Below are positions 1 through 32,766 of a stretch of DNA of 32,766 nt, in pieces (positions within the stretch are counted from its first letter, which is position 1; each line of letters begins with the position of its first letter). The notes below the pieces were generated by a model that ran no database searches, was not told the origin of the DNA, and worked only from the letters and a program-made list of their open reading frames with translations. The translations under genes and the position numbers were made by a program. The stretch spans positions 1 to 32,766 of the forward strand of contig SCKK01000041.1 in the NCBI GenBank assembly GCA_004124475.1, written 5' to 3'. Origin of the DNA: Fidelibacterota bacterium (GTDB taxonomy: Bacteria > Fidelibacterota > Marinisomatia > Marinisomatales > SCKK01).

Positions 1-29
1 TCTTGGGTGAGCTGCTTGTATTGTTGCAT
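1..29 (-). CDS. Start of a minus-strand gene (possible thymidylate synthase), truncated by window edge
   Basis: An ATG at 29-27 is preceded on the minus strand by a strong GAGGAG ribosome binding site five bases upstream, so a gene probably starts here and runs off the left edge. Only nine residues are visible, MQQYKQLTQ. This fits the M-x-Q-Y-x-x-L-x-Q start of ThyA proteins, and a divergent dihydrofolate reductase-like gene lies next to it, so thymidylate synthase is a reasonable guess. Nine residues cannot prove it. Confidence 0.35.
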
Positions 30-130
30 TTGTGCTCCTCGTTTTTGTTTGGAAAAGAGGAAGCAAGAATACGGCAGCTTGACCCCTTCTTAAAACAATT
101 GAGATGCACTTAATAGTTGAATTCAAGAGG

Positions 131-136
131 TATAAT
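131..136 (+). promoter_or_regulatory. Candidate -10 box for the DHFR-like gene
   Basis: A perfect TATAAT lies 78 bases before the ATG at 215. No good -35 box is present at 16-18 bases. Transcription from here would start downstream of the earlier in-frame ATG at 104, which supports the ATG at 215 as the true start. Confidence 0.35.
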
Positions 137-214
137 ATCCCAACCTGCCAGGTTTTAAAAGAAATTTTAGTTCCTATTTGGTTGTTACTTCTCTCTTTTC
201 TAATTTTTTGGTAT

Positions 215-664
215 ATGGATATTATCTTAATTGCGGCAGTAACGGCCAATGGTATGATTGCCCATCATTCTGACGAGGTGATTGAATGGTCTTTGGACTT
301 GGCTCTTTTCAGACAGCAGACCATGGGTCATACAGTGATAATGGGATCCAACACAGAACGAACCCTTGCCACCGACCTCGATGGTAGAAATGTAATTGTG
401 ATGCATAGAGATATGGACCCGAGAGAGGTACTTAAAAACATCAAAGATGAAAAGTGTTATATTATTGGAGGTTCACGGACATACACCCGGTTTGCCCCTT
501 ATTTAACACATCTCTACCTGACTTTTCATCCCCTCATTTTATCGAGCCAATCTCTTCATCTATTTACTGCTTTAGGAAATGACATCGATTTAGAATTCAT
601 AGGAAAAATTGAAGTAGATGGAGAAAAAGGTGTTTATCAGTTTCAGTATAGGGTAAAACAGTGA
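215..664 (+). CDS. Dihydrofolate reductase-like protein
   Basis: The 149-residue product has the DHFR fold pattern: an N-terminal strand IILIAAVTANGMIA, then a Trp-25/Asp-28 pair matching the active-site W and D of bacterial DHFR, then TMGHTVIMG, and the NADPH-binding IIGGSRTY near residue 105. It should reduce dihydrofolate to tetrahydrofolate in the cytosol. Length is close to the usual 160. An in-frame ATG at 104 would add 37 hydrophobic residues, but the DHFR alignment starts at 215 and a TATAAT lies between the two, so 215 was chosen. The visible loop is one residue shorter than in E. coli FolA, so a divergent DHFR or a RibD-C-like reductase cannot be excluded. The hydrolase gene follows with no gap. 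Confidence 0.75.
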   Translation: MDIILIAAVTANGMIAHHSDEVIEWSLDLALFRQQTMGHTVIMGSNTERTLATDLDGRNVIVMHRDMDPREVLKNIKDEKCYIIGGSRTYTRFAPYLTHLYLTFHPLILSSQSLHLFTALGNDIDLEFIGKIEVDGEKGVYQFQYRVKQ

Positions 665-1384
665 TTGTTGTCACAACTTTATAATGTTGTTCGCAGTATA
701 TTTTATGTTAAATATTCCTACCGATCTGAATCCCACAAAGTGATCATTTTTCCATCTAAAACAGAGCCTTGTGCCGGCGCTATCGTAATACTCCACGGTT
801 GGGGAGCCAACTGTCGGGACTTGGTACCTCTTGCGGATTCGTTTAACACAAATGGTTTTCGCTTTCTTTTTCCCGAGGGTCCATTTGATGTTCCCAGCAC
901 ATCAGGAGAGGGGAAAGGGTGGTTTGCATTTCCCCCCACGGAATCATTTGAAACAGAAAGGCAGAAGAGCCGCAGCGAAATATTTCAGATATTGGATGAT
1001 CTTAAGAGAGAGGGTATACCTACGGACAGAATATTTCTGATCGGTTTTTCACAGGGCGCAAGTATGTGCCTCGATGTTGCATTAAATTATAAGCATAGGG
1101 TTGCAGGAGTAGCAATTTTAAGTGGATTTTTAATGGATCAGGAAATATTACCTAAAAGAAACGATCTTCCTATAAGTCTACCAATATTCTGGGGTCACGG
1201 TCTTTACGATCCCCTTATTCCCGTCAAACTGGGAAAGCAGTCTCGGCATGCTTTGGTGGATGTTGGGTTTCATGTGGAGTGGCACGAGTATCCCATGGCG
1301 CACCAGATTGTTCCCGAGGAGTTGGAAGATGTACGCCAGTTTTTGGATGGATTATTCCCCGATTCGGACAAAGTTGTGCCATAG
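665..1384 (+). CDS. Alpha/beta hydrolase, phospholipase/carboxylesterase family
   Basis: About 239 residues with the features of the small carboxylesterase (YpfH/EstB-like) family: an oxyanion strand VILHGWGAN near residue 42, the nucleophile elbow GFSQGAS near residue 127, a catalytic Asp in HGLYDPLIP and a catalytic His in PMAHQI. It probably hydrolyses carboxylic esters or lysolipids in the cytosol; the substrate is unknown. The start is TTG at 665, directly after the TGA of the DHFR-like gene (a second TTG follows at 668), so the two genes are likely translationally coupled in one operon. No signal peptide is visible. Confidence 0.85.
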   Translation: MLSQLYNVVRSIFYVKYSYRSESHKVIIFPSKTEPCAGAIVILHGWGANCRDLVPLADSFNTNGFRFLFPEGPFDVPSTSGEGKGWFAFPPTESFETERQKSRSEIFQILDDLKREGIPTDRIFLIGFSQGASMCLDVALNYKHRVAGVAILSGFLMDQEILPKRNDLPISLPIFWGHGLYDPLIPVKLGKQSRHALVDVGFHVEWHEYPMAHQIVPEELEDVRQFLDGLFPDSDKVVP

Positions 1385-1504
1385 ACATCCCTGCGGGAAA
1401 AGCTGAGAGTAGAAAGACGAAATCCTGAATGTTCGGGAGAAAGTTGTCTTGAAGATTCGGAATTACCTGCCTGCCCTCATTCTCCAATCCGCCTTTATTC
1501 TTCG

Positions 1505-1553
1505 CCTGCCAGCTACCCATTGAGTGGGGCAGGCTGGGGAGTAGGCTGGCAGG
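1505..1553. repeat. Palindromic intergenic repeat with CCTGCCAGC/GCTGGCAGG arms
   Basis: A nine-base perfect stem (1505-1513 with 1545-1553) encloses a second small stem, CCCA (1516-1519) with TGGG (1525-1528). It sits between two convergent genes (ends at 1384 and 1640). CCTGCC-type arms recur at 17461-17483, which suggests a dispersed family. There is no T-run, so it is not a classical terminator. Confidence 0.5.
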
Positions 1554-1639
1554 ACAAGCACGAATCACGTTTTATGCATAAGGGATTAAGGATTGAGTTG
1601 CAAGTTAACTTAGTTGGTATTAAAAGCGCTTTTTAAGGA

Positions 1640-2890
1640 CTATTTGCCTTGGCTCCTCTTTGCCTTTATATAAGTCGACTTAGCCATAGCACGGGTGGTT
1701 TTGTCCTCTATGCTGTTTATGGCGTCCATATTTCCATCGGCCAGAGCCTGTTTGATGAGGGCTTCGACGTCTATCTCTCTTCTGTTTGGGGGAGAAGTAA
1801 CCACTACTTGACCCTCTTTTCCCTTCTGTGGCTGCTCTTGCGAAAGAGGGGTTGGCAATTCACCCAGGGGAGGAGTCTCCGCAGGAATCTCAGGTTGAAC
1901 ACCTGACCTTTTGGCTTTAAAATAAGCTGATTTTGCTTTAGCTCTGAAAACCCGATCCTCAATCGTGCCAAGAATCTCATCATCTCCATCTAAAGCTTTT
2001 ACCACATACTGATTAATAAGGATTTCTTCACTAACTTCAGCCACAGCTTGTGGGACTGAAATGGTAGCCTTCGGAGGAGCTTCACCGCTTAAATATTTTT
2101 CAACAGTTATCACAGCTTCTGGAGTGGTTTTTGGTGTGATCCGCGCCCGTTTTGCCTTAACGAATGCTGATTTGGCTTTCGCCCGGGTCAGTTTGTCGGT
2201 AATATTGTTTAGCACATCTTTTCCATCAGAGAGTGCCTTAGCAACAAGAGCATTAATAAAATCGTCATCCATGACAAATTGGGCTTCTTCGGAAACTAAT
2301 TCTTCTCCTGCGGTTGGTTTTAAAGATACTTCGGGCAGCCTCACTTCTAAATTTTGGAGTACTTCTTTCCCACGCCATGAAAACATTGTAGCCGTGATGA
2401 ATCCGAGAAGATGATTGTTGATAGAGGTATACCGGATTTCCACACAGTTGGTGTATGGAGTAAGTGTAAACGTTACAATTTCCCGGTTAAAAGGGAAAAA
2501 CCGCATTTCTAAGGTCAATTTTTTGCTGGGTTCAATGGAGATAAATCTACATCGTGTCATGGGAAACAGAATAAATGGCCTTATTTTAAACCAACTGCCC
2601 ACCTCCATTGTATAATGATCCAGGGAATGCCGATGGACATATCGGGAACGATTATTTGTCACTTGAATTTTGTGGACCCATGGAAACCATAAGTGGTAAT
2701 TAGAAAGTTTTATAAGAGTTTGCCAGATTATATCTGCAGGTACCTTGACATCCAATTGTGTGGTGACTGAAGTTTCTTTCGGAGAAGTGTAGATGGCGTA
2801 ATCCAGATCAAGGTTCTGATCTTCAGAGGTCTTACGTATAAAGTAGAGAATGAGAAGTAAAAAAAGCGCTGTTGCAACACCGATAATCAT
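1640..2890 (-). CDS. Membrane-anchored SRPBCC-domain protein with three C-terminal repeats
   Basis: 416 residues. Residues 1-20 form one hydrophobic segment (signal anchor). Residues 40-190 look like an SRPBCC/polyketide-cyclase helix-grip domain, with the typical strand VPADIIWQTLIKLSNYHLWF followed by further strands. The C-terminal half carries three copies of a repeat of about 38 residues (212-249, 293-329, 376-413) with consensus A-L-[IV]-x-K-A-L-x-D-G, then I-E-D-K, then R-A-K-A-K-S-A-Y-x-K-A-K-R. Pro/Glu-rich linkers separate the copies. SRPBCC domains usually bind a hydrophobic ligand; the basic repeat is not one I recognise and its role is unknown. The gene stands alone, with no operon partner. 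Confidence 0.6.
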   Translation of the reverse strand: MIIGVATALFLLLILYFIRKTSEDQNLDLDYAIYTSPKETSVTTQLDVKVPADIIWQTLIKLSNYHLWFPWVHKIQVTNNRSRYVHRHSLDHYTMEVGSWFKIRPFILFPMTRCRFISIEPSKKLTLEMRFFPFNREIVTFTLTPYTNCVEIRYTSINNHLLGFITATMFSWRGKEVLQNLEVRLPEVSLKPTAGEELVSEEAQFVMDDDFINALVAKALSDGKDVLNNITDKLTRAKAKSAFVKAKRARITPKTTPEAVITVEKYLSGEAPPKATISVPQAVAEVSEEILINQYVVKALDGDDEILGTIEDRVFRAKAKSAYFKAKRSGVQPEIPAETPPLGELPTPLSQEQPQKGKEGQVVVTSPPNRREIDVEALIKQALADGNMDAINSIEDKTTRAMAKSTYIKAKRSQGK

Positions 2891-3146
2891 AATATTGTTT
2901 CCATCTTCATTATTGTGAAATACAGTATTAAAACAGACGCAAATCTAAATAGGAATCGATATTTTATTTAACATTTTATTGTGAACAGAAGTCCTTTTCA
3001 ACATGAATAATTCCTCAGCAAATTAATGAAAGGTGTAAGTCTAAATAATAATACGATATGAGAAAAAACTTGCTGATTATTTATTCTGGATAAGCAATCT
3101 AACACTTGCGTTTTATGCGATTAGCATGTATCATATTACAGATTCT

Positions 3147-3704
3147 ATGAAACATATTCACACTATATTTCTTATTGTCATTCTCGCTTCTTCAGGAGCA
3201 TCTAAACAGGGGGTAATTATGAATAAGTTTACACTGACAAGCACAGCATTCAACGAAGGAGAAGTAATACCTTCTCAATACACATGTGAAGGGAGTGATG
3301 TGTCTCCATTATTAAAATGGACGGGAGTTCCTGAGGGGACAAAAGGTTATGCTCTCACCTGTCTCGATCCTGATGCTCCGCCGGGAACCTGGGTTCACTG
3401 GGTCATTTACGATCTGCCCAGCGATCTGACTGAACTTGCAGAGAACGTTCCAAAGATGGATACCTTAGATAGTGGCGCCAAACAGGGTCTATGCTGGGGT
3501 GTGGACAGGTTCACCAGAGTGGGTTACTATGGACCCTGCCCGCCTCCCGGGCACGGCTATCACCGCTATTATTTTACGCTGTATGCCCTAGATGTGGAAT
3601 CGGTTGGCTTATCACCAAAAGCTACACAGAAGGATCTTGAAGCTGCCATGGAAGGGCATATTCTTGGGGAAGCAACGGTGATGGGCAGGTATAAAAGAGA
3701 ATAA
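3147..3704 (+). CDS. YbhB/YbcL-family PEBP (Raf kinase inhibitor-like) protein
   Basis: A phosphatidylethanolamine-binding-protein fold with the bacterial YbhB signatures: an N-terminal strand with FNEGEVIPSQYTCEGSDVSP, the ligand-pocket block CLDPDAPPGTWVHWVIYDLP, and YYGPCPPPGHGYHRY. Biochemical roles of bacterial members are poorly defined. The start is ambiguous. ATG at 3147 gives a convincing signal peptide (KHIHTIFLIVILASSGA), implying a periplasmic protein. An internal ATG at 3219 has a much better Shine-Dalgarno (AGGGGG, five bases away) and gives a leaderless cytosolic form. An ATG at 3126 is also in frame. The gene is a single unit, divergent from the SRPBCC gene. Confidence 0.9.
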   Translation: MKHIHTIFLIVILASSGASKQGVIMNKFTLTSTAFNEGEVIPSQYTCEGSDVSPLLKWTGVPEGTKGYALTCLDPDAPPGTWVHWVIYDLPSDLTELAENVPKMDTLDSGAKQGLCWGVDRFTRVGYYGPCPPPGHGYHRYYFTLYALDVESVGLSPKATQKDLEAAMEGHILGEATVMGRYKRE

Positions 3705-3710
3705 GCCTTG

Positions 3711-3735
3711 TAGGGGCAAGATGTCATCTTGTTCT
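3711..3735. repeat. Short hairpin between convergent genes
   Basis: CAAGAT (3717-3722) and ATCTTG (3726-3731) form a six-base stem with a three-base loop in the 61-base gap between the PEBP and transglutaminase genes. A GTAGGGG lead-in resembles common intergenic repeats. There is no real T-run, so termination is only a possibility. Confidence 0.35.
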
Positions 3736-3765
3736 ACGATACGAGTTGTGTTGTATTAACCAATC

Positions 3766-4722
3766 TTAATCAACAGAAACGAAAGAAAAACTTTTTGTAT
3801 AAATGTTCGACCGTTCCCCATCAATCTCCAACACCGGATAAATAAAGAAATTAACAGGACCGTTTGACGATTTGGGTACGAGTTCGATGTCTCTCCCCAA
3901 GGTGAAAAGAACCCGGTTTGGGTCGAGGTTACCAAAGAAGTAATCTTTCATCTCCGGACGCTTATCTGCTTCGGAGATGTCCACAGGTATCCATCCTTTT
4001 GCCGGATCGTAAAATTCTGCCCAACAATGATATCCACCAATAGTCCCTGATTCCTCTTTAGGGATGGGAAAGCCGATTAAAAATCGAGCTGGGATGTTGA
4101 CTGTCCGAGCCACAGCATTAAATAAGGAATGAAAATCCGTACAGTTTCCTTTTCCGATATCACAAGCATAAATGGCATCGCCTCTGCCCCACCCCTCGCC
4201 GGACTTGTCATAGTCCATTCTTTCCAGAATATGTTTGTAAAGGGCTTGCCCGTTTTTCACCACAGAGTTGGTTTCCCTGATAATAGTTTTAGCAATATCC
4301 TCAAAACGAGTATCCCGAGGAACATATGAGAATGGGGAAAGATATTTCTTCATTTCTTCTGCAGTTAAATTAACAGGAGAGGCAGATTGTTCTTTGCGAA
4401 TTATATTGAATGAAACTGTTAGATGAAGACCAGAGGGGAGAGGAGATTCCGCAGAAACATGTGCCATCAGGTTTCCATACGTAGATTCCGTGTGTTGTGT
4501 GACAGACAAAGTGCTTTCAACGGTTAAATTAGAAATGGTTTGATAGTCATTACTCTGGGGTAATGGTACCCACAATTTTATGTCCTTCCCTATCTCAATA
4601 ATAGGCGGAAGTTGGATGTCATAACTGAAGGAAAACTGCCGCTCTTTTTGAATAATGATATTATTGCAGGCAAACAATTGAATTGCCAACAATATCCCTG
4701 ATACTTTAACGCTTTTCCTCAT
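3766..4722 (-). CDS. Transglutaminase-like domain lipoprotein
   Basis: 318 residues from the ATG at 4722, which has an AAGGA ribosome binding site eight bases upstream; a longer reading to 4779 lacks one. Residues 1-19 form a lipoprotein signal ending in LFAC, so the mature protein is probably lipid-anchored in the envelope. An N-terminal beta-rich domain precedes a transglutaminase core with the full Cys-His-Asp triad: C194 in GNCTDFHSLF, H232 in GGYHCWAEF, D248 in WIPVDISEAD. Bacterial members of this superfamily are usually proteases or amidases rather than cross-linkers; the substrate is unknown. It is divergent from the secreted protein at 4910. Confidence 0.85.
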   Translation of the reverse strand: MRKSVKVSGILLAIQLFACNNIIIQKERQFSFSYDIQLPPIIEIGKDIKLWVPLPQSNDYQTISNLTVESTLSVTQHTESTYGNLMAHVSAESPLPSGLHLTVSFNIIRKEQSASPVNLTAEEMKKYLSPFSYVPRDTRFEDIAKTIIRETNSVVKNGQALYKHILERMDYDKSGEGWGRGDAIYACDIGKGNCTDFHSLFNAVARTVNIPARFLIGFPIPKEESGTIGGYHCWAEFYDPAKGWIPVDISEADKRPEMKDYFFGNLDPNRVLFTLGRDIELVPKSSNGPVNFFIYPVLEIDGERSNIYTKSFSFVSVD

Positions 4723-4835
4723 AAACAATTTCCTTATCTTAGAATACTCTATAGAAAAATGGATTGAAATATATGGCAAACGTATTTTGTGTCATAGAGT
4801 TTCCACATTCACAGTCTAAAGTTTTAAGGCAAGAC

Positions 4836-4862
4836 TTGACAATCCGGATATTTATGTAGTAT
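4836..4862 (+). promoter_or_regulatory. Candidate promoter for the 4910 gene
   Basis: A perfect -35 TTGACA at 4836-4841 is followed by TAGTAT at 4857-4862 (15-base spacer), or by GTATTT with a 17-base spacer. It lies about 50 bases before the ATG at 4910. Confidence 0.4.
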
Positions 4863-4909
4863 TTTTCTGATAGACAGGGATTAATAATATTATGCGTGGA
4901 GGAATTAAT

Positions 4910-5419
4910 ATGAGTATAATAAACAGTATTATCCTTACGGTTGCCTCTGGGTTGGTTGTTTCAGGATTTGCTATCACACAAGAACACCCAAAATCAGAGC
5001 ATCCACAGGAACAACCACAAGCACAAGAACACCCTAAGGAACATCCCATTAGCTTAAGTACCCAAGTCGTCACGAAAGACAATTTAGCGATGGCAATTCG
5101 TAACCACATTGCAGTTGAGACCGCTAAAAATGGTGGATTTTATCTTGCCATAGATGATAGATCCGGTGACACGTTGAAGTTAAATCTGAAAAAAGTCCAC
5201 GATAACAAGCTTGCTACCCTTGGAGACCAAACCTATTTTGCCTGCGCAGATTTTGTAACTCCCGACAGTATAGTCTATGATCTTGATTTCTTTATGGTTG
5301 GTGCTTCTGTAGATGATCTCAAACCGACGGAAGTCACAGTGCACAAGGAAGAAGGTATTGAACGGTATACATGGCTGGAAGTAGAGGGTGTCTGGCAAAA
5401 AGTGGAGGTGGATGAATAG
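4910..5419 (+). CDS. Secreted protein of unknown function with Glu-His-Pro-rich linker
   Basis: 169 residues from the ATG at 4910, chosen because GTGGAGGA lies six bases upstream; an earlier ATG at 4892 has no such site. Residues 1-23 are a typical signal peptide (SIINSIILTVASGLVVSGFA). Next comes a low-complexity stretch with three EHP units among Gln, Lys and Glu, which could chelate metal through its histidines. A mixed alpha/beta domain of about 120 residues follows and ends in TWLEVEGVWQKVEVDE. I do not recognise the family. It is a monocistronic unit with its own candidate promoter. Confidence 0.75.
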   Translation: MSIINSIILTVASGLVVSGFAITQEHPKSEHPQEQPQAQEHPKEHPISLSTQVVTKDNLAMAIRNHIAVETAKNGGFYLAIDDRSGDTLKLNLKKVHDNKLATLGDQTYFACADFVTPDSIVYDLDFFMVGASVDDLKPTEVTVHKEEGIERYTWLEVEGVWQKVEVDE

Positions 5420-5611
5420 GAATCGCCTAAAACAAACAGGGCTTCATTGCTGGATTATTTATGCAAATTGTTGCAGCCCCAACTACAGCTTAGGAAAAAT
5501 GAAATAGATGTTTATTTCCTGCGGTTAGATGTGAGAGGAATCCGAAATGGGAAACCAGACAGGTTGGTTTATCATATGATTGATTACCGATATTTGGGAA
5601 AAGGGGAATAA
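5420..5611 (+). pseudogene. C-terminal remnant of a saccharopine-dehydrogenase-like protein
   Basis: A frame without a credible start codon is open from just after the TAG at 5417-5419 to the TAA at 5609-5611. Its translation, with stretches LLDYLCKLLQPQLQLRKNE, IDVYFLRLDVRGIRNGKP and LVYHMIDYRYLG, resembles the C-terminal domain of bacterial saccharopine dehydrogenase/reductase proteins (pattern LLEPKL-x-x-GE-x-D-x-x-x-LRVEV-x-G, then Y-x-x-IDRYD). The N-terminal NAD-binding domain is absent upstream and the last residues are missing. It is therefore a decayed leftover in the 337-base gap between the secreted protein and the methyltransferase pair. Family assignment is from memory. Confidence 0.5.
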
Positions 5612-5756
5612 AAGTGATACGGAGGTGAATAATCTATTTCAGGTTTTAAGGTTAAACAGATTTAAATAATATTTATCAAACGTTGCTAGCAGGCTTTCCT
5701 TTCCGGAGTTTGTTTTTGCCGACGAAGCGCTTTAGTTTGTTTCCTACTCACTGCAT

Positions 5757-6686
5757 ATGACTTACAATATTATCAAAGAAAAGCTTTCAACCGGCAAACC
5801 TGTTATGCTGGACGGTGGTATTGGAACTGAAGTACTACGCCGCGGCGTCCGCTGGCGTCAGCACGGCATCAAAGATGCACCGGGTGTAATTCGTGATATT
5901 CATTTAGACTATCTAAAAGCTGGGGTTGATGTTCTTACCACCCACACATTTAATTTGACCAAGCGTAACTTTATCAACTTCTTCCGGGATACAGATCATA
6001 TGGCCTTAATTGGTGCCGCCGGTCTTAACACGAAAGCAATGGAATTGTGCCACGCTGCAGTGTATTTAGCTAAAGAAGCATTAGCAGAGTCAGGCAAGGC
6101 AGAGAAGGTACCACTGGCTGGTTCCATTGCACCTGTTATGCATTTATTCCGTCCTGATCTTTCACCATCTGAAGACGATTGTCTAACTCATCATAGAGAG
6201 TGTGTAGAGATTCTCTCAGATTGTGGTGTTGACCTTATCTTTTTTGAAGGCATGAATAACACCAGGGAGGCAAAGGCGGCCCTGCAGGCGGCCGCAGGGT
6301 TCGATCTGCCTGTGTGGATGAGTTTTGTTCCTGGTATAGATGGTAATCTGTTAAGTGGTGAATCGCTCCTAGATGCGGCGGATCTTGCCCGCAGCCAGGG
6401 TGCTGAAGCAGTTCTCGTTTCCGCTGCGAGTTTACCCATGATAATGAAAAGTCTACCCAATATTATTAATGGATCACCGTGCGGCGCCAAGGCTATCATT
6501 GGCAGATACAGCCCACCAAGCTGGAAGCCTGACTTTTATCCCAATTTCGTAGACACCGATGAAGTATCACCGGAAAAATATGCTCAGGAAGTAAATATCT
6601 GGTTGGATCAGGGTGTTCAGATCGTGGGTGGTTCCAGTGGAACAACACCTGAACATATCCGCGCTATGCGGGGAATGATAGGTTAA
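5757..6686 (+). CDS. Homocysteine S-methyltransferase paralogue lacking the zinc cysteines
   Basis: 309 residues of the homocysteine S-methyltransferase (Pfam S-methyl_trans) TIM barrel, with the opening motif MLDGGIGTEVLRRG at 17-30. The neighbouring paralogue carries the three canonical zinc ligands (as human BHMT C217, C299, C300). Here they read A224, S293 and S294: VSAAS replaces LNCAP and GGSSGTTP replaces GGCCGTTP. Without zinc the usual thiolate activation of homocysteine should not work, so it may be a partner or regulator of the next gene product, or an enzyme on a different substrate. The frame is intact and the length normal, which argues against simple decay. It is the first gene of a two-gene operon; the next start is four bases after its stop. 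Confidence 0.85.
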   Translation: MTYNIIKEKLSTGKPVMLDGGIGTEVLRRGVRWRQHGIKDAPGVIRDIHLDYLKAGVDVLTTHTFNLTKRNFINFFRDTDHMALIGAAGLNTKAMELCHAAVYLAKEALAESGKAEKVPLAGSIAPVMHLFRPDLSPSEDDCLTHHRECVEILSDCGVDLIFFEGMNNTREAKAALQAAAGFDLPVWMSFVPGIDGNLLSGESLLDAADLARSQGAEAVLVSAASLPMIMKSLPNIINGSPCGAKAIIGRYSPPSWKPDFYPNFVDTDEVSPEKYAQEVNIWLDQGVQIVGGSSGTTPEHIRAMRGMIG

Positions 6687-6690
6687 AGCC

Positions 6691-7599
6691 ATGAGCTATA
6701 AAGAATTAAAAAACAGAATAGATGCCCAGCAGGTAACGTTTCTTGATGGTGGCATTGGCACAGAGATACTACGTCGGGGCTACACTTGGGCCAGTCACCA
6801 GTTAAAAAGTGAACCGGAATTGAATCTGGAGATTCACCAGGATTACATAAATGCAGGTGCAGACGTGATCACCACGAACACCTTTCAACTCAGCAAACGC
6901 AGCTTTCGAAATCATTTCGCTAATGATGAACACCTGGCAGCTATTGGTGCCCGGGGGCTAATGGATCGGGCTGGTGAATTAATTCATGAATCGGTTGCCC
7001 TGGCGGATAAAGCGCGCCGCTCACTTGATCATAATGACACTCTGATTGCCGCTTCTATTACCACCCTGGAGTGGTGTTTTAGGCCGGACCGCAGCCCGGA
7101 TGTTGAAGAAATATATGACGAATATTTGGAAGAGTTGACAGACTATGCCGATGCCGGCGCCGATATTTTCCTGTTTGAGACATTCAATTCAACCCCGGAA
7201 GCAGAGGTGGCAATCAAGGCTGCAAAAAAAATCGGCAAACCAGCATGGGTAGCCTTTGTGCCCTATCAGGACGGCTGCCTTCTGGGAGGCCAGTCCATGG
7301 CGGAGGTGGCAGATGCCATGGCCCGCAACGAACCGGATGTACTTTTGTTAAACTGTGCTCCGCCTGATCATATCACTGCAGGTCTGGAGCAGCTGGCACC
7401 GTTGTGGGACAAACCTTTAGGCGTTTATGCCCACGTGGGAAAATTCAATCCCCCCGAATGGCAGTTTACCGATGAATATAATGCGGATCGGCATCTGCAG
7501 GAATGCAAGCACTGGCATGATCTTGGTGCGACAGTTATTGGGGGCTGTTGTGGAACAACGCCGGACTATATTAAAAAACTGACTCAGTTTTTTCGCTGA
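6691..7599 (+). CDS. Homocysteine S-methyltransferase family protein (zinc ligands intact)
   Basis: 302 residues, a paralogue of the preceding gene with the same opening motif (FLDGGIGTEILRRG). Zinc-binding cysteines are present: C222 in LLNCAPPDH, and C286 and C287 in GGCCGTTPDYI. The family moves a methyl group from a donor (betaine, S-methylmethionine, a folate or a corrinoid) to homocysteine to make methionine. The donor cannot be read from sequence alone; the single-domain length fits BHMT/MmuM-like enzymes rather than full-length MetH. The adjacent convergent operon of amine-oxidising and aminomethyl-transferring enzymes suggests a methyl group derived from a methylated amine or amino acid. 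Confidence 0.9.
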   Translation: MSYKELKNRIDAQQVTFLDGGIGTEILRRGYTWASHQLKSEPELNLEIHQDYINAGADVITTNTFQLSKRSFRNHFANDEHLAAIGARGLMDRAGELIHESVALADKARRSLDHNDTLIAASITTLEWCFRPDRSPDVEEIYDEYLEELTDYADAGADIFLFETFNSTPEAEVAIKAAKKIGKPAWVAFVPYQDGCLLGGQSMAEVADAMARNEPDVLLLNCAPPDHITAGLEQLAPLWDKPLGVYAHVGKFNPPEWQFTDEYNADRHLQECKHWHDLGATVIGGCCGTTPDYIKKLTQFFR

Positions 7600-7600
7600 G
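7583..7600. terminator. Weak bidirectional terminator
   Basis: CTCAG (7583-7587) pairs with CTGAG (7596-7600) across a T-rich loop at the end of the methyltransferase gene. Downstream on the plus strand is ATTTTTCTTTTT; on the minus strand TTTTTT follows four bases after the stem. It suits two convergent genes ending at 7599 and 7636. The stem is short. Confidence 0.35.
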
Positions 7601-7635
7601 CTGGATTTTTCTTTTTCTCGTTTTCTGATATCCCC

Positions 7636-9213
7636 TTAACGACGCTGTCGTTTCAGAATTTCGTGGGCGGCGTTAAAGCCATTGGTTCCGTGTAATCCGC
7701 CGCCTGGGTGAGTCCCCGGACCGCAGAGATACAGGTTTTCAATGGGCGATTTATACTGAGCAGAACTCATGGTGGGGCGCATGAAGAAAAATTGATCCAA
7801 GGTCATTTCGCCATGGTTCAAATTCCCTTCCGTAAGCCCCAATTTTTCTTCCAAATCTACGGGTGATAATACAACAGCCGCTTCAATCAAAGTTGAAAAG
7901 TTAGGAATATAATTTTCCAAAACACGGACCACATTATTTTTCAATTGATCTTTTAATCCCTTGGTCCAACTTTGACCACGTAAATGATAAGGTGCATACT
8001 GCACAGTAGCGGATAAAACATGTTTTCCATAGGGAGCAAAGCCGGGATTGATCACCGAAGGAAGTGTGAATTCCACATATGGATTTTCGGAAATCTGTCC
8101 ATATTTTGAAGCATCATAGGCTTTTTCTAAATAACTTATTGATGGAGCAACACTAAAAACCGTACCCATATTGTGTTTTGCCACGCCATTGATTTCAGGT
8201 AGGCTGTTTAATGCAAAATGGACACGAGCTGCACTACCACGGAATTTGAGATTTCTGATTTGGGTATGAAATCTGGGATTTAATTTTACGGCGCCAATAA
8301 GATTGATAAAGGTGTTCCTGGGGTCTAATCCGGACACAACTTTTTCTGTTGCAAGTGATTCTCCTTTGGTAAGTGTTACACCGCTGCATATATAATTGGC
8401 CACATCAATGGATTTCACTTTTGCATTGGTGCGAATTTTTACACCAGATGATTGTGCAGATTTCCTTAATGCACCTGCCAGATTCCCCGTTCCACCCTTC
8501 ACTAAATGTACGTTGTGAAACACACCTTTGGCATAGACATGCTGGTGCAGCAGGTTGAGTCCCGTTGCTGCAGAAAACGGTCCTTGTGTGATGTGGTGAA
8601 TTCCTGCCGTGGACAATGCACCGCGGAGTAACTCCGACTCAAACCATTCATCCATGAGTTCAGGCATCATCATTGGTGCCACGCGCATGAAGTTCACCAA
8701 ACCACGGGTACCTTGTTTTATAACTGGTGAGAGCATGGAACGCAGGGATAAAGCTTCCTTGAGTCCAATATCCGGGAGTTTGGGTGGTGTTAATTCATAA
8801 AGTTTTTCTAAAAATTTCGTCAGGTTGTTAATGTATTCTGTGAACCCCTTCCAAGCCTTGGCGTCTTGTTTTGAATGGGTTGAAATGGATGTTGCAGTTT
8901 GGTCAGCATTGCGGTGAAATAAAATATGTTGACCATTTATATCCAGTGCGATTCGGACAATATCAGGTGAAGTTAATTCCAAACCGTAAGACCCAAGATC
9001 CAGTATTTTCATTACTCTTGGATCGACCCACTTTACAACGTCATTCACCAAATTGCATTTATATCCCGCCGCAAATTCTGTTGTGGATGCCAAGCCGCCA
9101 ACTTGTTCCTGTGCTTCCACGAGCAAAACCTTTTTCCCGGATTGGCCAAGAACTGCAGCCGTGATTAAACTGTTCACCCCACCGCCGACAACAATAATAT
9201 CGTAGTGTTCCAT
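7636..9213 (-). CDS. FAD-dependent oxidoreductase, PYROXD2/phytoene-desaturase-like (second copy)
   Basis: 525 residues from the ATG at 9213. The codon overlaps the TAA of the upstream gene by one base (TAATG), so translation is probably coupled; an upstream extension to 9297 would duplicate the neighbour's coding region. The N-terminal Rossmann motif is YDIIVVGGGVNSLITAAVLG with an acidic ribose-binding end, LVEAQEQVGG. The C-terminal FAD contact is CGPGTHPGGGLHGTNG. These mark the NAD(P)/FAD oxidoreductase family that includes PYROXD2. The substrate is not predictable by homology. In this operon an amine or N-methyl amino acid is a fair guess, and carotenoid genes are absent. It is the last gene of the operon. 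Confidence 0.85.
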   Translation of the reverse strand: MEHYDIIVVGGGVNSLITAAVLGQSGKKVLLVEAQEQVGGLASTTEFAAGYKCNLVNDVVKWVDPRVMKILDLGSYGLELTSPDIVRIALDINGQHILFHRNADQTATSISTHSKQDAKAWKGFTEYINNLTKFLEKLYELTPPKLPDIGLKEALSLRSMLSPVIKQGTRGLVNFMRVAPMMMPELMDEWFESELLRGALSTAGIHHITQGPFSAATGLNLLHQHVYAKGVFHNVHLVKGGTGNLAGALRKSAQSSGVKIRTNAKVKSIDVANYICSGVTLTKGESLATEKVVSGLDPRNTFINLIGAVKLNPRFHTQIRNLKFRGSAARVHFALNSLPEINGVAKHNMGTVFSVAPSISYLEKAYDASKYGQISENPYVEFTLPSVINPGFAPYGKHVLSATVQYAPYHLRGQSWTKGLKDQLKNNVVRVLENYIPNFSTLIEAAVVLSPVDLEEKLGLTEGNLNHGEMTLDQFFFMRPTMSSAQYKSPIENLYLCGPGTHPGGGLHGTNGFNAAHEILKRQRR

Positions 9214-10793
9214 TACCAGTCCCTTAAGATCTTTTTGGCAGCCATTTCCCCGGGAGATCCGGTGATCCCGCCGCCGGGATGGGTTCCGGAACCGCATTGA
9301 TAATAGTTGGTGATCGGCGTTTTATAATTGGCCCATTTTACCGCCGGACGCATGACAAACAATTGCTGCAGGGTCAGCTCACCGTGGAAAATATTACCTT
9401 CCGTCAGGCCAAAAGTGGATTCCAAATCAGCCGGTGTCAGCACCTGCCGATGCAAAATGATATCCTTGATGTTGGGTGCAAACCGGGCAATGGTATTGAC
9501 CACCGCATCGCCGAAGGCTTCCCGCTTTTGATCATCCCATCCGCCTTTGATGTCATAAGGTGCATATTGTACAAAGCAGGACATGATGTGTTTTCCAGGC
9601 GGCGCCATTTCCGGATCTAGGACTGACGGTAAAATAATATCAATGTAAGGCTCCTGGGAAAAATTGCCGTACTTGGCATCGTCGTAGGCCTTTTCCAAAT
9701 GATCATAACTGGGGCTGATGGAGATGGCTCCGCGAAGATGTGGACCATCGCCGGGCAGGCTGGTGAAATTGGGTAGTCTATCCAAAGCCAGGTTCACTTT
9801 CCCGGATGAACCGCGGATGCGAAAGTTTTTGATGTCTGTTACAAAATCCGATGGCAGATCACTTTCATCCACCATTTTCAAAAAGGACAGTTTTGGGTCC
9901 AGTCCGGAGATCACCTTTTCAGCTTTGTATTCGTCTCCATTTACAAGTGCGACTCCCACTGCGCGTCCATTTTCGACAATGACTTTTTCAACAGGTGCTT
10001 CAGTTATGATCTCTGCACCAAAATGTTTAGCCGAGCGGGCAATGGCCATACTGACTGCACCCGTTCCACCGCGCTGAAAGCCCCAGGCGCGAAATGCCCC
10101 GTCAATGTCGCCCACATAATGGTGCAGCATTATATAGGCCGATCCTGGTGAACGCGGACCCATAAATGTACCTATGATTCCGCTGGCAGACATGGTGGCC
10201 TTCAGGGGCTCAAATTCGAACCATTCATCCAAAAAGTCCGCTGAACTCATGGTCATCAGTTTGGTTAAATATTCGAACTGCTCATCATTCAAGGCTTTAA
10301 AGTGATCAAATAATCTTTTGGTAGCTGATAGATCGGATAAACTGGGACGAATGACATTGGGCGCGATTGTTTCCAGAATCGGCCGTACGGCCATCCCGAT
10401 CTGTCCCATGAGTGGACCGAAGCGGTCATATGCTTCCGCATCTTTGGGAGAGTGGCGATAGATCTCACGGCGGGTCTGGTCATGGTCGGAGGTGCGCAAC
10501 AGGTAATCATGATCCAACGGTGTAAATGTACTTTCCAGGGGCAGGAGTTCTAGACCGAATTTTGGAAGCATCAATTCGCGAATGATAGTTGGTTTCAGCA
10601 GACTGACCACGTATGAACAGACAGAGAACTTGAAACCGGGAAAAACTTCTTCCGTAACTGCGGCACCACCTAAGACATAGCGTCTTTCCAATACCAATAC
10701 TTTTTTCCCGGCTCGAGCAAGATAGGCGGCAGTGGTTAGTCCGTTGTGCCCGCCGCCGATGACAATGGCATCGTAGGATTTTATAGCGGACAT
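9213..10793 (-). CDS. FAD-dependent oxidoreductase, PYROXD2/phytoene-desaturase-like (first copy)
   Basis: 526 residues, a paralogue of the next gene. FAD-binding motif YDAIVIGGGHNGLTTAAYLA at 8-27, then VLERRYVLGGAA; C-terminal signature CGSGTHPGGGITGSPG. The start at 10793 has AAGGA seven bases upstream and overlaps the end of the aminomethyltransferase gene by 13 bases. The protein should use FAD to oxidise a small molecule; electron acceptor and substrate are unknown. The tandem duplication, with clear divergence between the copies, suggests two successive oxidations or a heteromer. No signal peptide is visible, so it is probably cytosolic. Confidence 0.87.
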   Translation of the reverse strand: MSAIKSYDAIVIGGGHNGLTTAAYLARAGKKVLVLERRYVLGGAAVTEEVFPGFKFSVCSYVVSLLKPTIIRELMLPKFGLELLPLESTFTPLDHDYLLRTSDHDQTRREIYRHSPKDAEAYDRFGPLMGQIGMAVRPILETIAPNVIRPSLSDLSATKRLFDHFKALNDEQFEYLTKLMTMSSADFLDEWFEFEPLKATMSASGIIGTFMGPRSPGSAYIMLHHYVGDIDGAFRAWGFQRGGTGAVSMAIARSAKHFGAEIITEAPVEKVIVENGRAVGVALVNGDEYKAEKVISGLDPKLSFLKMVDESDLPSDFVTDIKNFRIRGSSGKVNLALDRLPNFTSLPGDGPHLRGAISISPSYDHLEKAYDDAKYGNFSQEPYIDIILPSVLDPEMAPPGKHIMSCFVQYAPYDIKGGWDDQKREAFGDAVVNTIARFAPNIKDIILHRQVLTPADLESTFGLTEGNIFHGELTLQQLFVMRPAVKWANYKTPITNYYQCGSGTHPGGGITGSPGEMAAKKILRDW

Positions 10794-12010
10794 GACCGTT
10801 TCCTTTCAGGATTAAAAAAGGGTGATTCAACGACTTTTATAGGTGTGAGCTTGCGGAAGTGTTCAACTTTCAATTCAAAATCCAGTTGAGTTCCCAATCC
10901 TGCATATTCAGATTTTACATGGGCGAGAGCAATATAACGTTTCAAAATAGGTGACCAGGTGCCGCTGGTAGCATAGCCCACCTGTTCATTGTTTTTGTAT
11001 ATTGGTGTGCTGATCCGCCAGGCAAGACTTGGTAGGCCCGGGGGAAGTCCAACTTTCCTGAAATGATCTTCCAATTCATTCCATTCAATTTCAATTCCTA
11101 CAAACTCCCATTCAGGTCCACGAGCCTGCTCTAATTCTAAAGCTTTTTTCCCGATAAAGTCTTTTTTTTTCATTTTTACAGTCCAGCCCAAACCTAATTC
11201 GTATGGTGATGATTTACGGGATTCAATAATGGCATGGCGGGCGGAGACATAATCCACATCCAGCAAAATTAACCCCGCTTCAATGCGAACCATATCCAAA
11301 GCATGAAGGCCTGTGGGCGTGATGCCGTATGGCTTACCCTTCTCCATAAGCAAGTCCCAGACAGCCAGGGCATCTTTGGGATCCATCCAGATCTCATAAC
11401 CAAGATCACCGGTGTATCCTGTTCGTGAAATGGCAACGGGAATATCATTTAACCGTGCTTCCATCATCCAAAAAAATTTGAGACTATCTAAAGAATCGCT
11501 ATCAATGGTATTTAGAATGGCACGGGAGTTTGGTCCCTGCAGAGCAAGTGCGGCTGTGGTTTCAGAATCATCTACCACATTTACGTCCATGCCGGAAGCA
11601 TTTTGCAAAATCCATTCCAGATTGGGTTCGGCGCTTGTAATTCTGAATTTCTGGTCCCCTAATCTCTGGACGGTACCATCATCAATCTGCTTTCCGGCTT
11701 CGTCACACCAGGGCGTATACATGACCTGGCCCACCTTGCAGATGCCAATATTACGCGTCACCAATCGATCCAGGCAATGCTGTGCCTCGGGGCCTTCCAA
11801 TATGTATTTTTGAAGTGGCGTGATATCCAAAAGGGCGGCCTTAGTACGGATGGCAAAATATTCGTTATCGTGAACTAGGTCGTATTTTGTGGCGGACAGA
11901 TATCCGCCCCAGCGGCGCCATTCCTGGGATTCATTCAGTTTGGATGTGCGTTCGAAAAAGGGAGACAGCCTGAGTTGGGTGTGGGCCGTGAACTGGTTTC
12001 CGTAGCTCAT
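10781..12010 (-). CDS. Aminomethyltransferase (GcvT/T-protein superfamily)
   Basis: 409 residues, somewhat longer than a standard T-protein (about 365). Folate-binding GcvT hallmarks are visible: an acidic pair D110-D111 in QIDDGTVQRL, where the catalytic Asp of GcvT sits, LALQGPNSRA near residue 155, and SRTGYTGDLGYEIW at 195-208; a C-terminal barrel domain follows. Members transfer a one-carbon unit from an aminomethyl or methylthio compound to tetrahydrofolate (glycine cleavage, sarcosine or dimethylglycine oxidation, DMSP demethylation). No GcvH or GcvP gene is nearby. Instead it sits between a dimethylargininase-like gene (four-base ATGA overlap) and FAD oxidases, so a demethylase role is more likely than glycine cleavage. 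Confidence 0.88.
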   Translation of the reverse strand: MSYGNQFTAHTQLRLSPFFERTSKLNESQEWRRWGGYLSATKYDLVHDNEYFAIRTKAALLDITPLQKYILEGPEAQHCLDRLVTRNIGICKVGQVMYTPWCDEAGKQIDDGTVQRLGDQKFRITSAEPNLEWILQNASGMDVNVVDDSETTAALALQGPNSRAILNTIDSDSLDSLKFFWMMEARLNDIPVAISRTGYTGDLGYEIWMDPKDALAVWDLLMEKGKPYGITPTGLHALDMVRIEAGLILLDVDYVSARHAIIESRKSSPYELGLGWTVKMKKKDFIGKKALELEQARGPEWEFVGIEIEWNELEDHFRKVGLPPGLPSLAWRISTPIYKNNEQVGYATSGTWSPILKRYIALAHVKSEYAGLGTQLDFELKVEHFRKLTPIKVVESPFFNPERKRSCPL

Positions 12011-12903
12011 GATGCGGATCTAAAAAACGGTCGTGTTAAGCAAGTGGGACCTCCAGCACCTTTCAGGGATATTTCTGTGCCATTATAGGTATGAACTTCT
12101 ACACCCTCCGCTTCCAATCGATCCTGCGTGATGGGGTTGCCTTCAATCATGATACATTTACGCGGCGCTACAGCCAATACATTACAGGCTATGGATTCGT
12201 ATTCTCCATCCGGGACTTCCACCAGTTTGATGCTGCGGTCAATTAAATACTGGCGAAAAGGAACGGGCAGGAGCCGGGAATAAACCAGGTAGAAATCGTG
12301 GTCGATGGGACTCACATTGCTCATCAGGTGCAGGCATTCACCTGGGCCATTCCAGTGGGGCAGCGGAACTGAAATGATGTCGTCAACCAAATCACCAAGT
12401 ATTATCTTAAACTGGCGAATACCCTCCACATTGGTGCGGTAGCCTTCACCAACGGCAACAGTCCGTTCATCAATCCATACCACATCGCCGCCTTCAAGCG
12501 TGCCGGGAGCTTGAATTTGTCCTAAAATGGGAACACCAATTCCATTAAAAAATGTTTCCATTGCTGCCGGTTCGGGTATGCGTTCAGGTTTTCCCATTGT
12601 ACATAAAACTACACCATTATTTGTGATGACACAGGGATCATGGGCATAGATTGAGTCTAGAGAGGTTTCAGCGTCAGATGGTAAATAATGGATTTCTACA
12701 TCGAATGATTGTAAACATTGAACAAATTGATCATAGTCTGACTGTGCTTGGTCAAAATTTGGTTCCGAAATATAATTCAATTGCTTGTATTGGTTAGTGA
12801 TAGTTTCCTGGTTTTGATAAGCATCCTTGGGGTGTTTCAAGAGGACTCGGCGGATGGGATCCACCATGTTCTGGCAGCCGAAATTCTTATTCAATGATCC
12901 CAC
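12007..12903 (-). CDS. Dimethylargininase (DDAH)-like amidinohydrolase
   Basis: 298 residues of the guanidino-modifying superfamily. The early FGCQNMVDPIRRVLLKHP is typical of DDAH proteins. The catalytic triad is complete: E137 in TLEGGDVVW, H192 in GECLHLMS and C288 in GGPTCLTRPF. D89 in YAHDP is a likely guanidinium contact. Such enzymes hydrolyse methylated arginine to citrulline plus methylamine or dimethylamine; related members act on arginine or other guanidines, so the substrate is uncertain. The start codon is GTG at 12903 with no clear ribosome binding site, overlapping the peptidase remnant by 17 bases, so coupling is likely; a TTG at 12894 is the alternative. Confidence 0.87.
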   Translation of the reverse strand: MGSLNKNFGCQNMVDPIRRVLLKHPKDAYQNQETITNQYKQLNYISEPNFDQAQSDYDQFVQCLQSFDVEIHYLPSDAETSLDSIYAHDPCVITNNGVVLCTMGKPERIPEPAAMETFFNGIGVPILGQIQAPGTLEGGDVVWIDERTVAVGEGYRTNVEGIRQFKIILGDLVDDIISVPLPHWNGPGECLHLMSNVSPIDHDFYLVYSRLLPVPFRQYLIDRSIKLVEVPDGEYESIACNVLAVAPRKCIMIEGNPITQDRLEAEGVEVHTYNGTEISLKGAGGPTCLTRPFFRSAS

Positions 12904-13336
12904 ACCAATTTACTATCAGGTTTGCAATCACTTTCACGGTAGTTAATATGTCATCAATTCTAACATATTCGTTGGCTGCATGGGCCCGAATTAAATCGCC
13001 AGGGCCATAAAGAACGGCGGGGATCTTACCATGGTTGGTGAACAGACGTAAGTCAGTACCATTGGTAACTCCTTCAATAATTGGAGCATTGCTCGTTGCC
13101 ATTAAATGGCTTTTTATAAGTGTTTTAATTACATGAGGATCTTTTATCTGATCAAATTGGATGGGGACTTTTTCCACAGCCAGTCCTAGGGACTTTATTT
13201 TATCTGCAATTAATTCTTGAACTGGTCCTTCGTCGTTAGCCAAACTGGGCGCTCGTGCGGCGGATTGTACAAATTCAACAATTTCATCTTTGTGGGCTGA
13301 TACCGCTTGTGAGATTTGGTCTTTGATATTAGTCAT
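12887..13336 (-). pseudogene. M20-family metallopeptidase with large in-frame internal deletion
   Basis: The 149 residues contain only the two ends of an ArgE/DapE-type peptidase. Residues 1-65 match the N-terminus (EIVEFVQSAARAPSL, then VQELIADKIKSLGLAVEKVP). Residues from about 68 match the C-terminus (GVTNGTDLRLFTNHGKIPAV, then YGPGDLIRAHAANEYVRIDD). Family members are about 400-430 residues, so roughly 250-280 residues are missing at a junction near 13140. The lost part includes the HxD and EE zinc/catalytic motifs and the dimerisation domain, so the product cannot be an active peptidase. The reading frame survives the junction. The start overlaps the permease end by eight bases. Confidence 0.85.
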
Positions 13337-14285
13337 GCTTCTTCCAATAATAATAGAGTGGTAATCCAGCCAGAATTATCCCAGCGCCAATGGCTGCATC
13401 CCGGGGGGCTTCTATGATGGTGTTAATGGTTACCAGGACAACGCCTTTTTCTCCCAGGAATATGGAGGCGGAATCAGAAACCACGAAATCGGATGCCCCC
13501 ATGGCGTCAATTCCCAGCGTATAGGTAAATACAAGATTAATTAGCAGATAAATGGAGGTAACGATGAGCATGCAAAAAATGAGGGAAAGGGGAATATTTC
13601 TTCCCGGATTTTTCACTTCACCCACCACGTAGGTGATAAAAATCCAACCGTCATACGTCCACAATACTGATACCATGGCCAGTCCCAAGGGACCTACCAT
13701 ACTGGTTAAGGGTTTATCAAAAATGAAGGGCTGAATATTTTCTATCGAGCCGCCATCCATGACGAGTCCCAGGATAATGATGCCCATAATAGCGCCAATT
13801 TTTGAAAGGGTGAATACATTTTGCGCGCGGGCACCTGCTTTCACATCAATAATATTTAATATAGTGAGTAGAATTACGGAGGTAATAGCAATCCCCTTGA
13901 TTTGCCAATCGGTAAATGGAAAAAAGAAACTAAGGTATTCCGAAAATGCCACGCCGATAGCCGCAATAGTAGCTGTGTTGATCACGGCGATAGCCGACCA
14001 GCCATAGAGATAGCCCCAGACTGGACCATAAGCCTCATTCAGGTAGACAAACTGTCCGCCGGCACGGGGGGCATGGCCGCCCCCAGCTCGGCCACAGACA
14101 AGGCACCAAAAAGGCTGACGATGCCCCCTAGAATCCATACCGTTAAAATTAGTGAAGTTGAAACCGGTGAGCAGGGCCACTGTGGCCGGTACCATGAAAA
14201 TTCCCGAGCCAATGATACCCCCGGTGTTAATCATGGTCGCGTCCAGGAGTGATAAAACCCGTTCCAGTTTCGGTTGTTCAGACAT
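13329..14285 (-). pseudogene. APC-superfamily amino acid permease with compensated frameshifts and internal deletion
   Basis: The family motif GGIIGSGIFMVPATVALLTG opens an L-type-like amino acid transporter and several membrane segments follow. Two lesions are visible. Between about 14163 and 14066 the reading frame is scrambled. A neighbouring frame there encodes the expected second helix (ILTVWILGGIVSLFGALSV), so an extra T near 14163 and two extra C's in the six-base run 14066-14071 add up to three. In addition, residues around 292 jump from GEKGVVLVT to INTIIEAPRDA, the last helix of the family, which means about 130-150 residues are missing near 13430. ATG at 14285 is preferred over the TTG at 14303. 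It heads the operon but is probably inactive. Confidence 0.82.
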
Positions 14286-14739
14286 TGTGCTAGGTTTGAT
14301 CAAGGCGGGATTTGGATTCCCGTCAGACTAAATTTAAGAATTTTCCTGTTGGACAGCATGTACCCCCAGCGGAATTTACAACCTACTGACTGACGCACAA
14401 CAAAAAAACTCCTGTCTCACTAGGACTCTTTTAACAGATAGACTTGGACAGGTTGTCTCTCATTCATCGCCAACGCTCGGTGCGTATGCACTAGTGGATC
14501 ACGAACCCCTTGTACTATCCAGCCTAATTCCCGCTATCGTTTTTGTTATCGCGGTGCTTGAAAGCCGTTGTCAGTGGAGGTGTAGGATGACAGCAGTCGG
14601 CTCGAAACGGTCAATCGGGGTTATGCTGCATTTCTTAATATTAAAAAAGTGACAATACTTCTGCCAGTTCTGCAGGTAAAAGAAGGGGTGAGTTCAGCGT
14701 GGGGTAAGGTGAAGAAACTTCTTTCAGGGGAGGAGAAAC
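14286..14739. other. Gene-free spacer upstream of the permease operon
   Basis: About 450 bases without a convincing reading frame on either strand. A small CGGGA/TCCCG hairpin lies just upstream of the permease start. I found no tRNA-like clover-leaf, group II intron end, riboswitch or recognisable insertion sequence. It may hold decayed sequence. Confidence 0.5.
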
Positions 14740-14865
14740 ATGGTGGTTGACATTCCCACGGCTAAAGCCGACCCCCTTCAGAATGTGGACTGGAATAAGG
14801 TGTTATTCATTTATAATTCTGAGGTTTTCTCGTTGAAATGTTCCCCATGTAAAGGGGGATGTTAA
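14740..14865 (+). CDS. Possible 41-residue peptide with cysteine-rich C-terminus
   Basis: An ATG at 14740 has a strong ribosome binding site (GGGGAGGAG ending four bases upstream) and opens a 41-residue frame ending in SLKCSPCKGGC before TAA. The spacing C-x2-C-x3-C at the C-terminus could bind a metal, or mark a precursor peptide. Caution: the coding bases include GGCTAAAGCC-type and CCCC-x7-GGGGG palindromes of a kind common in intergenic repeats, which could produce the cysteines by chance. No maturation enzyme is adjacent. It sits 50 bases before the DUF6206-like gene. Confidence 0.25.
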   Translation: MVVDIPTAKADPLQNVDWNKVLFIYNSEVFSLKCSPCKGGC

Positions 14866-14916
14866 AGCAATTTAAATCTTCGTGGACTTGGGGAATAATA
14901 AGGAATAAAAACAACA

Positions 14917-15836
14917 TTGATAACTCACGAAAAATTACAAGAGTTTGAGATAGGACTCGACCCGCCACACATTGATCGGTCAAAATACCAGCTACGGTCC
15001 TGGGTTATGGTGAAATCAGCACAGTATTTCAGATTTATGGTGATAAATCTACTGCCTGCAAACGGATGCCCCTCTTCTCAGATAGATCATCTGCCGAGAA
15101 ATACGCACACAACTATGAGGAATATTGCCAACTCCTTAAACAAGCCGGTTTAACACTACCCTCCGACAGAACCGAAATTGTTGATGTACCAAACCGCCCA
15201 GCAGTTTTCTACATATTGCAAGACCAACTTCCCCCTGATAGATTTTGCCACAAACTCGTTCATTCTTTAAGTAGTAATGAAGTGGAACAGATGATCGAGC
15301 GAGTTGCGGCTGAAATTTCAAAGGTGTGGATATTTAATGAAAGTAACAAACCGAGTAGGAAACTCGCTATCGATGGACAGTTATCAAATTGGGTATTTAC
15401 CGGAGAAGTCAGTGACGGGGATATCTACTACATTGACACCAGCACCCCCTTGTATAGAAAGAACGGTACAGAGCAACTGGATCCTGAATTGTTTCTCAGG
15501 AGCGCACCTTTATTTCTGCGGTGGATAATTCGATGGTTGTTTCTGCAAGATGTCATGAACCGATATTATGATCCACGACTTGTATACATAGATCTTGTTG
15601 CAAATCTTTATAAAGAACAAAGGTCAGATCTTGTTCAGCTGGCGGTAGAGATAGTCAACCGTAGTTTGAGTGGTGAGATTAAGCCACTTTCAGTAGAGGA
15701 AGTTGAGAAGTATTATAAAGAAGATAAGTTTATCTGGATGCTTTTTTTAGTTTTTCGCCGAATGGATAGATGGATTAAGACAAAACTGTTACGACAGCGA
15801 TACGAGTTTATTCTACCGGGAAAAATCAAGCGGTAG
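14917..15836 (+). CDS. DUF6206-like protein with kinase-like motifs, interrupted by one frameshift
   Basis: Two overlapping frames form one protein of about 306 residues. The start (TTG at 14917, ITHEKLQEFEIGLDPPHID) runs to 14988, where one base, probably a C in TACCA, is missing; the next frame continues with PATVLGYGEISTVFQIYGD and then reads to 15836 without a break (ATG at 15066 is inside it). I recall this pattern as the DUF6206 family. By eye it has a protein-kinase-like layout: a glycine-rich loop GYGEIST, a lysine in TACKRM, a catalytic-loop-like DGQLSN (D153/N158) and a metal-site-like Asp in YYIDTSTP (D174). Function is unknown; a small-molecule kinase is possible. Its 3' end overlaps arsM by 11 bases, convergently. 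Confidence 0.75.
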
Positions 15837-16713
15837 CAGAAACAAGTTCAACCTTATCCTTTAAATGTTTTAACCTGTCGGTCGTTACGGTTAAGGGCTT
15901 CGATGCCCGTATCTGTATACTTGCTGCGTATCGACCTGAGAGAGTCCTAATTACTTTCCGAGGTAGTGGTATAAATCTCATTAACTTTTGGATAGTAGGA
16001 TCGTTTTCAGGAAATATTTTATCTACCGAGCGTTCTTGAATAATATCTATTGCTTCAAAACCCGCTGCCTTAATGAGTTCTAAGTAGTTATCTTTAGTTG
16101 ATGCACCCGATATACACCTTACGTACGCCGTAACACTTTTTCGAATAAACCAGGGCAGTTTTCGATATAAGACAATATCTGATACAGCAAGAACTCCTCC
16201 TGGCTTTAATACTCGAAACGCCTCTCGGAAGACCCGTGGTTTTTCCGGAGATAGATTGATAACACAGTTGCTGATAATCGTGTCCACTGAAGCCGATTCC
16301 ACAGGGAGTTCTTCAATATTTCCAAGACGAAAGTCAATATTTGTAGCTCTTACATTTTCCTTGTTATTATTAGCTTTAACGATCATTTCCGGTGTCATAT
16401 CCACTCCAATCACCAAACCATTGGGACCAACTTTCTGAGCAGCTAGGAAACAATCGAACCCGGCTCCACTGCCCAGATCTACTACGGTGTCTCCCGGCTT
16501 TATCTCTTCTAACGCAAGGGGATTCCCGCATCCTAAGCCAAGATTAGCTCCGCTTGGGACTGAATTCAGATCCTCCTTAGAATATCCGATATTCTTGCCA
16601 TATTCATTAACATTAAGTGTCTGATCCCCGCAAGACTCGCAGCAGCCGTTCCCTTCCTGTTGTGGGATCTTGCTGTAATGCTTCTTCACGTTCTCTTTGA
16701 CCTGTGATTTCAT
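15826..16713 (-). CDS. arsM: Arsenite S-adenosylmethyltransferase
   Basis: 295 residues from the ATG at 16713, chosen because GGAGG lies six bases upstream; the ATG at 16719 would touch it. The SAM-binding motif is VVDLGSGAGFDCFLA. The three cysteines conserved in ArsM and used to bind As(III) are all present: C62 in GLGCGNP, C150 in SNCVINLSPEK and C200 in VRCISGA. The protein methylates arsenite to methylated arsenicals using SAM, in the cytosol. An additional CC-x2-C lies near residue 25. The gene follows arsR with a long out-of-frame overlap, so arsenite-responsive control is likely. No arsenic efflux gene is in view. Confidence 0.92.
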   Translation of the reverse strand: MKSQVKENVKKHYSKIPQQEGNGCCESCGDQTLNVNEYGKNIGYSKEDLNSVPSGANLGLGCGNPLALEEIKPGDTVVDLGSGAGFDCFLAAQKVGPNGLVIGVDMTPEMIVKANNNKENVRATNIDFRLGNIEELPVESASVDTIISNCVINLSPEKPRVFREAFRVLKPGGVLAVSDIVLYRKLPWFIRKSVTAYVRCISGASTKDNYLELIKAAGFEAIDIIQERSVDKIFPENDPTIQKLMRFIPLPRKVIRTLSGRYAASIQIRASKPLTVTTDRLKHLKDKVELVSATA

Positions 16714-17053
16714 AATCATCCTCCATTTCTTCTGTTGAACAGCATTGTTCGATTATATTTACAATCGATTGTAAACGATACGCAATATTTTTGTAGTTTA
16801 TTTTATAGTATGTTTCTCTGCCGTTTCTCTTACTCTCAGCAACTCCGGATTTCTTTAACATGGAGAGATGGCGGGAGACGTTTGATTGATTGATATTCAT
16901 CAATTCCGATACCTGGTTAACGGTCATTTCACCCTTTTCCATGAGGAAGAGAAAAACATTGAGGCGACTTTCATCGGTAAAAGCATTGAAAAAATCGTCT
17001 TCTAAAAACCCACGGCACTTTTTCACAAGTTCAGGAGGACAGCAGATTGACAT
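16613..17053 (-). CDS. arsR: ArsR/SmtB-family metalloregulator
   Basis: A winged-helix repressor with the classical pattern DESRLNVFLFLMEKGEMTVN, a recognition helix NQSNVSRHLSMLKKSGV at 68-84 and a beta wing RNGRETYYKIN. Cysteine pairs occur at the N-terminus (CC at 4-5, C13) and near residue 103 (EQCCS), either of which could sense As(III). AGGGA lies eight bases before the ATG. The frame continues about 33 codons beyond the usual end and overlaps arsM out of frame by 101 bases; the tail has no similarity to the family, so the original stop may have been lost. It probably represses its own operon. Confidence 0.88.
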   Translation of the reverse strand: MSICCPPELVKKCRGFLEDDFFNAFTDESRLNVFLFLMEKGEMTVNQVSELMNINQSNVSRHLSMLKKSGVAESKRNGRETYYKINYKNIAYRLQSIVNIIEQCCSTEEMEDDYEITGQREREEALQQDPTTGRERLLRVLRGSDT

Positions 17054-17082
17054 GATTCTTTCCCTTTATGTAATAGTTAAAC

Positions 17083-17098
17083 ATGCGCATATATGCAT
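17083..17098. promoter_or_regulatory. Candidate ArsR operator
   Basis: ATGCGCATATATGCAT is an inverted repeat with six of eight base pairs matching, 30 bases upstream of the arsR start. Position and AT-rich dyad symmetry suit an ArsR-family site. Confidence 0.4.
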
Positions 17099-17154
17099 AA
17101 AATAATATGTAAAACATCGCAATTCAAGGTGATTTATAAAGTAACGTGAAAACA

Positions 17155-17180
17155 TTTAGGTTTTATAATCGTAACCTAAA
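17155..17180. repeat. AT-rich hairpin
   Basis: TTTAGGTT (17155-17162) and AACCTAAA (17173-17180) are perfect eight-base arms around a ten-base loop, in the divergent arsR-typA spacer. It could be a second operator or an RNA hairpin. No T-run follows. Confidence 0.4.
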
Positions 17181-17183
17181 ATA

Positions 17184-17460
17184 GAGAATAGAGTTTCCTT
17201 TTAAAGAGTCTTATATAATGGCCAGAATTGAAGGTGGGTCATGTTAACAGCCCGTGTATCTGAAAATCAAATATTTTGTCGTGGCAATATAAAAAGAAGG
17301 AAGAAATGAGAATAATGAGGTTTTTATGTTGGATTATCATGGATGTAAACGTGTTATCATAAGTTTCATTCAATCGTTTGGAAATACCGAAACCAAAAAA
17401 TGGAATGTGAATATTCGTGTTAATTATATAAGTAGAATCGTTAATGGTGTGATCAATATG
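17184..17460. other. Gene-free part of the arsR-typA spacer
   Basis: AT-rich sequence with only short, unconvincing reading frames on both strands. Together with the listed operator, hairpin, repeat and -10 box it fills the 556 bases between arsR and typA. No riboswitch or tRNA pattern was recognised. Confidence 0.4.
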
Positions 17461-17483
17461 TTGCCTGTCTGCCGAACAGGCAA
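17461..17483. repeat. Palindromic repeat, TTGCCTGT/ACAGGCAA arms
   Basis: Perfect eight-base arms around the seven-base loop CTGCCGA. The GC-rich element stands out in an AT-rich spacer and resembles the CCTGCC-armed element at 1505-1553. Confidence 0.5.
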
Positions 17484-17526
17484 GCACTTAGTCGTTGAAT
17501 TCACGTAATTTTATTTAACAATTTAC

Positions 17527-17532
17527 TATAAT
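17527..17532 (+). promoter_or_regulatory. Candidate -10 box for typA
   Basis: A perfect TATAAT 77 bases before the typA ATG. The -35 position is weak. A small TATAG/CTATA dyad lies just downstream (17544-17555). Confidence 0.4.
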
Positions 17533-17609
17533 TCTGGAACTTTTATAGAACTATAGTTTCTAAGCTATCGTTAATAGATAATTACCATTAATTTTTTATA
17601 GGTTAAATC

Positions 17610-19430
17610 ATGCAAAAAAATAGTTTTAGAAATATTGCAATTATTGCTCATGTTGATCATGGTAAAACAACCCTACTTGATGGATTGCTTCATCAAAGTG
17701 GTACCTTTAAGAGTCATCAAAATATTGTAGACCGTGTTATGGATTCAATGGATCTTGAAAAAGAGCGTGGTATTACTATTACAGCAAAAAACACAGCAAT
17801 TTATTATAAAGGTATTAAAATAAATATTGTAGATACTCCAGGCCATGCTGATTTTGGTGGTGAAGTTGAGCGTAGTCTTAATCTTGTAGATGGAGTATTG
17901 CTTTTAGTTGATGCAAGTGAAGGTCCTTTACCTCAAACTCGATTTGTCCTACAAAAAGCATTATTAAAAAATTTACCAGTTATTCTTATTATAAATAAAA
18001 TTGATCGTCATGACTCACGCATTAAAGAAGTTGTTAATGAAGTTTACGATCTGTTTATTGATTTAGATGCAAATGACGAACAAATTGATTTTCCTATAAT
18101 TTATACTAATGCAAAAAAACGAGTTGCTCATAATCAATTAGATGATCATTCTACGGACTTAAAACCACTTTTTGACATAATAGTTGATAAATTTTCTGGA
18201 CCGGAGGTCAAGGATGATCATATAACTCAATTTTTAATTACTAATATAGATTATGATCCATACGTGGGACAAGTAGCTGTTGGAAGATTAGAGAACGGGC
18301 TTATTGAAATAAATAAACGCTATAGTCTTTGTAGTAAAGATTCCATTAAATATAATCAAAAATTATCGGCTTGTTACACTTTTAAGGGACTGGAAAAGAT
18401 CAAGGTAGATAAATTAGAAGCAGGTGATATTATTGCTATTGCTGGAATTGAAAATATTCAAATTGGAGATACAATTTCTTGTAATGAAAATCCCAAACCT
18501 TTACCTCGGATTGAAATTGATGAACCAACTGTATCTATGTACTTCCATGTTAATAAAGGACCTTTAGCTGGGAAAGAAGGTAAATTTCTTACTACCCGAC
18601 ATTTAAGTAATCGATTGCAGAAAGAAATTCTATGGAATGTTTCATTGCAATTAATAGAAACTGATAAAACTGATGTTTTCGAAGTTTGTGGTCGTGGAGA
18701 ATTGCAGATGGCAATTCTTATTGAAACTATGCGCCGTGAAGGATATGAATTCATGGTTTCAAAACCTCAAGTGATTACTAAAGAAGAAAATGGTAAAATA
18801 TTAGAACCTATGGAAAATATTTATTTAGATTTACGTGAGGAGCATGTTGGAATAGTTACTAAAAAGCTTTCTATTCGTAAGGGACGCATGACCAATCTAC
18901 AGAACAACGGTTATGGTAGGGTTTCTCTTGAATTTAAAATACCCTCTCGCGGACTTATTGGGTTTAGGAGTCAATTTTTAACGGTTACTAAGGGTTCGGG
19001 TATTATGAATACTCTTTTTGATTCATATGCTCCTTGGTTTGGAAAAATTCCTCAACGTGTTAGCGGAGTATTGGTTGCTGATAGACCTGGTAAAGTAACT
19101 TCTTATGCCAGCTTAGGTATGGTTGATAGAGGGGAATTATTTTTAAAAGTGGGTACTGAAGTGTACAAGGGGATGATCATTGGAGAACGAAATCGTAAAG
19201 GAGATTTAGATGTGAATATTACTCGTGAAAAAAAATTAACTAATATGCGTGCATCTACTTCTGATGCTACTGTAATCTTAAGGCCCCCACAAAATTTATC
19301 ATTGGATCAATGTATTGAATTTATTGCTGAAGATGAGTTTATTGAAGTAACTCCAAAAAATATTCGTATGAGAAAAATGGAATTGGATATAAAGAAGCGG
19401 TTATCTTTAAAGAAAAAAGATAAGGTTTAG
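17610..19430 (+). CDS. typA: Ribosome-associated translational GTPase TypA/BipA
   Basis: 606 residues, the normal TypA length. GTPase motifs are all present: G1 AHVDHGKTT near 13-21, switch region [12 protein letters not shown]3 [16 protein letters not shown]4 NKID. EF-G-like domains follow, and the TypA-specific C-terminal domain contains RKGRMTNL and [11 protein letters not shown]. The protein binds the ribosome and assists 50S assembly and stress translation, notably in the cold. An AGG lies about nine bases before the ATG. The coding sequence is AT-rich, as is the lipid A cluster downstream, and clearly more so than the 5.7-14 kb block. It is transcribed alone and convergent with the next gene. 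Confidence 0.96.
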
Positions 19431-19480
19431 ATGTAATAATCATTATATCGTTTAAAATAATGTTTTCAGAGTAATCGTTA

Positions 19481-20023
19481 TTATTCTTCGTCTTCCTCGT
19501 CTTCCTCCTCCTCATAATCTTCATAATAAGCGGCGGCTATTTCAGGATCATAATAGTATTCATAATCCTCAAATCCCGGATATTCTTCTGAAGGTAGAGG
19601 GACTTCTGTCAATGGAGCCTTTTCAATCGCGGGAAGTGCAGCGGGTGGTGGTACTGTTGGGGGTTGTGGACGTCTGATGTAATAAAAGATCAATCCGGGC
19701 ATAACTGCGAAGAAAAGAATGATTAAAGAAAGAATCACTCCATCTGAGTTCAGTCTATATCCGCCCCATATATCTTGCTCGATACCATAAGCCATAAACA
19801 CCGCTGAAAACAGAAGTACACCAAAGATGATGAGAAAAGCGCCTGTTTGTCGATGAATCTGTACTTTTGCAAGATTTAGATATAGCATCCAGAACGTAAT
19901 ACCACCAACGATGAAGAGAATTGCCATTATATAATTTTCTGCTAAAAAAGACAGAACAAATGCTAAAACAATTAAAAACAGAATAAAGTAGCTGAAATTA
20001 TTTTTTAAGTCATTCTGTGTCAT
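19481..20023 (-). CDS. Small multi-pass membrane protein with acidic C-terminal tail
   Basis: 180 residues. About four membrane segments are visible (FILFLIVLAFVLSFLA, then IMAILFIVGGITFWMLYL, TGAFLIIFGVLLFSAVFMA and VILSLIILFFAVMPGLIFYY). A Pro-rich linker follows, then a Tyr/Glu/Asp tail from residue 147 (YEYYYDPEIAAAYYEDYEEE and onward). I do not recognise the family. The tail could bind cations or basic partners on one membrane face. It is divergent from the Gfo/Idh gene across 214 bases in which I see no clear promoter pair. Confidence 0.65.
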   Translation of the reverse strand: MTQNDLKNNFSYFILFLIVLAFVLSFLAENYIMAILFIVGGITFWMLYLNLAKVQIHRQTGAFLIIFGVLLFSAVFMAYGIEQDIWGGYRLNSDGVILSLIILFFAVMPGLIFYYIRRPQPPTVPPPAALPAIEKAPLTEVPLPSEEYPGFEDYEYYYDPEIAAAYYEDYEEEEDEEDEE

Positions 20024-20237
20024 AGTAAACCTTCCCGGTAATTATTAATGAAATCCACTGAAAATAACTGGCGGAAGTAGTAGTTATCATGATATCCCCT
20101 ATAAAAAATATCCCTATTCTACAAATGAAAATCAAGCCTAAATTAAAAAACTTTAATTAGAAGTAAAAACGGATATTCCCATTCCGAAAATGGACTAAAA
20201 TCTCTATATTCTGAAAATTCCAAAACTAAAATTATAC

Positions 20238-21233
20238 ATGTCTGAGAAATCCAATAAAGTTAAAATAGGTGTTGTAGGAGTCGGTCATCTTGGTAAACGT
20301 CATTTATTTCATCTGTTAGATATCGATTCAGCGGACTGTGTAGGGTTTTACGATATCGATCCGGCAAGATCCGACGAAATTAGGAAAGCCACCGGGGCTA
20401 AAGAGTTTTCATCTTTAGAGAAACTTATTCAGGCGTGTGAAGCACTGTCAATTGTGGTTCCCACAAAGGATCATTTCTTGGTCGGAGAGAAATGCATCAA
20501 AGAGGGTAGACATGTTTTTATTGAAAAGCCTATATGTAGAACACTAGAAGAAGCTGATGAAATAATCGACCTGGCAAAAGAAAAAAAGGTGATCACGCAA
20601 GTAGGTCATATAGAGCGATTAAATCCAGCTCTCCTTGCACTGGATAAAATACCCATATCCCCTAAATATATAGAAACCCACCGATTAGCTCCCTATAACG
20701 TTCGTGGTACTGATGTACCGGTGGTTCTGGATCTCATGATCCATGATTTAGATGTAATACTGTCGCTTGTCAAATCCCCTGTAACGTCAGTACATGCATC
20801 CGGTGTGTCAATAATGACGAGTTCAGTTGATATAGCCAATGCTCGTTTGAGGTTTAAAAACGGTTGTGTGGCAAATATTACATCGAGTAGAATTGCGACC
20901 AGCTATGTTCGTAAACTTAGAATCTTTCAGCAGGATATGTATGTGACCATAGATTTTTTAAAAGGATTAACGGAAATATATCGAGTTTTGGATGCTAATG
21001 TAAAAGATACAGATGCAATCGTAGCTGCGCCTTTAGAAAGAAATGGCATGCACCGCCAGATTGTCTATGAAAAACCTCCGGTAAGGAGGGTTGACTCCTT
21101 GAGAATGGAAATGAAAAATTTTATATCTTCCGTTCAAGGGACAACCGCTCCGATTGTTTCCGGCGAGGAAGGGAGAGAAGCTCTACGCATTGCCACGATC
21201 ATCCAAGAAAAGATTTCCCAGGATTTACACTAA
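20238..21233 (+). CDS. Gfo/Idh/MocA-family oxidoreductase in the lipid A cluster
   Basis: 331 residues. N-terminal NAD(P)-binding motif KIGVVGVGHLGKRHLFHL; the family's catalytic-type lysine occurs in FIEKPICRTLEEA near residue 97; a C-terminal substrate domain contains VVLDLMIHDLDVILSLV. Family members oxidise a sugar hydroxyl with NAD(P). Position directly before lpxB-lpxK suggests action on a lipid A precursor. GnnA, a Gfo/Idh enzyme that oxidises UDP-GlcNAc at C3 for amide-linked lipid A, has the same kind of context, but its aminotransferase partner GnnB is not in this window. The next gene starts eight bases after its stop, so it likely heads the operon. Confidence 0.87.
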   Translation: MSEKSNKVKIGVVGVGHLGKRHLFHLLDIDSADCVGFYDIDPARSDEIRKATGAKEFSSLEKLIQACEALSIVVPTKDHFLVGEKCIKEGRHVFIEKPICRTLEEADEIIDLAKEKKVITQVGHIERLNPALLALDKIPISPKYIETHRLAPYNVRGTDVPVVLDLMIHDLDVILSLVKSPVTSVHASGVSIMTSSVDIANARLRFKNGCVANITSSRIATSYVRKLRIFQQDMYVTIDFLKGLTEIYRVLDANVKDTDAIVAAPLERNGMHRQIVYEKPPVRRVDSLRMEMKNFISSVQGTTAPIVSGEEGREALRIATIIQEKISQDLH

Positions 21234-21241
21234 GATTTGTA

Positions 21242-21817
21242 ATGGACATGCGCGATTTCATTTTTCGTAATCGTAGTTATATTCCCATACCTCTTGCACT
21301 TACCATCATTTATTTTGCCGGTAAGGGGAATTTATACCCATTTGGTTTTTCTTTGATTATTATTGGAGAACTGCTGCGATTAAATGGAGTTCGTTATGCA
21401 GGAGGTGCTACACGCACAAGGAATGTAGGCGTGCAAACACTTTGCACTTCGGGTCCGTTTGCTTATGTAAGGAACCCTCTTTACTTAGGAAATGTAATAC
21501 TATATTTAGGCATTGTATTGGTTGCAGGGGGAGATTATTGGGTGACAATAATGATGGTGACAACTCTATTTTTCCTGATTCAGTATGGCTTGATTATTTC
21601 TCTTGAAGAAAAAACACTTAAACGGGAATTGGGAGACCCATATATATTATACTATAATGCTGTTCCTCGGATTTTTCCTATGTTAACTCGTTGGAAGGAA
21701 GGGAAAACAGCTTCCCCTCGGTCTTGGGCTAACACCTTAAAAATAGAAAAAAGAACCCTTCAAACACTACTTGGATTTCTTTTACTTTTGCTTGTTCGCA
21801 TACAATTATTTAACTAG
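21242..21817 (+). CDS. Isoprenylcysteine carboxyl methyltransferase (ICMT)-like membrane protein
   Basis: 191 residues, several hydrophobic helices, and the SAM-binding signature of the ICMT/phospholipid methyltransferase family: GPFAYVRNPLYLGNVILYLG near 76-95, with RELGDPYILYYNAVPRIFP near the C-terminus. Bacterial members are integral membrane methyltransferases of unknown acceptor; with lipid A genes on both sides, a lipid acceptor is possible but unproved. The start overlaps no other gene and sits eight bases after the Gfo/Idh stop. Confidence 0.82.
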   Translation: MDMRDFIFRNRSYIPIPLALTIIYFAGKGNLYPFGFSLIIIGELLRLNGVRYAGGATRTRNVGVQTLCTSGPFAYVRNPLYLGNVILYLGIVLVAGGDYWVTIMMVTTLFFLIQYGLIISLEEKTLKRELGDPYILYYNAVPRIFPMLTRWKEGKTASPRSWANTLKIEKRTLQTLLGFLLLLLVRIQLFN

Positions 21818-21833
21818 CAATATTTCTATAAAT

Positions 21834-22973
21834 GTGAAGGTCGGTTCTACTAAGATTTTAATTATTGCTGGAGAAGCTTCCGGTGATATGCATGGTGCAG
21901 CATTGGTAGCGGAGCTACAAAAATTAAATCCAACTTTATCATTTTTCGGGGTAGGTGGTGACAAGATGGATAAAGAAGGGGTTTCTCTTCTTGAACATAC
22001 AGATAAAATGGCTATTATGGGTTTTACTGAAGTGCTCACCAAATATGGTTTTCTAAAGAAAGTTTTTAATAAAGTAATTGATTTGGCAATAGAATTACAA
22101 CCCGCCCGGGCGATTCTTATTGATTATCCAGGATTCAATCTTAAGCTCTCAAAAAAATTTAAAGAACTAAAAATACCAGTTACATATTATATTCCACCAC
22201 AATTATGGGCATGGCATGAAAGCCGAATAGAGATTATAAAAAAATATGTGGATCAAGTAATCTGTATATTCCCTTTTGAAAAAGAGTGGTATAAAAAACG
22301 AGGGATAAATGTAGAATTTGTAGGTCATCCATTTTTGGACTTAAAAGAAGAAATGTTTTCTAAAACAAAATTCCTTAAGAAACATAGAATGCCTGAAGAA
22401 GCACAAATTGTATCTCTGTTTCCAGGAAGTCGGCAGAAAGAAGTAGATCGCCATTTACCAATCATGCTTGAGACAATAAAAAGATTAAAAAAAGAGCACA
22501 AGAAAATTGTTTGTATCATTGGTAAAGCAAAGGACGTTACAATAAACCTGCCTAAGACTAATTATTTGAAAATTGAGGAAAACACACCTGTTTCAGCTTT
22601 AAAATATTCAGATGTTGCAATCGTCGCATCGGGAACAGTCACCCTTGAAGCGGCGCTATTTGAAACACCAACTGTAGTAATTTATAAACTATCTGTTATC
22701 AGCGGTTTTATGGCGAAAATTCTGGTGAAAGTGAAATTTGTATCCATGCCAAACCTGATAGCAAACAAAGCAGTGTTTCCGGAACTCCTACTATCAGATG
22801 GAACACCAGAGAAAATAGCAGCAGAGGTGAAGTATTTGTTGCAAAGCACTACACGCCGAGAGGAGATATTGGGGGAAATTAAGAAAATTAAAATGAAATT
22901 AGGTCGCCCGGGCGCATCAAGACGGGCAGCAGATCTAATCAACAAAGTAATTACCTCAAATAAAAATGATTAA
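21834..22973 (+). CDS. lpxB: Lipid-A-disaccharide synthase
   Basis: About 379 residues. Key blocks are ILIIAGEASGDMHGAALVAE at the start, YIPPQLWAWHESRI near 125, FVGHPFLD, LFPGSRQKEV, and SGTVTLEAALFETPTVVIYK in the C-terminal GT-B domain. It joins UDP-2,3-diacylglucosamine to lipid X to form the lipid A disaccharide on the inner membrane face. The start is not certain: no ATG precedes the conserved N-terminus, so GTG at 21834 was chosen, 16 bases after the ICMT-like stop; a longer TTG reading from 21771 would overlap that gene. The 3' end overlaps the next gene by eight bases. Confidence 0.95.
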   Translation: MKVGSTKILIIAGEASGDMHGAALVAELQKLNPTLSFFGVGGDKMDKEGVSLLEHTDKMAIMGFTEVLTKYGFLKKVFNKVIDLAIELQPARAILIDYPGFNLKLSKKFKELKIPVTYYIPPQLWAWHESRIEIIKKYVDQVICIFPFEKEWYKKRGINVEFVGHPFLDLKEEMFSKTKFLKKHRMPEEAQIVSLFPGSRQKEVDRHLPIMLETIKRLKKEHKKIVCIIGKAKDVTINLPKTNYLKIEENTPVSALKYSDVAIVASGTVTLEAALFETPTVVIYKLSVISGFMAKILVKVKFVSMPNLIANKAVFPELLLSDGTPEKIAAEVKYLLQSTTRREEILGEIKKIKMKLGRPGASRRAADLINKVITSNKND

Positions 22974-23616
22974 AAATATTTTATTTCATTTTAAAGGATG
23001 GATTGGTGGCTTTTTGCTAATGTCTCTATTTAGACTTAATAGACAAAAATTAGTGAACTCAGAAATAATGAAAGAAATTGTACCATCTCGGAAATCAATC
23101 ATTATTTGTTGCTGGCATGGTCGCCTTTTGTTTCCATTATATTTCTTCCGGAATAATGGATTCTATGCTCTCGCTGGACTACATCGAGATGCAGAAACAA
23201 TCTCAAGAATTGGAAATAAAATGGGGTGGAATATAATCAGAGGGTCCAGCAGTAAAAAAGGGAAAGAAGCCTATGATGAAATTGTAAAGAAGTTAAATGA
23301 AAGTGGAGTTACTGTGGCACTAACTCCAGATGGACCTAAAGGACCTAGGTTAAAAGCAAAAAGAGGAACAGTACGAGCAGCACAAGAAACAGGGGCTATT
23401 ATCATTCCGGTGTCTGGGCAATCAAACAGACGTTGGGAGGTGACTAACTGGGACGTGTTAGTCATACCAAAACCTTTTGGAAGATCGGTTTTCGTGTTTG
23501 GAGAACCGTTAACCGTAACCAAGAACGATGATATAAATGAGATTAATTATGAATTGGAAAAGAGACTGATATCTGTGCAGGAAAAGGCTGATGAAATCAT
23601 TGATAATAAAATTTAG
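22966..23616 (+). CDS. DUF374 lysophospholipid acyltransferase-like protein
   Basis: 216 residues. One N-terminal hydrophobic stretch (GWIGGFLLMSLF), a WHGRLLFPLYFF block with the acyltransferase-like His, GLHRDAETISRIGNKMGW, and TPDGPKGPRLKAKRGTVRAA: together these mark the DUF374 family of the lysophospholipid acyltransferase superfamily. Its place between lpxB and lpxK suggests an acyltransferase acting on lipid A or its precursors, an LpxL-like role, though the family is not well characterised. It overlaps lpxB by eight bases and lpxK by 26 bases, a tight operon. Confidence 0.87.
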   Translation: MIKNILFHFKGWIGGFLLMSLFRLNRQKLVNSEIMKEIVPSRKSIIICCWHGRLLFPLYFFRNNGFYALAGLHRDAETISRIGNKMGWNIIRGSSSKKGKEAYDEIVKKLNESGVTVALTPDGPKGPRLKAKRGTVRAAQETGAIIIPVSGQSNRRWEVTNWDVLVIPKPFGRSVFVFGEPLTVTKNDDINEINYELEKRLISVQEKADEIIDNKI

Positions 23617-24640
23617 ATTTCTTCTTTTCCCTCTTTCCCTGTTTTATTGGGGAATGATCATATGGAGGAATATTTATTACAATATTGGTTTCTTTGTTAC
23701 AAGTAAAATACATAGACCGGTAATTAGTATTGGGAATATAGTAACAGGCGGTACAGGGAAAACACCTGCGGTAATTTATTTTGCCAGGAAGCTCACTGAA
23801 ACTGGGGTTAAAGTAGTAGTATTAAGTCGTGGGTACGGTCGTAAATCTACAGGCACTGTTATTGTATCAGATGGAGAAAATAAAAAGGCAAGCCTACAAG
23901 ATTCCGGTGATGAGCCGTTTTTAATGGCAAAAAAACTAACTGGTGTGCCTATTGTTGTTGATGAAGTACGATATCGGGGTGGATTGTTTGCAATTAAAAA
24001 ATTTAATCCTGATGTTATTATTTTAGATGATGGTTTTCAACACCGTTCATTGTATAGGGATATGGATATTGTTCTTCTAAACAGTATTGACACTCCGAAA
24101 GATTATAAGTTATTTCCTTATGGTAATCTCAGGGAGCCCTTTCTCCATTTAAAGCGATCTGATTTTATAATCTGGACGAAAACGAATTTTGCTCAACCGC
24201 CCCCCACTTTGAGAAACAAGATATTCCAAATGAAGATACCGCAGTGCCGAAGTTATATGAGGCCGGGAAAAGAAATGAAGACTACAAATGGCAGTATGAT
24301 TTTATTTAGTGAGATCGCAGCAAAGAGGATATATGCCTTTTGTGGCGTAGCAGATCCCCTGTCTTTTAAAAAACTGTTAAAGGGAGCCGGCGCTGAATTA
24401 GTTCGGTTTAATATTTTCAATGATCACCACATATATAATACTGAAGAATTAAAAGGAATGCAGATAGAGGGGGAAGAATTGAACGCAGATATTTATTTAA
24501 CGACGGAAAAAGATTTCTACAAAGTTATTGAGGTTTCGCCCAATGATATGGCAATTTATTCTGTAAGATTGGAATTTACCCTACCTGGAAAAGTGGAAAA
24601 GAGATTGTTGGGCGAAATATATAGCAAGCTAAAAAATTAG
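23591..24640 (+). CDS. lpxK: Tetraacyldisaccharide 4'-kinase
   Basis: 349 residues. N-terminal membrane-associated helix (FLLFPLSLFYWGMIIW), the LpxK-type P-loop SIGNIVTGGTGKTPAVIYFA near 46-65, VVVLSRGYGRKS, SGDEPFLMA, and the Walker-B region VIILDDGFQHRSLYRDMDIV. It phosphorylates the 4' position of the lipid A disaccharide with ATP at the inner membrane. The start overlaps the DUF374 gene by 26 bases and has AAGG just upstream. It is the last gene of the cluster, ending 16 bases from the convergent surface-protein gene. No Kdo transferase (waaA) is in the run. Confidence 0.95.
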   Translation: MKSLIIKFRFLLFPLSLFYWGMIIWRNIYYNIGFFVTSKIHRPVISIGNIVTGGTGKTPAVIYFARKLTETGVKVVVLSRGYGRKSTGTVIVSDGENKKASLQDSGDEPFLMAKKLTGVPIVVDEVRYRGGLFAIKKFNPDVIILDDGFQHRSLYRDMDIVLLNSIDTPKDYKLFPYGNLREPFLHLKRSDFIIWTKTNFAQPPPTLRNKIFQMKIPQCRSYMRPGKEMKTTNGSMILFSEIAAKRIYAFCGVADPLSFKKLLKGAGAELVRFNIFNDHHIYNTEELKGMQIEGEELNADIYLTTEKDFYKVIEVSPNDMAIYSVRLEFTLPGKVEKRLLGEIYSKLKN

Positions 24641-24656
24641 ATGGATTGGAATTCTA

Positions 24657-27600
24657 TTACCTTATTGCCGTAACACCCACCGTAAAAATGGCACCCACAA
24701 AAGCCAAGAGCAAGGGCCAGCTTGTAGAGATAAACTGTTGTGCACTTGGGTCTTCAAACACGTGAATCTGGAATTCGTGCGATGTGGCTGCACCTCGCTC
24801 ATCAATGGCTGTGATAATAATGTCATTAACCCCTCTTTGGTTTATTCTTGGTTTCCATCTTAAAAGACCAGTTTTTTCATCAAATCTTGCATACTTGGGG
24901 AGTTTAACGGGACGCAATTTTACCTTGTCCCCGTTCAGGTCTTCCACTGCCATGCGGTAGCGATATTCAAAATTAGTAAGAGCGACAGGCTTTGGTTGGG
25001 AAATGACAGAGGGTGGCATATTAACGAACAATTTTGACTCTTGGCGATCTTCCGAATATCCATCTGAAACTTTAACCGAAAACAGTCTGCTGTTTATTTG
25101 GGAGGCGGTAGGAATCCATGTAATTTTACCATTCCGGGTGATTTGCATTCCTTTGGGTGATTTAAGAAGTTCGTAGGTTAATTTCTTGTCTCTGTTCTTA
25201 TCTTCTACCACAACCTTATACTTATAAATCTGATCCACACGAGCTGTTTTCGGTGGGGTTGAAATGATTGTGGGAGCATGGTTTACATAAAGGTCGAAAC
25301 TCTGTTCGTCTTTGGTGTAGCCATCTGACACTATGAAAGTAATGGTATGGGAATCATATTGTTTTAATGAGGGAGTCCATGTAAGAACTCCTGTGAGTTC
25401 ATCTACAAACATGCCGTCAGGAAAATCGAGAAGGGTATACCTTATCAGCGGCAATCGATCTACCAGAACTTTGGGCGGTTTACCTTTGTTTCCCTCAAAG
25501 AAGTGCCACAGAATATCTTTAATTTTTATCCACCTGCCACCGACCCTTTTTGTCACAACGATGAGTTGATCGTCTTCGTAAAAAATATCCTGTACGAATT
25601 TTTTAAGGTTCACACGAGCAACTACATTCTCTCTATCAGGACCCTTTTCATCAAACTCAATAAGGATGGATTTTTTACTTTTAAACTCCCCGATATATCG
25701 TTCGATATTTTCTCTATACACATCGTCTTCAACGGTTATTGCATAGACTTTTGTATTTTTGAAGTCATACACGGGGGTAACCTTTGCGAAGGTCATAAGA
25801 GAACCCTGATTCAAATCATGGGTGCCAATCTGGTAAGTGTACGGCTTGCCTACCGCAGCAAGAGTGGGCGGTTCGGAAATAATATGGATGGTAGCATTCA
25901 CGTAAAAGTCGAATGTTTTTTCGATGAAAACATGTCCATCAGTAATTTCAATAACTGCTGTAGAAAAGTCTAAATTCTCTTCAGTGGGTACCCACAGCAA
26001 TCGCCCTGTAGCGGGATCGATTCTCATACCAGGCGGCATTTCCACAGGATTATATCTGACCATGTCGAATTCGTTGGGCTCATAAGCTTCAAAACGAAAA
26101 TCCAACGTATCAAATAAGGAGACTTTTGTCATAGGATCCAAAGCCATAGTCAAAACAGGTGGATGATTAACGAATATAGCCACATGTTGTGTATCCGCTG
26201 CGATCCCATGGTTAACCACCACCACATATTTTTGCGTGTCTATTTGTGTGCTTTGGGGTGTCCATGTTACAAGACCTGTGTAATCCACCATCATCCCGTA
26301 CGGTGATTTAAACAGTGAATAATGGAGTTCCTGTTGTTTTTCTTTCGGTATTTGAACAGCTAATTGATATTGGTACAATTCATTCACAGATGCTTCAAAA
26401 ACCGGTTCGGACGTGATGACTACTTGACCGCGGGAGTAAAGTCTGAAAGATTGAACATCCCTGTCAAATCCATCTGACACGACAGCTCTGACACCGTAAA
26501 TATTCACATGGCTGTCATCGGTCTGCCAGGAAATAAAACCGGTTTGATCTACGGTCATACCTTCAGGTGATTTTTCCAAAGAATAGTGTAAGTAGGCATC
26601 TTCGTTTGCGTCGGTTACCGTCAATTGGTAGCTGAAGAGAGTCCCAGCTACAAACTCTGTAACCGGAGGAGTTGAAGTGATGACCGGAGGATCGTTGACA
26701 TAAATCCAAAATCGCTGATCCAGGGAAGCAAGCTCCGGAACAACCTGATACATAACAATGCTATCTTCTTCCGATATAATGATATCGACGGTTTCACCAA
26801 CCTTCATCCTGAGATTAAAAGACAATTCATAGGCGCCCAATTGTGTGTTGTCCGGAACCCATTCAATGGAGCGGGTTTCATAGTGGAAGTACATCCCTCG
26901 AGGGGGGGGGGTCAGCCACCGAAAGCTGAAGAATTCTCGGTCGTCTTCTTCGGAAATTGTGAATGCAAAGGTCTGATGTACCGGTAAAATATAAGAGGGG
27001 AGTATCCCAGGAGGCAGGGGAACGCCTTCCATGGGTACTGAAGGCGCCGGCTCCTCGATAATTTCTTCAATTTTTGTCTGGGGAATGTAAGTATCTACCA
27101 GGATTTCTTCTGGATATTCCGGGATAAGTCCGAGCTCAAAATAAAATATCTCGCTTTCTTTACCCGTCCACCCGCCGGCGATGACTGTACCTAAATAGAT
27201 ATCATCTACAATTTCAGGTAATACGGAGAATATCTGAGCCACACCGTTTGTTTCGTCCCCTGCTACGGAATAAGATTCCTGTAAGGGAATCATCCCCGTA
27301 CCGCCTCCATAGGCAAGCGTGACAATTCCCTGCTGACCGCTTACCAAAAGGAGATCTTGTCTGCCATCCTGATTGAAGTCTGCCTGTTTCAGATCGGAGA
27401 GAGGTCCTGCATCTATACCTAATTCACGGATATCGATGGTTCTATCAGATGGAGAGATGGAGACTACATGTCCTGATTGAAAGGGGATTAGAAGATCGTC
27501 ACGGTTGTTGTTATCCCAGTCAAGAGTAACTAGGGAATGGTACAACACTTCCGACATACCCGGTACCCGATAGAGAGCATCAGGACCGGAAACAAGAGTT

Positions 27601-28364
27601 CCTTCACGATTAATGAAAAATTGAACTCGCAACACATTTCTTTCCGGACTGAAAGCTATCAGATCTGATTGACCGTCTCTGTTATAATCCAAGCCTGCAG
27701 CGAACAGTTGCCCCGAACTTGTGTTGAATTTATCAAGGGTGATAGACCATTTTTCAATCAACTGTTTTGTGTCATCTATAGTGACAAGGGACAGAACGGA
27801 CAAGGTCCTCTCAGCGCCCTGGAGAGAAACGGCGAGTTCTTCTCTACCGTCTCCTTCCAGATCGATGACGACAAAGTTATTAAGAATCTGTGCCTGTGGA
27901 AGAGATGAGAGGGAAAGGGTAATGGCTGGGCTTTCACTAAACTCCCCCTGAACCCAATCAAATAGATAGATGACAGCTAGCGAAATTTCTTCTGCATCAT
28001 CGGTGAGGGCATTTACACCCACAACGAGGGTAGGTGTACCACTGCCGTCTAAGTCAGCCAGATGGGAGGTGACAATCCTGCCCCTGATATGCCTCGGGGT
28101 TTCGAAAAACCACAATAATTGGGGAAAGCCTAATTCATCAATCTCATAGTATCCGGTCATGGTAACCATCCCGCCCAACCGGCGTCCTTCCTCGAGGGTG
28201 AGGAATTCCACGAGATCATCATTGTCCAGGTCAAATACACCGTTCAAATGAGTGATCTGGAGGTCGGAAGCGCTAATCAATGAAATAAGGAAGAAATACG
28301 TAAATATTTTTATGCGTGTAAAGCATGTTTTTTCCACAGAAACGGGGATATAAAATTGCTTCAC
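24657..28364 (-). CDS. Giant secreted protein with FG-GAP-like propeller and seven Ig-like domains
   Basis: 1235 residues. A signal-like helix at 18-33 (KIFTYFFLISLISAS) suggests export. Residues 40-410 hold calcium-loop repeats of FG-GAP/VCBS type (DLDNDDLVEF, DLDGSGTPTL, DLEGDGREEL, DYNRDGQSDL, DWDNNNRDDL, DFNQDGRQDL), probably a beta-propeller. From about 460 there are seven Ig/cadherin-like modules sharing P-x-G-M-x-[VF]-D ... W-x-P. The fifth is interrupted by an unrelated Lys/Asp-rich insert at about 862-972. A C-terminal hydrophobic segment (LLLAFVGAIFTVGVTAI) may anchor it. A ten-base C tract encodes part of LTPPPRGM. The GTG start overlaps the upstream stop by one base (TAGTG), with GGAG eight bases before it. 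Probably a surface adhesin or stalk protein; the ligand is unknown. Confidence 0.8.
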   Translation of the reverse strand: MKQFYIPVSVEKTCFTRIKIFTYFFLISLISASDLQITHLNGVFDLDNDDLVEFLTLEEGRRLGGMVTMTGYYEIDELGFPQLLWFFETPRHIRGRIVTSHLADLDGSGTPTLVVGVNALTDDAEEISLAVIYLFDWVQGEFSESPAITLSLSSLPQAQILNNFVVIDLEGDGREELAVSLQGAERTLSVLSLVTIDDTKQLIEKWSITLDKFNTSSGQLFAAGLDYNRDGQSDLIAFSPERNVLRVQFFINREGTLVSGPDALYRVPGMSEVLYHSLVTLDWDNNNRDDLLIPFQSGHVVSISPSDRTIDIRELGIDAGPLSDLKQADFNQDGRQDLLLVSGQQGIVTLAYGGGTGMIPLQESYSVAGDETNGVAQIFSVLPEIVDDIYLGTVIAGGWTGKESEIFYFELGLIPEYPEEILVDTYIPQTKIEEIIEEPAPSVPMEGVPLPPGILPSYILPVHQTFAFTISEEDDREFFSFRWLTPPPRGMYFHYETRSIEWVPDNTQLGAYELSFNLRMKVGETVDIIISEEDSIVMYQVVPELASLDQRFWIYVNDPPVITSTPPVTEFVAGTLFSYQLTVTDANEDAYLHYSLEKSPEGMTVDQTGFISWQTDDSHVNIYGVRAVVSDGFDRDVQSFRLYSRGQVVITSEPVFEASVNELYQYQLAVQIPKEKQQELHYSLFKSPYGMMVDYTGLVTWTPQSTQIDTQKYVVVVNHGIAADTQHVAIFVNHPPVLTMALDPMTKVSLFDTLDFRFEAYEPNEFDMVRYNPVEMPPGMRIDPATGRLLWVPTEENLDFSTAVIEITDGHVFIEKTFDFYVNATIHIISEPPTLAAVGKPYTYQIGTHDLNQGSLMTFAKVTPVYDFKNTKVYAITVEDDVYRENIERYIGEFKSKKSILIEFDEKGPDRENVVARVNLKKFVQDIFYEDDQLIVVTKRVGGRWIKIKDILWHFFEGNKGKPPKVLVDRLPLIRYTLLDFPDGMFVDELTGVLTWTPSLKQYDSHTITFIVSDGYTKDEQSFDLYVNHAPTIISTPPKTARVDQIYKYKVVVEDKNRDKKLTYELLKSPKGMQITRNGKITWIPTASQINSRLFSVKVSDGYSEDRQESKLFVNMPPSVISQPKPVALTNFEYRYRMAVEDLNGDKVKLRPVKLPKYARFDEKTGLLRWKPRINQRGVNDIIITAIDERGAATSHEFQIHVFEDPSAQQFISTSWPLLLAFVGAIFTVGVTAIR
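26902..26911 (-). repeat. Ten-base homopolymer inside the giant surface-protein gene
   Basis: Ten consecutive G on the plus strand (ten C in the coding strand), encoding prolines at about residues 486-488. Tracts of this length are prone to slippage and could switch the protein's reading frame, or could be a sequencing weak point. Confidence 0.8.
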
Positions 28365-30148
28365 TATTCTTTCTCCCCTTCAGAAGAAGCTTCTACCCAT
28401 ATATATATTTCTTTGGAGAGAGACTCAGTTTTGGTAACCACCTGTAGTTCTATGTCCGTCTCTGAAATTTCAACGCGTTTTCCAGTTATTTCATATTCCA
28501 CATCGTAGGCAAATCTATGAAGACCCACTTGGTTTGATTTAGGCGTCCAGATTATTGATCGAGACGTGGGATCAAAGGTGGCCCCCCTCGGGAGGACGCG
28601 AGGTCGAAATGCACGAAACTTTTTCCCCTCTTCATTGTCGAGAGGTAGGGAGAACTCCATTCCTGAGGACAGCGTATCAGAAATTGTCGCATCTGGAGGG
28701 AGGGTTATAGTTGGTCCTGCAGGCGGTGTTTCTCCCTCTCTCATAAGAGACCTTAACTGGACTTTTTGAACTCTTCCGGCAATACCGGGTGTTTTGTCTT
28801 CAATCGCTTCTATAGGCTCTTCGGGTGTTGTGGATTCTTCAGCTTCAATTTCGCTCAATAACACTTCATCCTCTGCTTTCTGGTCAAGCGAAGTCAGCTC
28901 TATTTGCCTTACCTGTTTGAGTTGAGCCTCATCCGATTCCTCTCTTGCTTCCGTTACTTCTTCCACACTCACCTCTTCAGTTGTAATGAGGACATCTTCT
29001 AGCTCTTTTTTGTCCAATGAAGTAAGTTCAAGCTGCCTAATAGGTTTGGGTTGAGCTGATTCCGATTCTCCCAGCACTTTTTTTGCTGCAATAGCTTCAA
29101 ATTTCAGTCTACGTGCCTTCATTCCTCCTATTCCTAACTCAGCTCTTGCCAGAAGGATATCGTTCACATCCACGTTGGTAAGACTTTCAGTGGAAATGTG
29201 AAACAATCCGGCAATCGTAGGATCTAATGGAATCAGGTTAATGGAATCAGCGGACAGGTACAAAGCGGAAGCTGACCCATCGTGGAAAGGAAGGACCACG
29301 TCCAACTGACCATCCTGATTTACATCGGTGGAAGTGACGGAATATGTATTAAGAGTCGTTCGAGATTCTATCAGGGATGCGACGATTTTTTTATATGACA
29401 TCTGTTTTGAGAACCGGCCTCCAGTATTCTCGAATACTTCAGTAATTATCTCCTCCATTTCCTGAATTACAGCAACTAAATCCATGAAACCATCCTGATT
29501 TTTGTCTGCTATGGATAGGACTATCCGACCATACCCGGAGGCAAGCTGTTCGGAGGTAAGGGTTAAGGATACCCGGAGTGCAGATGGATCAACGGAAACA
29601 TCCAGGGTCAATAGTCGAATCTCTCTGATGGGACTTCCCAGGGCAATAGCAATCTCATCCCGTCCATCGTTATCAAGATCAACGACAGCAAGGCTGGTAG
29701 GGTGAAGGGAAAGTTTTTCTCCGGAGGGTTTCCAGGTAATCGATGCAGATTGTGAGAAATTACCGTTTACCCAGGAGAAAAGTTGAACTAATGAGTGAGT
29801 TTCATCGGATCCAAACAGGGGGTAGTTTTCAGCGACGGTGATCTCAGGTATTCCGTCGCCATCCATATCAGAAATGCCGACTCCGGCAATGGAAACTGGA
29901 GAATTGTAACGCCAAATTTCCGTATGCTCACCCAGGTCGTCAATCTCATAGTAGGCGGCCACTTTCGGGAAAATATCTTCCAGGTCTGCTTTTTCAAGGC
30001 TTAAGAATTCACTGAACCCGTCGCCATCAAAGTCATAAGTTCCATTGATGGTTAAATAGGACCTCTCAGCTAAAACGATAGTGCTGAGAAAGCAAAATAA
30101 TATGGGAGCAGACAGAACGGCTTTTGCTGTGAATAAAATTTTCTTCAT
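28364..30148 (-). CDS. Secreted FG-GAP-like repeat protein, paralogue of the downstream giant protein
   Basis: 594 residues from the ATG at 30148, which opens a clear signal peptide (FTAKAVLSAPILFCFLSTIV, then LAE). An open frame upstream to 30403 has no such logic. Calcium-loop repeats YDFDGDGFSEF, DMDGDGIPEI, DLDNDGRDEI, DKNQDGFMDL and DVNQDGQLDV form the N-terminal half and match the N-terminus of the downstream gene. Then comes a Glu-rich region with two clear copies of an [IV]-R-Q-[IL]-E-L-T-S-L-D motif and one degenerate copy, and one Ig-like module (PRGATFDPTSRSIIWTPKSN). No C-terminal anchor is seen. Stop and next start overlap, so the two are co-translated and their products probably act together at the cell surface. 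Confidence 0.8.
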   Translation of the reverse strand: MKKILFTAKAVLSAPILFCFLSTIVLAERSYLTINGTYDFDGDGFSEFLSLEKADLEDIFPKVAAYYEIDDLGEHTEIWRYNSPVSIAGVGISDMDGDGIPEITVAENYPLFGSDETHSLVQLFSWVNGNFSQSASITWKPSGEKLSLHPTSLAVVDLDNDGRDEIAIALGSPIREIRLLTLDVSVDPSALRVSLTLTSEQLASGYGRIVLSIADKNQDGFMDLVAVIQEMEEIITEVFENTGGRFSKQMSYKKIVASLIESRTTLNTYSVTSTDVNQDGQLDVVLPFHDGSASALYLSADSINLIPLDPTIAGLFHISTESLTNVDVNDILLARAELGIGGMKARRLKFEAIAAKKVLGESESAQPKPIRQLELTSLDKKELEDVLITTEEVSVEEVTEAREESDEAQLKQVRQIELTSLDQKAEDEVLLSEIEAEESTTPEEPIEAIEDKTPGIAGRVQKVQLRSLMREGETPPAGPTITLPPDATISDTLSSGMEFSLPLDNEEGKKFRAFRPRVLPRGATFDPTSRSIIWTPKSNQVGLHRFAYDVEYEITGKRVEISETDIELQVVTKTESLSKEIYIWVEASSEGEKE

Positions 30149-30455
30149 TTTTCTGTATGACCAGTTAAAAGAAGAAGGTATGCGGAATTGCGGATGGAGA
30201 AACTCCAATCCGTCTACTACACTGCTTACCCTTACCTCTCTCAAGCCTTTGAATATATTGGGAGACTTTCTCAAAATCAAGAAGAAATAAATGCTGAAGT
30301 TCCCCCAAAATATTGGCGGAGGTTTTACCCGAAACGATGATCTGCCAGATTCTCCCTTCATTCCCTTACTATGTGTGATGTTGTCCCAATGCGAATCCAT
30401 CACGCCAGCTGGCGGCTGGATTGTCCGGTTTAGGTATAGAATATTTTATTATGCG
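30149..30455. other. Spacer upstream of the surface-protein operon
   Basis: About 300 bases between the divergent surface-protein and LacI genes. The long minus-strand open frame here has no signal or family match and is probably non-coding leader. CGCCAGCTGGCG at 30403-30414 is a perfect 12-base palindrome of GC-rich type. No promoter pair was convincing. Confidence 0.4.
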
Positions 30456-30467
30456 AACAATATTGTT
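30456..30467. promoter_or_regulatory. Perfect palindrome AACAATATTGTT
   Basis: A 12-base perfect dyad flanked by CG and TG, so the CGAAC half-site of the stronger palindrome at 30490-30511 is partly repeated here. It could be a second, weaker operator. Confidence 0.35.
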
Positions 30468-30489
30468 TGATTTTTCCCCTCTCATAAAT

Positions 30490-30511
30490 AATATCGAACT
30501 GGTTCGATATT
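30490..30511. promoter_or_regulatory. Candidate LacI-family operator
   Basis: Perfect ten-base arms AATATCGAAC and GTTCGATATT around a two-base centre (TG), ending 22 bases before the lacI-like ATG. This is the size and symmetry expected for a LacI-family dimer site. It is placed to control the regulator itself and, from the divergent side, possibly the surface-protein operon. Confidence 0.65.
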
Positions 30512-30533
30512 GTAATCATACACCAAAGTACTC

Positions 30534-31091
30534 ATGGGAATTACCATTAAAGACATTGCACAAATTGCTGGAGTTTCGACTTCCACCGTATCATTGATCA
30601 TATCAGGTAAAGGTTATGTGAGTGGCGATACGAGGGAAAAAGTTCGGAAAATTATTGATGAGTATAATTACAGACCCCTTCGTAGCGCCAGGCAATTAGC
30701 CTCGAATAAAACAGGGAACATTGGATTCATAATTTCCGATGTACACCTATCCCGGTCAGAAGCATTTTACTCGCGTATTTTATTAGGCGCTGAAGTTGAA
30801 GCCGTAATTTGTGTAAATGATACAACTGCTCTGGGATGTCTTCAACAACTCAGAGAGCAAAGCAGAAGAATTCCGGAAGATATAGCCGTCATTGGGTTTG
30901 ATGATAATTATTATGCAAGCGTGATGCACCCCCCCCTATCTTCTATCTATGTTCCAAAAGTCGAGATGGGGATGGCTGCGATGAAGTTACTTAAGGAACG
31001 GATTGAAAACCGCAAGCAGTTGTGTCAGACTCGTGTTATCCCAGTAAAATTAGTTGTCCGCGAATCAAGTATGCAGAATCATATCATATAG
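30534..31091 (+). pseudogene. LacI-family regulator with in-frame internal deletion
   Basis: 185 residues instead of about 335. The N-terminal helix-turn-helix and hinge are intact (TIKDIAQIAGVSTSTVSLII, then YRPLRSARQLAS) and the effector domain begins normally (NIGFIISDVHLS). Near residue 90, at about 30804, GAEVEA jumps to VICVNDTTALGCLQQL, which in the family lies about 150 residues further on. The C-terminal lobe then continues to its usual end (IGFDDNYYASVMHPPLSSI, with an eight-C run at 30929-30936). The sugar-binding cleft must be destroyed. DNA binding could survive, so a constitutive repressor is possible. Function is doubtful but the reading frame is kept. Confidence 0.8.
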
Positions 31092-31106
31092 AATTAAAAA
31101 GCGTGA

Positions 31107-31784
31107 TCAGGCTTCTACAAATTCGGAGTAAACTCCATCCAGAAAGTGCCTCAACGCTTTTGCAGCCTTTTCCGCTGCATTCAAAACCTTTTCCTGGACC
31201 TCGTCAGTTGTGCAGTTATTCTTTAGAATGTTCTGTTCGACCTTGCGGTGGATAAGGTCAGCTACTTCGTGAACAGTAAAGAACGAAACGGTCCGGTCGT
31301 CGTCAATCCCATAGAAACGTTTTAATCCCTCCCGCTTCGTTTGGGAGACTTCAGGAATCTGAGACTCATAAGCGTAGAGGGCAGCGAGACCTTCCAGGTA
31401 ATTTTCGCTTTGGGTGAGTGATTTTAGCATCTTCACCGATTCACGGGTATTGTGAAGTAGATTCGCGTTTTCCACTTCTTCACGGCTAACGCCAAGTCCT
31501 TCTGCAAACCGGAGCCATAATTCAGGGTGGTTTTCTTCACCTGCTTCCTCTTCCACAAGGTTTTCAAGCAGCATCTGGCGGAGTTTCAGATCATCGCAGT
31601 GAGAATGGACGGCGCTGACGTAGGTGGGAAAAGCGTGAACCTGTGCGAAATACTGTTTAGAATATTCCTGGATTGTCTTCAGGGGTAGTTCACCCCGATT
31701 CCACATCTCGTAAAATGGATGGGTAAGCATGCTGTGTTGTTCAATGGTATTGTCTAACTTTTTTAAAAAGACTTTTGCTTTCAA
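31107..31784 (-). CDS. CADD-type self-sacrificing para-aminobenzoate synthase
   Basis: 225 residues from a TTG at 31784 with a perfect AGGAGGT nine bases upstream. An ATG reading from 31844 lacks such a site and adds 20 unrelated residues. All residues I recall as essential in Chlamydia CADD are present at a constant offset of two: the cleaved Tyr27 (here Y25 in HPFYEMW), Tyr43 (Y41), metal ligands Glu81 (E79), His88 (H86), Glu142 (E140), His174 (H172), Asp178 (D176) and His181 (H179), plus Tyr141 (Y139) and Lys152 (K150). CADD makes para-aminobenzoate for folate from its own tyrosine, using a dimetal centre and oxygen. The gene is a single unit; folate partners are not adjacent, though a DHFR-like gene lies at the other end of the window. 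Confidence 0.92.
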   Translation of the reverse strand: MKAKVFLKKLDNTIEQHSMLTHPFYEMWNRGELPLKTIQEYSKQYFAQVHAFPTYVSAVHSHCDDLKLRQMLLENLVEEEAGEENHPELWLRFAEGLGVSREEVENANLLHNTRESVKMLKSLTQSENYLEGLAALYAYESQIPEVSQTKREGLKRFYGIDDDRTVSFFTVHEVADLIHRKVEQNILKNNCTTDEVQEKVLNAAEKAAKALRHFLDGVYSEFVEA

Positions 31785-31976
31785 TGTTGTTTTACCTCCT
31801 ATTGTGTGATGTTTGGGAAAATACCTTTCGCATAGATTAGGCACATAGAACTGTATCAGGCAAGGGATTTAATCCCATTTTTTAATGATGATAGATCAGA
31901 ATGGAACAGGCTTTTCTTTTGATCAAAATTATCATAATCTTCCCGCCAAAAATTTGAATAAGGAGGAAAAGTATTC

Positions 31977-32639
31977 ATGGCACATTTAAAGAAAGTTGAA
32001 GTATCGAAACAATCCTGGGATGCACTCAGACCGGACCTTCTTGTTTTGGGTCTTTTGGAAAAGGAAGAATTGTCCTGTTTTTATAAGGAAGTGGATGGTG
32101 CTTCAGGTCAGGTCATTTCGAACTGCCTTTAGACGGGTGATTTTTCGGGTAAACATGGAAAAACAGTGATTCTCTATTCCGGCGGTCGAGCTCGGCGCCT
32201 GCTTCTCGTGGGACATGGGAAGCGGTAAGAATTTTTGCTGGATAAACTGAGGCAGGCAGCCGGATCTGCCATCAAGACAGCACAAGCCAGGAAATGAGAA
32301 TCTTTAACTGCGGAAGTTTTCAGACAAGACGGATTGAATGAATCCGATTCGGTAATATTGATAAACAGTCCGGATAAAACTGGGGCAATTCGAGGACAGA
32401 TAATTGCAGAAGCAGGCTGTTTTGTTCGGGACCTTGTTTCCTATCCAAGTAACGTGGTTACTCCCAGTCGTCTCGCTTTAGAGGTGAGAAAAATTGCCAG
32501 ACAAAGCGAAGTTTCCTGAAAGGTGATGGATAGGGATCAATTCACCAAACTAGGGATGGGCTCTTTTGCGTCACTGGTGAGAGGAACCGATGAGCCGCCA
32601 AAATTCATATTGCTGACATACAATGGCAGCAAGAAGGAC
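31977..32639 (+). pseudogene. Leucyl aminopeptidase (M17) pseudogene with four in-frame stops
   Basis: A good start (AAGGAGG upstream of the ATG at 31977) opens a frame that matches the N-terminal half of PepA/M17 aminopeptidases: SWDALRPDLLVLGL, TGDFSGKHGKTVILY, RLLLVGHGKR, AGCFVRDLVSYPSNVVTPSR, LGMGSFASLVRGTDEPPKFI. It is broken by TAG at 32130, TAA at 32226, TGA at 32295 and TGA at 32517, all in one frame, with no obvious frameshift between them. Homology stops at YNGSKKD (32639), just before the catalytic metal-binding domain, where an insertion sequence begins. The catalytic half is missing, so it cannot encode an aminopeptidase. Confidence 0.88.
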
Positions 32640-32766
32640 CTAGTGCTTAGTGTCATAAGTTAGCGTAATGTTTCGATAGCCCCTTAGGGTAGACTTTTCT
32701 TTTCGTCCACTCAAATGGAGCGGCATCTTGGTTGTACACCTCTACAAAGTCGTCAATAGCTTGTCT
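32640..32766 (-). mobile_element. End of an IS630-type insertion sequence, truncated by the window
   Basis: Aminopeptidase homology breaks off at 32639 and a transposase reading frame on the minus strand begins its stop at 32653, so the element's end lies within about 32640-32652. IS630 elements insert at TA, and a TA is present at 32641-32642. The terminal repeat cannot be confirmed because the other end is outside the window. Confidence 0.6.
32653..32766 (-). CDS. IS630-family transposase, C-terminal fragment
   Basis: The last 37 codons of a minus-strand gene that enters from the right edge and ends in TGA at 32655-32653. The translation includes AIDDFVEVYNQDAAPFEWTK and then KGLSKHYANL. 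The IDxFIxxYN ... PFxWTK pattern is the end of the DDE transposase in many IS630 elements. Catalytic residues lie outside the window. Confidence 0.7.
   Translation of the reverse strand, partial: RQAIDDFVEVYNQDAAPFEWTKRKVYPKGLSKHYANL

Follow-up and report, generated by a model that had tools for sequence, protein, structure and literature searches.

The window (the whole stretch of 32,766 nucleotides that was analysed) encodes a protein that is a member of the homocysteine methyltransferase fold family PF02574 but fails the defining feature of its zinc-dependent enzymes: gene A (positions 5757 to 6686, forward strand) has kept the fold and none of the three cysteines that are the textbook mark of this family. 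In a genome annotation, A would be labelled a homocysteine methyltransferase; as the three cysteines are lacking, the label of an active enzyme should be withheld from it, and this conserved, co-inherited metal-free twin shows that such annotation can be wrong. With regard to its role, we give an even chance to A being a pseudo-subunit without zinc in a heteromer with the product of the adjoining gene B (6691 to 7599, forward strand), which would do the zinc chemistry.

Gene A, gene B and the zinc site

Gene A starts with ATG and encodes 309 amino acids; its assignment is based on the open reading frame, the PF02574 profile (155.5 bits, E 3.5e-45, residues 17-306; curated cut-off 22), the structural model and a structure match, and the full length, the DGGIGTE motif and the barrel ascribed to it in a preliminary description of this DNA are indeed preserved. 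Four nucleotides (6687 to 6690, forward strand) separate its stop codon from the start of B, the tandem partner downstream, which encodes 302 amino acids, matches PF02574 with 190.5 bits (same cut-off of 22) and shares 37% protein identity with A. The scores of A are below every NCBIfam equivalog cut-off (score/cut-off in bits: MmuM 88.4/215, BHMT 73.1/338, PRK08645 98.4/453, MetH 68.8/1010.85); B reached 138.6 bits with the MmuM model (cut-off 215). The source genome, a 3.15 Mb draft assembly, contains two further PF02574 members (a MetH-like one in a 1254-codon open frame and one single copy), both with the three cysteines kept.

By homology, the first zinc ligand of B is Cys222 (7354 to 7356, forward strand), and the second and third are Cys286-Cys287 (7546 to 7551, forward strand), as had been noted for the tandem partner beforehand. 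The aligned residues of A are A223, S293 and S294: the codons of S222-A223 (6420 to 6425, forward strand) correspond in the alignment to the Asn-Cys of B and other family members, those of S293-S294 (6633 to 6638, forward strand) to the Cys-Cys position. Of the equivalents originally proposed for A, S293 and S294 stand, whereas the first substitution is located at A223 and not at A224 (residue 224 is also an alanine). The asparagine preceding the first cysteine is invariant in B and in 10 other aligned PF02574 rows; all 11 A copies have S222 at this position. The triplet at the zinc site reads ASS in eight of the 11 genomes with A, AGS in G016, GSS in G027 and MSS in G191. Among 73 distinct PF02574 sequences (a set mostly from one phylum, with a few acidobacterial-group genomes and the E. 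coli MmuM, and thus no survey of the whole family), 58 showed the complete CCC signature, i.e. all non-A proteins readable at the three sites have kept the cysteines; the 11 sequences without all three were exactly the A copies, and the remaining four were cut or frame-shifted at the zinc site.

Occurrence, descent and selection

A profile search detected A in 11 of 245 genomes of the window's phylum, its own genome included, and B in these 11 and no others; neither occurred alone. A precedes B on one strand in all of them, with a stop-start gap of 4 nt in nine genomes, 5 nt in G016 and 3 nt in G191 (in G078 the contig end falls inside B); this short spacing suggests co-translation. A second A-B pair was present in G151 (contig C153; L062/L074), of which A equals that of G081 over 273 codons and diverges afterwards; as it looks like contamination or a chimeric contig, it was treated as a binning contaminant and does not enter the counts, which gives 12 loci in 11 genomes. 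All genomes carrying the pair are uncultured assemblies.

Other phyla were covered by a motif scan of genome contigs only, in which copies that deviate from the motifs would go unnoticed: nine of the 10 loci with named relatives of A belonged to Candidatus Neomarinimicrobiota / Marinimicrobia assemblies, and the sole A found without B was that of Acidobacteria bacterium AH-259-G07 (L052, 189-1030), where it is broken in two, with residues ~161-183 missing, in a genome that contains no other PF02574 protein. A draw of 396 genomes from the phylum of G245 yielded four with a match at E 1e-50, only G245 and G524 being of the A/B type; no further A/B pair was present among 41 genomes of the class of G524. 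Viral contigs contained no relative, plasmids none at E 1e-20, and there was no PHROG match.

In the maximum likelihood tree (51 rows), A and B, with 13 rows apiece, were each set apart by a branch, and both together formed one clade versus the rest of the tree (support 99/96); the inner order was the same in both, with G524 first, followed by G191, G016, G027 and the others. According to this phylogeny, a single duplication gave rise to A and B as sister clades. The position of G524, which stems from the draw in the phylum of Acidobacteria bacterium AH-259-G07, is informative on the zinc site. Its A-type copy immediately precedes a B-type copy; it is truncated by the end of its contig and contains a frame-shift. 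The codon of the first cysteine lies in the reading frame, and behind a run of five G, TGC TGC occurs shifted by one frame and continues as CCGTTPRYIELL. This copy possesses the loop-7 insertion of A (see below); the shared insertion and its place upstream of B speak for a placement with A. It also grouped with A in the full tree (support 95/83) and with the zinc columns left out (89/73), although in the latter case a grouping with B was not rejected (p-AU 0.175); the cysteines would be ancestral under either placement. As the G524 copy shows the first cysteine within its frame and the two others outside it, the loss of the zinc site in the main A clade is derived. Relatives with cysteines retained in this copy had been named beforehand as evidence against a new role; such a state was encountered in one distant relative only, G524, which makes the loss derived and does not undo it. 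The three-cysteine outgroup, the zinc-free clade and the partner gene always next door constitute a natural series in which the emergence of a pseudoenzyme subunit can be tested.

Between the window and G097, a member of another family, A is 82%, B 96% and the MetH N-domain 62% identical. This higher identity of the pair, together with its patchy distribution within the phylum, suggests that A and B were transferred as a unit.

The dN/dS values (NG86) were calculated for 28 pairs from the eight closest of the 11 genomes only, because wider pairs were saturated at silent sites; they ranged from 0.059 to 0.197 for A (median 0.096) and from 0.039 to 0.160 for B (median 0.057). By these estimates, A is under clear purifying selection that is slightly weaker than that on B, and the relaxed selection on A for which a comparison across relatives had been proposed was not seen.

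Predicted fold, loop 7 and genomic neighbourhood

The AF2 monomer models of both proteins are barrels (A: mean pLDDT 84.4, pTM 0.87; B: mean pLDDT 85.2, pTM 0.87). The best PDB match of A was the Thermotoga MetH structure 1q8a with cadmium and homocysteine (Z 35.3, rmsd 2.0 over 274 residues), followed by further chains of MetH, MmuM and BHMT; the best match beyond the family had a Z of 17.8. Residues D26, W44 and E159 of BHMT, which bind substrate, align with D19, W33 and E164 of A, and these are invariant in the A copies.

An A-specific insertion of eight residues (258-265; 6528 to 6551, forward strand), located by alignment and model in the beta7-alpha7 loop, is nearly invariant: the stretch SWKPDFYP (255-262) is the same in the 11 A copies and the acidobacterial A piece, and one residue differs in G524. 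Residues 252-264 are the only segment of A with pLDDT below 50, and the matching loop of B is of middling confidence (block 251-260, mean pLDDT 55). Near-invariance combined with low confidence in the monomer model is as would be expected of a loop that is ordered by a partner or a ligand.

A convergent island adjoins the pair in four of the 10 loci readable past B (window, G081, G100 and G097). The window's island consists of an amino-acid permease, an M20 deacylase, an arginine deiminase/dimethylargininase-like protein, a GcvT-like protein and two CrtO-like FAD oxidoreductases; the best NCBIfam model of the GcvT-like protein is a trimethylamine-oxide demethylase, with 297.4 bits versus a cut-off of 1100. 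The contig of G097 ends within the GcvT-like gene; G081 has no permease in the stretch read past the pair and contains an additional Rieske ring-hydroxylase-type protein (Rieske oxygenase). At the other loci the neighbours of the pair differ. A functional assignment of the pair from its neighbours was therefore discarded: with an island at only four of 10 loci, the neighbourhood hints at methylated substrates and does not define the pair. The neighbours would fit methylated-compound and methionine metabolism; they do not name the methyl donor.

Several further observations concern the loci themselves. Relative to G100, two genes of the window's island are remnants, the M20 deacylase (12887-13336, reverse strand; residues 67-338 of 423 missing) and the amino-acid permease (13329-14303, reverse strand; about residues 292-402 of 438 missing), i.e. 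the uptake end of the island appears to be in decay, in contrast to the intact genes A and B. Also on the reverse strand of the window (15826-17053), a regulator-like open reading frame overlaps an arsenite-methyltransferase-like one, as judged by eye. A SAM hydroxide adenosyltransferase gene adjoins the A-B pair of G191 on the opposite strand (L075 1777-2673).

Possible roles of A and comparison with known systems

The loss of catalytic residues, the retained fold and selection, and the co-inheritance of a paralogue that bears the site are traits of a pseudo-subunit, and the linkage and short intergenic spacing favour a partner-subunit role. In our reading, A and B go back to a zinc-dependent homocysteine methyltransferase that was duplicated once in tandem; the zinc site of A then disappeared entirely, and both genes have since been kept and moved as a two-gene unit. 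The data show the single origin, the emptied site, the purifying selection, the perfect co-occurrence within the genomes searched, the fixed order and spacing and the retained pocket residues; we infer the heteromer, the regulatory role of A, and the activity of B and its donor. B would bind zinc and methylate homocysteine at the expense of a small methylated donor. A would keep the amino-acid-binding end of the pocket and contact B, probably via its invariant loop-7 insertion, and may stabilise, cap or regulate B via the sensing of homocysteine or methionine. The contact via loop 7 is proposed because loop L7 of BHMT has a role in dimerisation and shapes the active-site cavity (PMC4516251). 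Several points weaken the heteromer: the linkage of A and B would look the same for two enzymes of one pathway, the matching loop of B is likewise modelled with middling confidence only, the pocket residues of A could equally serve a new reaction, and the pair is known from uncultured assemblies only. The alternative statement that A and B are a two-subunit enzyme, whose metal-free half binds homocysteine/methionine or the donor and controls or completes the other site, or else that A is a zinc-free enzyme with a new acceptor, is tentative and falls somewhat short of an even chance.

The main rival, which we consider possible but rather unlikely, is that A became an enzyme in its own right that needs no zinc, belongs to the pathway of B and has a new acceptor or reaction, e.g. 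on a non-thiol methylated amino acid. It would account for the conservation of D19, E25, W33 and E164 in the pocket of A, for H63, N66 and H129 as A-specific invariant polar residues at the strand ends, and for the apparent catabolic island for methylated compounds beside the pair. This island is, however, missing at most other loci, the former metal positions are occupied by small or inert residues (A/G/M, S/G and S) with no obvious catalytic replacement, and to our knowledge no family member works without zinc. That A is instead a ligand-binding regulator, or a methionine/homocysteine-binding protein, with no physical tie to B would agree with an amino-acid end of the pocket that is kept without a catalytic metal site; its perfect linkage to B at a spacing of 3-5 nt argues for stoichiometric co-production, and we regard this reading as improbable. 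Even less credit can be given to the binding of a different metal via other residues under retention of the usual reaction: H63, H129 and C142 are invariant in A, but a relocated site on helix 4 composed of C142, H145, H146 and C149 was rejected, since G191 possesses neither H145 nor C149 and H146 is widespread elsewhere in PF02574, so that this Cys/His cluster is not constant. Finally, a decaying duplicate or an assembly error is barely conceivable: A evolves somewhat faster than B and is broken in one acidobacterial genome, but the 11 full-length orthologues from separate assemblies, with a dN/dS of about 0.1, the same loss in all of them and the constant linkage to B, already contradict it and bear out the original suggestion of a new role rather than decay.

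The pseudo-subunit reading of A would add to the homocysteine methyltransferase family a two-subunit architecture with a metal-free half, which we know from nowhere else in this family. The novelty of a metal-free twin kept by selection is real but modest; its hosts are uncultured marine bacteria in which the turnover of methylated compounds is little known. A literature search that comprised mainly titles and abstracts, with subscription journals mostly outside its scope, retrieved no paper on a metal-less PF02574 member, which is weak evidence of absence. Hetero-oligomers have been proposed for the mammalian paralogues BHMT and BHMT2 (PMC4516251, PMC6010280); in contrast to A and B, both are described as active enzymes with different donors, and a metal-less partner is not described in the accessible parts of these papers. 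A non-catalytic paralogue kept as a pathway regulator is represented by the plant PDX1.2 (PMC6829848); it belongs to another protein family, and the comparison with A is restricted to the putative mode of action. Within its own family, A shares the barrel of the MetH N-terminal module, MmuM and BHMT (Z of 35.3, 32.6 and 31.6, respectively), as well as the aligned pocket residues and the DGG and TTP loops of PF02574 homocysteine S-methyltransferases; unlike these three, it is devoid of the zinc cysteines and the preceding asparagine, but possesses the loop-7 insertion.

Follow-up and report, generated by a model that had tools for sequence, protein, structure and literature searches.

An intact CADD-family gene in a Fidelibacterota genome, predicted to encode a self-sacrificing p-aminobenzoate synthase

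Results

The CADD-type gene and its product

The window, i.e., the whole stretch of DNA analysed here (32,766 nucleotides), is one complete contig (C58) of a 3.15 Mb assembly of Candidatus Marinimicrobia/Fidelibacterota estimated to be 95.4% complete; its relevant features are collected in Table 1. The gene that an earlier note had recognised as CADD-type has an intact reading frame with a TTG start, 225 residues and a stop codon, and the frame, the family score, the alignment to CADD and the fold all agree with that assignment. Among the NCBIfam models, the protein clearly matched TIGR04305, "CADD family putative folate metabolism protein" (1.1e-84, 283.3 bits, cut-off 200). Its top matches in the PDB were the CADD structures of Chlamydia trachomatis (1RCW and 8VA9, about 6e-47 to 9e-47), and another 4-aminobenzoate synthase, 9PJ4, which is probably NePabS (NE1434), was also among the best ones. 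A PADLOC search gave no match.

Table 1. Positions of the CADD-type gene, its predicted functional elements and other features of the window
Feature	Position	Strand	Evidence
CADD-family gene, predicted self-sacrificing p-aminobenzoate synthase	31107..31784	(-)	TIGR04305 score, CADD structure matches, AlphaFold/Foldseek
Shine-Dalgarno sequence AGGAGG, ten bases ahead of the TTG start	31795..31800	(-)	sequence
Codon of Tyr25, predicted sacrificed tyrosine (CADD Tyr27, NePabS Tyr25)	31710..31712	(-)	alignment, invariance
Codon of Lys150, predicted sacrificed amino donor (CADD Lys152, NePabS Lys159)	31335..31337	(-)	alignment, invariance
Stretch with the predicted dimetal ligands Glu79, His86, Glu140, His172, Asp176, His179	31248..31550	(-)	CADD alignment
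LacI-family regulator, internally deleted by 465 bp between near-repeats of 13 bp; a neighbour outside the pathway	30534..31091	(+)	344-aa full-length copy in G070
Leucyl-aminopeptidase-like pseudogene with in-frame stops; neighbour, outside the pathway	31977..32638	(+)	translation; family name is a reading of the translation
IS element end with the C-terminal part of an IS630-like transposase, bordering the contig end	32639..32766	(-)	100% identical copy near a G070 contig end; IS630 type is a reading of the translation
DHFR-like protein, possible later folate step (domain from about 215)	104..664	(+)	PF00186, 60.6 bits, cut-off 25

Catalytic residues and predicted fold

The alignment with the chlamydial CADD has its first gap only beyond the last ligand, and up to there the numbering differs by exactly two residues, just as the note had claimed for the ligands and the sacrificial tyrosine. 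The corresponding pairs (this protein/CADD) are Tyr25/27, Glu79/81, His86/88, Glu140/142, Lys150/152, His172/174, Asp176/178 and His179/181; the second sacrificial residue, Lys150, which the note had left out, is conserved too. In a survey of 74 sequences from many phyla (54 family sequences plus 20 further homologues), Tyr25, Tyr41, Tyr45, Glu79, His86, Trp90, Glu140, Lys150, Asp176 and His179 did not vary at all, and His172 was unchanged except in one row, where an ambiguous base obscures its codon. NePabS cannot do without Tyr25, Tyr41 and Lys159, and Tyr45 and Trp99 are of importance to it as well (PMC11965152).

The AlphaFold2 model, built from an alignment of 22 family members, had a mean pLDDT of 95.5 and a pTM of 0.91, and Foldseek ranked the CADD structures first (8VA9: 1.5 Å, TM 0.90/0.94), followed by PqqC, UndA and BesC. 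An oxygenase of the same heme-oxygenase-like type but with another substrate (PqqC-, BesC-, UndA- or TenA-like) would have this common fold, and the models for PqqC (TIGR02111), BesC and thiaminase II TenA (TIGR04306) did score, with 62, 41 and 19 bits, respectively. We regard such an identity as highly improbable, because these values fall far below the cut-offs of 240, 500 and 130, whereas the CADD score exceeds its own, and because the CADD-specific sacrificial pair of Tyr25 and Lys150 is invariant in the family set. On the curated cut-offs, the identities PqqC, BesC and TenA were rejected.

Folate and pABA genes in the genome

FolP is encoded in this genome, and the genes for FolB and FolK are adjacent on another contig (C3); the CADD-type gene has no folate gene beside it. 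The DHFR-like gene at the opposite end of the window, cited in the note in favour of an active folate route, is real according to PF00186, though a divergent member. A search with the chorismate-binding model PF00425 gave two matches, namely TrpE (563 bits, cut-off 518), encoded by the first gene of the trp operon, and a MenF-like protein from the men operon, which matched isochorismate synthase best, slightly under the cut-off of that model. Neither reached the PabB cut-off, so PabB was not found in the assembly, where the approximately 5% possibly missing could hide a pabB gene. The two matches to PF01063 were an IlvE and a protein resembling branched-chain aminotransferases that scored under the PabC cut-off; a TrpG is also encoded and might in principle take the part of PabA, which is moot without PabB. 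The check for a complete pabABC set, named in the note as an observation that would count against its proposal, thus did not speak against it. Taken together, the score, the six ligands, the sacrificial tyrosine and lysine, the fold and a folate context without PabB place the protein in the CADD/PabS family, the last of these features being supporting rather than strictly defining.

The locus in comparison with a sister genome

Between positions 26574 and 31108 the window is about 96% identical to a contig of the sister genome G070, the lacI deletion aside, and at the CADD stop codon G070 departs into an unrelated stretch, with one gene that we read as glycosidase-like. The near-repeats flanking the lacI deletion are CTGAACTTGAAGC. 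FolP was detected in G070, and neither CADD (TIGR04305) nor PabB was found there; the gene may therefore be dispensable where pABA or folate is taken up. A gain here, a loss there or a rearrangement could each possibly account for the difference. The G+C content of the CADD-type gene, 46% (49% at third positions) vs. 33–44% in the backbone genes sampled, fits a transfer without being proof of one.

Such a gene might also be a passenger in a region under decay, recently gained and non-functional or dispensable: it is flanked by the internally deleted lacI and by a pseudogene cut by an IS element, it is absent from the collinear G070 contig, and its G+C content departs from that of the backbone. 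We nevertheless find this very unlikely, given that the frame, the Shine-Dalgarno sequence and every catalytic residue have stayed intact while the neighbours decayed, and that the genome searches turned up no second route to pABA. The gene is an intact member of the CADD family and, judging from sequence, model and analogy, very probably encodes a pABA synthase that uses its own tyrosine.

Elsewhere in the window, a 9.2-kb block (5460–14642) of higher G+C than the rest is missing from the collinear G070 contig. It carries two homocysteine methyltransferase-like, two phytoene-desaturase-like, GcvT-like and arginine-deiminase-like genes, along with fragments of an M20 peptidase (149 aa, the middle gone) and an amino acid permease (the C-terminal part gone), which at 12887–14303 resemble internally deleted genes.

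CADD and PabB across the phylum

The TIGR04305 cut-off was passed in 51 of the 245 phylum genomes. PabB-like genes, which we called in a TIGR00553 search at 230 bits or more, requiring also either a frame as long as PabB (not TrpE) or a fusion, were present in 72. Both were clearly present in one genome, against 50 with CADD alone, 71 with PabB alone and 123 with neither; Fisher p is 6e-8 counted by genome, 0.009 for the genomes of at least 90% completeness and 0.008 counted by genus, all uncorrected for shared ancestry. CADD and PabB-like genes are thus close to mutually exclusive, which indicates that CADD stands in for PabB across the phylum. The genome with a clear CADD and a clear PabB is G191 (L089, L070), and a second one is ambiguous.

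FolP is nearly universal, passing its cut-off in 219 of the 245 genomes, yet about half of the phylum genomes show no recognised pABA source; of the 123 that have neither gene, more than 40 reach a completeness of 90% or higher. They may rely on uptake, their genes may have been missed, or they may use a route not described so far. The folP neighbourhoods of 11 such genomes offered no obvious candidate for a third route to pABA; in nearly all of them, folP has an ftsH-like gene on one side and a cdaA-like gene on the other. The long FolP frames seen in some families are due to N-terminal extensions. In three genomes of family f9 (G042, G043 and G058), the CADD genes have internal stops or split frames, and these are possibly pseudogenes or assembly errors. 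The phylum assignment is backed by two identical pairs of CADDs: that of G024, a genome of the same order, equals the one in Marinimicrobia UBA2986, and that of G152 equals the one in another Marinimicrobia MAG.

In the tree, the protein groups with homologues from Planctomycetota, KSB1, Myxococcota and the Marinimicrobia families f14 and f20 (98/94 support, some branches being long), apart from most Marinimicrobia CADDs; families f9 and f25 are placed elsewhere again. The Rickettsiales homologues adjoin folate genes, and in Chlamydia and Wolbachia the CT610 homologues are part of clusters with folABKP (PMC1971073).

Discussion

In this work, we followed up a CADD-type gene of a Fidelibacterota bacterium and consider it highly probable that its product is a heme-oxygenase-like dimetal oxygenase belonging to the CADD/PabS family, which makes pABA from itself and replaces PabA, PabB and PabC. 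The note's prediction of folate precursor synthesis from the protein's own tyrosine gains support from the family, the catalytic residues, the fold and the search for PabB. By analogy with the characterised homologues, the reaction would be a single turnover, each enzyme molecule reacting once. The dimetal centre, held by three histidines and three carboxylates, would activate O2, and a radical would travel via aromatic residues to Tyr25, whose side chain would be cut off, leaving a glycine behind. The ring would become pABA, with both carboxylate oxygens coming from O2 and the amino group donated by Lys150, and the product would feed FolP. The genome contains a heme-copper oxidase gene, suggesting that the host uses O2, which the predicted reaction would need.

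The folate role of the family was predicted from gene clustering as early as 2007 (PMC1971073), and members are known in Nitrosomonas, Rickettsia, Wolbachia and Chloroflexi; NE1434 of Nitrosomonas rescues an E. coli pabABC mutant and makes pABA in vitro (PMC11965152). The novelty implied by the note's wording, "outside Chlamydia", is weakened accordingly, the family being curated and one of its published non-chlamydial members characterised. A literature search for Marinimicrobia and aminobenzoate returned nothing relevant. What is new here is the site difference from the approximately 96% identical G070, the Tyr139/Phe168 state and the half of the phylum genomes without a known pABA route. 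With this gene, a widespread phylum joins the known range of an unusual single-turnover way of making an essential vitamin precursor; in this phylum, many FolP-carrying genomes are without a recognised source of pABA.

Tyr139 and Phe168 occupy two positions that vary in the family. The chlamydial CADD, a Mn/Fe enzyme, has Tyr141 and Tyr170, and NePabS, an Fe/Fe enzyme, has Phe148 and Phe177; its F148Y variant is about equally active with both metal sets, and F177Y switches to Mn/Fe (PMC11965152). Since Tyr139/Phe168 corresponds to the pair that F148Y creates in NePabS, the Fidelibacterota protein may be able to use either Fe/Fe or Mn/Fe. This state is the commonest among the sequences sampled (55 of 74, against 16 with Tyr/Tyr) and has no characterised natural example; the Tyr/Tyr pair was found in all 11 sequences sampled from Marinimicrobia family f9, with genome sizes of about 1 Mb or below. 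We put forward tentatively, with more doubt than confidence, that both characterised pABA synthases are minority variants at these two metal-tuning positions, that the common Tyr139/Phe168 form works with either metal set and that the Tyr/Tyr enzymes of f9 (and f25) prefer Mn/Fe. The variation of this aromatic pair amounts to a natural test of the residues that set metal choice.

Among the known systems, CADD (CT610) of C. trachomatis (1RCW/8VA9) shares with the Fidelibacterota protein the fold (1.5 Å), the six ligands, the sacrificial pair Tyr27 and Lys152 at the offset of two, and Tyr141. It differs in having Tyr170 in place of Phe168, the identity being about 39%, and in its location within a folate gene cluster; a part in host-cell apoptosis has also been reported for CADD, but nothing leads us to expect one for the Fidelibacterota protein. 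The planctomycete CADD (L005, Planctomycetota MAG bin_em_oilr2.004) has 63% identity, the highest found in genome_contigs, and the same residue signature, but its gene opens a same-strand array CADD-folP-folB-folK (7917–10852; gene names from translations). NePabS (NE1434) of Nitrosomonas europaea, with its Fe/Fe centre, differs by Phe148 where Tyr139 stands here and by a nine-residue insertion ahead of the first ligand. It shares all the ligands, both sacrificial residues and the phenylalanine at the position of CADD Tyr170, and, just like the Fidelibacterota gene, it belongs to a free-living host and lies away from the folate genes of the pterin branch.
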